The notes under the pieces are model-generated. The model ran no database searches. It was given only the letters and a program-made list of their open reading frames with translations, and was not told the DNA's origin. A program made the position numbers and the translations under genes. Below, piece after piece: positions 1-64,000 of a stretch of 64,000 nucleotides of DNA. This DNA is from Clostridia bacterium (GTDB lineage Bacteria > Bacillota > TC1 > UBA5767): positions 1 through 64,000 of the forward strand of contig CP069393.1 in NCBI GenBank assembly GCA_016887505.1. Reading direction: 5' to 3'. Each line of letters opens with the position of its first letter. Within the stretch, counting starts at the first letter, position 1.

Positions 1-1620
1 TTAAACGATTATTTTCAATCACTTGATCCCAAGCGTAAACGCTCTAGTGAATATAAAGGGCTACAACAATTAATCCGAAGCAGAAACATTGATCTTGCTG
101 ATGCTGAAGATATCAGTGGTTATGATAAACGAAAAATCAATGTCAAAAGTAGTCAGTGTATGAAGTGCAGCAAGTTTAAGACATGCGCTTTTCAGCAGTT
201 TATGAGACAGGCTAGAAAAAGCACCTATCATTTTCAAATATGCAATCATAATTATTATTTGGCAGACCTATTAAAAAGAAAAGATGGACGAAGATCATTA
301 TTGCCAGATTATCAAACAGTCATTATAGATGAAGCGCATAAGTTAATGGATGCTGCAAACCAGATGTACGGATCAAATATTAATGAACATGTGATTAATC
401 ACTTGATGAAGAAAATATCGCCTACCCATTCCAAGAAGAAGAGTCAAAAGGAATTAAAAAATTTGACGAGTGAGGTGATGGCACTTAATCAAATGATTTT
501 TGATGCACTGACTGAACAAATCCCTGACAAAGCATTTTCTGATGATACTGAAAAATATCCAACAGTTATCACTTCAAGAACGATGAAACTATTAAGGAAA
601 ATTGTATTCACCATTCATGAAATCAGTAAGAAGATGAGCTACACTGAAAGACAATTTCTTATTGACCTAAAAACTGTTCTAGATGGCTTGAAAGTACTTC
701 TATTAGAAACAAATATTTATTGGATGGAAAACCCAAAGGCAAAAGGGCAAAGGATGCTATCCTCCATTCCACAAAACATCAGTAATGAGTTAGGAGAGAA
801 TCTATGGACAGCAAAAAAGTCTATGATTCTAACATCAGGTACTTTAGCTGTCGATGACGATTTCAGTTACATAAAACACCAACTTGGCATGAAATCGATG
901 GTTGACTTTAAGGTTAAGGAACTTACCAAATCATCACCATACAAATATGAAGAGAATTGCTTAATTTATATACCAAATAGAATGCCCTTTCCTAATACAG
1001 ATAATGAGGAATACATTCTGGCTATTAGCAGGAAAATATCAAGTTTAATTGATGCTTCTAATGGACATGCCTTAGTTCTATTCACTTCTTATAAGCCGCT
1101 ACGATTAGTATTTCAGCAGGTTAAGGAAATGCAAGTGAATCGACAATTGATAGCAATGAACCGTGGCAGAAATACAGCCATTAATGAATTTAAAAATAGT
1201 CAAAATGCTGTTTTGTTTGCAACTGGAAGCATGTGGGAAGGTGTGAACATACCAGGCGATGTATTGTCCCATTTAATTATTGTGAAGCTACCGTTTCCAA
1301 TACCAGATCCAATCAGTGATTATGAAAAGTCATTGTATCAAGATATGAATGAATATCTTAAATCGGTTTTGATACCCAAAATGCTAATCAAATTACGACA
1401 GGGTGTTGGAAGATTAATAAGAAGCGAAACTGATACTGGGGTTATTTCTATATTAGATGTTAGGTCTAGTGAAAATGGTCGGTATCATCAAGATATTTTA
1501 GATGCATTGCCAAAATGTAGAAGAGCAGAGAGTATTGATGATATTCGAGGATTTTTAATTGAGAAAAAAGATGAAAAATTCTTTGAATCGATAAATTGTG
1601 GAGGAAGAGACAATGGATAA
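1..1620 (+). CDS. DinG/XPD-family ATP-dependent DNA helicase, 5' end outside the window
   Basis: The frame is open from base 1, so the N-terminal part with the Walker A motif lies outside; 539 residues are visible. Four cysteines at visible residues 53, 56, 62 and 81 (C-x2-C-x5-C-x18-C) match the 4Fe-4S cluster of the XPD/DinG superfamily 2 helicases. A DEAH box (IIDEAHKL, about 108-115) follows. The C-terminal helicase domain has GSMWEGVNIPGD and RQGVGRLIRS, the motif V and VI equivalents. These enzymes unwind DNA 5'-3' using ATP. The gene overlaps the next small gene by 8 bp and sits beside an AbiE pair and a serine recombinase, so a role in a mobile element (replication or defence) is more likely than housekeeping DinG. 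The superfamily call is firm; the role is inferred. Confidence 0.88.
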   Translation, partial: LNDYFQSLDPKRKRSSEYKGLQQLIRSRNIDLADAEDISGYDKRKINVKSSQCMKCSKFKTCAFQQFMRQARKSTYHFQICNHNYYLADLLKRKDGRRSLLPDYQTVIIDEAHKLMDAANQMYGSNINEHVINHLMKKISPTHSKKKSQKELKNLTSEVMALNQMIFDALTEQIPDKAFSDDTEKYPTVITSRTMKLLRKIVFTIHEISKKMSYTERQFLIDLKTVLDGLKVLLLETNIYWMENPKAKGQRMLSSIPQNISNELGENLWTAKKSMILTSGTLAVDDDFSYIKHQLGMKSMVDFKVKELTKSSPYKYEENCLIYIPNRMPFPNTDNEEYILAISRKISSLIDASNGHALVLFTSYKPLRLVFQQVKEMQVNRQLIAMNRGRNTAINEFKNSQNAVLFATGSMWEGVNIPGDVLSHLIIVKLPFPIPDPISDYEKSLYQDMNEYLKSVLIPKMLIKLRQGVGRLIRSETDTGVISILDVRSSENGRYHQDILDALPKCRRAESIDDIRGFLIEKKDEKFFESINCGGRDNG

Positions 1621-1756
1621 TAGATTGAAATTCAGTGAACAAGTGGCAATGTTAGATCATTTAAAAACTAAGAAGTTAATTACAACCATGGAGTATGATA
1701 AGATCAAGCTTTTTATCAAGAAGAAATATAAAATCGGGATTTATGCTATGGAGTAA
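1613..1756 (+). CDS. Small SHOCT-like protein (47 aa)
   Basis: An ATG overlaps the end of the helicase gene by 8 bp, with GGAGGAAGAGA as ribosome site. The 47-residue product has the pattern of a SHOCT (short C-terminal) domain: a hydrophobic start, then LITTMEYDKIKLFI, then a basic KKKYKIG end. A second gene of the same design lies at 20575-20721 beside the other large recombinase. Free-standing SHOCT-like proteins are common next to recombinase genes in clostridial integrative elements; their function is unknown. Two similar copies beside two recombinases support it being real. Confidence 0.6.
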   Translation: MDNRLKFSEQVAMLDHLKTKKLITTMEYDKIKLFIKKKYKIGIYAME

Positions 1757-1765
1757 AGTCTTGTT

Positions 1766-1807
1766 TACAAATATACTCATATGGAGTACAATATAAGTAT
1801 ATTTGTA
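1766..1807. promoter_or_regulatory. Palindromic operator/promoter of the abiE operon
   Basis: TACAAATATACT at 1766-1777 and AGTATATTTGTA at 1796-1807 form a perfect 12-bp inverted repeat just upstream of the AbiEi ribosome site. AbiEi antitoxins are known to bind inverted repeats in their own promoter and repress the operon. The dyad is seen directly; the regulator assignment is inferred. Confidence 0.6.
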
Positions 1808-1823
1808 ACAGGAGGTGATAGTT

Positions 1824-2417
1824 ATGAATTACCTAGAAAAAATTGAAGAGTTGATTAAACAGCAAAATGGTACGATTTTAAGTGCTGATCTTGATAAATA
1901 TGGGATACCAAGAAAATACCTTCAAAGATTGATTAATGAAGGTAGGCTAGAAAGATGGGATCGTGGTGTATATGTAGCTGTTGATGCTATTGAAGATGAA
2001 ATGTTTGCAATGCAGAAAAAGTATTCGAAACTAATTTACTCCCATGAGACAGCACTTTTTATGCATGATCTATCAGATCGAACACCATTCGACTATTCGG
2101 CTACGGTTCCTAGTGGGTATAAGGTTGTTTCAAATGTTGCAGACAGATTTAAGATTTACTATGTAAAAAAAGAATTACATGAACTTGGCGTTATATCACT
2201 TAAAAGCTCATTCGGTAATCAGATTAGAGTTTATAATATTGAAAGAACGATTTGTGACATTATAAAGAGCAGAAGCAGAGTGGATATTCAAATCCTGAAT
2301 GAAGCATTGAGACGGTACGTTAAAATAAAATCATCGGATTATTCATTATTAATGGATTATGCGAAAAAACTCAACATAGAGACGGTACTTAAAAATTATT
2401 TGGAGGTGATACTGTGA
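1824..2417 (+). CDS. Type IV toxin-antitoxin system antitoxin, AbiEi family
   Basis: A 197-residue protein. The ATG at 1824 is chosen because GGAGG at 1811-1815 gives 8-bp spacing; an in-frame GTG at 1815 overlaps that site. The N-terminal winged-helix (ILSADLDKYGIPRKYLQRLI, then GRLERWDRGVYV) is characteristic of AbiEi antitoxins, followed by the C-terminal antitoxin domain (YSHETALFMHDLSDRTPF, NIERTICDIIKSRS). It should counteract the nucleotidyltransferase toxin encoded next and repress the operon through the dyad at 1766-1807. Its stop codon overlaps the toxin start (GTGA), the coupling usual for AbiE pairs. Such systems give abortive phage defence and stabilise mobile elements. Confidence 0.88.
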   Translation: MNYLEKIEELIKQQNGTILSADLDKYGIPRKYLQRLINEGRLERWDRGVYVAVDAIEDEMFAMQKKYSKLIYSHETALFMHDLSDRTPFDYSATVPSGYKVVSNVADRFKIYYVKKELHELGVISLKSSFGNQIRVYNIERTICDIIKSRSRVDIQILNEALRRYVKIKSSDYSLLMDYAKKLNIETVLKNYLEVIL

Positions 2418-3235
2418 GTGGAAAAGCGATGAGCTTAAAAGCAAAAATTAGAAATCTAGCCAGAAAAAAAGACATGTCAGCTCAGGTAGTCCTTCAAAAC
2501 TATATGTTTGAACGATTTCTTGAGCGTCTCTCCAAGTCGGCCTATAAAGATAAGTTTATTTTAAAAGGTGGCATGTTGATTGCTGCTCTTGTGGGAATTG
2601 ATAATAGAGCAACTATGGATATGGATGCAACGATTAAGAACTATCCAATCGATAATGATTCCATCACCAAAGCAATTAAAGAAATCTGTAACATTTCAAT
2701 AGATGATGATGTAACTTTTACATTTAATAGTGTTGATGCCATTAGGGATGATGATGCCTATGGTGGTTATCGAGTGGGTATTGTTTCAGAATACGATACC
2801 ATTATTACACCAATGCAGATCGATATTACAACTGGTGATGCCATTACACCTAAAGAAGTTTTATACCTATTCAAAATGATTTTTGAAGATGGAAATATTG
2901 GCGTGTGGGCTTACAACATCGAAACTGTCTTAGCAGAAAAAGTAGAAACCATTTTGAGAAGGGGAGAGCTAAATACAAGACCAAGAGATTTTTATGATGT
3001 TTATATTTTGACAAAAACTCAGAGTTTTGATCTTTTAATTTTTAAAGAGGCCCTTAAATCCACAGCAGCACATAGAGAAACTTCTCATATATTTAATGAT
3101 ATCAGTAAAAGAATCGATGAAATTGAAAATAGTGAAACCCTAAAAAAAAGATGGACCAAGTACACTAAAGATTATAGGTACGCTGAAGATATCGAGTACA
3201 GTCATATCATAGATGCCTTAAGAGCACTGGTTTAA
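2414..3235 (+). CDS. Type IV toxin-antitoxin system toxin, AbiEii nucleotidyltransferase
   Basis: A 273-residue protein of the AbiEii/AbiGii nucleotidyltransferase family (DNA polymerase beta-like fold). Visible motifs are KGGM (51-54), DMDAT (69-73) with the metal-binding acidic residues, EKVETI (175-180) and TRPRDFYD (188-195); these match the family's motifs I-IV. The toxin transfers nucleotides to tRNA or another RNA target, stopping growth when antitoxin is lost. The GTG start at 2414 overlaps the antitoxin stop and has GGAGGTGAT upstream. All catalytic motifs are present, so the toxin looks intact. Confidence 0.88.
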   Translation: MSGKAMSLKAKIRNLARKKDMSAQVVLQNYMFERFLERLSKSAYKDKFILKGGMLIAALVGIDNRATMDMDATIKNYPIDNDSITKAIKEICNISIDDDVTFTFNSVDAIRDDDAYGGYRVGIVSEYDTIITPMQIDITTGDAITPKEVLYLFKMIFEDGNIGVWAYNIETVLAEKVETILRRGELNTRPRDFYDVYILTKTQSFDLLIFKEALKSTAAHRETSHIFNDISKRIDEIENSETLKKRWTKYTKDYRYAEDIEYSHIIDALRALV

Positions 3236-3286
3236 ACAATATAAGCTGAATACAATATAGGTACAATAATACTTATTATGAACTTG

Positions 3287-3304
3287 ATATAAGTATATTT
3301 GTAA
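3287..3304. repeat. Second copy of the AbiE promoter half-site
   Basis: ATATAAGTATATTTGTAA at 3287-3304 is identical to 1791-1808, the right arm of the abiE promoter dyad. TACAATATA is also shared (1787-1795 and 3251-3259). The two copies bracket the toxin-antitoxin pair in the same orientation. Confidence 0.6.
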
Positions 3305-3312
3305 AATAATTC

Positions 3313-3351
3313 GCCTTCTCAAAGTAAGTCTAATGTTGAGAAGGCTTTTTT
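3313..3351 (+). terminator. Intrinsic terminator after the abiE operon
   Basis: GCCTTCTCAA at 3313-3322 pairs perfectly with TTGAGAAGGC at 3336-3345 and is followed by a run of T. Confidence 0.85.
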
Positions 3352-3449
3352 GTTGTATCAAAAAAAATAAACAAAACATGGTCTAAAATTTCAAGAAATG
3401 ATAAACTCGCACCACAACAAGGATAAATTAGAATTAAGGAGGTCTTTCA

Positions 3450-5333
3450 ATGGGAAAGGTTAAAGTAATTGAAGCAAGTAAACAGTCGAGAAGACAACGA
3501 GGTAGCTTTATTGAAAATCAATTAAGAGTTGCAGCATATTGCAGGGTTAGTACAGATTCGGATGAACAGAAATTGAGTTATCAGTCCCAAGTGCTTCATT
3601 ATAAACAGTTGGTTGAAACAAAACCTGAGTGGGAATTGGTAGACATTTATGCCGATGAAGCGATTTCTGGAACACAAATCAATAAACGTGTTGATTTCCA
3701 ACGGATGATTAATGATGCTCTAGAAGGTAAAATTGATATGATTATTACAAAGTCAATATCTAGGTTCGCTAGGAATACATTGGATACCTTGAAATATGTA
3801 CGCTTATTAAAGGAAAAGAATGTGGCTATCATGTTCGAAAAAGAAAATATTAATACATTGACCATGAATGGTGAAATGCTGTTGGTTATTTTAAGTTCTT
3901 TGGCGCAGCAAGAGAGTGAATCTATATCAGCGAATGTGACTATGGGACTTAAAATGAAAATGAAACGTGGAGAATTGGTTGGATATAATGGCTGTTTGGG
4001 TTATGATTATGACTCAGAGACTAAAACCATTTCTATTAATGAAGAAGAAGCAGAAATTGTCCGATATATTTTCAGAAGATATGTTGAAGGATCAGGATGT
4101 TTTGTAATCGCCAAAGAACTTACTAATTTAGGCTATAAAACAAATCGAGGAAGTTTAAAATGGCATGAAAGCACGGTTAGAGGTATTATTAAAAATGAAA
4201 AATATAAAGGTGATCTGCTTCAAGGAAAGACATTCACGGTAGATCCAATTACACATAGACGTTTAGATAACATGGGAGAAAAAGAGCAGTTTTATGTTGA
4301 GAACAATCATGATGCCATAATATCTGATGAGATGTTCGAACGTGCTCAAGAAATACTTAGAATGCGTAGCAAAAAGCATAGTAAGAAAAATACCTCTAGG
4401 GAATATAGTAGAAAGCATGCTTTCAGTAGTATGTGTACTTGCGGTTTCTGTGGTGGAACTTATATCCGAAGAATTTGGCATCATGGAACAGATCATGAAA
4501 AACCTGCATGGCAATGTGGAAAAGCAATTAAGCATGGCAGAAAAGAATGCGGGCATTCAAAAGGCATTCATGAAAGCTTTTTAGAAGATGCATTTGTTAA
4601 TGCATATAATAAGATTCAAGAATTAAATGCTACTGACATTGAAGAATTCTTTGAAAATATTGAAGAAGCCCTTGATATAAGCCAACTTAGAGATGAAGTC
4701 AATGAATTGTCATCAAAAATCAAGAAGCTAGAAACTAAATCGCAGACATTATTAGATATGAGATTAGATGGTAAAATAGCCGAAGTAGATTACGACAGAA
4801 AATTCAATATAATAGAAGAAGAACTAAAGTCACTAAGGGATGAAAGAAATGAAAGATACGAAGCACTTCAAGGTGAAGAATCAATTACTACAAGAATTAA
4901 TGAGTTTAGAAAAGTCCTTGCTGAAGATTTAGAGATTACTGAATTTGATCGTGATATTATGGACAGTTTGATTGAAAAAGTTGTCATTGGAGCTACAGAT
5001 GAAGATGGAAATCCCAATCCATATGTAATCACTTTTGTATTCAAAGCAGGGATGAAATTCAATGAAGAATTCTATGAGAAAATAGCTAATCCATCTGGTA
5101 TAATTGAAGAAGGAAAAATGTCTACTTACGCAACAAACGAGAAACAACTAGCGTGTACCTACGCCCTAAACAAGCCATGTGGAGACTATAGTAGCACTAT
5201 ACAAAAAAGACTAATTGTATTTGCCCACATACCGCTAAAAACCAAGCTTTTCATGTTTAAGACTGATATTGCGAATTATCGCAATAAGGAACTGAAAGAC
5301 GAAATCATTGTAAGACTTGGCTTTTGGATGTGA
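3450..5333 (+). CDS. Large serine recombinase / site-specific integrase (first copy)
   Basis: A 627-residue large serine recombinase with AAGGAGG ahead of its ATG. The resolvase-type catalytic domain is at about 27-180: YCRVSTDS carries the nucleophilic Ser34, and TKSISRFARN and LSSLAQQESES are typical of the fold. The recombinase domain (about 190-300) contains GYKTNRGS and GIIKNEKYKGDLL. A zinc ribbon (CTCGFC ... CGKAIKHGRKECGHSKGIHE) and a coiled coil (about 390-470) follow. Such enzymes catalyse unidirectional integration and excision between att sites. It is about the same length as the recombinase at 21892 and collinear with it. The last 60 residues, after CGD, differ completely from that paralogue, as if the 3' end had been exchanged. 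Confidence 0.92.
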   Translation: MGKVKVIEASKQSRRQRGSFIENQLRVAAYCRVSTDSDEQKLSYQSQVLHYKQLVETKPEWELVDIYADEAISGTQINKRVDFQRMINDALEGKIDMIITKSISRFARNTLDTLKYVRLLKEKNVAIMFEKENINTLTMNGEMLLVILSSLAQQESESISANVTMGLKMKMKRGELVGYNGCLGYDYDSETKTISINEEEAEIVRYIFRRYVEGSGCFVIAKELTNLGYKTNRGSLKWHESTVRGIIKNEKYKGDLLQGKTFTVDPITHRRLDNMGEKEQFYVENNHDAIISDEMFERAQEILRMRSKKHSKKNTSREYSRKHAFSSMCTCGFCGGTYIRRIWHHGTDHEKPAWQCGKAIKHGRKECGHSKGIHESFLEDAFVNAYNKIQELNATDIEEFFENIEEALDISQLRDEVNELSSKIKKLETKSQTLLDMRLDGKIAEVDYDRKFNIIEEELKSLRDERNERYEALQGEESITTRINEFRKVLAEDLEITEFDRDIMDSLIEKVVIGATDEDGNPNPYVITFVFKAGMKFNEEFYEKIANPSGIIEEGKMSTYATNEKQLACTYALNKPCGDYSSTIQKRLIVFAHIPLKTKLFMFKTDIANYRNKELKDEIIVRLGFWM

Positions 5334-5368
5334 AATGTAGGGACATAAGAAATTGAATAATAAATGTG

Positions 5369-5400
5369 AATCCACTGGTGTAATATCGGTGGATTTTTCT
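5369..5400 (+). terminator. Terminator-like hairpin after the first large recombinase
   Basis: AATCCAC (5369-5375) pairs with GTGGATT (5389-5395), followed by TTTCT. Confidence 0.6.
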
Positions 5401-5432
5401 TTGGAATAATTTTCAAATTCATGTGGGCATGT

Positions 5433-5452
5433 ATTATAACATTTGTTATAAT
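5433..5452. promoter_or_regulatory. Palindromic operator overlapping the -10 of the XRE gene
   Basis: ATTATAACA and TGTTATAAT form a perfect 9-bp inverted repeat separated by two bases. The right arm contains a consensus -10 (TATAAT, 5447-5452), about 30 bp before the XRE start. A site of this type is expected for autorepression, or for a restriction-modification controller protein. The dyad is direct; the binder is inferred. Confidence 0.55.
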
Positions 5453-5480
5453 ATAAAGTGACGAGCTGGAGGTGTATAAA

Positions 5481-5693
5481 GTGGAATTTGCTCAAATGGT
5501 TAAAGAAATCAGAAGTAAGCTGAATATGAGTCAAGAACAACTGGCAAGAGAGCTTCAAGTGAGCTTTGCCACGGTCAACCGGTGGGAGAATGGTAAAAAC
5601 AGTCCCAATAGAATGGCAAAAAAGGCACTTTATGATTTTTGTAAAACAAAGGGACTGGATGAAGAATTGATAAAGCATTTATTGGATTATTAA
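5481..5693 (+). CDS. XRE-family helix-turn-helix regulator
   Basis: A 70-residue protein that is essentially one Cro/C1-type HTH: IRSKLNMSQEQLARELQVSF ATVNRWENGKNSP. The GTG at 5481 is preferred over the GTG at 5472 because GGAGG (5468-5472) has correct 8-bp spacing to 5481. It lies 30 bp before hsdM in the same direction, with a palindromic operator upstream, so it probably controls expression of the restriction-modification operon. The last 15 residues (LDEELIKHLLDY) are outside the HTH. The family is certain; the role as controller is inferred from position. Confidence 0.8.
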   Translation: MEFAQMVKEIRSKLNMSQEQLARELQVSFATVNRWENGKNSPNRMAKKALYDFCKTKGLDEELIKHLLDY

Positions 5694-5723
5694 AATAGAT
5701 GAAAGACTATGGGAGGAACAACA

Positions 5724-7187
5724 ATGATTACAGGTGAATTACGAAGTAAGGTAGATAAAATATGGGAGATATTTTGGACGGGAGGTATTACCAATCCACT
5801 GTCTGTTATTGAGCAGTTTACCTACCTTTTATTTATAAAGGGACTGGACGAAAAACAAACGGATTTAGAAAAAAATGCGGAGCTGCTTGGCATTGAAGTA
5901 GATAAAATTTTTAGTGATGAACAAGAAAATCTGAGATGGCATAAGTTTAAACAACTGAGTGCTTCTGACATGTATGATATGGTTTCAAAGAAAGTATTTC
6001 CATTTATAAAAACCATGCATGGTGACAAGGATTCAGCATTTACCAGATATATGGACGATGCCATCTTTATGATTCCAACACCTCAAATGTTAGAAAAAAT
6101 CGTTACAAATGTAGATTTATTGCCATTATCCGATGGAGACACAAAAGGTGATTTATATGAGTACCTGCTTTCTAAAGTAGCAACAGCAGGAACCAATGGG
6201 CAGTTTAGAACCCCAAGACATATTATTAAAATGATGGTGGAGCTGATGCAACCAACCCCAACAGATATTATAGTTGACCCTGCAGCAGGATCAGCTGGTT
6301 TCTTAGTTGAAGCAGGCGAGTACCTTAAAAGAAACAATGAAGATTTGTTTGCCATAAAAGAATTAAAAGACCACTATAACAATGACATGTTTTTCGGTAA
6401 CGATATGGATAGAACCATGCTTCGTATTGGTGCTATGAACATGATGCTTCATGGTGTGGAAAAACCCAATATTGAATACAGAGATTCCTTATCAGAAAAG
6501 AACATTGATGATGAAAAATATACATTAGTCCTTGCCAATCCACCTTTTAAAGGCTCGTTAGATCATGAAAGTGTTGCAGCAGATTTACTTAAAATCACTA
6601 AAACGAAAAAAACAGAACTCCTTTTTTTAGCATTATTCCTTAGAACGCTTAAAAAAGGTGGTCGCTGTGCGTCTATTGTGCCAGATGGTGTCCTTTTTGG
6701 TAGTTCTAATGCTCATAAATCCATTCGAAAAGAAATCGTTGAAAACCATCATTTACATGGCATTATTTCCATGCCAAGTGGTGTCTTCAAACCATATGCA
6801 GGGGTTTCAACTGCTATCATGATATTTACAAAGACAGGTGCAGGTGGCACAGATAATGTGTGGTTTTATGATATGCATGCAGATGGGTTGTCACTGGATG
6901 ATAAGCGTCAACCAGTCGAGAGTAATGATATTCCTGATATTATCAGCCGTTATCATAATCTAGAGAATGAAAAGAACAGAAAACGAACTGAAAAGTCGTT
7001 CTATGTTACAAAAAAAGAAATTAAAGACAATGGATATGACCTCTCAATCAACAAGTACAAAGAAGTTGAATATGACAGGGTAGAATATGAAAAACCTTCA
7101 GTAATAATGAACAGAATTGATGAAATTGATAGTGAAATTGATAATTTAAAAGCAGAATTGAAGACGCTGCTAAATTTAGATTTATAG
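5724..7187 (+). CDS. hsdM: Type I restriction-modification system DNA methyltransferase subunit
   Basis: A 487-residue HsdM. The ATG at 5724 is chosen because GGGAGG at 5711-5716 is its ribosome site. An N-terminal HsdM_N helical domain (about 1-140) is followed by the N6-adenine methylase: SAM-binding DPAAGSAGFLVEAG (about 185-198) and catalytic NPPF (about 272-275). A C-terminal coiled coil (about 445-480) normally contacts HsdS. With HsdS it methylates adenine in the bipartite recognition site; with HsdR it forms the restriction complex. The gene looks intact, but the hsdS expected directly downstream is missing (see 7249-9782), so target recognition is probably lost unless an HsdS is supplied from elsewhere. 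Confidence 0.93.
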   Translation: MITGELRSKVDKIWEIFWTGGITNPLSVIEQFTYLLFIKGLDEKQTDLEKNAELLGIEVDKIFSDEQENLRWHKFKQLSASDMYDMVSKKVFPFIKTMHGDKDSAFTRYMDDAIFMIPTPQMLEKIVTNVDLLPLSDGDTKGDLYEYLLSKVATAGTNGQFRTPRHIIKMMVELMQPTPTDIIVDPAAGSAGFLVEAGEYLKRNNEDLFAIKELKDHYNNDMFFGNDMDRTMLRIGAMNMMLHGVEKPNIEYRDSLSEKNIDDEKYTLVLANPPFKGSLDHESVAADLLKITKTKKTELLFLALFLRTLKKGGRCASIVPDGVLFGSSNAHKSIRKEIVENHHLHGIISMPSGVFKPYAGVSTAIMIFTKTGAGGTDNVWFYDMHADGLSLDDKRQPVESNDIPDIISRYHNLENEKNRKRTEKSFYVTKKEIKDNGYDLSINKYKEVEYDRVEYEKPSVIMNRIDEIDSEIDNLKAELKTLLNLDL

Positions 7188-7215
7188 GGCTGTCACGCCC
7201 TACAGCATATACCCA

Positions 7216-7245
7216 ATTATATCACATTCCACTCTCAAAAGTCAA
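7216..7245 (-). promoter_or_regulatory. Possible promoter on the minus strand, reading toward hsdM
   Basis: Reading the minus strand, TTGACT and TATAAT are separated by 18 bp. No open gene follows before the junction with hsdM, so this may be the promoter of a lost phage gene. If active it would give antisense RNA to the hsdM 3' end. Confidence 0.35.
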
Positions 7246-7248
7246 TGA

Positions 7249-7395
7249 GCGGTTTTGAGCCGTGATGCAAACGGCTCAGTGGTAAATAACTACTATAATG
7301 ACAACAGCCGCACAGTAAATCAGACCAACAATAGTCCGAAAGCACTGTCACGGCTGGAGATTTATAGGCAGACGAGGAATGCGGTGGATATTTAA
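7249..7395 (+). pseudogene. Phage tail tape-measure protein, C-terminal remnant (48 codons)
   Basis: An open frame with no start runs from after a stop at 7246 to TAA at 7393-7395. Its last residues, SPKALSRLEIYRQTRNAVDI, match the C-terminal end commonly seen in tape-measure proteins of siphophages of Firmicutes. The rest of that large gene is absent. The next tail gene (Dit) lies at 8697, so the pair marks a prophage fragment. The match is from memory of the family and the sequence is short. Confidence 0.5.
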
Positions 7396-7398
7396 AAG

Positions 7399-8175
7399 TT
7401 AGTGCAGAAATCGAAATCCCATAATAACGACACCAAGCACCACAAGAATAATACCTGTAGCACGATTTAATGTTTTTGGCTTTGCCTTATTTGCAAATAC
7501 TGCCGCAATTCTTGCCCATATCAGCGTAAACACAATGCACAATACCCATGTCAGAATATCCGGTGTTCCGCCAATTGTAAAATGCGATACAGCACCCGTC
7601 AATGCGGTAAAAGTCATAATAAATACACTTGTGCCTACAGCGGTTTTTAATTCATATCCCATAACGCTGGTCAGAATCAGAAACATCATCATTCCGCCCC
7701 CTGCACCAACAAATCCGCAAATAAAACCAATAATAATTCCACAGATAATGGACTGTATAGCACGTTTTTTCGCTGATGTTTCCGCCATAGATTCTTTAGT
7801 GTTCATAACAGGACGAACAATAAATTTTATTCCAAGCAGAAACGTCATAAATACCGAGAAACCGCCCATTGTTGCGGATGGCAGAGTACTTGCCACATAG
7901 CTTCCGACAACTGTAAAAACAAGCACACTTGCCATCATAATTAATCCGTTTTTAATGTCCAGATTCTTATTTTTATGATAAGTATAGGCGGAAACTGCAC
8001 TTGCCAACACATCAGAAGAAAGTGCAATACCGACTGCCATATAAGGGTCAATACCTAAAAAAGTAATCAACATCGGACTGATAACGGCGGCAGCACTCAT
8101 TCCTGCAAATCCTGTTCCAAGTCCTGCACCCATACCTGCAAAAAATGTAACCAGAATAGTCATTATTGTTTCCAT
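7399..8175 (-). CDS. TauE/SafE-family membrane transporter
   Basis: A 258-residue protein with about eight membrane segments in the TauE/SafE pattern: two repeated halves, the first starting GMGAGLGTGFAGMSAAAVI SP and the second GFICGFVGAGGGMMMFLIL. The family exports or imports small sulfur-containing or organic anions (sulfite, sulfoacetate); the substrate here is unknown. It is translated just downstream of a MarR regulator, their stop and start touching (TAATG), so the two form an operon. The pair stands in antisense orientation between two phage tail genes, 4 bp from the tape-measure stop, and resembles morons (cargo genes) in prophages. A different TauE lies at 47726. Confidence 0.85.
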   Translation of the reverse strand: METIMTILVTFFAGMGAGLGTGFAGMSAAAVISPMLITFLGIDPYMAVGIALSSDVLASAVSAYTYHKNKNLDIKNGLIMMASVLVFTVVGSYVASTLPSATMGGFSVFMTFLLGIKFIVRPVMNTKESMAETSAKKRAIQSIICGIIIGFICGFVGAGGGMMMFLILTSVMGYELKTAVGTSVFIMTFTALTGAVSHFTIGGTPDILTWVLCIVFTLIWARIAAVFANKAKPKTLNRATGIILVVLGVVIMGFRFLH

Positions 8176-8609
8176 TATTCTTTTTCCTCCAAAATTTCAT
8201 CTGAATTTTTACTGATAACCTGCATAACTTCTTCAAAAGCTTTCCTCATATTATCATCAATATGGACAAACAGCTTTTCAAAAAACATTTTTTGCAATTG
8301 CTGACCTCGTTCTATGATTGGTTTGGCTTTCTTTGTACACAGTAATTCTGTTTTACGCCTGTCACCTTCTACAGCCTGTCTTGTCAAATAGCCTTCCTGA
8401 ACCAGACGTTCAACATTTACCGATACCAGATTTGCTTTGATATGGCGTATCTCTACAATATCTCTTGCATTTTTGTATTTCGGATTATTTCCAAGAAACA
8501 TCAGAATATCAAATGCAGTTTGCGACAAACCCAGTTCTTTACAAAGTGGCTTACACACTTTACTGTATGCAAGTGAAATTTTTCTGGGGATTTCAATACT
8601 GAAGTTCAT
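8175..8609 (-). CDS. MarR-family transcriptional regulator
   Basis: A 144-residue winged-helix protein: the recognition region is RHIKANLVSVNVERLVQEGY and the wing is LTRQAVEGDRRKTELLCT, a typical MarR wing with the DRR motif. Flanking helices at both ends form the dimer interface. It has AGGAGG before its ATG. It is the first gene of a two-gene operon with the TauE-like transporter and has a strong promoter with an overlapping dyad at 8630-8678, so it probably represses itself and the transporter until a ligand binds. Confidence 0.88.
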   Translation of the reverse strand: MNFSIEIPRKISLAYSKVCKPLCKELGLSQTAFDILMFLGNNPKYKNARDIVEIRHIKANLVSVNVERLVQEGYLTRQAVEGDRRKTELLCTKKAKPIIERGQQLQKMFFEKLFVHIDDNMRKAFEEVMQVISKNSDEILEEKE

Positions 8610-8629
8610 ATGTCCTCCTGTTCTTTTTT

Positions 8630-8678
8630 GAATAGTTCAATTTTGAAGTATTCTATCATATTATCATCTTTTTGTCAA
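8630..8678 (-). promoter_or_regulatory. Promoter and operator of the marR-tauE operon
   Basis: On the minus strand TTGACA (8673-8678) and TAGAAT (8650-8655) are separated by exactly 17 bp. An imperfect palindrome (GAATA-GTTCA at its left end, TTGAA-GTATTC at its right end, 8630-8653) overlaps the -10 and the start point, the usual place for a MarR operator. Confidence 0.7.
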
Positions 8679-8696
8679 TGAAAAGCAGGTGAAATT

Positions 8697-9548
8697 TTGT
8701 TCTACACTTTAATTCTTGAAAACGAAGCAGGTCAAAAAATCGGCCTGTCCAAAACTGCAAACCGATATATGTTCTCCAAAATCAAAGGACTTGATCCGCC
8801 AACAGGAACAATCAGCACTTCAAATTATGCAGGAATGAACGGCAGCTATCTGAATAACGCATTCATCGAAAAGCGGAACATCGTCATTACCTTTCAGATG
8901 CGTGGCTTTGATGTGGAACTTCGCAGGCATGAACTATATCGTGTGGTCAAGCCGTCACGCTACATCAAGATATACTACTCCACAAAAAATATTTCTGTGT
9001 ATGCTGAGGGTATTGTGGAAACCTGCGAGGTGGAGAATTTTGAAAAGCTGACCAATGGGCAGATTTCCATTCTCTGTCCCGATATTTACTGGTACTCCAC
9101 TGAAACGCAGATTGCAGAATATTCCCGTGTCAGAGGTGCATTTCATTTTGTCTGTCCTGACAATGATGAGCCTTTTCCGATTGGTGCATATAATACGCAG
9201 GATATGATGACCATCAATAACAGCGGTGATGAGGTCGGATTCACCCTTGAAATCAGCGGAGGACCTGCGAAAAATCCGACTATTTACAACGCTCTGACGG
9301 ACGAATATATGCAGATTTCAGGCGATATTCAAAAGGGAGATGTTATCACCATAACTACAAAAACGGGCAACAAAACCGTTCTTCTGGAGCGTGAGGGCGT
9401 TGTGACCAACATCATCAACCGCCTTGTTTCCGGGTCAACCTGGCTGAATCTGAAAACGGGCGAAAACAAATTTTATGTGACGGCATCGGAGGGACTGAAC
9501 CGCATCAAAGTTCGCCTGATACACCGAAATGCGTACTTAGGGGTGTGA
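8697..9548 (+). CDS. Phage distal tail protein (Dit-like)
   Basis: A 283-residue protein resembling siphophage distal tail (Dit, phage tail family) proteins. Supporting features are the N-terminal LILENEAGQKIGLSKT, GLDPPTG followed by TSNYAGMNGSY, the NIVITFQMRG strand, and the C-terminal galectin-like part with GFTLEISGGPAKNPTIYN. Dit forms the hub ring joining the tail tube to the baseplate. The TTG at 8697 is used with AGGTG upstream; no better start is visible. It is followed at once by a truncated Gp37-like gene, as in phage tail operons. GC content is higher than in the flanking hsd genes, which supports a separate origin. Confidence 0.72.
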   Translation: MFYTLILENEAGQKIGLSKTANRYMFSKIKGLDPPTGTISTSNYAGMNGSYLNNAFIEKRNIVITFQMRGFDVELRRHELYRVVKPSRYIKIYYSTKNISVYAEGIVETCEVENFEKLTNGQISILCPDIYWYSTETQIAEYSRVRGAFHFVCPDNDEPFPIGAYNTQDMMTINNSGDEVGFTLEISGGPAKNPTIYNALTDEYMQISGDIQKGDVITITTKTGNKTVLLEREGVVTNIINRLVSGSTWLNLKTGENKFYVTASEGLNRIKVRLIHRNAYLGV

Positions 9549-9550
9549 AA

Positions 9551-9715
9551 ATGCAGATTGAAATTTACAATATGACTGTCTTGAATGATAAACTGAATAT
9601 TTCACTTGAGGCTGTCTGCGACAGTTTTTCTTCGCTTTTATGGGATATTGAATATTACAAATGCGGTGCTTTTGAAGTGTACATTGCTGCATCTCCCCGA
9701 AATATTGAAATTTGA
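9551..9715 (+). pseudogene. Phage Gp37-like baseplate protein, N-terminal remnant
   Basis: An ATG 2 bp after the Dit stop opens a 54-codon frame (MQIEIYNMTVLNDKLNIS ... GAFEVYIAASPRNIEI). It resembles the start of the siphovirus Gp37-like (ReqiPepy6 type) proteins that follow Dit in many Firmicute phages; those are several hundred residues long. The frame stops where sequence resembling the 3' end of hsdS begins, so this is the right border of the prophage scrap. The family assignment rests on position and a short match. Confidence 0.5.
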
Positions 9716-9782
9716 AGTTCAAAAGTCACTAGATGAAAACAAGATATTATTTGATTCATTGATGCAAGAGTACTTCGAGTAA
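9699..9782 (+). pseudogene. hsdS: 3' remnant of hsdS (specificity subunit)
   Basis: An open frame of 27 codons ends at TAA 9780-9782 and reads, near its end, KSLDENKILFDSLMQEYFE. Heptad-spaced leucines and a terminal F(D)SL-MQ-x-YF are typical of the last helix of HsdS subunits. It sits between hsdM and hsdR, where hsdS belongs. Nothing else of HsdS (two target-recognition domains, about 400 residues) is found between 7188 and 11511. The phage Gp37-like remnant overlaps its beginning in another frame, so the junction is at about 9700-9715. Confidence 0.55.
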
Positions 9783-9785
9783 GTA

Positions 9786-11435
9786 GGGGCTGCTCAACAA
9801 CTTAAGCAATCCTATCTATAACTTTATCCACAGGCAAATCAAGTTCCGAGTCCGACGGACGTCTGAAAAAGATCAAAATCGCCGAATTTTGCACAGAGAT
9901 CACCGCGAGCATCTGATGGATGTTCTTGGTAAGGACTGTAAGTGCAATTGTTGTTCTTATGGATTCTTCAGATCGTTCTTTTACAAGATCAAGACCGAAT
10001 CTGCGTTTGAGCACCCCAAAAGCACCCTCTACTTGATTCCTAATGGCTGCATCATTGCGCTCTGTGATACGTCGCTCTTTTAACTTTTCTGGATCCTTGG
10101 GTTTACGTCCCAAACATGGCCCAGACAGCCGTATACCGCGTTTTTTTAGCCAAGTTCGATTTCTCCGATTGCGAAATATTGTATCTGCTTGAATAGCTTC
10201 TGGATAATGACCAAATCGCTTGTAATACAGCTCAACGGATTGGATCAGATATATCCCTTCGTTAAAGTTATCAAAACTCATGTAGTCTATAAGAACATAA
10301 CCATCGACTACACTGATGAGTAGTTTTACACCAAACTCAACACTCTGGCCAGCTTTGCCCCTAATGATAGGACGAACGTATGGATGGGCTATACTCACAA
10401 TTCGATCATCTACTCGATGTGTTTGATTTTCATACATCTGTTTTTGTTGAATGTAGATCGTTCGAATTATCTTGAGGTTTTCTTTAAAGCGTGAACTCAG
10501 TAGTTCTAGGCGTTCTGGACTTTGTTCAATATAATAATCCACAATTTTCAAATCTCTGTTTATGTAACTGAGTTGCTCACCAATAGATTTTTGAATTGCT
10601 GCGATTCCTTTTTTCCTTTGAAGTTCAAGACCAAGAAAATCTTTGCGAGCATTATTTCTATATGTACGTGGTTTCGCCATTATCCCCACATCAGGTGCAT
10701 GCAGAGCATCTATGATTTTTTCTAGCTGTTCTCTGCATTCATTTAAAAGGCGATGGTCTGTTGGATAACGAATATCTACTGGAACACAAGTGGCATCTAA
10801 GATCAAATTTCCTTTGTTTTTTATCTTAGGGTTCAGGCGTATCTCCTTTGTCTAGATTTTCATCATCAGTTGATTTTGTTTCCTTTTCTCTTGCAAGCTG
10901 CACCGTTTGGATAACAAGATCTTCATTGACTTTTTCAATCAGTTCGCTGGATAAACGATCTCTAAAATAAACCATTGTACTCGCTGTAAAAGGTTGTTCA
11001 CCATAGCTGATTTCAACGTCTACAAGATACTGCATCGCTGGGTTTTCTGCAATCATTTGTACAGTTTCTCTGTCGCTCAGATTTAGTGTTGCCTTTATGA
11101 GAAGTGCGCCAAGTGCCGTTCGGACAGAGTACGCCCGTCTGCCATTGTCTGGGTTCTTCAACCGACTTGCGTATGCATCTTCGTACTCCCACCAGGGAAC
11201 GAGATCGGCGATTTGAACCCAGCGATTATCCTTTGGTAATCTGATTTGTTTCATCTTAAAAACGGCATCATCCATACGTATTTGGCTTGCTGATTTTTTA
11301 TACATTTTGTCCTCCAGAATCTATGTAACTGCAACTTGTTCGGTTGATTAACTTGCACTTTATAGATACCCACTTCGGACGTATATATTGAAATTTCAAC
11401 GTTATTGGATGATTATTATCTTATTGAGCAGGCCC
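9786..11435 (-). mobile_element. IS5/IS1182-like insertion sequence inserted at the hsdS stop codon
   Basis: A 1650-bp element with imperfect terminal inverted repeats: GGGGCTGCTCAACAA at the left end and, read inward, GGGCCTGCTCAATAA at the right. The 6-bp sequence TAAGTA occurs directly outside both ends (9780-9785 and 11436-11441) as target duplication. The left copy contains the TAA stop of the hsdS remnant, so the element inserted after the hsdS 3' end was in place. Confidence 0.8.
9802..11305 (-). pseudogene. IS5/IS1182-superfamily DDE transposase, split by one frameshift
   Basis: Two adjacent minus-strand frames make one transposase. The N-terminal part (11305-10826, 159 codons) has the DUF772-like helical domain (YSVRTALGALLIKATLNLSD, FTASTMVYFRDRL). 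The C-terminal part (10825-9802) has the DDE domain (LILDATCVP, AIQADTIFRNRRN, RNQVEGAFGVLKRRFGLD). They join if one base is skipped at CCC-TAA-G (10831-10825 on the minus strand), since the second frame continues as AAG with no other break. It is either a disabled gene or a +1 programmed frameshift, because Pro-tRNA on CCC can slip to CCT before a stop codon. Ribosome site AGGAC precedes the ATG. Confidence 0.75.
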
Positions 11436-11511
11436 TAAGTATATGTTAATTACAATTACGTATAAGCAATGATTATTTAGACTTTTATATTTAAAATGGG
11501 GGTGAGAATAT

Positions 11512-13914
11512 ATGTCGAAATTATATTCTGATTGGCTAAAAATAGATCTTCATATTCATACAGATTTTAGTAGGAAGACAAAGAACAATGATTATAAAGG
11601 CGTATTTTTTATTGATAGTTTGTACAACAAGTTAAAAGAACAAGATGTTTCAATATTTTCGTTAACTGATCACAATATTATTAATATCGATGCGTACAAA
11701 GAATATTATGAGAAATATAATAGTGCTACAGATCCTTTGCTTCTTGCGGGAGTGGAACTAGATATTTTAGGAAGTTCAACAACTTATCATTCGCTTATTA
11801 TATTTAATTGCAACGATTACGATGGCCTTAAAGCTATTCATGATAGCCTTGAAGAGAAATATGCTAAAAAAAATTGTGATGTGTTTAAACGGATATTAAC
11901 ATTTGATGATATTATTTCTGCCTTTGATGAGTTGGACTACTTTTTTATCCCCCATGCAGGAAATACATCAAGTATAATTGACGCTTTTAAGGGTGATATT
12001 GCTGCGGCGCAGAAAATGTTAATTTTACTCCAAAGTCCAATGGAAAAGGTTCAGGAGAAAAGAAGACAAATATACAATGAGCATTTTGATGTAAGGTTAA
12101 CTGAAGCCTTTCGAAAAAAGGAGGATTTTGCGTATCTAGAATTCTCGGATAACCACAATATCGAGAAGTATCCATGTCGCCATATGGGAGATCAAGGAGA
12201 TCATGAGTTCTATTATATAAAAGGTAGCAAGAATTATGAGACGCTTCGGCTTTCTTTCATTGATCCAAAATCCCGAATAAAAACCACTCAAGAATTTCAG
12301 GAGATAAAAAATCCAAGAGATTATTTGAGAACGCTTAATATTAAGGGTAATACACTTTTAACAGATAAAAATTTGAATTTTAGCCCGCACTTGAATGTTA
12401 TTATTGGGGGACGTTCTAGTGGTAAGAGTTTAATGATGGATATTCTTAAGCGATCTATTGACGTTTTAGAATCAGAAGATAAGTATAATGTAGCGATTGA
12501 AGGCGCTACGACTACAGTAAGTTCAAGTTTAGATGCTATGCCTAAAGCAGTGACCCATCTAAATACTGATATTCTACAGATTAATCAAGGCGCAATAGCT
12601 AACTATTTTGAGAGAAATGAGCTGTCTAGCTTAGCTAGAAAAGCGGGTAAAATTGAAGAATACCAGATTGCAAAAGCAAAATTTAACGAAATCCATACTG
12701 AATTAGATAAAAGGATTTCTGATTTGCATCAAGTCTATGAAGATATTCATGAGATAAAGCCAGACCAAGCAATTATTTTGCATAATAATACTATAGATAA
12801 ACTCTTAAATTCTGAGTATCACTTAAAGATGAATAAGGATAAGTTGATAGAGTTAACTTTTTCTTCAGAAAAATTTGATGAGACAATAAAAGTAGTTGAA
12901 GATATTGAAGTATTAATCTCAAAGCTGAATAAAGCTCCAACTATCGATATTGAAGAAACTGAAGTTGCAATAATTGAAGGATTTGTAAGTTTACTTTCAA
13001 CGATGAAAGGCAAACAGAAGAAGAAGAAACTACTGCATGAATATATGACAAAATTTATTGGAAATGCACACAATATTGTGTCTAGTGCGAATGACAAATT
13101 AAATGCTGCTGGAAAAGAAAAGGCTTTAGCTGAAAAGGGTAAGCGAGAGATTATAAACAAAGTAAAGGTCCATTTTAAAGCTTTTGCTGAACTAAATTGG
13201 AGTGTAAAGAGTACATTATCATTAAAGTTAGACCATACTGAGTTAATCGATTTAGACGAGGACAGCAAACTTTGTATAGAGCTTCAGCCAGAAAAGGAAA
13301 TTAAGGAAAGTATACTTGATGGCATTAAGGGTTATAGCAAGGATGACTTATACTATTCGCTTGTTGAACTCTTGTATAACGAAACAAGTCTGAAAAATTA
13401 TGGAGATAATTCAGCTGATAATTTTGGTAAAAAGATCAAGAGTCAAATAAAGGCATTAGCAAGTTGCTTTGATAAACTAACTGACTATCTAGAATATCGG
13501 GATGGAACTACATCAAAGAGTAATAGTCCTGGTTATAATTCGGAAAAATACCTGAAAGTAGTATTGAATAATCCTAAATGTGGATTAGTAATTATTGATC
13601 AACCTGAGGACAACCTTGGAAACAAGTTTATTTCTGATCAATTAGTTGAATTAATAAGAAAAATTAAGTTTAAGAAGCAAATTTTCTTGATAACACATAA
13701 CCCAGCAATTGTTGTCTACGGAGATGCAGAATCTATTATTATTGCAGAAAACCTTGATAATAGGATTTCTTATAAGCAAGTGAAGCTCGAAGATATTGAG
13801 TCACAGAAAATAATTTGTGAAACTTTGGATGGTGGAGAATATATTTTTGATAATCGATCAAGAAAATACAATATACAACGACTATTACAGGAGGCTGGGA
13901 ATGGAAAAAACTAA
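11512..13914 (+). CDS. PHP-domain plus SMC/ABC-type ATPase, TrlF family
   Basis: An 800-residue protein. The N-terminal PHP phosphoesterase domain shows DLHIHT (12-17), SLTDHN (50-55), GVELD and the metal ligand region IPHAGN (about 146-151) and FSDNHN. From about 285 an ABC-type ATPase begins: Walker A IIGGRSSGKS (297-306), a long coiled-coil middle (about 380-560), and Walker B LVIIDQPEDN with an ITHNP switch histidine near 690-735. This layout is the TrlF family seen in restriction and defence loci; its action is not established, but PHP-ATPase pairs are thought to be nucleases controlled by DNA-sensing ATPases. It lies between hsdM and hsdR and overlaps the next gene by 14 bp, so it is part of the operon. 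GGGGGTGAG precedes the ATG. Confidence 0.82.
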   Translation: MSKLYSDWLKIDLHIHTDFSRKTKNNDYKGVFFIDSLYNKLKEQDVSIFSLTDHNIINIDAYKEYYEKYNSATDPLLLAGVELDILGSSTTYHSLIIFNCNDYDGLKAIHDSLEEKYAKKNCDVFKRILTFDDIISAFDELDYFFIPHAGNTSSIIDAFKGDIAAAQKMLILLQSPMEKVQEKRRQIYNEHFDVRLTEAFRKKEDFAYLEFSDNHNIEKYPCRHMGDQGDHEFYYIKGSKNYETLRLSFIDPKSRIKTTQEFQEIKNPRDYLRTLNIKGNTLLTDKNLNFSPHLNVIIGGRSSGKSLMMDILKRSIDVLESEDKYNVAIEGATTTVSSSLDAMPKAVTHLNTDILQINQGAIANYFERNELSSLARKAGKIEEYQIAKAKFNEIHTELDKRISDLHQVYEDIHEIKPDQAIILHNNTIDKLLNSEYHLKMNKDKLIELTFSSEKFDETIKVVEDIEVLISKLNKAPTIDIEETEVAIIEGFVSLLSTMKGKQKKKKLLHEYMTKFIGNAHNIVSSANDKLNAAGKEKALAEKGKREIINKVKVHFKAFAELNWSVKSTLSLKLDHTELIDLDEDSKLCIELQPEKEIKESILDGIKGYSKDDLYYSLVELLYNETSLKNYGDNSADNFGKKIKSQIKALASCFDKLTDYLEYRDGTTSKSNSPGYNSEKYLKVVLNNPKCGLVIIDQPEDNLGNKFISDQLVELIRKIKFKKQIFLITHNPAIVVYGDAESIIIAENLDNRISYKQVKLEDIESQKIICETLDGGEYIFDNRSRKYNIQRLLQEAGNGKN

Positions 13915-14197
13915 ACTAACAGGTCAATATAATTCTGATGAAAATAAAATTGTATTCAATTTTGAGGAAGGACAATCGCTAGAGTTAAATACTGAAAATG
14001 ACATTGATTTTACAGACCTTGTTAAGCAACTTACTCTTCTGATAGAAATTGAAAAAGAAATTGATATTTCGCTGGATGAGCCTGATGAACCGAAGTTAAA
14101 AATAATCTATGAGACAATAACGGAGATAATTGAAGCATATAATTCAAATTTGAAAGATTTTATGAATACTCAAGTTGTTGATGAGAATGATGACTAA
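13901..14197 (+). CDS. Small acidic protein coupled to TrlF
   Basis: A 98-residue, strongly acidic protein of unknown family. Its ATG at 13901 lies inside the end of the TrlF gene (14-bp overlap) with AGGAGGCTGGGA as ribosome site, so the two are translationally coupled and probably work together. It has an N-terminal beta-rich part (TGQYNSDENKIVFNF) and then helical, Glu/Asp-rich sequence (TLLIEIEKEIDISLDEPDEP). The acidity could mimic DNA or serve as an inhibitor or partner of the ATPase, but this is only a guess. No motif is recognised. Confidence 0.7.
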   Translation: MEKTKLTGQYNSDENKIVFNFEEGQSLELNTENDIDFTDLVKQLTLLIEIEKEIDISLDEPDEPKLKIIYETITEIIEAYNSNLKDFMNTQVVDENDD

Positions 14198-14239
14198 AGA
14201 AAAATCAAATCAATAAATGTAAATATAAGGGGGAATACC

Positions 14240-17200
14240 ATGTGCTACAACTTTGATTTCCTAAAAAAAGAAGATAAATATAAGGACTTTACATACGCTT
14301 GTATCGAAGCTGAAAAGAGCTTGGTGGTTTCCTATGCCAGTACAGCGATTCTTGCACGTAGAGCCTTAGAACTGGCTGTTAAGTGGGTATTTTCTTATGA
14401 CCATGAACTGGATGCGCCTTATCAGGATAACCTTGCTTCTTTAATTCACGATTACCGTTTTAAAGGCATTATTGATACCAAGCTTTTCCCGATGATCACC
14501 TACATACAAAAGCTTGGTAATAAAGCCGTCCATTCTGCAACGCCAATTTCCAGAGACCAAGCAGTACTTGCTCTTCGCAATTTGTTTGAGTTTATTTCGT
14601 GGATTGACTATTGTTATTCGGATGAATATAAAGAGATTACTTTTGATGAGAGCCTACTTGGGGATAATGAAAAAGAAAGAAAAACCAGAGATGAACTGAA
14701 AGATTTATATGATCGTCTGGGTTCAAAAGACCGTAAACTTGAAGAAATTATCAAAGAAAATGAAGCACTAAGACGTGAAAATGCGGCTAAACGTGTTGAT
14801 AATAAGAAAAATCGTGATTTTAAGGTCGATGAGATTTCTGAGTTTAAAACTAGAAAAATGTACATTGATCTTGAGATTGAATTAAGTGGGTGGACTATAG
14901 GCAAAGATTGCCTTGAAGAAGTTGAAGTAGATGGTATGCCTAATCAAGTAAAAATTGGTTTTGTAGATTATGTGCTTTATGCAGACAATGGCAAGCCACT
15001 GGCAGTGATTGAAGCTAAAAAAACCTCTGTGAATCCTAGAATGGGTCAGATTCAAGCCCAGCGTTATGCAGACTGTTTAGAAAAAGAACATAAATTTAGA
15101 CCCATGATATTCTATACCAATGGCTTTGAGTATTATTTATGGGACGACCGCAGTTATCCAGAACGTTTGGTATCGGGCATATATACCAAGGAAGAACTTG
15201 AGTGGCTTCATTTCAAGAGACAAAACAAAGCGTCTTTAAAAGACCCTATTATCAATGACGATATCACCAATCGTCACTATCAAAAAATGGCCATTACAGC
15301 AGTATGTGATACTTTAGATAAAGGTAATCGTAAGGCACTTCTTGTCATGGCAACAGGTTCTGGTAAGACTAGAACAGCCATATCCATTGTAGATGTATTG
15401 ATTAAAAGAGGTTGGGTTAAAAACATTCTTTTCCTTGCAGATCGTACAGCTTTAGTGAAGCAAGCCAAGAAGAACTTTAAGGCATTATTACCGGAGCTTT
15501 CCCTTTGCAATTTACTGGACAGTAAAGACAATCCAGAGAGCAGAATGATTTTTTCAACTTATCCGACCATGATGAACGCCATTGACGATGTAAAGAATAA
15601 ACGAGACCAAAAGCTCTTTACCAGTGGGCATTTTGACCTCATTATCATAGATGAAAGTCACCGAAGTATTTATAAGAAGTATCAAGATATTTTTAATTAC
15701 TTTGATGCCATTCTATTAGGTTTAACAGCAACACCTAAAAGTGATCTTGATAAAAATACCTATACTATCTTTGAACTTGAAAACAATGTGCCAACTTATG
15801 CTTATGAGTTAGGCGAAGCTATCGAAGATGAGTATTTGGTGCCTTATCATACCATTGAGACAAAGATGAAGTTTTTAGAACAAGGGATTCATTATGATGA
15901 CCTTACTGAAGAAGAAAAGGAACTGTTTGAAGAAACCTTTGATGATGATGTAAAAGAAATAAGTGGCGAAGCTTTAAACTCATTCTTATTCAATGACAAC
16001 ACCATCGATACGGTTATACAAGAATTGATGGAAAAAGGCCTTAAAGTAGAAGGTGGCGACAAATTAGGGAAGACCATTATCTTTGCTAAGAATAAGAAAC
16101 ATGCTGATTTCATAGTAAAACGCTTTAATGCACTTTATCCGGAATATAAAGGTGATTTTGCTAAACCAATTTATACCGGTATTAATTATGTGGAAAGCAC
16201 CATGGATGATTTTGAAGTGAAAAACAAACTGCCTCAGATTGCTGTATCTGTGGATATGCTGGATACTGGGATTGATATTCCCGAGATTCTTAATCTTGTC
16301 TTCTTCAAGAAGGTGCGTTCAAAGACTAAGTTTTGGCAGATGATTGGTCGTGGCACCAGACTATGTGAAGATTTGTACGGTGTTGGTATTGATAAAGAGA
16401 GCTTTAGAATCTTTGATTACTGTGGTAATTTTGAATTCTTTAGAACTAATAAAAATGGTAAAGAAGCTAAGATGATGAAGTCACTAACAGAAAATCTTTT
16501 CAATATCCGTATAGGCATTATTAAAGAGCTTCAAAACTTGGATTATCAAACAGATGAGTATATAAATCACAGAAAGGCATTGATTGAAGCGATCTTGAAA
16601 GAAGTAAAGGCTGTTGATGAAACGAAATTTAATGCCAGAATGAAGCTTCAATTCCTCCATAAATTCAATCAAGAGATTGCTTTTGAAAGTTTATCAGATG
16701 CTGATGTGAGAGAACTGGAAGAACACGTTGCCCCAATTGTACCAGCCATAGATGATGATGAGCTGGCTAAGCGGTTTGATTATTTGATGTACACCATCGA
16801 ATATGCAGACTTAAAAAGAGTGCCTGCATCAAAACCGAAAAACCGAGTGGTAACAACAGCAGAGAAGCTTACTTTTAAGGGGACTATTGAAAAGGTGAGG
16901 AAACAGGAAGCCTTAATATATAAAGTTCAGACCAATGAACACTGGGAAGAAGCAGATATTTTTGATCATGAAGAAGTCCGTGAAGCATTTAGAGAATTGA
17001 TTAAATTCTTAGACAGCAAATCTGGTGAAATTTATTATACTAATTTTACAGATGAAATTATGGAATCCAAGGAAAGCCCAGGGGAGTACTCTGTGAATGA
17101 CATGCAAAGTTACCGTAAAAAGGTAAATGAGTATTTGATGGAGCATCAAAATGATCTGGTCATCTACAAGCTTAGAAATAACAATCCTTTAACGGAAGAA

Positions 17201-17563
17201 GATATTAAATACCTAGAAAAAGTATTATGGCAAGAGCTAGGAACGAAAGATGACTATGTCAAAGAATTTGGTGATGAACCACTACTTAAACTGGTGAGTA
17301 AAATTGTAGGATTAGACCCTCAAGCAGCCAATGAAGTGTTTTCAGAGTTCTTATCGGACGAAAGTCTTAATATCAATCAAATGGAATTTGTGAAGTTGGT
17401 GGTCAATTATATGATTAAAAACGGTAGCTTAGACAAACGGGTTCTCAATGAACATCCCTTTAATAAGCGTGGCAACGTTATGCATTTATTTGATGGTAAG
17501 CTTGATGTGGCAAAACGTATTATTGGTGCTATTGATCAGATTAATGGTAGGTTGAGTGTCTAG
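14240..17563 (+). CDS. hsdR: Type I restriction endonuclease subunit R
   Basis: An 1107-residue HsdR. The first 130 residues are a DUF4145 domain, found in a subclass of HsdR. The PD-(D/E)XK nuclease follows: VDYVLYAD (Asp243) and AVIEAKK (Glu258, Lys260), with the QAQRYA motif. The superfamily 2 translocase has ATGSGKT (371-377), IIIDESH, LTATPKS and MIGRGTRL; the C-terminal part (about 890-1107) is the HsdM/HsdS-binding helical region. It pumps DNA using ATP and cuts far from the site, but only as part of an HsdM-HsdS-HsdR complex. The gene is intact, while hsdS upstream is destroyed, so restriction should be silent. GGGGGAATACC precedes the ATG. Confidence 0.93.
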   Translation: MCYNFDFLKKEDKYKDFTYACIEAEKSLVVSYASTAILARRALELAVKWVFSYDHELDAPYQDNLASLIHDYRFKGIIDTKLFPMITYIQKLGNKAVHSATPISRDQAVLALRNLFEFISWIDYCYSDEYKEITFDESLLGDNEKERKTRDELKDLYDRLGSKDRKLEEIIKENEALRRENAAKRVDNKKNRDFKVDEISEFKTRKMYIDLEIELSGWTIGKDCLEEVEVDGMPNQVKIGFVDYVLYADNGKPLAVIEAKKTSVNPRMGQIQAQRYADCLEKEHKFRPMIFYTNGFEYYLWDDRSYPERLVSGIYTKEELEWLHFKRQNKASLKDPIINDDITNRHYQKMAITAVCDTLDKGNRKALLVMATGSGKTRTAISIVDVLIKRGWVKNILFLADRTALVKQAKKNFKALLPELSLCNLLDSKDNPESRMIFSTYPTMMNAIDDVKNKRDQKLFTSGHFDLIIIDESHRSIYKKYQDIFNYFDAILLGLTATPKSDLDKNTYTIFELENNVPTYAYELGEAIEDEYLVPYHTIETKMKFLEQGIHYDDLTEEEKELFEETFDDDVKEISGEALNSFLFNDNTIDTVIQELMEKGLKVEGGDKLGKTIIFAKNKKHADFIVKRFNALYPEYKGDFAKPIYTGINYVESTMDDFEVKNKLPQIAVSVDMLDTGIDIPEILNLVFFKKVRSKTKFWQMIGRGTRLCEDLYGVGIDKESFRIFDYCGNFEFFRTNKNGKEAKMMKSLTENLFNIRIGIIKELQNLDYQTDEYINHRKALIEAILKEVKAVDETKFNARMKLQFLHKFNQEIAFESLSDADVRELEEHVAPIVPAIDDDELAKRFDYLMYTIEYADLKRVPASKPKNRVVTTAEKLTFKGTIEKVRKQEALIYKVQTNEHWEEADIFDHEEVREAFRELIKFLDSKSGEIYYTNFTDEIMESKESPGEYSVNDMQSYRKKVNEYLMEHQNDLVIYKLRNNNPLTEEDIKYLEKVLWQELGTKDDYVKEFGDEPLLKLVSKIVGLDPQAANEVFSEFLSDESLNINQMEFVKLVVNYMIKNGSLDKRVLNEHPFNKRGNVMHLFDGKLDVAKRIIGAIDQINGRLSV

Positions 17564-17576
17564 AGGAGGTGATTCT

Positions 17577-18497
17577 ATGGCAATACCAAAATATCATGAA
17601 TTTATGAAACCCGTATTGGAACTATTGAAAGATAATCAAGTCCATAAGCGTGTGGACATGTATAAGGTTTTAGCAATGCAGTTTCAATTAACTGAAGCTG
17701 AACTTGAAGAGTGGCTGCCAAGTGGCAAGCAATTGGTTTATAAAAACAGAATAGGCTGGGCACTGACTTATCTGAAAAAAGCTAAAGTAATTGAATCACC
17801 TGCTAGAGCCAGTTTCAGAATTACTGAACTTGGACATAAGGTGCTTGAAGAAAATCCAGAGGTTGTGGATCAAAATTATCTCAAGAAGTTTGAAGGTTTT
17901 CAAGATTTCATAAACAGTACTTCGGAAAATACCCTTCTTGATAATGATATTTCAGATATCGGTAGTGATGAGTCGCCCCAAGATTTATTGGATAGAGCTT
18001 ATAAGACCATATCAAACACGTTAGCTGATGATCTATTAATAGAAGTCATGAACCAGTCACCGGACTTCTTTGAAAAACTAGTGGTGGATTTGTTGGTTTC
18101 TATGGGCTATGGTGGCAGTAAGATTGAAAATAGTCAAGTTCTTGGAAAATCTGGCGATGAAGGTATTGACGGCGTCATTAAAGAAGATAAATTGGGTTTT
18201 GATAAGATTTATATTCAAGCGAAACGTTGGGATACTGAAAAAACAGTTGGAAGACCTGAACTTCAAAAGTTTGTTGGTGCATTAACCGGACAAGGCGCAT
18301 CAAAAGGCGCTTTCATAACAACAGCAAGTTTTACCAAAGAAGCTAAAGAGTATGTAAGCAAGCAACACGCTTGCAAAATTGTCTTAATAGACGGCAAATC
18401 TTTAGCAGCCCTTATGGTTGAACACGATCTTGGTGTTTCAGTAGAAAATACCTATTTGATTAAAAAAATTGACACAGATTATTTTAACGGAGAATAA
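17577..18497 (+). CDS. Mrr-like type IV restriction endonuclease
   Basis: A 306-residue Mrr-type nuclease. The ATG at 17577 is used because AGGAGGTGAT lies just before it. The N-terminal winged-helix Mrr_N domain spans about 1-90 (VHKRVDMYKVLA, AKVIESPARASFRITELG). The catalytic domain (about 165-280) has FFEKLVVDLLVSMGYG, GDEGIDGVI with the catalytic Asp, and IYIQAKRW with the Gln-x-Lys of the Mrr nuclease, then GKGAF-type strand GASKGAFITTASF. Mrr enzymes cut methylated foreign DNA. It starts 13 bp after the hsdR stop, so it is the last gene of the defence operon; a strong terminator follows. This gene needs no HsdS and may remain active. Confidence 0.9.
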   Translation: MAIPKYHEFMKPVLELLKDNQVHKRVDMYKVLAMQFQLTEAELEEWLPSGKQLVYKNRIGWALTYLKKAKVIESPARASFRITELGHKVLEENPEVVDQNYLKKFEGFQDFINSTSENTLLDNDISDIGSDESPQDLLDRAYKTISNTLADDLLIEVMNQSPDFFEKLVVDLLVSMGYGGSKIENSQVLGKSGDEGIDGVIKEDKLGFDKIYIQAKRWDTEKTVGRPELQKFVGALTGQGASKGAFITTASFTKEAKEYVSKQHACKIVLIDGKSLAALMVEHDLGVSVENTYLIKKIDTDYFNGE

Positions 18498-18516
18498 AAC
18501 AAAATAATTTCGGCAC

Positions 18517-18557
18517 CCCCCTATCTATTTTCGGCTTATAGATAGGGGGATTTTTTT
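18517..18557 (+). terminator. Terminator of the hsd-mrr operon (hairpin 1 with TCGGCTT loop)
   Basis: CCCCCTATCTAT (18517-18528) pairs perfectly with ATAGATAGGGGG (18538-18549), loop TTTCGGCTT, followed by seven T. Confidence 0.88.
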
Positions 18558-18574
18558 GTATTTTTTTTCGTACA

Positions 18575-18672
18575 CCCTCTATGATTTTTCGGCTTAATAG
18601 TGAGGGGCAAAAATTAAAATGCAAAAATGTATAGACCAGACCCCTCGAAAAATCGGCTTATAAGTAGAGGGG
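18575..18672. repeat. Two further hairpins with the same TCGGCTTA loop
   Basis: Hairpin 2 (18575-18606) has CCCTC-TAT against ATAG-TGAGGGG around a TTTTTCGGCTTA loop. Hairpin 3 (18641-18672) has CCCCTC against GAGGGG around GAAAAATCGGCTTATAAGTA. Each ends in GAGGGGCAAAAA. Stems differ from hairpin 1 while the loop TCGGCTTA is kept in all three, so the loop, not the stem, is the conserved part. They lie just ahead of the RepA-like ATPase gene and could control its expression or replication. Confidence 0.6.
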
Positions 18673-18689
18673 CAAAAAGGAGGTAAACA

Positions 18690-19646
18690 ATGGAGCATGA
18701 AAATGAACTAAAACTCATCAACATGAACGATGTTGAGGTAACAGAAGTGAAATGGTTATGGAAGCCCTATATTCCCATTGGAAAAATCACCATTATTCAA
18801 GGTGATCCAGGGGAGGGCAAGACTACCATGATTTTGGCAATCGCATCAGCAATGACGACTGGTGCTATATTGCCTTTAAGTGAGGAGGCACTAGAACGAC
18901 GCAATGTTATTTATCAGACAGCAGAAGATGGCTTAAGTGACACCATTAAACCAAGATTATTGGCAGCAGGTGCTGATTGCAACAAAGTAATCGTTATTGA
19001 TGAAAGTCATAAGGAGCTGACTTTATCAGATAAGAGAATTGAAGAAGCCATTATAGAGACGAGTGCTCAGCTACTGATCATTGATCCATTGCAAGCTTAT
19101 TTAGGTTCTGGTGTGGATATGCATAGGGCAAATGAAATCAGACCCATTTTCAAAAATCTTTCTAGTGTTGCAGAGAGGACAGGCTGTGCCATTGTCATTA
19201 TTGGTCATATGAATAAGGCTGGTGGTACTAAAGGGCTTTATCGTGGACTGGGTTCTATTGATATTACAGCTGCCGCTAGGAGTGTTCTCTTAGTAGGGCG
19301 TGTAAGAGCTGACCCATCTATTCGTGTAATAGCTCAGATCAAATCAAGCTTAGCACCTGAAGGAATGAAAATTGCCTTTAAGCTGGATGAAGAAAATGGC
19401 TTTAAGTGGATAGGAGAATACGACATTGAGTTAGATGTATTACTTGGTGGTAGTTCAACGGAAAGTGTTCTAAAACGAGCAGAAAAGCTGATTAAAGAAG
19501 TTCTTGATGATGGTGCTAAAGCCAGTGATTATGTTGTTGAAAGAGCAAAAGAGAAGCAGATATCTCAAAGAACACTGAAGACCGCTAAAAAGAATCTTGA
19601 AGTGAAATCTATTAAAACAAAGGAAGGGTGGAAATGGCAGTTATAA
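18690..19646 (+). CDS. RepA-like AAA/RecA-fold ATPase of a mobile element
   Basis: A 318-residue protein with RecA/DnaB-type ATPase motifs: Walker A GDPGEGKT (38-45), QTAEDG, Walker B LLIIDPLQAYLG (about 126-137), and IIGHMNKAGGTKGLYRGLGS, typical of the RepA/AAA_25 group of hexameric helicases in plasmids and integrative elements. The C-terminal 70 residues form a winged-helix (LDDGAKASDYVVERAKEKQI). It probably acts in replication or processing of the excised element. AAGGAGG precedes the ATG; three loop-sharing hairpins lie upstream and the coiled-coil HTH gene and MobC follow in the same direction. Confidence 0.8.
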   Translation: MEHENELKLINMNDVEVTEVKWLWKPYIPIGKITIIQGDPGEGKTTMILAIASAMTTGAILPLSEEALERRNVIYQTAEDGLSDTIKPRLLAAGADCNKVIVIDESHKELTLSDKRIEEAIIETSAQLLIIDPLQAYLGSGVDMHRANEIRPIFKNLSSVAERTGCAIVIIGHMNKAGGTKGLYRGLGSIDITAAARSVLLVGRVRADPSIRVIAQIKSSLAPEGMKIAFKLDEENGFKWIGEYDIELDVLLGGSSTESVLKRAEKLIKEVLDDGAKASDYVVERAKEKQISQRTLKTAKKNLEVKSIKTKEGWKWQL

Positions 19647-19650
19647 AATT

Positions 19651-19698
19651 AAGGGTGCAAGGGAGCAATGCTTATAACCTTTGCACGTTTGCACCCTT
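19651..19698. repeat. Inverted repeat between the RepA-like and HTH genes
   Basis: AAGGGTGCAA (19651-19660) and TTGCACCCTT (19689-19698) are perfect complements; a third partial copy (CCTTTGCACG) lies between, allowing two alternative hairpins before the next ribosome site. Confidence 0.5.
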
Positions 19699-19715
19699 GA
19701 AAGGCAGGTGAAGAT

Positions 19716-20072
19716 ATGTTAGGCAAATTATTTGGTGTAGAAGAAGTAAAAGCAGAATTGCAAGAAGCGAGGGAAGAGATCCAAGTACTTGAACATAAGC
19801 TTGAGCTCAAGGAAAAGGTCATTAAGCAACTTGAAGATGCTGTGAGGATATTGGAAGAGAATATTAAATCACTGCTTGATGAAAATGACCAATTAAAGGC
19901 ACGTCCAGATCATTTTGGACGAACATCAAGAGCATCTGGTGAACATATGCGACTTCTTAAAATGTATCAGTATAATCAATTATCCTATCAGGAAATTGCA
20001 GATAAAATGACGGAATATACCGGTGAGAAGTGGTCCAAAAGCACGGTTCATTATTTGCTGACCAAGTCATAA
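19716..20072 (+). CDS. Coiled-coil protein with C-terminal helix-turn-helix
   Basis: A 118-residue protein. Residues 8-65 are a coiled coil (LEHKLELKEKVIKQLEDAVR and onward). The last 45 residues look like a small HTH of the resolvase/recombinase-associated type: LLKMYQYNQLSYQEIADKM followed by KWSKSTVHYLLTKS. Proteins of this design lie between the RepA-like gene and the mobilization genes in related clostridial elements; no function is established. GGCAGGTGAAGAT precedes the ATG. It probably binds DNA near the oriT-like region that follows directly. Confidence 0.7.
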   Translation: MLGKLFGVEEVKAELQEAREEIQVLEHKLELKEKVIKQLEDAVRILEENIKSLLDENDQLKARPDHFGRTSRASGEHMRLLKMYQYNQLSYQEIADKMTEYTGEKWSKSTVHYLLTKS

Positions 20073-20095
20073 TGCCTTTATCTTCAATATCCTAG

Positions 20096-20222
20096 AATAA
20101 ATCCGATAGTGTCTAGTTTGTTACTGGACGGAAGGAAAAGGTAGAGGATTTATTTACCCTGTTTTAACAGGGGCAAGCTTCCACTTTGTACAGCCAAAGT
20201 GTTTAATAGTGGGCATGCCCAC
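20096..20222. other. oriT-like region with four nested or adjacent inverted repeats
   Basis: Between the HTH gene and mobC are: AATAAATCC/GGATTTATT (20096-20104, 20146-20154); CCCTG/CAGGG (20157-20161, 20168-20172); CACTTTG/CAAAGTG (20182-20188, 20195-20201); and the palindrome GTGGGCATGCCCAC (20209-20222). Clustered inverted repeats just upstream of mobC are where origins of transfer usually lie. No nick site can be assigned by eye. Confidence 0.5.
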
Positions 20223-20244
20223 ACCCATTTGCAGGAGGAACATT

Positions 20245-20544
20245 ATGAGACAACGAAATAAGCAAATCAATATACGCGTAACTGAAAAAGATAGAACAAA
20301 AATTATTAAGTTAGCAGCTAAGAGTAGATGTAAATCATTAACGGATTATATCCTAGATAAAGCTTTAAACAAAGAAATAATCCAGTATGATTTGCATGAA
20401 ATAAATGCAAGACTATCAAAGCTTGGGGGTGAGTTAAATCATTTGGTGGTGTTATGTCATCAAGGAAAAATTAAATTGGTGAATCTGACAAAATACACCA
20501 AAGAACTAAAAGAGCTACATCAGGCTCTTAAGAATATAAAATAA
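20245..20544 (+). CDS. MobC-like relaxosome accessory protein
   Basis: A 99-residue protein, start ATG 20245 after AGGAGGAACATT. The N-terminal ribbon-helix-helix (QINIRVTEKDRTKIIKLAAK, then CKSLTDYILDKAL) and the MobC C-terminal helix (INARLSKLGGELNHLVVLCH) match plasmid and IME mobilization proteins. MobC opens oriT DNA for a MobA relaxase. A relaxase gene would normally follow directly, but here only 30 bp separate it from a SHOCT-like gene, so the relaxase seems to have been lost or must act in trans. Confidence 0.8.
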   Translation: MRQRNKQINIRVTEKDRTKIIKLAAKSRCKSLTDYILDKALNKEIIQYDLHEINARLSKLGGELNHLVVLCHQGKIKLVNLTKYTKELKELHQALKNIK

Positions 20545-20574
20545 TATGAAAAGTAGATCAAGCAGGAGGGTCAG

Positions 20575-20721
20575 ATGGAAAACTTAATGAAGTTTACAAT
20601 ACAGTTAGCCATGCTTTCCAGCCTGCTTGATGAAAAGATGATTTCAGAAAAAGAATTCATCAAGATCAAAGCTGAGTTGGAAAGAAAATACAAAATTAAA
20701 CGAGGTTTAAGTGGCACTTAA
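20575..20721 (+). CDS. Small SHOCT-like protein (48 aa), second copy
   Basis: A 48-residue product with GGAGG before its ATG. The pattern LAMLSSLLDEKMISEKEFIK followed by IKAELERKYKIKRG is the SHOCT signature (leucine helix, turn, I-x-x-x-E-F helix). It resembles the product of 1613-1756 in length and in its ending KYKI. It lies in the mobilization block of the second element. Function unknown. Confidence 0.68.
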   Translation: MENLMKFTIQLAMLSSLLDEKMISEKEFIKIKAELERKYKIKRGLSGT

Positions 20722-20769
20722 TTATATACTGTGATAAAATTAAAATGATAATTGGGAACATAGATTGAT

Positions 20770-20823
20770 GAACTATCCGGGATTACCGGATAGTTCACTT
20801 AAAACATCAGACGGTGTCTGATG
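20770..20823. repeat. Two adjacent perfect hairpins upstream of rhuM
   Basis: GAACTATCCGG/CCGGATAGTTC (20770-20780, 20786-20796; loop of five) is followed by CATCAGAC/GTCTGATG (20805-20812, 20816-20823; loop of three). Neither has a T run, so terminators are unlikely. They may be protein-binding sites or structured leader RNA. Confidence 0.6.
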
Positions 20824-20857
20824 AATTGATTAATAAATTATGGAAATGGGGGATAAT

Positions 20858-21859
20858 GTGGAAAACAAAACAGACATTCTTATTTACCAATTGGAAGACG
20901 GAAAAACCAAAATTGATGTGAGACTTGAAAATGAAACCGTATGGATGACACAAAAGGCGATTGCAGAACTTTATCAAACAACGCCTCAAAATATAACACT
21001 TCACATAAAAAATATTTATGAAGAAGGTGAATTAGAGGAAAATTCAACTTGTAAGAATTACTTACAAGTTCGAACTGAAGGAAATAGAACGGTTCAGAGA
21101 AATTCACGTCACTATAACCTTGAAATGATTATTGCCGTTGGCTACCGTGTACGTTCTAGCAGAGGTACACAGTTCAGACGATGGGCGACAGAACGATTAA
21201 ATGAATACTTAGTCAAAGGCTTTACCATGGATGATGAGCGTCTTAAGGGTATGCGTAATATTGGTGATGATTATTTTGATGAACTTTTAGAGCGTATTCG
21301 TGATATTAGAGCTTCAGAAAAAAGGTTTTATAAGAAAATCACGGATATCTATGCTTTAGCTATAGATTATAATGGAAAATCAGAAGAAGCTAAAAAGTTC
21401 TTTGCAACGGTGCAAAATAAGCTTCATTTTGCTATTCATGGACATACAGCAGCAGAACTCATTGAACAAAGAGCTGATGCATCAAAAGACAATATGGGTC
21501 TTACCACTTGGAAGGGTGACAAAGTACGTAAAGGGGATATTACCGTTGCCAAGAATTATTTGATTGAAAAAGAAATTAAGTCACTCAATAGAATTGTAAC
21601 CATGTATCTAGATTATGCAGAAGATCAGGCTGAAAGACGTAATCCAATGCATATGAAGGACTGGGAAGAAAAGCTCAATGCCTTTCTTAAATTTAACGAG
21701 CGTGACATACTTACTGGTGCAGGTTCTCTTTCTCATGAAGTTGCTAAGGAACTTGCTGAAAAAGAATATGAGGAGTTTAATCAAAAGCGTTTAAATGCAC
21801 CAAAAAAAGATGACTTTGATATGTATTTAGAAGAACATGAATGGACACATAAGAAGTAA
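20858..21859 (+). CDS. RhuM-family virulence-like protein
   Basis: A 333-residue RhuM-family protein. The family signature is clear: YQLEDGKTKIDVRLENETVW, TQKAIAELYQTT, YNLEMIIAVGYRVRSSRGTQ and FRRWATERLNEYLVKG. RhuM proteins were first noted in Salmonella pathogenicity island 3 and are common near toxin-antitoxin and restriction genes; their biochemical role is not settled. The GTG at 20858 is favoured because TGGGGGAT is correctly spaced to it; in-frame ATGs lie at 20840 and 20846. It is followed 32 bp later by the large recombinase. A decayed copy lies at 29443-29930. Confidence 0.85.
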   Translation: MENKTDILIYQLEDGKTKIDVRLENETVWMTQKAIAELYQTTPQNITLHIKNIYEEGELEENSTCKNYLQVRTEGNRTVQRNSRHYNLEMIIAVGYRVRSSRGTQFRRWATERLNEYLVKGFTMDDERLKGMRNIGDDYFDELLERIRDIRASEKRFYKKITDIYALAIDYNGKSEEAKKFFATVQNKLHFAIHGHTAAELIEQRADASKDNMGLTTWKGDKVRKGDITVAKNYLIEKEIKSLNRIVTMYLDYAEDQAERRNPMHMKDWEEKLNAFLKFNERDILTGAGSLSHEVAKELAEKEYEEFNQKRLNAPKKDDFDMYLEEHEWTHKK

Positions 21860-21891
21860 CCCTGTTTTGATTCCGCAAAGGAAGTGATTTC

Positions 21892-23733
21892 ATGAAAGAA
21901 GTAGAAGTTATAAAACCTAAAAAGAACAAATTTGACCGAGCATCAGGAAAAGAGCTTTCCAAAATAAGAGTTGCCCCATATTGCAGAGTTAGTACTGATT
22001 CAGCTGAACAGATGGCTAGTTATGATTCACAAGTGGCTTATTATGAGCAGAAGATCAAAGAAAATCCTAAGTGGGAATTGGCAAAGATATATTCTGATGC
22101 CGGTATTAGTGGCACCAATATTGATAAACGTCTTGGCTTTCAAGAGATGATTCGTGATGCCGTGGCTGGTGAGTTTGATCTAGTAATTACCAAGAGTATC
22201 TCAAGATTTGGTAGAAATACAAAAGACGTGCTGGAATACACCAGACTATTAAAAAAGCATAATGTTGCTGTATTATTTGAAAAAGAGAATATTAACACCT
22301 TCTCCATGCAAGGCGAAGTAGCCATGACCGTTTTAACGTCAATAGCCCAACAAGAAAGTGAAAGTATTTCAACTAATGTGAAGATGGGTCTTAAAATGAA
22401 AATGAAACGTGGTGAGCTGGTTGGTTTTCAAGGTTGTTTAGGATACGACTATGATAAGGAAACTAAAGAGCTTGTCATTAATGAAGAAGAAGCTGAAGTC
22501 GTTCGTTTTATCTTTGAATCTTATAATCAAGGCAAGGGTGCCCGCCTCATTGGAAAGGAATTAAAGGACAAAGGATATAAAACCAAAAGAGGGAGTACAA
22601 ATTGGCCTGACAGCACCATCAGGGGCATATTAAAGAACGAAAAATACATGGGCGATTTACTCCTAGGTAAGACCTTTACCGTTGATCCAATTACCAAGCA
22701 GCGCCTTGATAATATGGGGGAAGAAGAGAAGTATTACATCAAAGATCATCATGAGCCAATCGTCAGTAAAGAAACATTTGAAAAAGCCCAAGCCATTAGA
22801 AATAAGCGTAATTGCAACATGGAAAAAGGACGTTTAAAACGTTATAGCAGACAATATACCTTCAGCAGTAAAATTGAGTGTGGCTTCTGCGAAACAACTG
22901 TTGGCAGAAGGGCATGGAACTCAGGCACTAAGAATAAAAAAGTGGTGTGGCACTGTATAAAATCCAGTAAACACGGTAAGAAGTTCTGTCCGGATAGCAA
23001 GGGGATTCATGAAGCAGTTATCGAAGAAGCATTTGTAAAAGTCTTTAATGAAATGTGCCAGCATAACAGAGAGATCATAGAAGAGTTTATTCAGGCCATT
23101 GAAAGTACATTAAGTGAAAGTACCAGCAAAAAAGAACTTTCAACGCTTAACAAAGAACTGAGTAAGGTTGAAGATAAAATCAAGAAACTGATTGATCTTC
23201 ATATTGATGGTGCCATTGACCGTGAAAATTATGAAAACAAGTTTATTGAGCTAAATAAAGACAAAGAACGATTAATCAAGGAAACAAACGAACTGTCTTT
23301 GACAGCCAGTGAAGAAAAGGAAATGAAAATAAGGCTTAAAAGTTTTAGAAAATATTTTGATGCCAACAAGCCCCTTAAAAAATTTGATGCTGATGTCTTT
23401 GAATCTATAGTCGAGAAAATTATACTCGGTGGCATTGATGATAAAGGGCAAAAAGACCCGCATCAACTGACTTTCGTATTCAAAACTGGTCCCAAATCGA
23501 CAATTACAATCGGCAAAGATAATGATTCAAATAAAGAAAATGGTTTCTTAAAGAAGGGTAAAGAACCATATTCCCACTTATCATCCGACACATGTGGAGA
23601 CGGTAGTATTGATGTCAAGGGTGAAATAGCCTCGGTTTGGAAAGCCCAGTATTCAAGCCATTCATGTGTTTTTGCGTCAGAATTCAGAGCAGAAAATGTG
23701 ATTATTTTACTTCGTGGGAACATGTCGAAATAG
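21892..23733 (+). CDS. Large serine recombinase / site-specific integrase (second copy)
   Basis: A 613-residue large serine recombinase, collinear with the one at 3450. The catalytic Ser34 lies in YCRVSTDS; TKSISRFGRNTKDV and TSIAQQESESIS complete the resolvase core. The recombinase domain (GYKTKRGSTNWPDSTIRGIL), zinc ribbon (CGFCETTVGRRAWNSG ... HGKKFCPDSKGIHE) and coiled coil follow. It probably integrates the 5.4-23.7 kb element. The tail after residue about 560 (SSDTCGDGSIDVKG) contains the DNA motif repeated at several other recombinase ends in this window, and the last 40 residues look unrelated to the family, suggesting that the gene end is host or neighbour DNA. AAGGAAGTG precedes the ATG. 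Confidence 0.92.
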   Translation: MKEVEVIKPKKNKFDRASGKELSKIRVAPYCRVSTDSAEQMASYDSQVAYYEQKIKENPKWELAKIYSDAGISGTNIDKRLGFQEMIRDAVAGEFDLVITKSISRFGRNTKDVLEYTRLLKKHNVAVLFEKENINTFSMQGEVAMTVLTSIAQQESESISTNVKMGLKMKMKRGELVGFQGCLGYDYDKETKELVINEEEAEVVRFIFESYNQGKGARLIGKELKDKGYKTKRGSTNWPDSTIRGILKNEKYMGDLLLGKTFTVDPITKQRLDNMGEEEKYYIKDHHEPIVSKETFEKAQAIRNKRNCNMEKGRLKRYSRQYTFSSKIECGFCETTVGRRAWNSGTKNKKVVWHCIKSSKHGKKFCPDSKGIHEAVIEEAFVKVFNEMCQHNREIIEEFIQAIESTLSESTSKKELSTLNKELSKVEDKIKKLIDLHIDGAIDRENYENKFIELNKDKERLIKETNELSLTASEEKEMKIRLKSFRKYFDANKPLKKFDADVFESIVEKIILGGIDDKGQKDPHQLTFVFKTGPKSTITIGKDNDSNKENGFLKKGKEPYSHLSSDTCGDGSIDVKGEIASVWKAQYSSHSCVFASEFRAENVIILLRGNMSK

Positions 23734-23742
23734 GATTAAACT

Positions 23743-23793
23743 CTTGCAAGTGGTCGATTTAGATAACATGGGCTTGCAGTGGTCAGTTTAGAT
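23743..23793. repeat. Short tandem direct repeat downstream of the second large recombinase
   Basis: CTTGCAAGTGGTCGATTTAG (23743) and CTTGCAGTGGTCAGTTTAG (23773) are near-identical copies 30 bp apart. A relative (GTAGTCGGTTTAGATGTAG) lies at about 50869. Confidence 0.5.
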
Positions 23794-23940
23794 GTTTTAT
23801 GAAAATATGAGCTTAAGTAAAAGCGTTAAATTAGCGTATTTCCAGTGATACAGTCATTTGAAAATAGGCTAATCAACATATCGATAATATGGCATGATGA
23901 TAGTTATCCTATTGTGAAATTATATGCCAAAGGAGAAAAT

Positions 23941-24486
23941 ATGAGTTGGCTTAACGAAGTTCAAACCAGAATTAAAAGAAGAAATCAGATTCTATTTGCT
24001 AAAAACAGTGAATTTCTAGCCGATTTGGCAGGATTGATTCAAGAACAAAATCATCGGACAATGGTTTTGTGGGCATTTGAATTTGCCGATGAAGCAGTTC
24101 AAAGGTTGTCTGAACGTTATCCGGACGAAAAACGACTTGAAACCGCTGTGTCGATATCAAAGGATTGGTCTGCCGGAAAAGTGAAAATGCCCATTGCACA
24201 GCGTGCAATTTTACAGGCTCACGCAGTAGCAAAGGAAATCGATTCTCTTGAAGATAGAGCTTTGTGTCATGCTATTGGACAAGCTTGCGGAGTAGTTCAT
24301 ACCAAGGGACATGCTCTTGGATTTCCGTTCTATGAATTAACTGCAATAATTAGACATTATGGTGTGCCAGAATGCAAAAAGATTGTTGAAGAGCGTAAGC
24401 AACAATATATTGATAGGGTATTTTATTGGAAAGAACATTATAAAGACTATCTATATGAATGGGCAGATTTTATGATAGAAGATTGA
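23941..24486 (+). CDS. Imm5-like putative immunity protein
   Basis: A 181-residue all-helical protein resembling the putative immunity protein family (Imm-5-like): NHRTMVLWAFEFADEAVQ, then RAILQAHAVAKEIDSLEDRA and ALCHAIGQACGVVHTKGHAL with GFPFYELTAIIRHYG. These are the family's most typical stretches. Immunity proteins of this kind neutralise polymorphic toxins, but no toxin gene is nearby, so it is an orphan. The ATG at 23941 follows AAGGAGAAAAT. It lies at the start of cassette A, 26 bp before the recombinase start, and may be cassette cargo. Confidence 0.72.
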   Translation: MSWLNEVQTRIKRRNQILFAKNSEFLADLAGLIQEQNHRTMVLWAFEFADEAVQRLSERYPDEKRLETAVSISKDWSAGKVKMPIAQRAILQAHAVAKEIDSLEDRALCHAIGQACGVVHTKGHALGFPFYELTAIIRHYGVPECKKIVEERKQQYIDRVFYWKEHYKDYLYEWADFMIED

Positions 24487-24512
24487 GATACAATTTTGAA
24501 GGAGTTCGTATC

Positions 24513-25431
24513 TTGGCGGATGATAACAGAATAGTTCACTTCATCCCACCATTGCCTCCAAAGCGGGAAAAGCGTGTAGGCATTTATTGCCGTGTGAGTA
24601 CAAATAGTGCTGATCAGCTGAAGAGCCTCGCTGCACAGGTGTCGGCGCTAACAAGATTAACAGCAGCCATGGTTATTGGTGGATGTTTATATTGATATTG
24701 CATCAAGCAAGACAGGATCTTCTCGCAAAGAGTTCACTCAAATGCTACAGGATTGTAAGTCGCGTGATATTGAGATCATCTTAACCAAGAGCATCAGCAG
24801 ATTTGGACGAGATACGGTAGAGATTCTTGATGCGTTGAATCAACTGAAGGTTCTCGGTGTTCGAATTATATATGAACAGGAGGTACTTGATACAGCAGAT
24901 ACAGATAATGACCTTATGTTTTCAATAATGGAGGCTATTGCTCAGGCAGAGAATGAATCCCGAAGCGACAATATTAAATGGGGTATTGAACAACGCGCCG
25001 CACAAGGCACTTCAAAGCTATATAACAGAAAATGTTATGGGTATAAAAATGATGCGGAGGGTAAGCTGGTAATTGACAAGAAAGAGGCGAAAAACGTAAG
25101 GCTAATTTTCAATATGTATCTTCAAGGGAAGAGTGTTTTAGGAATTGTATCTGATCTAGAGTAGTTGGGAATCAAATCCCCTTCCGGCAAAGATAAATGG
25201 AGCAAACGTACGGTTGATGTAACGCTCAGCAATGAAAAATACACAGGAAAGGTTCGTCTGTTGGATGATGGAAAACATGATGTACTTTATTTATCTGAGG
25301 ACAATAATCCTGCCATTATATCCAAGGAAGTATTTCAAGCAGTACAGATTGAAAAACAGCATAGAAGTAATGTCATAAAGGCTGAAGATGGCAAGCATAG
25401 AAAAAGCAAAAAATACAGTTCGAAGAAGTGA
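24513..25431 (+). pseudogene. Small serine recombinase, broken by a frameshift and a stop
   Basis: Three consecutive frames reconstruct a homologue of the intact 308-residue recombinase at 49245. The first part has IYCRVSTNSADQLKSLAAQV; the frame is lost at about 24665-24680 where the homologue reads PKWLLVDIYIDIASS. The second part (24676-25164) has TKSISRFGRDTVE and QAENESRSDNIKWGI, and ends at TAG 25162-25164. The third part continues without gap (IKSPSGKDKWSKRTVDVTLS). So one small deletion and one nonsense change disable it. The likely start is TTG 24513 after AAGGAG, matching the TTG start of the intact copy. It lacks the zinc ribbon and coiled coil of the large recombinases. Confidence 0.85.
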
Positions 25432-25517
25432 ATAATTAAGAAATTGAGAGAGCTCGCAATTGTAGGATTATATGAATTAACTTTTAATCAATTTATCTAA
25501 TAAAGGAGGTATGGAAT

Positions 25518-25679
25518 ATGGGTTATCCATTGATGATTATTGGTGTAATTTCGGTAATGGGCATATTAATTGGCATTTTAAAGCACGACAGAAAGCTAAT
25601 TAAAATCTTCTCGATAGTTTTATTGATTGCTATTGTACTTTGGACAATTGGTGTTATTTTATATACATTTTTCGCGTGA
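25518..25679 (+). CDS. Small membrane protein (53 aa)
   Basis: AAGGAGGT at 25503-25510 gives correct spacing to the ATG at 25518. The 53-residue product has two hydrophobic helices (MIIGVISVMGILIGIL and FSIVLLIAIVLWTIGVILY) around a charged loop KHDRKLIK. It is otherwise unrecognised. A 79-residue two-helix membrane protein lies beside the recombinase in cassette B (48944), so small membrane proteins may be regular companions of these recombinases, although the two sequences are not obviously related. Confidence 0.6.
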   Translation: MGYPLMIIGVISVMGILIGILKHDRKLIKIFSIVLLIAIVLWTIGVILYTFFA

Positions 25680-25919
25680 TAGAAGTTTTCAATTTATTAG
25701 AAACTTTTTATCAATAATATCTTAAAAATAAAGATGTTCAATTAAACAATAGTAGCGTCACATTCTTCCCATAAAACGAATTTAAAGAAGACAAAGTGGC
25801 AATAAACTGAAATAGCCTAATCGAAAATCAATTATTGAGAAGTCAGAATTGATATCAAATCATTATAAATGAAGGGCTTATGCTATTTTTCAGCAAAATG
25901 ACATATTGCCACAGAAAGT

Positions 25920-26111
25920 AGTATTGATGTCAAGGGTAAAAAAATAGAAAGCTTGAAAGTGTAGGAAATAAAGGGTTCTGTGTATTTTGCTGATTTGCAG
26001 AATGGCAGAACCCCTTGTTGAATTAGTGCTTTGTGGAAATATATCCACTGTGAAGAAGTCACATAGTTGAGTGGACAGGACTGCTTTTGGGTAGGTTGAG
26101 TAGATAGGATT
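25920..26111. repeat. Backbone repeat A, about 190 bp
   Basis: From AGTATTGATGTC to GTAGATAGGATTG this stretch is clearly similar to 48607-48797. It holds a long hairpin: GGGTTCTG/CAGAACCC outside and ATTTTGC/GCAGAAT inside (about 25973-26013). It ends 10 bp before TAGGCTAAT at 26122. The rest of 25680-25919 holds no gene that I can support. Confidence 0.7.
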
Positions 26112-26699
26112 GTTGTATAAATAGGCTAATTATCATGGCGGAAATATGGTGAAATACTAGTTAGTCTTTTGAATTAAAGATTAAGTACATATAATGGTGT
26201 AGTGCGGCCGGGCAAGGTTGCTTATTCTAGTAGGTGAGAGTCCTATTCAGGTAATGTCTAGCCAACAGCCTGGTAGTGAGATCTTGGAGATATATCGGTA
26301 ACGATATGTTTTAAGCGTAGATCCGCAAGGTGACAGGCCGAAAGCGATAGTTGAAGTGATTGAGCTCCGAAATTATAGTAGTTGGGATAGGCAGATGCGC
26401 TTACACACGCAGAATGCAAAACTGGCAGACACGCTAAGGTGAGTCTCTGTCAGCGCCCCGGAGTCTTAGAACTTGGCATGTCATACGATTCGAATAAGTG
26501 GCAACCCGGGAGACCCTGATTCCTCCAGGAAACTGGTATATCCTACAAGTGATAATCAAGCAAGGAAGATAAATGGGAGTCAGGGAGTCGGATGATTGCA
26601 TAGTACCAATGAAGCAGGGTAATTCCCGTGGAGGAAAGGCAATCACATCAGAAGGCTCTTGTAGAGGAAACAATAATCACACACAGAGGTGAATAAATA

Positions 26700-27998
26700 T
26701 TGGAAACAAAACTTACAAGAATAGCCTGTATTGCAAAAGCAAAGCCCAAAGAACGCTTTACTAGTCTAGTACACCTGATTGATGAAGAACTGTTAAAACA
26801 GTGCCATCAGGAACTTAATGGTAAGAAGAGTGTTGGTGTCGATGAAGTTACCAAAGAGAAATATCAACAGAATTTGGAAGATAACATCAGAGTGTTGCAT
26901 CAAAAACTACGTCAGATGAGCTACAAACCCCAGGAAGTAAAACGAGTTTATATTCCCAAAGCGGGAAGTCATAAGAAGCGAGCACTGGGTATACCAACCC
27001 ATGAGGATAAAATTGTTCAGTTGGCGGTCAATAAGATTTTGACAGTTATCTATGAACAGGATTTCTTAGATTTCTCCTATGGGTTTCGTCCAGGCAAGAA
27101 TTGTCATGACGCAATACGGGGACTCAATACCATCTTGGTTACTAAGAAGACCAACTGGGTAGTGGATGCAGATATTCGAGGATTCTTTGACAATGTTGAC
27201 CATCAATGGATGAGGAAAGCTTTGGAAGTAAGAATTGCGGATAAACAACTCATTAGACTTATCATGCGCATGCTGAAAAGCGGCATCATGGAGCAGGGCG
27301 TAAGACAAAGTACTTTGGTTGGCACCCCGCAAGGCGGGGTTATTTCACCACTATTAGCGAATATTTATCTTCATTACATCTTGGATTTGTGGTTTGAGAA
27401 AAGTATCAAGAAGCATAATAGAGGTGAAACGGAGATGGTTCGGTACGCAGATGACTTTGTGTGTTGTTTTCAATATGAAAATGAAGCGAAGCAATTCTAT
27501 CAGCAACTACAAGAAAGATTGAGAAAATTCGGTCTTGAGGTAGCGCATAATAAAACGAGCATCATCGAGTTTGGTAGATATGCCCATGCAAACAGACAAA
27601 AGAAAGGATTAGGTAAGCCTGCTACATTCAATTTTCTAGGGTTTACCCATTACTGTGGTAGAAGTCGTAACGGTAAGTTCCGAGTAAAACGTAAAACAGA
27701 GAAGAAAAAGTTCTGGGGAGCTATTGCAAGAATGAAGGATTGGCTTAAGCAGCATCGAAACTTGCCAATTCGTGATATCTTGCAAGGCGTCAGGATAAGA
27801 CTCTTAGGACACTACCGTTATTATGGCATCACAGACAACAGTCCAATGCTTTCGAAATATCAGTATTGGGTTACATGGCTCATGTTTAAGTGGATTAATC
27901 GGCGAAGTCAACGCAACAGTTATACGTGGGAGAATTTTGAAATGTTTTTAAGAACAAATCCTTTGCCAGGACCGAAGGTATACATCAGTATCATTTAA
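26700..27998 (+). CDS. ltrA: Group II intron reverse transcriptase/maturase
   Basis: A 432-residue intron-encoded protein starting at TTG 26700 after AGAGGTGAATAAATA. The reverse transcriptase has all main blocks: VKRVYIPKAGSHKKRALGIP, FLDFSYGFRPGKNCHDAI, GTPQGGVISPLLANIYLHYI and the catalytic VRYADDFVCC. The maturase (X) domain is at about 300-400 (FNFLGFTHYCGRSRNGKFRV). The protein ends with LPGPKVYISII and has no C-terminal HNH endonuclease, as in intron lineages that retrohome without second-strand cleavage. It splices and mobilises the host intron. All catalytic residues are present, so the intron may be active. Confidence 0.93.
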   Translation: METKLTRIACIAKAKPKERFTSLVHLIDEELLKQCHQELNGKKSVGVDEVTKEKYQQNLEDNIRVLHQKLRQMSYKPQEVKRVYIPKAGSHKKRALGIPTHEDKIVQLAVNKILTVIYEQDFLDFSYGFRPGKNCHDAIRGLNTILVTKKTNWVVDADIRGFFDNVDHQWMRKALEVRIADKQLIRLIMRMLKSGIMEQGVRQSTLVGTPQGGVISPLLANIYLHYILDLWFEKSIKKHNRGETEMVRYADDFVCCFQYENEAKQFYQQLQERLRKFGLEVAHNKTSIIEFGRYAHANRQKKGLGKPATFNFLGFTHYCGRSRNGKFRVKRKTEKKKFWGAIARMKDWLKQHRNLPIRDILQGVRIRLLGHYRYYGITDNSPMLSKYQYWVTWLMFKWINRRSQRNSYTWENFEMFLRTNPLPGPKVYISII

Positions 27999-28032
27999 TA
28001 GCTTTTGCAAACAAGGTCAATCTTATGATGAG

Positions 28033-28065
28033 GAGCCGTGTGCGTAAATAGCGCAAGCACGGTTC
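28033..28065 (+). ncRNA. Group II intron domain V
   Basis: GAGCCGTGTGCG and GCGCAAGCACGGTTC form the short bulged hairpin with the conserved GAGCCGT...ACGGTTC ends of domain V, the catalytic centre of the ribozyme. Confidence 0.85.
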
Positions 28066-28194
28066 TGGGAGGGGTGTAGGTTCAACTGAGTTATCAGGAG
28101 GCCTGCATCTACTCGACAATACAGAATGAGCCAAAAACTCATTCCTTGGTTACAATAAATGTACCACCAAATACTAAACCGAGGAGTATGAATC

Positions 28195-29399
28195 ATGGCT
28201 CAGTTCAATATTACCTTAACCGAAGAACACTTGCACGGCCTTTTCGTCTCAGATGGAAAAGACAAAGCATTTTCCAATTTGCTTGAAGAAATTTTCAATC
28301 AGGTTCTGGTTGCCCAATCCAAAGAACAGGTCTGTGCAGCACCTTACGAGCGCACAGAAGACAGAACTGCTTACCGAAACGGCTTTAGAGATCTAGGGTT
28401 GGGACACTAACTTTGCATGGTCCCAGACACCGTAACGGTGACTTCAGCACTGAACTCTTTGAGCGTTACCAACGTAGTGAGCAGGCATTGCTTTTGGCCA
28501 TGATGCAAATGGTCGTAAGCGGCGTCTCATCCAGAAAAGTGGAAGACATCACCTATGAGCTCTGTGGCAAGAAGTTCTCCAAGTCTATGGTCTCCAAACT
28601 TTGTGAGAGACTGGATCCTATCGTGAAGAACTTTCAAAATAGACCACTGGAAAAGCATTATCCTTTCTTAGTAGTGGATGCCATGTACCTCAAGGTGCGT
28701 GAAGGCGACAGAGTTCGCTCTAAAGGACTGCTAGTAGCCGTTGCTGTGAACCATGATGGGCACCGCGAAATAATAGGTTTCAGGGTGGCTGACACGGAAT
28801 CGGAAACCAGTTGGGGTGACTTCTTCTCTTCACTGAAGGAACGCGGTTTAAGTGATGTTCACCTTGTTACTTCGGACAGCCACAAAGGGCTGGTAAATGC
28901 CATCAGGAAACATTTCCAGGGTGCTGTCTGGCAAAGATGCCAGACACATTTTTCCAGGAACATGCTGGACATAACACCAAAATCATTGCAGCCAGAACTG
29001 AAGGAAGAGTTAAGAGAACTCTATGATGCGGTCGATCAGGCTAGTGCCATTAATATCCGAAACCGGATTATGGACAAATATGAATCCAAAGCTTCCAGAG
29101 CAATGTCTCTTTTGGACGATGCTTTTGATGACATTACCGCCGTCCTCAGTGTTCCTTTCAAATACAGGAAGCGATTCAGAACCAGCAATAGCATAGAGCG
29201 CCTGAACCAAGAAATTCGTAGTCGCGAGCGGGTCATTCGGATTTTTCCGAATGAGGCCTCCGTCATACGTCTCTTAGGTGCTTTGCTCATGGAGCATGAT
29301 GAAAAATGGCAGACCGGACGAAAGTACTTCGAGATGGATTTATACTACCAAACACTGGCCAACTCTGATGAGAAAATATCCGCTTCCGCCGTTGCCTAA
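28195..29399 (+). pseudogene. IS256/Mutator-family transposase, frameshifted
   Basis: The N-terminal frame (28195-28410) has RTAYRNGFRD, where IS256 transposases carry their R-NG-R-x-R motif, and stops at TAA 28408-28410. The remaining 328 codons continue in another frame (TLTLHGPRHRNGDFSTELFE) with the DDE domain: FLVVDAMYLKVREGDRVRSK, LVTSDSHKGLVNAIRKHFQ, and TSNSIERLNQEIRSRERVI. One base change of frame near 28400 is enough to explain this. The right terminal repeat seems to be GAATTTACACACAAAACTGG (29415 on), then directly rhuM-like sequence at 29443. The left repeat is not visible, because the group II intron lies there. Confidence 0.85.
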
Positions 29400-29442
29400 T
29401 TTATAATACCGAGCGAATTTACACACAAAACTGGACTTGACT

Positions 29443-30268
29443 GTAATATTGGTGATGATTACTTTGATGAACTATTAGAATGTATTCGTGATATTAGAGC
29501 CTCAGAAAAAAGGTTTTATAAGAAAATCACGGACATCTATGCTTTATCTATAGATTATGATGAAAAGTCAGAAGAAGCTAAAAAGTTCTTTGCAACAGTG
29601 TAAAACAAGCTTCATTTTACCATTCATGGTCATACAGCAGCAGAACTCATTGAACAAAGAGCCGATGCTTCAAAAGACAATATGGGTCTTACCACTTGGA
29701 AGGGTGATAAGGTATGCAAAGGGGATATTACTGTTGCTAAGAATTACTTGACGGAAAAAGAAATATAATCCCTCAACCGTATTGTAACCATGTATCTAGA
29801 TTATGCAGAAGACCAAGCAGAAAGACATAACCCAATGTATATGAAGGATTGGGAAGAAAAGCTCAATGCCTTTCTCAAATTTAATGAGCGTGACATTCTT
29901 ACTGGTACAGGTTCTATTTCTCATGAAGTGGCTTATTATGAGCAGAAAATCAAAGAAAACCCTAATTGGGAACTGACAAAAATATATTCCGATGCCAGTA
30001 TTAGCGGAACTAATATTAATAAATGTCTTGGCTTTTAAGAGCTGATTCGTGATGCCATGGCTGGTGAGTTTGACATGGTCATTACCAAGAGTATTTTTAG
30101 GTTTTGTAGAAATACTAAGGATGTTTTGGAATATACCAGACTGTAAAAAAAGCACAATGTTGCGGTATTATTTGAAAAAGAGAATATCAATATCTTCTCC
30201 ATGCAAGTCGAAGTTGCTATGATTATGACAAAGAAACCAAAGAATTGGCCATCAATGCAGAAGAAGCA
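29443..30268 (+). pseudogene. Decayed rhuM-recombinase block, fused by a deletion
   Basis: This stretch is a mutated copy of 21270-22490. It begins inside rhuM (IGDDYFDELLECIRDIRASE), with stops at about 29600 and 29767. At about 29930 it jumps from the rhuM sequence SHEVA straight into the large recombinase sequence VAYYEQKIKENPNWEL, in frame. The recombinase part keeps [20 protein letters not shown] but has stops and lacks the catalytic serine region. A second deletion joins about 30225 to YDYDKETKELAINAEEA. It cannot make either protein. No gene is seen from 30269 to 30562. Confidence 0.85.
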
Positions 30269-30562
30269 ATGTTGTTGATTTGGGAAGCAGTAGATGAATT
30301 GCCAGGATAGTATCCAAAACTAACACCGAGAATGCTTGACTATGCTATCTGGAATCATGAACGCTAGTTGTAATTTGGAATCACATCATTTAAAAATTGA
30401 ACTACATATAACTCCTTGCGTACCAATTTCATCTGTATGATTAATTGGACGGAATTATATATGGAAACTGCCCCTATACTAACACAATGTATAATACTAT
30501 AAGAATGTACCAGTTGTTTGAGCTATATGCAAGTGACTATTACAGTGGAAAGGGGTCAGCTA

Positions 30563-31582
30563 GTGGGAGAAACTCTAAATAGAAAATTCAGTCCAAGTGA
30601 GAAAAAAGCTATGCAATTTGCTGAATTGAAGCATGAAGGTCAAAAAAGGATTGGTGGAGCCGACTACATAAATCATCCAATCCAGGTTGCAGAGTATCTT
30701 TACGACCACGGATACCGTGGGAAGTATGTATTTACTGCTTTTTGTCATGACTTACTTGAAGATACGAATGCAACCGAAGAAGAGATTTTTGATCTATGCG
30801 GTAGATTTACTAGGGATGCAGTTAAGTTGCTTTCAAAACTAGAAAACCAGGAAACTGAACAATACCTAAGTGAGATTAAGAAAAATGAAGTAGCATATGT
30901 GGTAAAGGTTGCCGATCGTATACAAAACTTGCTAGATTCTGAATTTGCAGACCTAGAATTTCGAGAGAAGTACGTAAAGGAGACAGAAGAATACTATCTC
31001 GAATTTGCGAAGGATAGCCCGTTTTACCGGGACCTTGTTCGTGTACTGAAATGTATTAAAATTCAGAATATGAAAGAGAAGAATATGGTAATGATTCATT
31101 CTGTGGAATTATTTCATATGCACGAGGATTTCTATGTGCTATTGGGATATGTACTGGAAGAGGAGCCTATACTCTTATCATGTCTTATTCACGAAGATTC
31201 AGCAAAATGTATTGGTGATGCTGAACGAATACCACTTGAACTGTATGCAATCCCCAAATCAGATGTAAAATTGTATCGGGATGAAAGAGCATACTTTGAG
31301 GATTCTGATAATATCTTCCATCATGAGTCAATAGCAGCTGGTTTAAAAAGCATTGAAATTAATGATGAGGTACTACCAGCTCCAGAATCATTTCTCACAG
31401 GAGTTGTGGAAGGTGTTATAGATTCAGAAATGCTAGGGGATGCTTTTGATGAAAATACTTATTTGGTATATGTACACTTACTAGGGATGACCGTATTGGT
31501 TGAGGTAAGCAAGAACGACATTATTGAACCAGCTGTTGGGAATATTCTTTCAGGAATCTTTGATATGTATGCAAGGGTATAG
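30563..31582 (+). CDS. HD-domain (RelA/SpoT-hydrolase-like) protein
   Basis: A 339-residue protein. The first 150 residues resemble the HD hydrolase half of RelA/SpoT and MESH-type small alarmone hydrolases: AMQFAELKHEGQKRIGGADY, INHPIQVAEYLYDHGY, FCHDLLEDTNATEEEI (HD plus ED) and YVVKVADRIQNL. No synthetase domain follows. The C-terminal 180 residues are unrecognised and acidic. The HD part could hydrolyse (p)ppGpp or another nucleotide; this is inferred. The GTG at 30563 fits AAAGGGG at the right distance; earlier in-frame TTG 30518 and ATG 30527 lack a good site. It precedes a nuclease-like gene in the same direction. Confidence 0.72.
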   Translation: MGETLNRKFSPSEKKAMQFAELKHEGQKRIGGADYINHPIQVAEYLYDHGYRGKYVFTAFCHDLLEDTNATEEEIFDLCGRFTRDAVKLLSKLENQETEQYLSEIKKNEVAYVVKVADRIQNLLDSEFADLEFREKYVKETEEYYLEFAKDSPFYRDLVRVLKCIKIQNMKEKNMVMIHSVELFHMHEDFYVLLGYVLEEEPILLSCLIHEDSAKCIGDAERIPLELYAIPKSDVKLYRDERAYFEDSDNIFHHESIAAGLKSIEINDEVLPAPESFLTGVVEGVIDSEMLGDAFDENTYLVYVHLLGMTVLVEVSKNDIIEPAVGNILSGIFDMYARV

Positions 31583-31662
31583 GGGGTAATGTTCTAATAG
31601 ATATTTTTTATAATTAGCCTATTATATTTGAAAAATATGAGTACTCAAAAGGAGGGTATAAA

Positions 31663-32130
31663 ATGAAGAATGATAAGAAGTTACCAAAAGGACTATCTGG
31701 TGTTTCAGGAGAATACTTTGTTGCAGCCGAGCTCTCGAGAAGAGGATACATCGCAGCTATTACATCGAAAAACACAAAGGACTATGACCTACTCGTATCC
31801 AATTTTGAGGATAGTAGTGAATCAGAGAAGACGTTAAGAATTCAAGTGAAAACAAACCAGGGGAGTCGTAAGAGTTGGTTGTTGAGTAAGAAGTGCGAGG
31901 ATATTCGATCGGAGTCGACATTTTATGTTTTTGTGAATCTTAATGGTTTGGAGATTCCAGACTATTATATTGTTCCAAGTAATATCGTAGCTGAACAGAT
32001 TACTGAATCACATAAAAAGTGGGTGAAAGAACCAGGACGTAATAACAAGGAGCATAAAGATACATCTATGCGCATGTTTAATGATGAAGAAGAATTGTAT
32101 CTGAATAGATGGGACTTGCTTGATTTATGA
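31663..32130 (+). CDS. PD-(D/E)XK nuclease-like protein (155 aa)
   Basis: A 155-residue protein with AAGGAGG before its ATG. The start GVSGEYFVAAELSRRGYIAA followed by TKDYDLLVSN and LRIQVKTN fits a PD-(D/E)XK fold of the Holliday-junction-resolvase-like type: Glu in the first helix, Asp in the hairpin, then Q-V-K. A C-terminal VFVNLNGLEIPDYYIVPSN strand is typical of related DUF4365-like proteins. These are often found in accessory regions; the substrate is unknown. It follows the HD-domain gene by 80 bp. The fold is likely, activity uncertain. Confidence 0.6.
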   Translation: MKNDKKLPKGLSGVSGEYFVAAELSRRGYIAAITSKNTKDYDLLVSNFEDSSESEKTLRIQVKTNQGSRKSWLLSKKCEDIRSESTFYVFVNLNGLEIPDYYIVPSNIVAEQITESHKKWVKEPGRNNKEHKDTSMRMFNDEEELYLNRWDLLDL

Positions 32131-32432
32131 TTAAAAGGTTTAAGAAGCTTCTCTTTGCTATAATGATTGGTTGGGGGAAGTATTGCAATATAGTATTGTA
32201 AAAATCTAGTGGGAAGCAAATGAATGCATGATTTAATATCCGAAACTATGTTATACTAAATCTATAAGAAATCAGAATATAGGGGGCCTTATTAGGGCTC
32301 TCTTTTTTAAGAATCACAAATACCTATTAAATGAGGAATCAATGCTTTGCCAAAGCCATGGGCTATTATATCAAACAAGGATGCTAGACTATGTCATTTT
32401 TAACACAACTTGCAGTATATTTTAAGGGCGAT

Positions 32433-33400
32433 ATGAAAAGAAAAAGAATAATTGGTATTGTTGTTGCGTGCATTATGGTTATTTTGTTTGCAAGGTGTGG
32501 TAAAAGTTCGAACGAACATGTAGGTGAAGCAAAAAACCCTTCGGTTCAATTCATCAAGAAGGTGAAGATTACCATGGGTTATCGATAATTTTGAGGAAAA
32601 ATGACTCAAGAATATTAAAACAGAATTGTTGGAAGAATTAATTACAGGTTGGATAACAAAAGATGGAGAGGTTGATGGTGATAACGACTATTCTCCTGAT
32701 GTTTGGTACCCTGACGATGTAGAGGCGGTAACATACATTTCCAATAGCTGATGAAAAGTCTGCGTCTGTTGCTTCAAGTTCAGCAGAGCAGGGCAAACAG
32801 GGTGAAGTCCTAGAAGTAGGGTCTATAGAAGTGGAAAAGCTTATAGAAGATGAAAATACTATTGCAAAATCGATCTATGATGACGCGGTTGGAAAAATGG
32901 CCTATGATATATTCAAAGAATTAGATAGTCAAGGCTTTGAAGCAAAGTTTGCTTATGCTGTAATTAAGCAAGATTTTACTGAATCAATTCGAATTAACCC
33001 TCCTGAAGATGAAGATTTGTATATTCCTTGGATCATTACAGAAACAGATTCATTCAATGCTGACAGTAAGTGTGCATCATTTATAATAAACACACAAGAA
33101 AATATTGATCCTGAAGTAGAGGGCCAAAGTATAAAGGAAAAAATAACAGCTAGACTATCATCTACAAATGCATGGGGGACTTTAAGAAACTATGGGGACC
33201 AGGAATTTCCATATGGGTTTAAGATTAAACAGGTTAACGGAACGCTTGCAGAAATATTGGTAGACGAAAATACTTGGTTTCTTAAAGTTATGTGTGAAGT
33301 TAAAGATACCAATGGCTTGTGGCTTAAGAATCTTGTGTGTGAAGCAAGAGTAACAGGAACCGACGATGCACCAATAGTAACTTACTTTATCGTTTATTAA
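32433..33400 (+). pseudogene. Broken secreted/lipoprotein-like gene
   Basis: Three frames in a row seem to come from one gene. The first (32433-32588) encodes a signal-like start, MKRKRIIGIVVACIMVILFA followed by RCGKSS; an Arg precedes the Cys, unlike a normal lipobox. The second (about 32615-32752) reads ELITGWITKDGEVDGDNDYS. The third runs from about 32745 to 33400 (DEKSASVASSSAEQG, then a 189-codon domain ending VTYFIVY). Frameshifts at about 32590 and 32745 separate them. The C-terminal part could still be made from GTG 32831, but it has no good ribosome site. No family is recognised. Confidence 0.5.
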
Positions 33401-33529
33401 TCCTTAATTTGACAGATTCGAATATAGTATATTGAGAGAACTTTTCTAATCTTGAAAAGGTACTCAAAATCTTCAAACACAAATAGAGCTAGAACACACT
33501 TTAAAATAGAAATGAAAGAAGGAAAGAAA

Positions 33530-34291
33530 ATGTTTAAAATTAGGAATTTTGAAGACAATGATGATGTGAAAATTGTTGAAGAACTAGGTGCTTTTAAAGT
33601 AGTGGAGTACGAAAGAGATTTAAGTGTAGATCACTTAACCGCCCAAGCCGCATATTATGCTTCGGAAATGAATGTAAGGAGAAGACAACTGGTTGGCGAT
33701 GTTAGTCTTTCCAACATTACTGTTCAGGCTGGAGCTATGCAATGGACTGTCGGTGACGTAAAAGCCACAACTGGCATAAGAGGAGTAGGAGATTTAATTG
33801 GAAAGGCTTTTAGAGGAAAGGTTACAAATGAATCTGCAATAAAGCCCGAATACATTGGTAGTGGTAAACTCGTATTAGAGCCAACATATAAGTATATTTT
33901 GCTAATTGATGTTGATGACTGGAACGGTTCAATAGTAATTGAAGATGGCTTATTTCTTGCTTGCGATTCAGAGTTGAAGCACAAAGCTGTTATGAGATCT
34001 AATCTTTCCTCTGCTGCGTTGGGTGGAGAAGGATTATTTAACCTTGGGTTTTCTGGTGGTGGAGTTGTAGCACTTGAATCTTATGTGCCAAGAGAAGAAC
34101 TAATAGAAATAGAATTGACTGATGATGAGTTGAAAATTGATGGGAATATGGCGATTGCTTGGTCTGGTAGCTTAGGTTTCACAGTAGAAAGAGCAGGAAA
34201 AACACTTGTGGGTTCGGCCGCTTCAGGGGAAGGTTTTGTTAATGTATATCGAGGAACAGGAAAAATTTTGATGGCACCAGTTCTACGTTAA
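33530..34291 (+). CDS. AIM24 family protein
   Basis: A 253-residue AIM24/TIGR00266-like protein, start ATG 33530 after GAAGGAAAG. Typical beta-helix features are present: GDVSLSNITVQAGAMQWTVG, GSGKLVLEPTYKYILLIDV, VIEDGLFLACD, and near the end NMAIAWSGSLGFTVERAGK with GEGFVNVYRGTGKILMAPV. Bacterial members are cytoplasmic proteins of unknown role, related to a mitochondrial biogenesis factor and to tellurium-resistance-associated proteins. The gene stands alone, with unrelated neighbours on both sides. Confidence 0.85.
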   Translation: MFKIRNFEDNDDVKIVEELGAFKVVEYERDLSVDHLTAQAAYYASEMNVRRRQLVGDVSLSNITVQAGAMQWTVGDVKATTGIRGVGDLIGKAFRGKVTNESAIKPEYIGSGKLVLEPTYKYILLIDVDDWNGSIVIEDGLFLACDSELKHKAVMRSNLSSAALGGEGLFNLGFSGGGVVALESYVPREELIEIELTDDELKIDGNMAIAWSGSLGFTVERAGKTLVGSAASGEGFVNVYRGTGKILMAPVLR

Positions 34292-34435
34292 AGGGAAGTA
34301 TTGTTGTTCAATATTCATCTAACAATTCGGTACCTTAATTGCAATAGCGACAGCACCACTTACCATATAGACTGAAAAATGTGACATGATTTATCATTGC
34401 AATTACAGAGTTGTTACGAGAGGAGATTTATCAGC

Positions 34436-35617
34436 ATGAATAGAAACAAATGGATCAATATAATGGTGTGTTGTTCTTTGGTACTAAGTTTGTTTGTAGC
34501 AAGTCCAGTATTGGCATCGGAGAAAATCAGAGTAGCATTGGATGGAGATTATTTGGATTTTGATGTTCCGCCAGTACTTATTGAGGGGAGAACGCTAGTG
34601 CCGCTTAGAGCTATTTTTGAAGCGCTGGGTTCGACTGTTAATTGGGATGCTGAAACACAGACGGTCACTGGAAGTAAGGATGACAGTATTGTAACCCTTC
34701 AGGTTGGATCAAAGCAAGCAAGTGTTGACGGAGAACTGGTTATTCTGGATGTTCCTGCAAAGTTGATCGATGGACGTACTCTAGTTCCTCTTCGCTTCAT
34801 AGCAGAAAGTATGGGGGCAGATGTCCAGTGGGATGGACCGAGCAATATGGTAACTATTCAGTCAAAAAGTCAGGATGTTTTTGGTGCGCCAACAGGGGTC
34901 AAGGTTAGCCAGATATCCGATACGGCCTTGGTACTTTCTTGGGATCAAGTGTTTGGAGCAGACTCCTACAGGGTATTGTCAAGCGTTGTGTCAGAGAACT
35001 ATAGTGAAGAGGACTCGAACAACTACTCATGGAATGAAGGTGCATGTGTTTTTTATTACGACATGATACCTGGTGAAAGCTATTCTTACCAGGTTACAGC
35101 TGTTAAAGGCGATACACTTTCAGATTACTCAGAAGAGGTTATGCTAACACTAATTGATCATGAAATCACACAAGAAGATTTCGCCAGTATTCAACTCGAT
35201 CTCATTCGCAACGAATCTGTGCTACAAATTGATGGGAAATCTATAATCTATAGTGATATAGAAGGATATTGGTTTGAGGAGGGAAATTTTCTGGGCATCA
35301 CATTCTCATTCAACACACCGGATAATCTCTTGGAAGATATGTCTGAATTATTAACAGACTACCGTGAGGAAATCGAATTTTACTATGCCGATGTAGCAAA
35401 AATAATTAGTGATATCTACGACGTTGATGTGAATCTTGTACTACAATATGAGGGTGTTTATAACGAATACCCTGAAGCCTTTGAGGAGAGTAATCTTGCT
35501 AATGTGATACTTCAGGGGGGAGACAACTTATGGCTGGTTTATTATCCGTTCCTGTTTCTGGAATATCCTTATCTTAGCGAGAACTATTATATAACTTGGG
35601 CTGATGAGGGTGAATAA
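34436..35617 (+). CDS. Secreted protein with copper-amine-oxidase-N domain and fibronectin III-like domain
   Basis: A 393-residue exported protein: signal peptide MVCCSLVLSLFVASPVLASE (about 10-29), then a Cu_amine_oxidN1 (stalk) domain with its repeated pattern LIEGRTLVPLRAIFEALGS and LIDGRTLVPLRFIAESMGA, each followed by a V-W-D strand. A fibronectin type III-like module (APTGVKVSQISDTALVLSWD) spans about 145-235. The last 150 residues are acidic and unrecognised. Such stalk domains are abundant in clostridial cell-surface proteins and probably bind the envelope; enzyme activity is not implied. The ATG at 34436 has GAGAGGAG upstream. Confidence 0.82.
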   Translation: MNRNKWINIMVCCSLVLSLFVASPVLASEKIRVALDGDYLDFDVPPVLIEGRTLVPLRAIFEALGSTVNWDAETQTVTGSKDDSIVTLQVGSKQASVDGELVILDVPAKLIDGRTLVPLRFIAESMGADVQWDGPSNMVTIQSKSQDVFGAPTGVKVSQISDTALVLSWDQVFGADSYRVLSSVVSENYSEEDSNNYSWNEGACVFYYDMIPGESYSYQVTAVKGDTLSDYSEEVMLTLIDHEITQEDFASIQLDLIRNESVLQIDGKSIIYSDIEGYWFEEGNFLGITFSFNTPDNLLEDMSELLTDYREEIEFYYADVAKIISDIYDVDVNLVLQYEGVYNEYPEAFEESNLANVILQGGDNLWLVYYPFLFLEYPYLSENYYITWADEGE

Positions 35618-35731
35618 ATTTGTTGTAGAGTAGTATGCTTTCCGTGATTTACTAGTAGAAGGAGGCAGCGAGTTAATACCTAAGTGAAAAGTGAAATTGA
35701 ACCAGTGAATATACTGTACAATAAGTGAACA

Positions 35732-35809
35732 TTAGCGAAATACCTGTCTACCCCCGGGGGACAGGTTTCGCTAAAGAGTTCAAACACCAACTTTGATTTG
35801 TTAAATAGT
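35732..35809. repeat. Hairpin repeat, copy 1, left of the feo cluster
   Basis: TTAGCGAAA-TA-CCTGTC pairs with GACAGG-TTTCGCTAA around a C/G-rich loop (35732-35775). It is followed by CAAACACCAACTTTGATTTG. The same arrangement occurs at 39494-39569 on the other side of the iron genes. From here to 36139 I see no gene. Confidence 0.65.
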
Positions 35810-36139
35810 ATAAGAGTTATGTGATAACGCATTGCATTTTATTAAACAATTTAGCATAAGAAAAGGCTACTAAACCTCTGGAATATCAGTGACTTAGAGT
35901 AAAATGTTATAAAAATGTTTTTGATTATATCTTTGGAAATATAACTTGCACTTTTTGTCTACCCTTTAGAGTACCGACGTAGCTTAGGATTGTTATAAAT
36001 TGTCCAAGAAAAAGTCCGCATCCCCAGGTATTACAATTTTGCTTGACCAGAACAAACCGTCAATAGTATTATTTCTTTCCGATATTGCTTGCCTTTGAAC
36101 ATGCAAGTTACCCTTTGCAATTAAATCTATACAAATGCA

Positions 36140-36191
36140 TTGACAGGATAAGTTAGTGGTGGTAAACTAATAAAAGTTAGTAGAGACTAAC
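36140..36191 (+). promoter_or_regulatory. feo promoter with two TTAG...CTAA operators
   Basis: TTGACA (36140-36145) and TAAACT (36163-36168) are 17 bp apart. TTAG-N10-CTAA (36153-36170) covers the -10; the palindrome GTTAGTAGAGACTAAC (36176-36191) lies just before the feoA ribosome site. TTAG...CTAA half-sites are typical of DtxR/IdeR-type iron operators, and a DtxR-family gene closes the cluster, so iron repression is likely. Confidence 0.65.
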
Positions 36192-36207
36192 TCGGCAAGG
36201 AGGAATC

Positions 36208-36423
36208 ATGATGGGTCTTACAAAAGGAAAGGTGAACACCACCTATGTTATTGGAGCAATCAAAACGAATCAAGAGGATATGCGCGACTTTCTATTCACA
36301 CTTGGATGCTATCCTGGCGAAGAAGTCACAATCATCTCCAAACTCGCAGGCAATTACATCATTAATATAAAAGATGCGAGATACAGCATTGATGAAAGCC
36401 TTGCGAATTCAATTTTTGTATAG
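36208..36423 (+). CDS. feoA: FeoA ferrous iron transport accessory protein
   Basis: A 71-residue SH3-like FeoA: YVIGAIKTNQEDMRDFLFTL, GCYPGEEVTIISKLAGNYII, and the closing IKDARYSIDESLANSIFV are the usual family pattern (G-L-x-PG-x-x-V and final A-x-x-I-x-V). It supports FeoB at the inner membrane face. AAGGAGG precedes the first ATG of an ATG-ATG pair. It is the first gene of the iron operon, 75 bp before feoB. Confidence 0.88.
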   Translation: MMGLTKGKVNTTYVIGAIKTNQEDMRDFLFTLGCYPGEEVTIISKLAGNYIINIKDARYSIDESLANSIFV

Positions 36424-36466
36424 ATGAATAGGCTCTTAAGTGAGCACTATTTTTTTGTAATAAAAG

Positions 36467-36484
36467 TTAGCCGCAGGCAACTAA
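36467..36484. promoter_or_regulatory. Third TTAG-N10-CTAA site, just upstream of feoB
   Basis: TTAG and CTAA with a 10-bp spacer, identical in geometry to 36153-36170, directly before the feoB ribosome site. It suggests separate regulation or a roadblock inside the operon. Confidence 0.4.
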
Positions 36485-36498
36485 ATAGGAGGGAAAAC

Positions 36499-38517
36499 AT
36501 GAAAATTGCATTGGCAGGCAATCCGAACAGCGGTAAAACCACTCTTTTTAACGCAATTACCGGAAGGATTGAACACGTTGGAAACTGGCCAGGAGTGACG
36601 GTGGAAAAGAAAGAGGGCAACATTAAGCCAAGACTGAATCCCGAAAAGATTGACATAGTGGCAGTCGATTTACCAGGTGCTTATTCAATATCACCTTATA
36701 CTAACGAAGAAAATATCACTAGAGAATTCGTCCGGAACGAGAATCCTGATGTTATCATAAACATCGTGGACTCCACGAACCTCTCTAGGAGCCTGTTCTT
36801 CACTACACAATTGCTGGAACTCGGTATTCCCGTTGTCGTTGCCTTGAATAAGATCGATATGGCAGTGGCCAAGGGTAGCACTATTAGGCTCGACGTGTTG
36901 TCACGCTACCTTGGTTGTCCCGTCTTCGAAACAACTGCGACCAAGGGCAAGGACAATGGTCTTTTTTTGCTCATGGAGAAAACGATTAAAGCTGGCAGGC
37001 GTGGAACACAACCTGCACCAAAGATTTCCGGTCTCAAGGAAGCACATTCCAAGCGCGAATACCATGCAGCAGACAGTCGTCGTTTTGATTTTGTCAAGAA
37101 CATGGTAGAAGAAGTCGAACGCAAGAAAATAAGTCCTGCACAACAGACGCTACAAGATAAATGGGATAGAATCATTGCACATAAATGGTTTGGTATCGTC
37201 ATTTTTGTGGGTGTTATTTGGTTCATTTTTTGGATGTCGCAAGCTTGGCTTGGCCCAATGCTCGCAGACACATTCGTGGGCGTGTTAGAAGCATTCCAAG
37301 GCTGGGTAGGTGGTCTTGTTGAAAATGCTCATCCTCTTGTACAAACACTGTTGGTCGACGGTATCATTGGCGGTGTCGTAGCAGTCGTCGGCTTCCTGCC
37401 GCTCATCATGGTCATGTTCTTCCTGATGGCTCTATTTGAAGACTGTGGCTATATGGCACGCGTGGCAGTAGTAATGGATCGTTTCTTCAAACGTATCGGC
37501 TTATCCGGACGATCTGTCATCCCGATGGTTATCGGTACGGCTTGTGCGATTCCTGGTGTCATGGCAACGAGAACGATTAAAAATGAACGTCAGCGCAGAA
37601 CGACAGCTATGCTCACACCGTTCATGCCATGTGGTGCAAAGTTGCCCATCATCGCATTGTTTGCCGGAGTGTTTTTTTCAGATAATGCATGGGTTGGAAC
37701 ATCGATGTATCTACTAGGTATCGTTGTTATTCTGCTAGGTGCGGTAATTATTCGTAAGATCACAGGTGATACATCTCAGTCCTACTTTATAATGGAACTG
37801 CCGGAATACCGCCTGCCTAGCATCAAACGCGCAACAATTTCGATGCTGAGTCGTGCCAAGGCATTCATCGTCAAAGCAGGTACAATTATCCTTATTTGCA
37901 ACGCTACTGTGCATATTCTACAGACCTTCAATTGGCAGTTACAAATAGTTGCTGAAACTGCTCCGGAAACGAGTATCCTTGCTTCGGTAGCCAACCCTGT
38001 TGCCGTACTCCTGATTCCACTTGGATTCGGCATGTGGCAGTTCGCCGCAGCTGCAGTCACCGGATTTATCGCAAAGGAGAACGTTGTTGGTACTTTGGCT
38101 GTTACGTTTAGTATTGCGAATTTTATCAATGTAGATGAGCTCGCACTCGTCGGAGAAACGGGAGCAGTTGGTGGAGTCGAAGCCGCTTTCGGGATTGCTT
38201 CAGTCACAGCACTCTCGTTCCTAATCTTCAACCTGTTTACTCCCCCTTGCTTTGCGGCAATCGGCGCAATTCGTGCTGAAGTGAATTCAGCAAAGTGGAC
38301 ATGGGGCGCAATAGGTTTTCAATTCGCGATGGGCTATACGCTCGCGTTCCTTGTTTACCAGATTGGCACGTTGATTACAACCGGCAATGTCGGAGACGGC
38401 TTTGCCGGAGGATTGATCGCTGTGCTTGCAATTGCTACCTTCATTGGTTTTCTGATGGCAAAGGTCGGAAAAAAAGACAGCACACCTGTCGTAGCAGAAG
38501 GAAAGGTAAGTGCATAG
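36499..38517 (+). CDS. feoB: Ferrous iron transporter B
   Basis: A 672-residue FeoB; ATG 36499 follows AGGAGGG. The N-terminal G protein has G1 GNPNSGKTT (8-16), the G2/G3 region GNWPGVTVEKKEG and DLPGAYSISPYT, and G4 NKIDMA. A helical spacer follows, then the membrane domain: FLPLIMVMFFLMALFEDCGY MARVA, AIPGVMATRTIKNERQRR, and a second Gate segment with FGMWQFAAAAVTGFIAKENV. These are the conserved Gate and core motifs. It imports Fe(II), driven or gated by GTP hydrolysis. A Cys-rich companion gene overlaps its end by a few bases. Confidence 0.95.
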   Translation: MKIALAGNPNSGKTTLFNAITGRIEHVGNWPGVTVEKKEGNIKPRLNPEKIDIVAVDLPGAYSISPYTNEENITREFVRNENPDVIINIVDSTNLSRSLFFTTQLLELGIPVVVALNKIDMAVAKGSTIRLDVLSRYLGCPVFETTATKGKDNGLFLLMEKTIKAGRRGTQPAPKISGLKEAHSKREYHAADSRRFDFVKNMVEEVERKKISPAQQTLQDKWDRIIAHKWFGIVIFVGVIWFIFWMSQAWLGPMLADTFVGVLEAFQGWVGGLVENAHPLVQTLLVDGIIGGVVAVVGFLPLIMVMFFLMALFEDCGYMARVAVVMDRFFKRIGLSGRSVIPMVIGTACAIPGVMATRTIKNERQRRTTAMLTPFMPCGAKLPIIALFAGVFFSDNAWVGTSMYLLGIVVILLGAVIIRKITGDTSQSYFIMELPEYRLPSIKRATISMLSRAKAFIVKAGTIILICNATVHILQTFNWQLQIVAETAPETSILASVANPVAVLLIPLGFGMWQFAAAAVTGFIAKENVVGTLAVTFSIANFINVDELALVGETGAVGGVEAAFGIASVTALSFLIFNLFTPPCFAAIGAIRAEVNSAKWTWGAIGFQFAMGYTLAFLVYQIGTLITTGNVGDGFAGGLIAVLAIATFIGFLMAKVGKKDSTPVVAEGKVSA

Positions 38518-38518
38518 C

Positions 38519-38683
38519 ATGTGGATTACATGGATTACTCTAGGTGCTATCATGCTTATTATTGCGGGTGCAATCGGTAAAATAGTCCGTGAAAAGAAAA
38601 AGGGAGTAAAGTGTATTGGTTGCCCTGCAGCTTGTAGTTGTGCTCGGAACAACCAATCAGCATATGATAATTGCGAAGAGTAA
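38519..38683 (+). CDS. FeoB-associated Cys-rich membrane protein (54 aa)
   Basis: Starts one base after the feoB stop. The 54-residue product has one membrane helix (WITLGAIMLIIAGAIGKIV), a basic KKKG linker, and a cysteine cluster C-x2-C-x3-C-x-C (CIGCPAACSC) plus a final Cys. This is the typical layout of FeoB-associated Cys-rich proteins, which play the part of FeoC in Firmicutes and are thought to handle iron at the FeoB exit. It is too short for standard gene callers to rate highly, but position and cysteines make it convincing. Confidence 0.85.
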   Translation: MWITWITLGAIMLIIAGAIGKIVREKKKGVKCIGCPAACSCARNNQSAYDNCEE

Positions 38684-38720
38684 AGAATATAGTATCTCCA
38701 ATATATGAATGAATCCCCCT

Positions 38721-38746
38721 AATGAGTCGTCGAAAGACGGCTCATT
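38721..38746. terminator. Hairpin with GAAA loop between the Feo genes and the DtxR-family gene
   Basis: AATGAG-T-CGTC and GACG-G-CTCATT enclose a GAAA tetraloop. There is no long T run, so it may be a weak terminator or an mRNA 3'-end protector. Confidence 0.5.
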
Positions 38747-38834
38747 CTCCGTTAGGCAAACCAGTACGACTATTTCCGATGAACAAAATATGATAGAATA
38801 TGTTCAAACATTATTTTATTGGAAGGAACAACAT

Positions 38835-39200
38835 ATGAATACGAACGAATCGCGTGAAATGTATTTGGAAGTCATTTATAGATTAGAGCAGGCAAACGGA
38901 GTTGTCCGCTCTATCGATATCGCAAAGGAGTTCGGATATACAAAGCCTAGCATTAGCCGCGCAATGGGCATCTTAAAGAAAAATGGTTATATCACGCATA
39001 GTCCCTACGGAGATGTATCGCTGACTGAAAAAGGCCGAGAAAAGGCGGTGCAGGTATATCGCTCACATCAGTTGCTTACAGAATTTTTTATCAAAGTACT
39101 TAATCTTGACCCCAAAACTGCGGAAGATGATGCCTGCAAAATTGAGCATGTGATTAGCCCCAAAGCGCTTAATGCAATTGAGAATCATTTGAAAAAATAG
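38835..39200 (+). CDS. DtxR/MntR-family metal-dependent regulator
   Basis: A 121-residue protein starting at ATG 38835 after AAGGAACAACAT. The winged helix reads MYLEVIYRLEQANGVVRSID, IAKEFGYTKPSISRAMGILK and GDVSLTEKGREKA; the dimerization/metal domain has SHQLLTEFFIKVLNLDPKTA and EDDACKIEHVIS, where Glu, Cys and His are the usual metal ligands. It lacks the C-terminal SH3-like domain, as MntR and short clostridial homologues do. It probably represses feoAB through the TTAG...CTAA sites when iron is sufficient. Confidence 0.88.
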   Translation: MNTNESREMYLEVIYRLEQANGVVRSIDIAKEFGYTKPSISRAMGILKKNGYITHSPYGDVSLTEKGREKAVQVYRSHQLLTEFFIKVLNLDPKTAEDDACKIEHVISPKALNAIENHLKK

Positions 39201-39493
39201 AGTGGAATTTCCCGTGTCAAACCAGTAAAAATCTTAATGTCTTTTATCTCCTTTTCACACACGTTTGGAATAAAAGTACATTTTCTGCATGGCCTCGATA
39301 AACGCGTATATGGAACATTTATAATTTCTACGCTTGTTAAGACTAGAAATTTGAATATCTTAGACAATCAAGCATTCTTAATTGCATCAGCGAATATACC
39401 TACTTTCGCTTAGATTGTAAATCGAGAAATAGTTGAGCTTCTATTCGGCAAACCTTAAAGAGATACTACATATGGCGAGTATTTGGCCTGAAC
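39201..39493. other. Non-coding stretch
   Basis: No supported gene. AGCGAATATACCTACTTTCGCT at about 39391-39412 looks like a shortened relative of the hairpin repeat that follows. Confidence 0.4.
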
Positions 39494-39569
39494 TTTAGTA
39501 AACGGCTGTCTACCCCTGGGAGACAGGTTTCGCTAAAAGGCACAAACACCAACTTTCATTTGATAAAAA
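39494..39569. repeat. Hairpin repeat, copy 2, right of the feo cluster
   Basis: CTGTCT-ACCCCTGGG-AGACAG is followed by GTTTCGCTAAAAG and CAAACACCAACTTTCATTTG, matching copy 1 at 35732-35809 in order and orientation. Loop and stem bases differ in compensating positions. Confidence 0.65.
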
Positions 39570-39713
39570 TATAGGATTTATATTTCCATGCACGTCGAGA
39601 CAGTCGTACTGCCGGTAAGATAATAGGAATAGAAACCCTTGGAAATACCGGATATGTGACATGCTCCTCTGTGACTTGTAATAACATAAATTAAGAAGGA
39701 GGGAGAGGTGATT

Positions 39714-40118
39714 ATGAAATATGTAGGATCATGCCTTTGTGGTGAAGTTACTTTCGAAATAGAAGGAGATTTTGATAATTTTTATCTTTGCCATTGTGGG
39801 CGATGTCGCAAAGATACAGGTTCAGCTCATGCAGCCAATCTATTTTCTTCTACAGCCAAATTAAGATGGTTGTCGGGTCAAGAAAAATCTAAAACATTTA
39901 ATTTACGTGGAGAAGGGCACATAAAAAGTTTTTGTACTAATTGTGGGTCAGCTTTGCCAAATATACAAAAGGATGGGAAATTGCTGGTTGTTCCTGCAGG
40001 AAGTATCGACAGTGATATTAACATTAAACCCCAAGGACATATCTATTACAAAAGTAAAGCAAACTGGGATACCGAACTTGAGAAAGTACCAAAGTTTGAA
40101 GAGCTCCCCAATGGATAA
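39714..40118 (+). CDS. GFA-fold zinc protein (formaldehyde-activating-enzyme family)
   Basis: A 134-residue protein of the GFA family (PF04828). Zinc-binding cysteines are all present: GSCLCGEVTFEI, YLCHCGRCRKDTGSAHAANL, and SFCTNCGSALP. Family members are mostly not true glutathione-formaldehyde enzymes; many are of unknown function, so no reaction is assigned. The ATG at 39714 is used, with AAGGAGGGAGAGG upstream. It is a single gene, followed by a perfect 10-bp hairpin and then a dead insertion sequence. Confidence 0.85.
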   Translation: MKYVGSCLCGEVTFEIEGDFDNFYLCHCGRCRKDTGSAHAANLFSSTAKLRWLSGQEKSKTFNLRGEGHIKSFCTNCGSALPNIQKDGKLLVVPAGSIDSDINIKPQGHIYYKSKANWDTELEKVPKFEELPNG

Positions 40119-40120
40119 TA

Positions 40121-40155
40121 CATTAATCGTCTATGTATTTTGACAACGATTAATG
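40121..40155. terminator. Hairpin after the GFA gene
   Basis: CATTAATCGT (40121-40130) pairs perfectly with ACGATTAATG (40146-40155). No T run follows. Confidence 0.45.
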
Positions 40156-40235
40156 CGGTGTCAACTGTTGTGTGCAAATTCATCAGAACCTGAATTAAAT
40201 ATGAAATCAAGCTGCTTGTAGTCTTTCGGTAGCAG

Positions 40236-41090
40236 TCAGTTCAAGCGTCTCTGGTTTGCCATACGATCTTCCAGTATATACTCAATGAGATAGCTGGTAA
40301 CTAGTCGGACATAAGAATCCGTGGAAAGAAAAATACCAACCAAACTTGAACCCTTATGAATCTCAAGGTTGAGTCTTTTAATCATGTTGGTTGAAGAAAT
40401 CTTTCGGGAGTCAATTCGAGGGAATTCATAAAATCTTATTGAGTCTTCATGTCCTTCTTCCAAGGTTTCAATACTAATCCATAAATAAATTCGCATAAGC
40501 TCTGGCAGACTATTCATCTGACTGAAGCCATATATTCTTATGTTTGGCAGCAAAGGTTTTCTTTTCCTTGGCTGGCACATGAGCAAAGATGTTTCTCATG
40601 AAATGAACCTTGCAGCGCTACCAGGTGATTCCAATGAATAATTCTTTTACTGAAGCGACCAGCCCTTTGCGGTATCACTGACGACCAGCCATGCTTTTTT
40701 AGGTCGCGTTCTTTTTGAGAGTCAAACATGTGAATTTAGCTAGCCTTGGATGGGTTCGACAGCTAGGATATCCTGAGTCCCAACGGCCCTGAGGCCACAG
40801 ACAACGTGTACTGCCATGTTGGTAACGTGACCGTCATTCCTTATCTTTTCGTAGAGTGTGTCAACCCATAGAACAAGGTATCCTTTATCCAGGTTCCTGT
40901 TCAGAAAAGCATCCATCTCAGATTGTAATTCCATGGTAATACTACTGTTAACCTAGCTTCTAGATATAGAATCAATAACTAGGCTCATAGCTAGTCGTTC
41001 AATCTGTCTAGTGGAAACATCGTTTCGTTGATGAATGCCTCTTGGATAAGATTAATCTAAGCCACTTCGGAACGTTTTCTTTCAGTTACA
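40236..41090 (-). pseudogene. Degenerate IS256/Mutator-family transposase
   Basis: Minus-strand pieces in changing frames spell an IS256 transposase: STRQIERLAMSLVIDSISRS, then YLVLWVDTLYEKIRNDGHVT, MAVHVVCGLRAVGTQDILAV, and near the C-terminus SSTNMIKRLNLEIHKGSSLV GIFLSTDSYVRLVTSYLIEY. Several stops and frameshifts and a missing central part make it inactive. The sequence GTCAACTGTTGTGTGCAAAT at 40160 resembles the terminal repeat of the IS256 at 29415-29441, so both belong to related elements. Confidence 0.8.
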
Positions 41091-41170
41091 TAGAATGGTA
41101 CTTATATCCGAGTAGTAAGAATTATAAATACCACTAACTTGTTGTGGTTAGGTAGTAAGGAGGAGTTATT

Positions 41171-41479
41171 ATGCTGCATAGCAAAAGTACTATTGCAATT
41201 CCACCAGGTGCGACAATACATGAACAGCTTCTGAATCGAAGTATGAAGCAGAGTGAATTTGCGCAGAAGATGAATTGGTCTGAAAAACATGTTAGCAGGT
41301 TAATCGATGGACAAGTTGAACTGACTCTTGATGTTGCTTTGAGATTAGAGACAGTTCTAGGATTGCCTGCAAGTTTTTGGACTAATTTGGAATTGATTTA
41401 TCGTGAAAAATTGGCGCGAGCAATCGAAGAAAATGAATTAGAAGGTGACGAAAACAAGGAGAACAGGCGAGAATGCTAA
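41171..41479 (+). CDS. HigA-type addiction-module HTH protein
   Basis: A 102-residue protein: IAIPPGATIHEQLLNRSMKQ SEFAQKMNWSEKHVSRLIDG followed by LTLDVALRLETVLGLPASFW TNLE is the HigA antitoxin HTH pattern. AAGGAGG precedes the ATG. Instead of a HigB toxin, an ImmA/IrrE-type metalloprotease gene overlaps its end by 35 bp. In many genomes HigA-like HTH and ImmA/IrrE domains are one polypeptide, so this pair may be a split version. It probably represses its own operon. Confidence 0.82.
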   Translation: MLHSKSTIAIPPGATIHEQLLNRSMKQSEFAQKMNWSEKHVSRLIDGQVELTLDVALRLETVLGLPASFWTNLELIYREKLARAIEENELEGDENKENRREC

Positions 41480-42068
41480 GAGCGATTACAGTCTTGCAGT
41501 ATGGGCACAAAAGGCAAGAATTGAAGCACGTAAATATGATGTTTCACCAATAAATATTGATAAACTAAATAAGAGAATACCTAGAATTCGTGAAATGACG
41601 ATTAAGAACCCAGAAGTCTTTTGTAGAGAATTGACTGAGTTACTTGCAGAATGTGGGGTAGCAATAGTATTCCTCCCGCATATAGGTGGTTCATTTTTGC
41701 ATGGTGCGACTTTTTACGACGGAAATAAGATAGTGATGGGATTAACGGTAAGGGGTAAGTATGCTGATAAATTTTGGTTTAGCTTGTTTCACGAGCTTCA
41801 CCATATAATTTCCGGACATATTAATGATTCCAATGGAACTAGTGAAAAGGACGAAAAAGAGGCTGATATATTTGCTAGGGATATATTGATCCCCCCTAAT
41901 GACTTCGATAAATTCCTTGAAATGAATTGTTTTACAAAGAAAGATATTTTAAGATTTTCTAATGAAATTGGTATTGCTCCTGGTATTGTTTTAGGGCGCC
42001 TTCAAAAGGAAAATTATATACCATATGACAGATTCAATGACATAAAGAAAAAATACAAAATTGAATAA
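41445..42068 (+). CDS. ImmA/IrrE-family metallo-endopeptidase
   Basis: A 207-residue zinc peptidase. The catalytic motif HELHH (FWFSLFHELHHIISGHI) and the downstream EKEADIFARDILIP, which supplies the third ligand, are conserved. The region FCRELTELLAECGVAIVFLP with GGSFLHGATFYDGNKIVM is typical of the fused HigA-ImmA proteins. The start is uncertain: GTG 41445 lies inside the HTH gene and has no ideal ribosome site, so translation may depend on coupling or a frameshift. Such peptidases cleave a repressor after DNA damage or another signal. A terminator follows. Confidence 0.82.
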   Translation: MTKTRRTGENAKSDYSLAVWAQKARIEARKYDVSPINIDKLNKRIPRIREMTIKNPEVFCRELTELLAECGVAIVFLPHIGGSFLHGATFYDGNKIVMGLTVRGKYADKFWFSLFHELHHIISGHINDSNGTSEKDEKEADIFARDILIPPNDFDKFLEMNCFTKKDILRFSNEIGIAPGIVLGRLQKENYIPYDRFNDIKKKYKIE

Positions 42069-42080
42069 TGATGAATTTGG

Positions 42081-42106
42081 GCATCTATTTCGGTAGGTGC
42101 TTTTTT
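42081..42106 (+). terminator. Terminator after the HTH-ImmA pair
   Basis: GCATCTA (42081-42087) pairs with TAGGTGC (42094-42100) with one G-T pair, followed by six T. From here to 42535 nothing further is seen. Confidence 0.7.
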
Positions 42107-42535
42107 GATGTAATTATGGGGAAAGCACATCAATATTCTGCTTCTGTCGAGAGCTTACAAGGTGAGAGATATTCTGGTTCGAATTATATTTTTCTACTTG
42201 GCTCAAAGAAAAGTGGAAAAAAAGTGAATGGGTTAATCACCATACAAACTACGTGTAGTGGTCATGTTATTTTGTATAACTTGGAAATGCCGACTTTTTC
42301 TTGGACTATTTATAATAGTCTTAAGCTATATCGCTACTCTAAGGGACTCTAGGCACCGAGTAACAATTTGATTTATTCATGATACCATTACAATACGGTA
42401 TTTGATGATAACGCATTATTGAATTCAAGTCTAGAATTGAGATAGCTGATCGTTAATCAGGAGAGGTATTCTCTTGGTTGGCGATTGTTTATGTATTGTA
42501 AATAATGTAATGGGATATTTTTAAAAGCAAAACTA

Positions 42536-42592
42536 TTGACACTGTGGTCTATTCTGAATAGACTTACCATATACAGTCTATTCAGAATAGAC
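42536..42592 (+). promoter_or_regulatory. BlaI-type promoter with two palindromic operators
   Basis: TTGACA at 42536-42541 with a weak -10 (TAGACT, 42559). Two 17-bp palindromes differ only at the centre: GTCTATTCTGAATAGAC (42547-42563) and GTCTATTCAGAATAGAC (42576-42592). Twin dyads ahead of a blaI-like gene are the classic arrangement for BlaI/MecI repression. Confidence 0.8.
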
Positions 42593-42606
42593 CAGGGAGG
42601 CTTATT

Positions 42607-42969
42607 ATGAAAGGTTATAAACTCGGGAAAAGTGAAGAGAAGTTTGCAGAAATAATTTGGAAGAACGAGCCGATTGGTTCTGGCGATCTAGTGAAACTAT
42701 GTGAAAAAGAAATGAATTGGAAGAAATCAACAACGTACACTGTCCTAAAGAAACTATGTGAAAAAGGTATCTTCCAGAATGAAAATGCTACCGTTTCATC
42801 TTTAATTAATAAAGATGCGTACTATGCAAAACAAAGTATACGTTTTGTCGAGGACACCTTTGGAGGTTCTCTTCCAAAGTTTCTGACAGCCTTTATCAGC
42901 AGTAAAAAATTAAACAAACAACAGGCAGAAGAGTTGAAAAGATTGATTGATGAGCATAAGGAGGTGTAG
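42607..42969 (+). CDS. BlaI/MecI/CopY-family repressor
   Basis: A 120-residue repressor. The winged helix is LGKSEEKFAEIIWKNEPIGS then WKKSTTYTVLKKLCEKGIF, where KSTTYTVLKKL is the family's recognition helix. The C-terminal helices (SLPKFLTAFISSKKLNKQQA) serve dimerization and carry the site where activated BlaR1 triggers cleavage in homologues. It sits 2 bp before a BlaR1-like sensor gene and behind twin 17-bp operators, so it very probably represses both genes. CAGGGAGG precedes the ATG. Confidence 0.9.
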   Translation: MKGYKLGKSEEKFAEIIWKNEPIGSGDLVKLCEKEMNWKKSTTYTVLKKLCEKGIFQNENATVSSLINKDAYYAKQSIRFVEDTFGGSLPKFLTAFISSKKLNKQQAEELKRLIDEHKEV

Positions 42970-42971
42970 CA

Positions 42972-45563
42972 ATGAGTGGGTTATTTCTATCTATTATAAA
43001 TATGAGCCTTACTGCAAGCTACGTAATCCTTTTTGTGATACTTGTCAGACTGGTACTCAAAAAGTTTCCAAAAGGTATCTCTTATGCTTTATGGATTGTG
43101 GTTGCTTTTCGCCTTATAATACCATTCTCCTTTGAAAGCATGTTTAGTCTTATGCTGTGGAATACAAATACTGCTTTAATCCCCCATGATGTTATATACA
43201 ATCAAAGTCCACAGGTTAATAATGGAATAGTAGCAGTGGATTCATTTGTAAACAACTCACTTCCAGCAGCGACTGTTGGAGGAAGTATAAATCCATTGCA
43301 GATTTATGTGGAAATAGGGGCATACATCTGGGTTTTAGGTATAATAGCACTGCTTGTCTATGGCTTTATTTCTGCTTTACGCTTACATAAACAGCTTGAA
43401 AGTGCAGAATTAGTAGAAAATAATATTTACAAAGCCAAGAATTTGAAAACACCGTTTGTTCTTGGCTTAATGAGGCCAAGGATCTATTTACCCCTTGGTC
43501 TTAGCATAGAAGAAAGAAGCTTTATTTTGCTGCATGAACAGACCCATATTAAACGAAAAGACCATATCATTAAGATACTAGCCTTTCTAATATTGTCCTT
43601 ACATTGGTTTAATCCTCTTGTGTGGCTTGCATTTATATTGATGAGTAAGGACATGGAACTTTCCTGTGACGAAAGAGTGTTAAAAGAAATAGATGAGGAT
43701 ATAAAAAAGCCATATGCTAATTCATTATTGTCACTTGCTACCAGAAAGCATATTTTAAATGGAAGCCCACTTGCCTTTTGCGAGGGAAATGTAAAAGGGA
43801 GGATAAAAAACGTGTTAAATTATAAAAGACCAAAATTTTGGCTAATTGTGATCTCAATTATCATTGCTATGGTAGTTGGGATAGGACTGATAACAAATCC
43901 GAAGGATAAGGAAACAGATAAATTAGATCAAATCAACAGTATCGTATGGGAGATTATCAATAAAGATATAGAAAACTTGGAATCCAACCCGGAAGTAAAA
44001 ATTATTGATAGTAAGATAACTCGTTTGGAATTGGTAGAAACTTTTGATGAATTAGTGGATACACCGATTGATGTATATGCACTGGAATACCGTCTACTTC
44101 CTGAAGATTTGAGCAAAGTAGCCCTAGCCGGTGGTATGGATTACGATGAAAACGGATGGCTTAAGGAAAAATCCAGCATGGGTAGTCCATTTTTAGTTGT
44201 ATCCCGCGATGATGATTCAGTAAATTTTGTTGGAGTTCTTTGGACAGGTGAGCTGGGTGATACGTTATCCAGTCAGGAAATTGCAGTAAGAAGTTTATTA
44301 GAAGGATTAGAAAAGCTACCGCAAGAAATTTTTACCGGGAATCATAGTATCGCAAAATTCAAATTATCAACAGGTGAAATGGCTAAAGCTTTTTTATCAC
44401 AACCTGCAACACAAGGAGAACATGGGATATGGTGTGTGGAAAGATGGATGGATGGGAATGGAAATATTTATTATCACGATCCTCAAAAGGAGAGCCTATT
44501 AAAAGACTATTATAATGAGTTGCAAATGCAAAGTGATAATGGTCATAAACCTTGGCTATTAAACCCATCAGAAGTTGCATTGGAATTTACTAATCACACC
44601 TTAGGACAGTCTGTTGAATTCAATAATATAGAATTAATAAATAATGCATCAGTGGAGGATTTTTTATCCTATAAATCTCAAAATAGCGGGGCAGAAAATC
44701 TTGAAAATGATTTAGGAGAAAAGATGAACTTTGGCTTTGATGTCGAAGGTAATTTATCTATTATTATGTCATCACCAAAGGCTTCTTCAAATCCGCAGGA
44801 TTATATCCGTGCTCATAAAGAAGAATATGAAGAATTCATCAAATATGGCGGAGAGGAAGCTCTACAATATATGCTATCACAATTTGAAACTGAAAATGCT
44901 GAAGGATTACGGGGTCAAATCATGATGTTGTTATGTAAAGAACTTCTTGGTGTGAGAAATAATGTTTCTGATGAATCACTGTCTCCTCAAGAATGGTATA
45001 CGGCTTTGAATATTCGGCAAGAGATTAATCTTCCAAACTTCGAGTACGATGGGCAGGACCCAATAGAAAAACTCGTATATGCTACAGAAATTGATAAAGC
45101 TCCGAATGACATGGACCGTGGCTTCACAGTTATTGCACCAAAAATCTTTGGGAGTTATGAGGAAGATAATCTATTAAAGGTATTCGCAACTACTTTTTAT
45201 GCAAGATATTTGCTTTTTGATAATGTGTTATCAATGGATTCAGCCGGAATTATCCCGGTAGCAATCACGTATCAAAAAGATGAAAGTGGGGGTTACACAT
45301 TGCTAACATATGAGCAAGCACGAGACGGCTCGGAATTTGCTTCTTCCATCAGGGAATATTGCACAATGCCAGTATCCGGTAAGGAAATCAAAGGGCTTGC
45401 AGATAAAATATTTACGCATTATGGAGATTATGAGGATATCCGTATTTTAATGCGTGAAAACTTATATAAGCATTTAAAGGAAAACGGCATTACGGATGCT
45501 ACGCTTACCAATTCTCAAGGTGAGGTTGAATTTAACATGAAGGATTTTAAATCCAAACAATGA
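42972..45563 (+). CDS. BlaR1/MecR1-like M56 membrane metallopeptidase with a long extracytoplasmic domain
   Basis: An 863-residue protein. The first 310 residues are the M56 domain with four membrane helices and the catalytic HEQTHIKRKDH plus LSCDERVLKEI. The last helix is FWLIVISIIIAMVVGIGLIT. The remaining 540 residues lie outside and are not the penicillin-binding domain of BlaR1: no SxxK/SxN/KTG set is visible. They contain DUF4825- or DUF3298-like segments (GIWCVERWMDGNGNIYYHDP, TFYARYLLFDNVLSMDSAGI) and may sense another ligand. On signal, the peptidase would inactivate the BlaI-type repressor encoded just before. No beta-lactamase gene follows. Confidence 0.85.
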   Translation: MSGLFLSIINMSLTASYVILFVILVRLVLKKFPKGISYALWIVVAFRLIIPFSFESMFSLMLWNTNTALIPHDVIYNQSPQVNNGIVAVDSFVNNSLPAATVGGSINPLQIYVEIGAYIWVLGIIALLVYGFISALRLHKQLESAELVENNIYKAKNLKTPFVLGLMRPRIYLPLGLSIEERSFILLHEQTHIKRKDHIIKILAFLILSLHWFNPLVWLAFILMSKDMELSCDERVLKEIDEDIKKPYANSLLSLATRKHILNGSPLAFCEGNVKGRIKNVLNYKRPKFWLIVISIIIAMVVGIGLITNPKDKETDKLDQINSIVWEIINKDIENLESNPEVKIIDSKITRLELVETFDELVDTPIDVYALEYRLLPEDLSKVALAGGMDYDENGWLKEKSSMGSPFLVVSRDDDSVNFVGVLWTGELGDTLSSQEIAVRSLLEGLEKLPQEIFTGNHSIAKFKLSTGEMAKAFLSQPATQGEHGIWCVERWMDGNGNIYYHDPQKESLLKDYYNELQMQSDNGHKPWLLNPSEVALEFTNHTLGQSVEFNNIELINNASVEDFLSYKSQNSGAENLENDLGEKMNFGFDVEGNLSIIMSSPKASSNPQDYIRAHKEEYEEFIKYGGEEALQYMLSQFETENAEGLRGQIMMLLCKELLGVRNNVSDESLSPQEWYTALNIRQEINLPNFEYDGQDPIEKLVYATEIDKAPNDMDRGFTVIAPKIFGSYEEDNLLKVFATTFYARYLLFDNVLSMDSAGIIPVAITYQKDESGGYTLLTYEQARDGSEFASSIREYCTMPVSGKEIKGLADKIFTHYGDYEDIRILMRENLYKHLKENGITDATLTNSQGEVEFNMKDFKSKQ

Positions 45564-46093
45564 ATTTTTGATGATGGAGTATGCTACCATGTTTTTGCCT
45601 ACCGATAGCGGTAAGAAGGTTATGCTTCTTAAAACGGACACATTCAAAAGACATTCCTTCTGTCCTCCCGAGCCATGTGAAGAAGGTGGTATAGCTATCA
45701 AGGGTATAGAAGTAAAGTGTAGAAAGGTAAGTAAATAAGCGCTTCCCCTGATTTGTGACCTGGTTTTATAACAGAGGAGAATCACGACTTTATATTTTGG
45801 AGAACCTACCCAAAACTACAAAGCGTAAGGTTGAGTATGTGAGTTGACAAATTTTTTGTCAAAACACCGAATGACCTGAAGAACATAAGGATGCTACTTT
45901 GAGAGTGAATTCGTCTTATTTGGGAGTTTAAACAGTTTGGCCAATTTGAATAGCAGGTAATTTATATAATCACTATTTAGCCTTTTGCAAACAAGGGCTA
46001 AAAACATTCTTGCAAAAAGTGTAACCTGAGCGAATCAAACGGTGCTTATTAGGGTGAAGGGATTATTAGCATAGAGGAAAGGAGAGGAAGGCA
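45564..46093. other. Non-coding stretch with recombinase-tail-like motif
   Basis: No supported gene. GCCATGTGAAGAAGG at 45672 and ATCAAGGGTATAG at about 45697 resemble the recombinase-tail motif of 23590-23621. A short frame from ATG 45590 to 45738 has no good ribosome site. TTGACAAA/TTTGTCAA (45844-45862) is a perfect hairpin. Confidence 0.4.
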
Positions 46094-46654
46094 TTGGATG
46101 ATAGAAAAATTGTAGAATTGTTTTTCGAGCGTGACGAAACAGCAATAAAACACACTACCGTAAAATACGGCAGACGGCTACGCTCATTATCACGGGGCAT
46201 TGTGAAAGATCTCCAGACCGCCGAGGAATGTGAAAACAACACCTATTTGGAAACATGGAACTCGATTCCACCCAACGAACCAAAAGAGTACCTGTATGCA
46301 TTTCTAGCGAGAATCATTCGGCATATCTCTTTGAACTGTTGTAGAGATCGTAAACGCTTGAAAAGAAGCGCATACATCTGCGAATTGAGTGTGGAGATGG
46401 AGCAATGTATTCCTGCTCCTGATGACTGTGAATGCCGGATTGACGAGATAGAGTTGAAACAGGCAATCAATAGTTTTCTTGTTGGGCTTGGTGCAGAAAA
46501 ACGAAACATCTTTCTTCGACGCTATTGGTATCTGGATTCCATTGCTGACATTTCCAAACGCTTTGACTTGTCTGAAAGCAAAGTGAAAACTACGCTCTTT
46601 CGGAGTCGCAACAAACTCCGAGAACATCTTGTAAAGGAGGGTTACACGCTATGA
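46094..46654 (+). CDS. RNA polymerase sigma factor, ECF-like
   Basis: A 186-residue sigma-70-family protein starting at TTG 46094 after GGAGAGGAAG. Region 2 covers IVELFFERDETAIKHTTVKY through TYLETWNSIPPNEPKEYLYA; region 4 has the HTH FLRRYWYLDSIADISKRFDL SESKVKTTLFRSRNKLREHL. The overlapping next gene encodes a membrane protein, as usual for an anti-sigma or sensor partner. This type is common in clostridia and often controls its own two-gene operon. The signal is unknown. Confidence 0.85.
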   Translation: MDDRKIVELFFERDETAIKHTTVKYGRRLRSLSRGIVKDLQTAEECENNTYLETWNSIPPNEPKEYLYAFLARIIRHISLNCCRDRKRLKRSAYICELSVEMEQCIPAPDDCECRIDEIELKQAINSFLVGLGAEKRNIFLRRYWYLDSIADISKRFDLSESKVKTTLFRSRNKLREHLVKEGYTL

Positions 46655-47169
46655 GAGGACAGGAGCTTTTAGATAAAATGGAGCTTGTTGATTCCAAATA
46701 CGTGGAGGAAGCCGGTGCCATGCCAGTGAAAAAGAATCTAACATGGATAAAATGGAGCGCAATGGCAGCTTGCTTGGTTTTAGTAGGTCTTGCCCTTATA
46801 AGCCTATTTCCTGGAAGAAGTAACGATATTGTTACCACTCCCTACATAGCCGACCTAGCGCCGATGGTTTATGTAAATGACAACGTATACAAACAATCCA
46901 CAAAACAAATAGCATATGACGAGCCAAAAGAGGAGTTTGCCTATTTGGGAAAAGTTGAAAGTTATCTTGCCAATGATCAGGGAGTACCAAAAGAGAATTT
47001 ACAATCCAACACCCGTATCCTTGGAGCCCCAATCTTTCAGTATGGCAACGATATTGTAATTCAAATCAAGGGCAAATACTGGCTGTATGAACTTCTTAGT
47101 GATGAGAGTGAAGATAGTATTTCTGAACAAGAAAAAATGGAACTTGATCCTACCTATACCGCAGAATAA
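46651..47169 (+). CDS. Membrane-anchored partner of the sigma factor
   Basis: A 172-residue protein overlapping the sigma gene by 4 bp, with AAGGAGG before its ATG. Residues 1-30 are cytoplasmic (QELLDKMELVDSKYVEEAGA), followed by one membrane helix (WIKWSAMAACLVLVGLALIS LF). The extracytoplasmic part has no recognised domain. The arrangement of a short cytoplasmic start of the LLDKMELVDSKYVEEA type and one helix is common among partners of clostridial ECF sigma factors, where it is presumed to act as anti-sigma factor. That role is inferred. Confidence 0.72.
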   Translation: MRGQELLDKMELVDSKYVEEAGAMPVKKNLTWIKWSAMAACLVLVGLALISLFPGRSNDIVTTPYIADLAPMVYVNDNVYKQSTKQIAYDEPKEEFAYLGKVESYLANDQGVPKENLQSNTRILGAPIFQYGNDIVIQIKGKYWLYELLSDESEDSISEQEKMELDPTYTAE

Positions 47170-47261
47170 TTCTACTTGCAGACAGGAAAAATGAGCATAA
47201 TATGTCGTAAGCCAAATTCAAATTTATCAAGAAACTGTAATAAAAGAGCTTTTGTCCTGGC

Positions 47262-47480
47262 TGAAAATAAAATAGTTCACGATATAACCACCATCGCCTC
47301 CAAAATATGAAAAGCCTTGCCGCACAGACATAGCGTTAAGCAGATAAGCTCTTCAAAAAGGAGTTCAATCGCATGCTTGAGGACTGCAAATCACCTGGTT
47401 TGAAAATTATTCTTACCACTAATATTAGTGCATTTGGAAGATATATTGGAAATACTCGATACTTTGGTTCAGGTAAAACT
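47262..47480 (+). pseudogene. Remnant of a small serine recombinase
   Basis: Sequence resembling the small recombinases at 24513 and 49245. It begins at IVHDITTIASK (compare IVHFIPPLPPK), loses the catalytic YCRVST part by deletion, then continues as EFNRMLEDCKSPGLKIILTT NISAFGRYI and fades out at about 47480. Stops interrupt it. It is a third, much decayed recombinase of this kind. Confidence 0.7.
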
Positions 47481-47725
47481 TCTGCTAGTGCATGTAAATT
47501 TTGCCAGGAGCATATCATATGGTCTTGTTCATTCATCGTATCTTTTGAAAAGACATGATGAATGATAGATCCTTGGTGTGCTTAGAAAGAACATATACAT
47601 TGGGGGATAATTCTATACATCAACTTGTATTTCTAGAAGGCTAGTTGATATGATAGACACAATAAAGTATTTTTAGCATTAATTTGGTATAATCAAAAGG
47701 ACTTAATTAATCAAAAGAGGATACT

Positions 47726-48475
47726 ATGCTAACTATAATATTTATATGTTTTGCGGGATTTTTTGGAGCTTTTATTGATGCTATTGTAGGAGGCGGTGGA
47801 CTTATTACAGTCCCAGCCTTATTGGCAGCGGGTTTACCAACACATATCGCTTTAGGCACCAATAAGTTTGCGGCAAGTTTTGGCACGATGTCAAGTTCAT
47901 ATCATTATTATAGGAGTGGAAATATAAATTTCAAGCTGCTAAAATTTCTGGTGCCCTTATCTTTAATAGGTTCAGCACTTGGAGTAAAGACAGTGCTTAG
48001 CATTGAACCAAAATATCTATCAATTCTGATTATCTTTTTAGTATTCTCAATTATTATCTATACAGCCTTCAAAAAGAAACTAGGACTAGAAGAAAACTTC
48101 AAAGGCATCGTATTTGAAACGGTGGCGAAAGGCATGCTACTGGCTCTTGCCTTAGGTTTCTATGATGGCTTTTTCGGACCAGGAACTGGTTCCTTTTTGA
48201 TATTTGGACTGATATATATTTTTGGGTATGATTTTAAAAAGGCATCAGCAAATTCAAAAATACTAAATTTAACAAGCAATTCCACCGCGTTTATCTTATT
48301 TATGCTCAATAGACAAATCAACTATTCTATTGCACTACCGATGGCGTTGAGTATGATAGTTGGCGCAAAGTTGGGTTCTCATATGGCAATAAACAAAGGT
48401 TCAAAATTTATAAAACCAGTATTTTTAATTGTGTCCTTGTCATTGGTTATAAAAATGATATTCGATTTGTTATAG
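47726..48475 (+). CDS. TauE/SafE-family membrane transporter (second, unrelated copy)
   Basis: A 249-residue membrane protein with about seven or eight helices. Both TauE repeats are visible: FAGFFGAFIDAIVGGGGLIT VPALLAAGLP near the start and LGFYDGFFGPGTGSFLIFGL in the second half. GTNKFAASFGT is also typical. The family moves sulfite, sulfonates or related organic anions across the membrane; no substrate can be given. It differs clearly from the TauE at 7399. No regulator is adjacent. AAAGAGG precedes the ATG. It lies between a recombinase remnant and backbone repeat B. Confidence 0.87.
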   Translation: MLTIIFICFAGFFGAFIDAIVGGGGLITVPALLAAGLPTHIALGTNKFAASFGTMSSSYHYYRSGNINFKLLKFLVPLSLIGSALGVKTVLSIEPKYLSILIIFLVFSIIIYTAFKKKLGLEENFKGIVFETVAKGMLLALALGFYDGFFGPGTGSFLIFGLIYIFGYDFKKASANSKILNLTSNSTAFILFMLNRQINYSIALPMALSMIVGAKLGSHMAINKGSKFIKPVFLIVSLSLVIKMIFDLL

Positions 48476-48606
48476 AAAATAAGGTGGATTCATTATCAAA
48501 GTTGGGCTCTGGCACAAGCAGTAATATCCTGCATTTTGTAAGTAGTAAACTTGGAAATCAAGTAGACCAAGGCAATGTTTTCAAAGTCACTACATGTGGA
48601 GTGCGT

Positions 48607-48797
48607 GACATTGATGTCTAGAGTTGAGAAATAGAAAGCTGAAAAGTGTAGTAAATAAGGGGTTCTGTGTATTCTGCTGATTTGCAGAATGGCAGAACCC
48701 CCTATAAATAGTTACTTTGTGGGAATATATCCACTGTGAAAAAGTTGCATAGTTGAGTAGACAGGATTGATTTTGGGTAGGTTGAGTAGATAGGATA
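48607..48797. repeat. Backbone repeat B, about 190 bp
   Basis: Matches repeat A (25920-26111) from ACATTGATGTC to GTAGATAGGAT, including the hairpin GGGGTTCTG/CAGAACCCC with inner ATTCTGC/GCAGAAT (about 48659-48702). TACATGTGGAG precedes it at 48591. The site TAGCCTAAT follows at 48819. The rest of 48476-48943 holds no gene. Confidence 0.7.
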
Positions 48798-48943
48798 GAT
48801 GTGCTAAAGTAATCTTATTAGCCTAATCAACATATGAGATAAATAGTGGTATTTTAATTAGACTGTTATAGAGGAGCGTTAAACTGATAAGTTAATTAAC
48901 AATTAGATAATTTATATTGAATGAATAGGAAGGGATAGATAAT

Positions 48944-49183
48944 ATGCTTAAAAAGTTGAATAGTATTTTAAATATTGTAATGGGTTCATTTGTTGGTGTA
49001 TTCATAGGTCATAGCATATATAAATATTACGATTATGTAAAACGCCCTGATTTATATATGATTCAATCGGCACCTTGGTATACGAGTATTAAAATATATG
49101 GACTGGGCACTGCTGTAGTTTTATCAATTGCGATTATTCTCAAGTTATTAATAAAACAAAAACAGAAGAACATTGAACTATGA
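48944..49183 (+). CDS. Small membrane protein (79 aa)
   Basis: A 79-residue protein with AGGAAGGGATAGATAAT upstream. Two membrane helices are visible: LNIVMGSFVGVFIGHSIY and IYGLGTAVVLSIAIILKLLI, separated by a polar loop (DYVKRPDLYMIQSAPWY), with a basic C-terminus. The KRPDLYM-x-QSAPWY stretch is seen in small clostridial membrane proteins annotated as hypothetical. It precedes the recombinase of cassette B in the same direction. Function unknown. Confidence 0.7.
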   Translation: MLKKLNSILNIVMGSFVGVFIGHSIYKYYDYVKRPDLYMIQSAPWYTSIKIYGLGTAVVLSIAIILKLLIKQKQKNIEL

Positions 49184-49244
49184 GTAGATTCATTCTGTAA
49201 ATTATTGTATATCAAGAGATAAGGGGTTTATGGAGGTGGTACAA

Positions 49245-50171
49245 TTGATTTACAATCCAAAAGTACAGTTTATACCAGCACGCCTGCCTAAAAGCGAAAT
49301 ACGTGTTGCTATTTATAGTCGTGTAAGTTCGAATAGTATGGACCAATTAAATAGTGTCACAGCACAAATTTCAGCACTAACAAGGATAGTAGCTTCTGTA
49401 CCTAAGTGGCTACTTGTTGATATATATATAGATATTGCCAGTAGCAAGACGGGCTCATCAAGAAAAGAATTTAACCGTATGCTAGAAGATTGTAAATCTA
49501 AAAAACTTGAAATTATTATCACAAAAAATATAAGTAGATTTGGCAGAGACACAGTTGAAGTATTAGAAGCCCTTCATCAACTAAGGCTACTGGGTATCAG
49601 GGTTATATTTGAACAAGAAAATCTAGATACAGCGGATACAGATAGTGACCTCATGATTTCTATCATCGAAGCTATAGCACAGGCTGAAAATGAATCTAGA
49701 AGTGATAATATAAAATGGGGTATTAAACAAAGAGCAGCACAAGGCACTTCAAAGCTTTATAATCGTAAATGCTATGGTTATAAAAATGATGTTGATGGTA
49801 GCCTAATCATAGATGATGAAGAGGCTAAAAATGTTAAACTAATATTTGATTTATATTTGCAAGGAAAAAGCATCATAGGAATCATTAAAGAATTATCGAG
49901 ACTTGATATTAAATCTCCAACAGGAAAAGATAAGTGGAGTAAGCGTACAATTGATGTAATGCTTAGCAACGAAAAATATATAGGCACAGTTAGGTTATTG
50001 GATAATGGAAAACATGAAGCTGTTTATTTATGTGAGGATAACAACCCTGCAATTATTTCTAAGGAAACATTTCAAGCAGTGCAGATAGAAAAAACTAAAA
50101 GAAGCAATGTCATTAAAGGCGAAAATGGAGTACAAAGAAAAAGTAAAAAATATAGTTCTAAGAAGGGATAA
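49245..50171 (+). CDS. Small serine recombinase, intact
   Basis: A 308-residue serine recombinase. The TTG at 49245 is favoured since GGAGGTGG lies just before it; an in-frame ATG at 49230 overlaps that site. The catalytic domain has IYSRVSSNSMDQLNSVTAQI, with the nucleophilic Ser in SRVSS, TKNISRFGRDTVE and AQAENESRSDNIKWGI. The recombinase DNA-binding domain follows (KSPTGKDKWSKRTIDVMLSN, EKYIGTVRL). It ends after KKYSSKKG, without the zinc ribbon and coiled coil of the large recombinases. Two damaged homologues lie at 24513 and 47262. It is the only copy here that could drive recombination of such cassettes. Confidence 0.88.
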   Translation: MIYNPKVQFIPARLPKSEIRVAIYSRVSSNSMDQLNSVTAQISALTRIVASVPKWLLVDIYIDIASSKTGSSRKEFNRMLEDCKSKKLEIIITKNISRFGRDTVEVLEALHQLRLLGIRVIFEQENLDTADTDSDLMISIIEAIAQAENESRSDNIKWGIKQRAAQGTSKLYNRKCYGYKNDVDGSLIIDDEEAKNVKLIFDLYLQGKSIIGIIKELSRLDIKSPTGKDKWSKRTIDVMLSNEKYIGTVRLLDNGKHEAVYLCEDNNPAIISKETFQAVQIEKTKRSNVIKGENGVQRKSKKYSSKKG

Positions 50172-50176
50172 AAACT

Positions 50177-50606
50177 ATGAATATTATCAACATAAAAACA
50201 TGGAACGTCAATTGGTTCAGAGGAATAAAATCATGTTCAAAATATAATAAGAACGATCAAAGTGAAGATAGCTATAACGATATTACAATTAATATAAAAA
50301 CTTTTTTAAATAAAGAAAATTCAGCAGTTTTTCTTCAAGAGGTTCCATATAAGATGAAAAATAGTAATTGCTGGTGATTTTAATGCTTTTATTGGTTGCA
50401 AGGATACGTTGACAGAGAGTAAATATATACAATTATGCAGAAGTGCAAAAGATTTAGTGTCAGACGATACACCTACTTTTATTGGAGAAACTGCAATCGA
50501 CCATATCTTGATTAATTATAATTCAAATCAGAATTTCAATGTGAAGATTCAAGATGAATGCAAATGGAGTGATCATAAATACATTGAAGTTGAATTGAGA
50601 TATTAA
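50177..50606 (+). pseudogene. Endonuclease/exonuclease/phosphatase-fold pseudogene
   Basis: The first frame (50177-50377) begins MNIINIKTWNVNWFRGIK and reaches AVFLQEVPYKMK, the N-terminal motifs (WNVNW, LQE) of the EEP superfamily. Sequence then jumps, in another frame, to IVIAGDFNAFIGCKDTL (about 50361), the GDFN motif, and ends with AIDHILINY and WSDHKYIEVEL, the final DH motifs. The middle of the protein, about 100 residues, is missing. It starts 5 bp after the recombinase and lies inside cassette B. Confidence 0.78.
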
Positions 50607-50627
50607 TAAGTGAAAAAATAGCCTAAT

Positions 50628-51030
50628 TAAAAAACGACTAGATGACTTGATAAGAAGGATGAAAATCCATATAAAAACTTGATTTTATAAGTATTTGCCA
50701 TAAATGTGAAATAGCCTAAGTATTTCACGTTGAGTGTGCAGTATTGATGTCACGGTTTGAGAAGTTAGAATGTTGAGAAACCCTGACATTAACCTTTTCA
50801 CTTTCCTAGGGTGTGAAAGTAAAAGCCGAAAAACAATGCCGCTTTGCTCTGTGGCGACAAATGGAGATAGGCTAGGAGTAGTCGGTTTAGATGTAGTTTG
50901 AATTTGGAGGGATTGTCTGGTCAGGATTGATTATGAAGCCTGAGTCTTTCGCAACTGCGAAATGAGATAGTTAACATAATGAAATTTGAATAGAAAATGA
51001 TTAATTTTAGTTTGGTGGAGGATTCGATTC
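50628..51030. other. Non-coding backbone stretch
   Basis: No supported gene. AGTATTGATGTC occurs at 50740-50751, as in the backbone after cassette A, and a degenerate GATAGGCTAGG at about 50862. GTAGTCGGTTTAGATGTAG (about 50879) resembles the direct repeat at 23743. Confidence 0.45.
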
Positions 51031-51585
51031 GTGACACAAATATTTTTAGGGTATATATTGGCATTTTTTCATATTAAAATAAATGGATTTGACCTATTGC
51101 CCAATTTCTTAGGATATATATTTATTGTTGTAGGGTTAGCAAAATTAGAAGGGATACACTTTAAGAAAGCCAAACCATTTGCAGTATTTATGGCAATAAA
51201 TTCACTATTGTTTACCATAGGTGGTTTAATGGGGCCATCCTTTGACGGAGACATATTTGCTTTTTACAATTTGTTTACAGCAGTCATATGGATTTACACA
51301 TCCTATCTTATTGTTTTAGGTATAAAAGACTTAGAAATTATTACAGGCAGGCAACTTGGCTTTCAAAAGTTATTTACTATATGGAAAATACAAACTATCT
51401 TGCAAGTGATAACGAGGCTGTCCATTTTTACACAAAACGAAATATTAATGTATCTAGCATCAATGTTTACACCAATATGGATTGCGATGAATGTGATTTA
51501 TCTTGTCTATTTTTATAGGGCAAAAACAATATATGAAAATAAAAATGATTCAAACCACATAAAGGTAGATGAAGCGATTAAGCCG

Positions 51586-52936
51586 GAGTCTGTCAAGAAA
51601 TTGGTGTAAACTTCCTTAAAGATTTTTCTTAACTCAATTCGTGGAAGGTCAAATACGTCCCTCGAAGTGAATTGCTAGCTGATTAATAATTTTACCCCAG
51701 TCCCGAGTCCTCATAGTCCATTTCTTGGTTATATCAATCATTGCCAGATACAGCATTTTCAACAGGGCATCATCGGTTGGAAACACACTCTTGGATTTCG
51801 TGACTTTGCGTAGCTGGCGGTTAAAGCTTTCGATGGCGTTTGTTGTGTATATCATCCTTCTGATTTCAGCCGGATACTCGAACATTGTTGCTACTTCATC
51901 CCAGTTGTCTTTCCAAGGTTTTACCGCGATATAATACTTCTCGCCCCACTTGTCTTCTAAATCTTGTAGAGCGTTCAAAGCGGAATCTTCGTTGATTGCT
52001 TTGTAGATTGGTTTAAGATCATTGACGAATGCTTTACGGTCCTTCCAGGACAGGTATTTCGTTGAATTGCGAATCATATGAACGATGCACCGCTGAATTC
52101 TGGTGTCTGGATAAACAGCCTGTATTGCTTCTTTAAAGCCATTCAGTCCATCGATAGACACTATCAGCACATCCTTAACACCACGATGCTGCAAATCAGT
52201 TAACACTTTAAGCCAAAATTTACTGGTCTCATTTTCTCCGACCCACATACCTACAACGTCCTTTTTACCGTCCAAATCAATACCTAGTATGATGTAGACT
52301 GCTTTGTTGACTATCTTTCCATCCTGACGGACTTTGTAGTGGATGGCATCCATGATTAGGTGGGCATAAACCTCTTGTAGTGGGCGTTGCTGCCATTCCT
52401 TTATTACAGGTAATATTTTCTCAGTAATCTGTGAAATCATGGTTGGTGATACATCAATTCCGTAAAGGTTATGTAGATGATCCTGAATGTCTCTGACAGT
52501 CATCCCTTTGGCATACATGCTTATGACCTGGTCATCAATACTTGAAACATCACGTTGGTTTTTCTTAATGATTACAGGTTCAAAATCCCCATTACGGTCT
52601 CTAGGTATGTCAATTTCCATTTCTCCATAATCGGAACGAACCTTTTTAGAACGAATGCCGTTACGGCTGTTTGTAGTATCCTTGTTCTTATAGTCATACT
52701 TGCTATATCCGAGTTCATGATCCAGTTCAGCTTCCAGCATTTCTTGCATGATGTCTTTGAATTGTGCTTTTAGTAGGGACTGGATGTCTTTGACATCCTT
52801 AAGCTCGCCTTCTTTCATGAGTTCGCGGATCAGTTGTTTGTCGATGAGTTTTTTCTGGGCCATTATAGTGTTCCTCCTTGAAGATAGATTTAGTTTATAC
52901 AATCTCAGGAGTTTACACCAATTATTTTACACCCTC
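51586..52936 (-). mobile_element. IS256-family insertion sequence with 8-bp target duplication
   Basis: A 1351-bp element. The ends share ATTGGTGTAAACT and start GAGTCTGTCAAGAAA on the left and, reading inward, GAGGGTGTAAAATAA on the right. TTAAGCCG is duplicated at 51578-51585 and 52937-52944. Eight base pairs is the usual duplication length for IS256. Confidence 0.93.
51649..52863 (-). CDS. IS256-family (Mutator-like) transposase, intact
   Basis: A 404-residue transposase. The ATG at 52863 is preferred because AAGGAGGAACACTATA lies before it. Motifs of the family are complete: NSRNGIRSKKVRSDYGEMEI, IPRDRNGDFEPVII, the first Asp in LIMDAIHYKVRQDG, the second in DVLIVSIDGLNGFKEAI, the C/H motif RIQRCIVHMIRNSTKY, and the Glu region TTNAIESFNRQLRKVTK. 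No stops or frameshifts. It belongs to a different branch from the decayed IS256 copies at 28195 and 40236. Confidence 0.95.
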   Translation of the reverse strand: MAQKKLIDKQLIRELMKEGELKDVKDIQSLLKAQFKDIMQEMLEAELDHELGYSKYDYKNKDTTNSRNGIRSKKVRSDYGEMEIDIPRDRNGDFEPVIIKKNQRDVSSIDDQVISMYAKGMTVRDIQDHLHNLYGIDVSPTMISQITEKILPVIKEWQQRPLQEVYAHLIMDAIHYKVRQDGKIVNKAVYIILGIDLDGKKDVVGMWVGENETSKFWLKVLTDLQHRGVKDVLIVSIDGLNGFKEAIQAVYPDTRIQRCIVHMIRNSTKYLSWKDRKAFVNDLKPIYKAINEDSALNALQDLEDKWGEKYYIAVKPWKDNWDEVATMFEYPAEIRRMIYTTNAIESFNRQLRKVTKSKSVFPTDDALLKMLYLAMIDITKKWTMRTRDWGKIINQLAIHFEGRI

Positions 52937-53750
52937 TTAAGCCGAAACAACGCAAATCAACAATAAAAAAGGCTCTACTTATTTTTGTAACTTCCGTAAT
53001 CCTATTTGTGTTTTTATGGGCTAAGGGAGTATTTTATATCATCGATGTACAAACTTCTCCAAACGGTAAAATAACGGAAATCGTTTTCAGTCAAGATGTC
53101 TCAGGTACTTTTCCAAAAGATTCGGGGATCACTATGCTTACCAAGGGCAGCTTCCAAGGCACAACTGTATACGAAAATGCTAGTTATCTTAATATGTGGT
53201 GGTCACCTTGCAGTAACTATTTGGTGAAATCTCTTGTGGATGAAGAGCCCATTCTTATCTTAGATAGTTTTAAGACAAATAGTGGATCAAACCTGAGTAC
53301 ATATATTAGAATGAGTATGGCGTCATCTAAGGAATTCACAAATCTTATGACAGATGAAAAACAGTGGAAAACCATGGAAGTTGATTTTATGAAGTGGAAT
53401 GATGAGCAAGGTAGTATGACGGTGAACTTTGAATTTGAAGATTACACAGGCAAACGGCAAAAGGGGTACTTGGATTTTAATTGGGAAACGGGCGCTATTT
53501 CTAATATTGTATTTGAGTAAATGCTATGAGCATCAAAAGAGTAAGTCAAACTTCAATTAATCAAGGGAACAGGTATGCCGTTATCTTGCCTGATTGATAC
53601 GAAGGCTCTAATAGAGAGTAGTGGCTGTAAATATTATAAGTTGTTCTAAAACTCGTTAATTGTGTACACGTAGCAAAGAATATTTCAGAGTCATTTGTAA
53701 AATAAACTGGATAGATTGCCTTAGGTAAGAATTTGGAGGGTATTCTACTT

Positions 53751-54290
53751 ATGAAAAAATATATTGCTTTTCTACGCGGCATAAACGTGGGAGGAAAGAA
53801 CAAAATTTCTATGTCTGAATTGAAGGAACTGTTTGAGCAGAACGGATTTCAAGAGGTAGTGACATATATAAACAGTGGAAATATAATTTTCTCCAGTAGT
53901 AATACCGATGAGGAAAAGCTAAAAGAAGAGTGTGAAAGATTAATATCTAATAAGTTTCAACTGAATATTCCAATATTTGTTATCTCTTTTCATGACCTTT
54001 CGACTGCGTTTAATAATGCCCCACAATGGTGGGGCAAGGATACAGATTCAAAGCATAATGCAATCTTTATAATTCCCCCAATTGGTGTGGATGAAGTATT
54101 TAGCCTAGTAGGTGCAATTAAGCCTGAATATGAAAAAGTTGACCAATATAAAAGAGTCGTTTTTTGGTCAGCACCTATCAAAACTTTATCAAGAACACGG
54201 TGGTCAAGGATAGTGGGCTCGTCTGTGTATGGAAATATCACGATTAGAAATGCCAGAACAGTTAAAAAGATATTACAGCTTGCAAATTGA
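53751..54290 (+). CDS. DUF1697 family protein
   Basis: A 179-residue DUF1697 protein. The family start MKKYIAFLRGINVGGKNKIS is complete, followed by LKELFEQNGFQEVVTYINSG NIIFSS and a closing WSRIVGSSVYGNITIRNART, where the R(T)(R)WS...YGN-x-T-x-RN pattern is diagnostic. ATG 53751 follows TTGGAGGG. The fold is known from structures, but the cellular role is not. The gene stands alone. Confidence 0.9.
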   Translation: MKKYIAFLRGINVGGKNKISMSELKELFEQNGFQEVVTYINSGNIIFSSSNTDEEKLKEECERLISNKFQLNIPIFVISFHDLSTAFNNAPQWWGKDTDSKHNAIFIIPPIGVDEVFSLVGAIKPEYEKVDQYKRVVFWSAPIKTLSRTRWSRIVGSSVYGNITIRNARTVKKILQLAN

Positions 54291-54533
54291 ATTGGATAGA
54301 AATTGAATAGGAAAGTATGAGTTCGCGTTTAGATGGGCTCATCACCTTGTCTAGTGCCAGAACAAGAAAAGCCTGTTGCTAGGCAATGCTAGCTAACACA
54401 GCAACAATCTCCGGTCTCGCTTCTATCTTTGGCCTTGTTTCCCTAAAGCTGAAGCAAGGGCGATATTTGCTAAATTCGGTTTTTTAAGGTTATATTGATT
54501 TATAGAAGGATATATTTTTTAAGGAGGAAAATG

Positions 54534-55361
54534 ATGAAATTAATTTCATGGAATATTGATTCATTGAATGCAGCACTTACAAGTGATTCAGCACGTGCCT
54601 TGTTATCTAGAAATGTACTAAATACAATAATGGTACAGGACCCAGATATTATTGCCCTACAAGAAACCAAGCTATCAAGTAAGGGGCCTAGTAAAAAACA
54701 TTTGGAAATTTTGAATGATATGTTTCCGGATTATGAACTCGTTTGGAATAGCTCAGTTGAACCAGCACGTAAGGGCTATGCAGGGACCATGTTTTTATAT
54801 AAGAAAAAGTTGGAACCATCGGTTAGCTATCCAGCAATTGGAGCACCTGGTACCATGGATTCAGAGGGCAGAATTATCACCCTTGAATTTGATGATTTTT
54901 TTGTAACGCAGGTTTACACACCGAATGCAGGAAATGGTTTGAATCGTTTGGAAGACCGTCAGATTTGGGATAGCAAATTTGCAGAATATCTTGAAGTGTT
55001 AGATAAGGATAAGTATGTTATTGCCACAGGTGATTTTAATGTAGCTCATAAGGAGATTGATTTGGCTCATCCCAATAGTAATCGTGATTCAGCTGGCTTT
55101 ACGGATGAAGAACGCCAAGGTTTCACTAATCTTTTAGCCAAGGGCTATATTGATACCTTTAGATACCTCCATGGTGATATAGAAGATAGATATACTTGGT
55201 GGGCTCAAAGAGCAAAAACAAGTAAAATAAATAATTCTGGTTGGAGAATTGACTACTGGTTAGTAAGTGAACGTATAGCAGATAAGGTTGTAAAATCTGA
55301 GATGATTGATTCCGGACCAAGACAAGACCATACACCCATACTCCTTGAAATCGACTTGTAA
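54534..55361 (+). CDS. Exodeoxyribonuclease III / AP endonuclease
   Basis: A 275-residue ExoIII of the Xth type. Catalytic motifs are complete: LISWNIDSLNAAL, LQETKLSSK (metal Glu), YAGTMFLYKK, VTQVYTPNAGNGL with the Tyr, GDFNVAHKEIDLAHP, DRYTWWAQR, IDYWLVSER and QDHTPILLEI. It removes nucleotides 3'-5' from duplex DNA and cuts at abasic sites in base-excision repair. Start ATG 54534 is the second of an ATG-ATG pair after AAGGAGG; the family begins MKLISWN. A single gene, probably core genome. Confidence 0.93.
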   Translation: MKLISWNIDSLNAALTSDSARALLSRNVLNTIMVQDPDIIALQETKLSSKGPSKKHLEILNDMFPDYELVWNSSVEPARKGYAGTMFLYKKKLEPSVSYPAIGAPGTMDSEGRIITLEFDDFFVTQVYTPNAGNGLNRLEDRQIWDSKFAEYLEVLDKDKYVIATGDFNVAHKEIDLAHPNSNRDSAGFTDEERQGFTNLLAKGYIDTFRYLHGDIEDRYTWWAQRAKTSKINNSGWRIDYWLVSERIADKVVKSEMIDSGPRQDHTPILLEIDL

Positions 55362-55919
55362 AATATACAAATCTTGCCTAGCATAAAAGTAGACCTTTAT
55401 AAGTCCATAGCAATGGAAATTTCCAGAGAAGTGGCTCTAGTCGAATTCATCAACAAGGAAATAAGGTGCTATTCAGTAGATTTGGGCTGCGATAATTAAT
55501 ATAAAAATAAGATTGTGTACGTGTAATTTAAAGCGTTATTTTAAATTACACGGTTTATTTGTTCTTTCCTAATATTCCGTTTGATCTAAAATTATACCTT
55601 GGATTAAGGTGATTTTTGACTAGGTTCACATACATTTCATAGGATGAAGGGCGTAGCCCTGCAGGAAGAGCTGGAATACCACCGATATAAGAGGTCATTA
55701 AAGATCTAGTGCACAGTGGATTGGATAATGGGTGTTGGCTGATGCAGATATGCTTTGATGTTTCCGAGCTTGTATGCTCAGATTAGATGTAGGATGAGAT
55801 AGAGTATTATTTGAGTTGTGCTTAAAAAATCAATTCTAAGCAAGTCCTAGAATTGTATTTAGATATATGGCTTCCATACTGTTTTGTCAGAGATAAATTT
55901 TATCGAAGGAGGAAAGACC
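55362..55919. other. Non-coding stretch between exonuclease III and the metallophosphatase
   Basis: No supported gene. The only clear structure is CGTGTAATTTAAA/TTTAAATTACACG (55520-55532, 55540-55552), a perfect 13-bp stem followed by a T-rich stretch, probably a terminator. Confidence 0.55.
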
Positions 55920-57398
55920 ATGAAAAAGAACACGAAAAAATTTACGATTCTACATTCTAATGACATGCACGGGGATTTCTTAGCAGAGGCTAGACAAGGG
56001 AGTGGCCGCCTTGTTGGGGGACTTGCCCTTCTTTCAGGGTATCTGAATAAAGTCAGGGAAGAAGAAGAAAATGTTATTTACGTTGTTGCTGGGGATATGG
56101 TACAAGGTTCTCTAATTGACTCTGAGTATAAGGGTGTATCCACAATAGAAATAATGAATTATCTCTCACCAGATGTTGTAACCCTAGGAAATCATGAATT
56201 AGATTATGGTCTTCCTCATCTTTTGTTTCTTGAAAAAGTAGCAAATTTTCCGATTGTAAATGCGAATCTCTATATGAAAAAATATGGGAAACGGTTGATG
56301 GAGCCATATTTTATCATGTCGATAGCTGGGTTTAGCATTCTTTTTATTGGAGTTATTACTGAAAAAGTAATGGATGCACTAGCTCTTGATCAATTGATTG
56401 GAACCTTTGTGTCAACTGAAGATGCGGCAGAAGAAATTGGAAAGATATGCAATACCTATAAAAATAACGACATAGATTTAACCATTGCACTTACCCATAT
56501 TGGTTTCGAGTCTGATATTGAATTGGCTAAAATGTTAAAGCCCGAATGGGGTGTCGATATGATTATCGGAGGCCACTCTCACACAATTTTAGAACAACCG
56601 GAAAAAGTCAATGATATCTTGATTACCCAGGCTGGCGTTGGCACAGATCAAATTGGAAGGTTTGACATTGTTGTAGACGATGATACAAACTCAATCATTG
56701 AGTGGAAGTGGGAATTGGTTCCAATAAACAATGCAATTTCAGAAGTCGACAAATCCCTGCAAGACTTTATTGATAATTATAAGAATAAGGTCGATGAAAA
56801 ATACAATGTCATTATTACTCGTTTTTCCGAAAAACTTACTCATCCGAGAAGAGAAATAGAAACAAGCCTGGGCAACATGATTGCGGATGCCCTGGCAGAT
56901 GTATCGGACACAGAGGTGGTTCTTATTGGATCAGGTTCGATTCGGGTGAATGAACTTGGACCAGTGGTTACCTTGGGTGGATTAAAAGCATGTTTTCCCT
57001 ACGATGATAGTTTAACAAGGTATTCTATCACGGGAAAACAGTTAAGAAGGATATTCTCTTATATTATGCGGCTTGAAAATAGGGATGGAGAAGGCGAATG
57101 CTATCAGACGAACTCTAGAATTAAGGTTGTCTACTCTGATTTGTCATCCGAAATCGTGTCTATTACCATGGACGGGATTCCAGTAGTTGATGACCAAACA
57201 TATACAATAACCTTGCAAGGTTATCATTTTGCCAACTCTAAGGCAAACCTTGATATTTCGAACGAAGAACTGTTGGCTTTAGAAGGTTCTACAGTAGTTT
57301 CTACGTCAGCCTATCAAGTCCTGGAAGAATGGCTTAGAGACCATCAAAATGGAACAAGGAAAATTGAAGGACGCATTGCTTACGAACCAGTCAGTTGA
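55920..57398 (+). CDS. Bifunctional metallophosphatase/5'-nucleotidase
   Basis: A 492-residue protein of the UshA/5'-nucleotidase family. The N-terminal metallophosphatase domain holds the two-metal site: ILHSNDMHGDF, VVAGDMVQGS, TLGNHELDYG, ALTHIGFESD and IIGGHSHT. The C-terminal 5'-nucleotidase domain (about 310-480) has ETSLGNMIADALAD, LIGSGSIRV and YTITLQGYHFANSK. It hydrolyses nucleoside phosphates or related phosphoesters. No signal peptide or cell-wall anchor is seen, so it may act in the cytoplasm. The ATG at 55920 follows AAGGAGGAAAGACC. Confidence 0.9.
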   Translation: MKKNTKKFTILHSNDMHGDFLAEARQGSGRLVGGLALLSGYLNKVREEEENVIYVVAGDMVQGSLIDSEYKGVSTIEIMNYLSPDVVTLGNHELDYGLPHLLFLEKVANFPIVNANLYMKKYGKRLMEPYFIMSIAGFSILFIGVITEKVMDALALDQLIGTFVSTEDAAEEIGKICNTYKNNDIDLTIALTHIGFESDIELAKMLKPEWGVDMIIGGHSHTILEQPEKVNDILITQAGVGTDQIGRFDIVVDDDTNSIIEWKWELVPINNAISEVDKSLQDFIDNYKNKVDEKYNVIITRFSEKLTHPRREIETSLGNMIADALADVSDTEVVLIGSGSIRVNELGPVVTLGGLKACFPYDDSLTRYSITGKQLRRIFSYIMRLENRDGEGECYQTNSRIKVVYSDLSSEIVSITMDGIPVVDDQTYTITLQGYHFANSKANLDISNEELLALEGSTVVSTSAYQVLEEWLRDHQNGTRKIEGRIAYEPVS

Positions 57399-58004
57399 AT
57401 TCTTGGATTATCTAAAATCGGCCCCCTTATTTCGAATCGTAATAGGTGTGGCGAATATACTTATTTCTAGTACTCTAACGGAGTAGCTTTCGTTTGAGGT
57501 TACATTAGAATGATAGCAAGTCATCAGTCACTTTGCTTCGGTTTGTTTTGCACGGACCAATTCGAAGTGTCTGATGATTTTTTGTGCATCTAGTTAATTG
57601 TCAATAAAATGATTACATCCTTTAGAAGAGTTAGTGTCAAGTTTTCAGACTAGATACATGCTCCAAATTTGGCCCCATAAGATTGCTTATAGCAATCAGT
57701 ACCACCTTCCAATGAACGACTGATGTAAGAGAAAACATCCTTACTATTTTACCGATTGAACAGATTTGTTGCCTTTGGCAGATAGAAGTTTGATTGGCCC
57801 TTTTTTATAAGAAAACGGTATATATTCTTGTGTGATGATGGTGTATGATGTGGATATTCCATAGAAGTTATCCAACTGTAATTTTTTTATTTTGTAGTGA
57901 AATAAGTGTATTACAGTTAGAACTACTATGGAATTTTTTTTAAGATTCTTTACAATTCAGTAAAAATTGAGAAACAAAAAAAGAGAGCTAGGGAGATGAT
58001 CTTT
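57399..58004. other. Non-coding stretch before the surface glycosidase
   Basis: No supported gene. It contains the terminator at 57521-57583 and, near 57660-57790, sequence without recognisable coding potential. Confidence 0.5.
57521..57583 (+). terminator. Terminator-like long-loop hairpin
   Basis: TCATCAG-T-CACTT pairs with AAGTG-T-CTGATGA (57565-57577) and is followed by six T. Confidence 0.6.
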
Positions 58005-60398
58005 ATGAATAATAATAAATCCACAGCAGGTATTTTGGCACTGTCCTTATTGTCAGGTGTATTTTTAACAGGGTTTACCTATCAACAAGGCATAGAAAAC
58101 GTCTACTATGAGACCCAATCGGAAATTTTTGATAATACCACCTATTACGAACAATTAGCGGGTCATAGTGTTAATGGGATTGAAAGAGCCTATTATGTGC
58201 AAGCAGATACGAATGATACGGAGTTAAAGCCCTATGTATTTGAAGGGGAGGTTACCGGTACATATACGATGGATACCATGATCAACACTATAGAAAATCA
58301 GGGTTACACGGTAGTAGCCGGAATCAACGGAGACGTTTATGACACTGCCTCTGGAGTTCCAAAGGGATTAAGCATTCATGACTATAAGATTAAAACTTCG
58401 GGCTATGCTCCAGAATATGTGATAGCTTTTGACGAAAAAGGTCTTGCTTCCCTGGAAAAAGTAAATCTGAGATATACACTTAAAGGAACGATTAACGTTC
58501 CTACTGTTGCTACGACGACTTTTACCAATCCAATAATCCAGGAAGGACCAATTAAACTGGAAGAAAATGTGATTGAGCAGCCAAAAATTATATCTATACC
58601 AACTGAGTATAATGCAGATATCGGCTACTTTAACGTCAAACAGGGTGGGGCTAAGGCCTTACACCTGTTTAACCGCCAATATGCACCCTCAACAAAGACT
58701 ACAAACAATTCAGTTGAAGTAGTATTAGATGCGGGCTCAGTCGAAGGTGCGAAACTGACGGTGGGAGGCACAATCACGGCGACTGTTGTCGAGGTTAAGA
58801 ATGATTGTCACAATACACCGATTGGTGACAATCAATTGGTGCTGTCAACAGTGACAGATTCGGCCAGTGCGCTTAAGCTCGCTCAGCTGGTTCCTGGAAG
58901 TAAGGTGGAACTTTCCGTATACGACAAAAACAGTGGAAATCTAGCAAACAGTAAGGAAGCAATTGGCGTGTATTATGTTCTTTACCATAACAATCAATTT
59001 GTTTCCAGTGGAACGAACATAAATCCGAGAACCATTATTGGTATCAAACCAGATGGAACACTCTTACTATATGTGCTTGATGGTAGACAGTCGGGATTTT
59101 CGGAAGGTCTTGGCCTGACAGACGTAGCAAAACACCTGGTTGACTTGGGTTGTAGCACTGTTGTGAATATGGATGGGGGCGGTTCCTCGGTCATGGGTGT
59201 CAGAGAAGGAGGAATTGATTCCAAGGCGGTTATGAAGAATTCACCCTCCAGCCAATCCCAGCGTAAAACCACCAACGGCTTGTTTCTAGTATATGATCTA
59301 CGTGGAAATTCCGACGTGGTACATTTACACACGTATCCTAGTCAACCTTTGGCCATGCCGGGGGCAGATATTCAGCTGAGAACCTATGCATCCAACAATC
59401 AATATGAGCAGGTCGCCTTGAAAAAAGATGTAGAATACAGCCTTGATTCTGGTTCGGGTAGCTTTGTTGATAAAAATGGTCTCTTTACTGCTGGAACTAC
59501 CACCGGTACTACCATCATTGAAGCGGAAAGCGATGAACTTAGTACAAGGACAAAAATCGATATTCAAAACAATATTACCTTTACAACCAATGTGCAGAGT
59601 CTAGTCATCGATTCGGAAGAAAAACGCGACATCAATGTAACAGCAAAATTTGGCTATGCTCCAATCGCAAGCAAGGATAGTCTATTTACATGGACCTGCG
59701 ATTCGATCATTGGCACGATTGATGTAAACGGACTCTTTAAAGCGACGAATGAGTCTGGGATATCTGGAAATATATATGTAGAATATAACGGAGCAAAACG
59801 GACCATACCTGTACAGGTAGGTGTTGCCAGCATTGATTTTGCGGATACAAAAACACATTGGGCAAGCAATTATATTGGTAAGCTTGCGGCGAGAGGAATT
59901 GTAAATGGCGTAGATAATAAATTCTATTTGCCGGATGATTTTCTTACAAGAGCCCAATTTTTAACGATGTTGGCGAATACAATTTCTGGTTTAGATGTAG
60001 CCAAAGCGACTCCTGCAGGTTTTACGGATGTACCCACTACGCAATGGTATACCAACTACGTCAATTGGGGTTTTGAAACAGGAATTGTAAGAGGAATAGA
60101 CGATACCACCTTTGCGCCGAATGAAAAGATAACCAGAGAGCAAATGGCTGTCATGATGGATAATTTCACGAATAGTATTGACTTGGTTCTGCAAAAAACG
60201 GATGCGACAGTCTCCTTTACAGATGGAGTACGGATTAGTCCTTGGGCTGCCGACTCTGTAGACAAAATCGTATTTGCAGGTATCATGCGTGGATACCCTG
60301 AAGGAGATTATAAACCGCAGGGAGATGCAACACGGGCAGAAGCAGCAAGCGTTGTTTACCAATTAATCACAATACGGGATAAATATGCAAGGCAGTAA
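58005..60398 (+). CDS. S-layer-anchored phosphodiester glycosidase (NAGPA domain, three SLH repeats)
   Basis: A 797-residue exported protein. The signal peptide is about residues 1-30 (STAGILALSLLSGVFLTGFT). The NAGPA phosphodiester glycosidase domain (about 90-430) has VAGINGDVYDTASGVPKGLS and VNMDGGGSSVM, the family hallmarks. A beta-rich Ig-like region with SLDSGSGSFVDKNGLFTAG follows. Three SLH repeats close the protein: FADTKTHWASNYIGKLAARG, FTDVPTTQWYTNYVNWGFET and FTDGVRISPWAADSVDKIVF. The SLH repeats bind pyruvylated cell-wall polymer and hold the enzyme at the surface, where it probably acts on wall or exopolysaccharide glycosyl phosphates. The ATG at 58005 fits AGGGAG better than the ATG at 57996. 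Confidence 0.92.
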   Translation: MNNNKSTAGILALSLLSGVFLTGFTYQQGIENVYYETQSEIFDNTTYYEQLAGHSVNGIERAYYVQADTNDTELKPYVFEGEVTGTYTMDTMINTIENQGYTVVAGINGDVYDTASGVPKGLSIHDYKIKTSGYAPEYVIAFDEKGLASLEKVNLRYTLKGTINVPTVATTTFTNPIIQEGPIKLEENVIEQPKIISIPTEYNADIGYFNVKQGGAKALHLFNRQYAPSTKTTNNSVEVVLDAGSVEGAKLTVGGTITATVVEVKNDCHNTPIGDNQLVLSTVTDSASALKLAQLVPGSKVELSVYDKNSGNLANSKEAIGVYYVLYHNNQFVSSGTNINPRTIIGIKPDGTLLLYVLDGRQSGFSEGLGLTDVAKHLVDLGCSTVVNMDGGGSSVMGVREGGIDSKAVMKNSPSSQSQRKTTNGLFLVYDLRGNSDVVHLHTYPSQPLAMPGADIQLRTYASNNQYEQVALKKDVEYSLDSGSGSFVDKNGLFTAGTTTGTTIIEAESDELSTRTKIDIQNNITFTTNVQSLVIDSEEKRDINVTAKFGYAPIASKDSLFTWTCDSIIGTIDVNGLFKATNESGISGNIYVEYNGAKRTIPVQVGVASIDFADTKTHWASNYIGKLAARGIVNGVDNKFYLPDDFLTRAQFLTMLANTISGLDVAKATPAGFTDVPTTQWYTNYVNWGFETGIVRGIDDTTFAPNEKITREQMAVMMDNFTNSIDLVLQKTDATVSFTDGVRISPWAADSVDKIVFAGIMRGYPEGDYKPQGDATRAEAASVVYQLITIRDKYARQ

Positions 60399-60573
60399 TT
60401 ATTTTTTCACGCCGCAGACGATGCTCCTTACGTCGCCTCGTGTAATCTGATGATATTGTCCACAGACATACTAGCTTTATCCAAGGATTGGCAATACTTT
60501 ATGCATCGCCTTGATTTTTTGGTTAGCTAAGAGTCATGTGATATAAGTACAAAACTAGGAGAAAATGGAATTA

Positions 60574-60624
60574 GAACCTTTTGAAAATGCCGGATGATGG
60601 ATATTTTCAAAGGGTTCTTTTTTT
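60574..60624 (+). terminator. Intrinsic terminator after the surface glycosidase
   Basis: GAACCTTTTGAAAAT pairs with ATTTTCAAAGGGTTC (60603-60617) with one G-T pair, followed by seven T. Confidence 0.8.
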
Positions 60625-60775
60625 CGGCTAAAGATATGAAATGTGTTCAAGGTGAGTTACAAGAAGATTATTGACTTGTGAATTGATTGAACTAAAAAAC
60701 AGTGTATGTGTGTTTGGCAAGTAGAAAATACAACTTTTGGCAATCATAAGTACAATTCGTACAAACCTACTAAAA

Positions 60776-61492
60776 CTACTTCATCAGGGAGTTACGCATA
60801 CGGTAACTTTCACCTGTAAATAAAAGCATATGGGAGTGGTGGACCAAGCGATCCACAATGGCTGCTGTCAGCTTTTCATCAAACAGGAAGCCCTTCCATT
60901 TGCTAAATTCAATGTTGGTCGTAATTATGATGCTCTTGTATTCGTAGCATCTGGATACGATGTCGAAAAGGAGCCGGGCGCCTTCTTGGTGCAAAGGGAG
61001 ATAACCCCATTCGTCCAGGATTAGAAGCTCCGCATCGTCAATCTTCTTGTAGAGCGAGGCTAGCTTTCGACCTTTGGCCTCTTCCAGTAATTGGATTAAG
61101 TCATGCACCCGGTAGAAAACTGCTTTCCTACCTTGGTTAATGGCATTCACACCAAGCCCAATGGCAAGGTGCGTCTTGCCGGTGCCGACAGAGCCATATA
61201 GGATGAGATTCTGAGTGTCCTCAAGAAAGTTTAAATCCAAGAGAGACTCGCGATTTAGCCTCTCCGGGAACTGTATGTCATCGAATCGGTAATCGGTCAG
61301 TGTTTTTTGTACTCCGAAGCCTGCAGCCTTAAGGTTCCGTAGGCGCTGCTTCTCCAAGCGGTCCTGGTGCATTTTCTCTAGTAGTTCTTCCAGGAACTTC
61401 TCATGGGTTTCTGCAACAATTTCCGGATAAATCTCATGTAAGGAACGCGAAAGCCTAAGCTTTTTCTGGTAGAATTCAATCCGCTCATTCAT
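60776..61492 (-). CDS. istB: IS21 helper ATPase
   Basis: A 238-residue IstB. Walker A is YGSVGTGKTHLAIG, Walker B is LLILDEWGYLPL, and the sensor region IIITTNIEFSKW and the arginine-rich ALVDRL-type ending VDRLVHHSHMLLFTGESYRM are typical of DnaA-like AAA+ helpers. It oligomerises on target DNA and activates the IstA transposase. Its ATG overlaps the istA stop by 8 bp, giving translational coupling. Confidence 0.94.
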   Translation of the reverse strand: MNERIEFYQKKLRLSRSLHEIYPEIVAETHEKFLEELLEKMHQDRLEKQRLRNLKAAGFGVQKTLTDYRFDDIQFPERLNRESLLDLNFLEDTQNLILYGSVGTGKTHLAIGLGVNAINQGRKAVFYRVHDLIQLLEEAKGRKLASLYKKIDDAELLILDEWGYLPLHQEGARLLFDIVSRCYEYKSIIITTNIEFSKWKGFLFDEKLTAAIVDRLVHHSHMLLFTGESYRMRNSLMK

Positions 61493-62987
61493 GACACATG
61501 CCTCCTAGGAGTGAGTCGTAGGCATCTATGCTTACCTGGTAGGGTGGCAGGTCTTTAGCAACCGCTATACTCCCACAGAAGGTGTTGACATTCTCCTTCA
61601 GTCTCTTGTATGCAAGATACAGTGATTGAGAAGATATGGCTGTATGCTTACCAGCCGCATCCATGACCTTCTTAGCAAAAGCCAAATCATCTGTCAGCAT
61701 AATCATCCTGAGTATGCCCAGGGACTCCTTGAGCTCTGCATTGTCGCAGCTTTCCAGATAAGTCTGCCAGTTGGTTGGGAGAAGACCATAGATACCGGAA
61801 TATTTGAGCGCTCTAGGCCTGGTCTTCATTACATCGATGAAGTCCACCCAGTGGATGGATTCAGAACCTTTTATGTAGCTCCTAGTATGCGAGCACAGTT
61901 TCTTTTGTAGATCCTTAGTGAATATTTCTATGCGTGTAGCTGTAACCCTTAAACTCACATGGTCTCCGACGCACTTGGGTGAAACGGAGTAGGTAACCTT
62001 TTCGTACTGGATATAGCCATATTTGTTGACTCGTCTAATTTCGTAGCGGGCAGTATCGAATACCACCCTAGGAAGAGGAGAACATTTCTCCTTTTCCGCC
62101 TCAAACAGTTCGGCGATGGTTTCTTCTTTTTGGTAATGCTTTTTCTGCATCAGAGCGGCCGCCCGTTGTAACAGAGATTTGTTGTAGTCCTCAAGGGATG
62201 TGAACCGTGGCTCAGGAACCAAGAGGTTCCTTCTAAGATACCCGACGCTGTTTTCGACGTTACCTTTCTCGTGGCCGCTATTCGGGTTGCAGAACCTAAC
62301 TTCGAAACCATGATGCATGGCGAATCGAAGGAATTGTTCAGTCACTTCCGGTTTCCCTTTGTCATCCTTCTTCCGGATGGCAGCTGCTGCCATCTGGTCA
62401 AACCAGATGCATCGGGGTACACAGCCTATGTGCCTGAAAATATCTACCATGGCTTCCATCAGGGATTCCCTGGTTTCGCTTCTGGTTATCTGAAGCAACC
62501 TAGCATTGGAATAGGGAAACGACAGCACGAGCTCATGGAGTTTTTTGAGTACGCCATCTTCGTAGACCTTGACCATCCCGAAATCTATCTGAGCTTCTGC
62601 TCCAGGATGTTGCAGATCTAGGTAGGCTTTCTTGTTGCCATAGACCTTCTGTTTTTCTTCCTTGACCACCGTTCGTACGGTTCTCTCAGAGACTTTCAAT
62701 TTGTCTGGATATTCCTCCGAAAGGCGGGCGTAAATCCTGGTGGCAGTGTGCCTTTGCTTTGGATGGCGTTCCAGGTCTTCTAAGAGTATCTCGCGAACGA
62801 TGGGGCGTATGGAATCACTCCGCTTCTTTCGTTGTACTTTATGATTGTTCTCGTTGTAGTCCTCTTTCTCGATGTATTTCTTAACAGTGCGATAATTGCA
62901 ATTTGTCCGTTTTACGATTTCACTATATCTAAGTCCTTCAACATGATAGAGTTCTCGTATATAATTGATGTGGGTAATTGTCAGCAC
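61485..62987 (-). CDS. istA: IS21 transposase
   Basis: A 500-residue IstA. The N-terminal HTH (YHVEGLRYSEIVKRTNCNYR TVKKYI) recognises the terminal repeats. The DDE core has EAQIDFGMVKVYEDGVLKKL (first Asp), CIWFDQMAAAA (second), and NPNSGHEKGNVENSVGYLRR with the Glu. The C-terminal Mu-like beta barrel contains RVNKYGYIQYEKVTYSV. Start is GTG 62987 after GGAGG. No stops or frameshifts are seen. Confidence 0.94.
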   Translation of the reverse strand: MLTITHINYIRELYHVEGLRYSEIVKRTNCNYRTVKKYIEKEDYNENNHKVQRKKRSDSIRPIVREILLEDLERHPKQRHTATRIYARLSEEYPDKLKVSERTVRTVVKEEKQKVYGNKKAYLDLQHPGAEAQIDFGMVKVYEDGVLKKLHELVLSFPYSNARLLQITRSETRESLMEAMVDIFRHIGCVPRCIWFDQMAAAAIRKKDDKGKPEVTEQFLRFAMHHGFEVRFCNPNSGHEKGNVENSVGYLRRNLLVPEPRFTSLEDYNKSLLQRAAALMQKKHYQKEETIAELFEAEKEKCSPLPRVVFDTARYEIRRVNKYGYIQYEKVTYSVSPKCVGDHVSLRVTATRIEIFTKDLQKKLCSHTRSYIKGSESIHWVDFIDVMKTRPRALKYSGIYGLLPTNWQTYLESCDNAELKESLGILRMIMLTDDLAFAKKVMDAAGKHTAISSQSLYLAYKRLKENVNTFCGSIAVAKDLPPYQVSIDAYDSLLGGMCHE

Positions 62988-63211
62988 TTCCTTTCCTCCC
63001 TTTAAGCTTAGTCACTTAAAAGGTTATTTGGTTAGGTCTGTACTGGCAATTACTTTTTTTGCCATCCGTTGTATTTTTGATTGCCAATTATTGCATTTTT
63101 AGTTTGCCACAAACAGTGTATGGTTATGCGAATAGATTTGGAGGTCCATGAAAGAAACGACTTATATAGAAAAAATATATTCCGTGGTTAGAAAAATGAT
63201 AAACAGCGCTC

Positions 63212-63262
63212 TTGACAAGATGGAAAGGCAAGAGTATTATGCACATATTCCCATACGTGCAT
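63212..63262 (+). promoter_or_regulatory. arsR promoter and operator
   Basis: TTGACA (63212-63217) and TATTAT (63235-63240) are exactly 17 bp apart. An imperfect dyad, ATGCACATAT and ATACGTGCAT (63239-63262), covers the start of transcription, where ArsR-family repressors bind. Confidence 0.75.
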
Positions 63263-63283
63263 ATGTTTAGAAAGGTGGCCAAT

Positions 63284-63643
63284 ATGGAATTAACTCCTAT
63301 ATTCAAATTGTTATCAGATGAAACCAGACTCCGTGTTATTCTGCTCTTAAGTAAAGAAGAACTGTGTGTCTGTGAAATCTGTGGGGTTCTCGATGAATCT
63401 CAACCAAAAATATCAAAAGTACTCTCTAAACTTAGAGATTTAGATTTGGTGTCTGATAAACGAATTGAAAAATTTGTTTTCTATAAAGTGAAAGATACCA
63501 ACGGTTTACTGAATAACACCCTGATGTATATTCTTGAAAACCTTGATAGCTATCCCATACTAGTATCAGATCAACAAAGATTGGCGCATAAAACAGAATA
63601 TCTCAATCGATGTTCGCTTGACTTGTTAGAAGAAATTTCCTAA
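63284..63643 (+). CDS. ArsR/SmtB-family metal-sensing repressor
   Basis: A 119-residue repressor starting at ATG 63284 after AAAGGTGG. The HTH is LLSDETRLRVILLLSKEELC VCEICGVLDESQPKISKVLS, and ELCVCEIC carries the cysteines that bind As(III) or Sb(III) in ArsR proteins. The wing reads LVSDKRIEKFVFYKV. It should repress its own promoter (63212-63262) and perhaps the MFS transporter that follows 160 bp later. The metal specificity is inferred from the C-V-C motif. Confidence 0.88.
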   Translation: MELTPIFKLLSDETRLRVILLLSKEELCVCEICGVLDESQPKISKVLSKLRDLDLVSDKRIEKFVFYKVKDTNGLLNNTLMYILENLDSYPILVSDQQRLAHKTEYLNRCSLDLLEEIS

Positions 63644-63806
63644 AAGTTAGGCTTTATGATGGATATAGGGACCTGTCGCTGCCTTCGGAGAATATGCATA
63701 GAGGAGTAGATAGGGTTGCTTAGCAGGTAGTGATACAACAGACAGTATAATTACAGAATGATCCGTTGCCAAACTAGGTACATTTTAGTTGAATAAGGAG
63801 ACAATA

Positions 63807-64000
63807 ATGGAAAAGGATACTTATAAAAATAAACTACTACTCATTCTCGGTTTTATGGCATTTCTCGCAAATGGAGACAATTATGCCGCGGCACCATTGA
63901 TTATTAATATCGCAAAAGATTTAGACTTAACTGTTTCGACCGCTGCAATATCTGTTACAGCGTATATGTTATCTTTTGGACTGTTCACTTTATTATTTGG
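63807..64000 (+). CDS. MFS transporter, 3' end outside the window
   Basis: Starts at ATG 63807 after AAGGAG and runs off the window. The 64 visible residues include a first helix (LLLILGFMAFLANGDNYAAA) with an N-G-D-N/D element and a second helix (AAISVTAYMLSFGLFTLLF), the usual start of drug/proton antiporters of the major facilitator superfamily (14- or 12-helix type). Substrate unknown. An ArsR repressor gene lies just upstream, which suggests control by a metalloid or linkage to a resistance locus. Confidence 0.78.
   Translation, partial: MEKDTYKNKLLLILGFMAFLANGDNYAAAPLIINIAKDLDLTVSTAAISVTAYMLSFGLFTLLF

Follow-up and report, generated by a model that had tools for sequence, protein, structure and literature searches.

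Probable loss of hsdS from a type I restriction island of a Clostridia bacterium through replacement by a siphophage tail fragment

Introduction

The hsdRSM locus of group A streptococcus has been naturally inactivated by insertion of a prophage, and the strain concerned lacks m6A (PMC8597746). In restriction-deficient, promiscuous strains of Staphylococcus aureus, most of the mutations are stops or frameshifts in hsdR (4% of strains), and loss of function of hsdS was reported in 0.9% (PMC13216270). Here we describe a type I locus in the genome of a Clostridia bacterium in which nearly all of hsdS has been replaced by phage DNA. The analyzed stretch, referred to below as the window, comprises the first 64 kb of a 2.56-Mb genome assembled as a single contig. 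The original prediction, made without database searches, held that hsdM and hsdR are complete in an otherwise intact locus, and that the place of hsdS is taken by the C-terminus of a tape measure gene, a TauE-MarR operon, a Dit gene, and the start of a Gp37-like gene.

Results

Restriction genes of the window

Both the HsdM methyltransferase subunit and the HsdR motor/nuclease subunit of a type I system are present in the window, and their predicted completeness was borne out (Table 1); internal stops were found in none of hsdM, hsdR, trlF, and mrr. Compared with the nearest intact relative (see below), the dN/dS values were 0.047 for hsdM, 0.038 for hsdR, 0.151 for trlF, and 0.028 for mrr; most of the changes confined to the window in hsdM and hsdR are synonymous, a pattern similar to that in the lineage of the relative. 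A full HsdS with target-recognition domains is absent from the locus, where the last ~25 codons alone are left, and no HsdS of the same family is encoded elsewhere in the genome. The TrlF and Mrr genes expected downstream are indeed intact, with the reservation that the TrlF protein scored 254 bits against a curated cut-off of 350 bits (NF045780); as this is below the family threshold, "TrlF-like" is the safer name. The sole literature find on TrlF in type I loci names a gene of the Photorhabdus temperature-restriction operon and offers no support.

Upstream of the restriction island, a complete AbiEi-AbiEii pair lies at 1815-3235, and a serine recombinase gene occupies 3450-5333. The last ~51 codons of the latter fall in sequence common to the relative (its positions 8134-9605), where this sequence is located directly downstream of a 23S rRNA methyltransferase-like (RumA-like) gene. 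The island may be situated at an integration hotspot.

Table 1. Features of the restriction island and the foreign segment, in window coordinates
Feature	Position	Strand	Remarks
hsdM, intact, 492 aa	5709-7187	+	no internal stops
Left breakpoint of hsdS loss, last bases colinear with the P. aestuarii locus	7188-7189		DNA alignment to that locus
Left-edge segment with no match to hsdS or to the identical phage contig	7190-7275 (upper limit 7299)		~86-110 bp
Tape measure gene, 3' end	about 7276-7395	+	matches phage loci
TauE/SafE-type exporter gene, phage cargo	7399-8175	-	
MarR-family regulator gene, phage cargo	8175-8609	-	
Distal tail protein (Dit) gene, complete	8697-9548	+	
Next tail gene, 5' fragment, first ~54 codons	9551-9713	+	phage homology stops at 9713
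hsdS remnant, last ~25 codons and stop	9704-9782	+	alignment to P. aestuarii locus, genome search
TAAGTA, left copy of 6-bp target duplication	9780-9785		
IS5-type insertion sequence	9786-11435	-	transposase in two frames (10826-11305, 9802-10806)
TAAGTA, right copy of 6-bp target duplication	11436-11441		
TrlF-like PHP/AAA ATPase, intact	11512-13914	+	
hsdR, intact, 1107 aa	14240-17563	+	no internal stops
Mrr-like type IV restriction enzyme, intact	17556-18497	+	

An intact relative and the ancestry of hsdS

Searching species genomes with HsdM identified 80 loci, the nearest of which is that of Proteiniclasticum aestuarii SCR006 (L022). It supplies the intact relative that the original prediction had proposed to look for: its genes are arranged xre-hsdM-hsdS-trlF-hsdR-mrr, in the same order as in the window, and the encoded proteins are 94-98% identical to their counterparts (97% for HsdM, 94% for TrlF, 97% for HsdR, and 98% for Mrr). 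The P. aestuarii locus has an intact hsdS of 397 aa at the place of the phage-derived segment, carries neither the phage insert nor the insertion sequence, and includes a 425-aa gene before mrr, whereas the window is the opposite on all of these points. This gene lies at 18845-20122 between hsdR and mrr of the relative and is missing from the window (17563-17573); the close hsdR-mrr spacing of the window is also seen in the relatives L017 and L018. Given the missing gene and the insertion sequence, the locus cannot be called otherwise intact, as it had been.

An hsdS gene of at least 300 aa was found near hsdM in 66 of the 68 HsdM relatives whose loci extend at least 1300 bp beyond hsdM, the exceptions being L045, with only 171 aa, and L074, with no hsdS. 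Therefore, hsdS is ancestral and was lost in the window, and the possibility that it was never present between hsdM and trlF is ruled out. The gap between hsdS and hsdR differs among relatives: an 86-aa remnant of a TrlF-like gene occupies it in L017 (12667-12924), and different genes, for example one of 512-597 aa plus one of about 313 aa, are found in L015, L016, L018, and L023, which marks the gap itself as a variable cargo site.

Breakpoints and the hsdS remnant

The DNA alignment to the P. aestuarii locus breaks off at 7189, 2 nt past the hsdM stop, resumes at 9704-9785, and goes on beyond the insertion sequence, from 11436. Over the 82 bp of 9704-9785, identity to the 3' end of the P. 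aestuarii hsdS is 87.8% (E 2e-21), and the remnant protein is LKFEVQKSLDENKILFDSLMQEYFE in the window versus LKLEIQKSLDGNKILYDSLMQEYFG in the relative. A search of the whole genome with the P. aestuarii HsdS recovered 9699-9776 independently at 77% identity, so that a chance likeness is ruled out and the predicted C-terminal remnant is real. Homology to phage ends at 9713 and homology to hsdS begins at 9704, an overlap of ~10 bases that places the crossover within this short stretch.

At the left edge, the segment 7190-7275 contains a GC-rich hairpin and gave no match in the genome itself, in the loci compared here, in plasmids searched in distant mode, or in viral contigs searched by exact pattern. 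With these ~86-110 bp matching neither hsdS nor the phage contig, the history of the replacement may have involved more than one step.

Phage origin of the insert

Approximately 2.5 kb of foreign DNA separates hsdM from the hsdS remnant, and its predicted gene content was confirmed by phage matches. The end of the tape measure gene and the Dit region match, in the same order, the viral contigs L095 and L096 and Ruminococcus phage NatCom_23091, and all three align at both ends of the insert. The Dit protein is 93% identical to that encoded on L095. Positions 7300-8349 (1050 bp) are 100% identical to the metagenomic phage contig IMGVR_UViG_3300035041_000014 up to the end of that contig, and in a base-by-base alignment every difference falls within 7275-7299. 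The identity shows that the insert arrived recently and, together with intact hsdM and hsdR genes changed mostly at synonymous positions, fits a recent loss of hsdS. The same contig carries an identical TauE gene and runs on into tape measure and other tail genes, which identifies the TauE-MarR pair as phage cargo rather than a separate insertion into the host.

Colinearity and high identity to phage genomes thus define the insert as a fragment of a siphophage tail module. Its content is limited to a single complete tail gene, fragments of two others, and two cargo genes. It does not qualify as an integrated prophage, as it has no integrase or attachment sites and its set of phage genes is incomplete. 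Neither a second copy of the insert nor a donor prophage was found elsewhere in the genome, and a search for the donor in 10 genomes of the class gave no real match. NatCom_23091 and its IMG/VR relatives (L092, L095, L096, and L101) share the layout of tape measure, reverse-strand cargo, Dit, and next tail gene, but their cargo differs from that of the window, comprising a hypothetical gene, TraX, or a nuclease; among these relatives, TauE and MarR of identical sequence occur on L101 alone, a contig that stops before Dit.

The gap between the tape measure and Dit genes was compared in 19 distinct donor-related phage loci. Reverse-strand genes fill it in 16 of them (L092, L111, L112, L113, L117, L118, L121-L125, L128, L137, L140, L142, and L176), whereas the remaining three (L115, L116, and L120) have almost nothing there, with a gap of 25-27 bp. 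The encoded cargo includes TraX, a protein with an HSDR_N_2 nuclease domain, a PDDEXK_4 nuclease, a Shedu-like protein, an RpiB-like isomerase, a chromate transporter pair, a flavin reductase, and weak matches to Imm33 and SMI1/KNR4. The gap thus looks like a conserved reverse-strand cargo slot of donor-related siphophages. A literature search of partial coverage returned nothing specific to this slot at the level of titles and abstracts, and the slot may still have been described.

A separate insertion sequence

The IS5-type element between the hsdS stop and trlF has the transposase domains, terminal inverted repeats (GGGGCTGCTCAA and TTGAGCAGGCCC), and duplicated target expected of an insertion sequence, and the target TAAGTA occurs once in the P. 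aestuarii locus. The intact duplication indicates an event separate from the phage replacement. The element is present as a single copy in the genome, which rules it out as a high-copy agent.

Discussion

The best explanation for the locus, and in our judgment a very probable one, is that hsdS was lost through illegitimate replacement by a siphophage tail fragment. The starting state would have been a horizontally acquired type I island of the order xre-hsdM-hsdS-trlF-hsdR-mrr. Part of the tail operon of a siphophage, spanning the 3' end of the tape measure gene, the TauE-MarR cargo pair, Dit, and the beginning of the tail gene that follows, would then have displaced nearly all of hsdS by illegitimate recombination. 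The analysis shows that the ancestral locus was intact, where both breakpoints lie, that the insert is phage-derived and recent, that no same-family HsdS exists elsewhere, and that the insertion sequence arrived independently. Illegitimate recombination accounts for all features except the left-edge segment.

We consider it unlikely that selection favored the replacement, with the loss of restriction or the gain of TauE-MarR helping host or phage and phage DNA serving as a silencer of restriction loci. The swap does take out one gene almost exactly and leaves its neighbors intact, the cargo genes are intact as well, and restriction-deficient S. aureus strains are common, with a trade-off proposed there (PMC13216270). 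Against this, the event is recent and stands as a single example with no recurrence among the 68 relatives, and the insert brings no integrase or other phage mechanism. Of the earlier suggestion that phage DNA silenced the system by recombination, the replacement of hsdS by phage DNA stands, whereas active or selected silencing finds no sign in a lone case with no integrase or attachment site and ~10 shared bases at the right junction; illegitimate recombination is the simpler account. It is very unlikely, too, that the cargo slots of phages trade DNA with the defence loci of bacteria, such that the recombination habit that moves reverse-strand cargo, nucleases and a Shedu-like protein among it, into and out of the tape measure-Dit slot also put the phage fragment over hsdS and gave up a defence gene for cargo.

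An assembly artefact fusing phage and bacterial DNA would be compatible with the exact 1050-bp match to a metagenomic contig and with the unexplained left edge. Such a chimera is very unlikely, however, in a genome assembled as one contig, with the 3' end of hsdS still in place on the far side of an insert that occurs nowhere else in the assembly.

The genome also carries an apparently complete second type I system at ~204.8-215 kb (within 198000-216000 of the contig). Its hsdS encodes two domains and is accompanied by a pair of partial spare modules, one of them inverted, and by a gene that by its sequence resembles a tyrosine recombinase; this arrangement suggests phase-variable specificity. 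The presence of these HsdS modules raises the possibility that the second system serves the HsdM and HsdR of the window in trans and keeps it active. However, its HsdM is ~28% identical to that of the window over partial length, and its HsdS is at most 28% identical to that of P. aestuarii, in one domain only. Since complementation is one of the criteria that define type I families (PMC3874165), assembly of such distant subunits is not expected, and rescue in trans appears highly improbable. The whole-genome search with the P. aestuarii HsdS returned the remnant and that single 28% domain match only, in keeping with the earlier expectation of a silent locus. Removal of hsdS by a deletion adjacent to the insertion sequence is barely credible: the element lies only 3 bp beyond the hsdS stop, but its target duplication is intact and its target occurs once in the P. 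aestuarii locus, and it makes no contact with the phage junction.

Under illegitimate replacement, the locus is most likely silent, given the known need for HsdS: HsdM and HsdR devoid of their shared recognition subunit would be expected neither to methylate nor to cut. The TrlF-like protein and Mrr may still act, and TauE-MarR may be expressed as a passenger. The window offers a natural knock-out of a type I system that is well resolved, since the HsdM of an intact relative is 97% identical and the phage source is represented by an identical sequence. It makes it possible to test cleanly whether HsdM, HsdR, the TrlF-like protein, and Mrr keep a role without HsdS. Of wider use than the knock-out is the tape measure-Dit slot, a predictable place to seek new phage-borne genes for host benefit and defence.

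In our view, the event is an isolated accident, broadly of a known type, in which the damage is real and clearly traceable. As inferred for the window, type I function has been naturally lost in promiscuous S. aureus strains, although mainly through stop or frameshift mutations in hsdR (PMC13216270). The group A streptococcal hsdRSM locus is likewise a case of phage DNA within a type I locus abolishing its function (PMC8597746). There, a prophage interrupts the locus, whereas in the window a 2.5-kb tail fragment has replaced one gene; the unusual point is that a fragment without integration genes swapped out that gene almost exactly.
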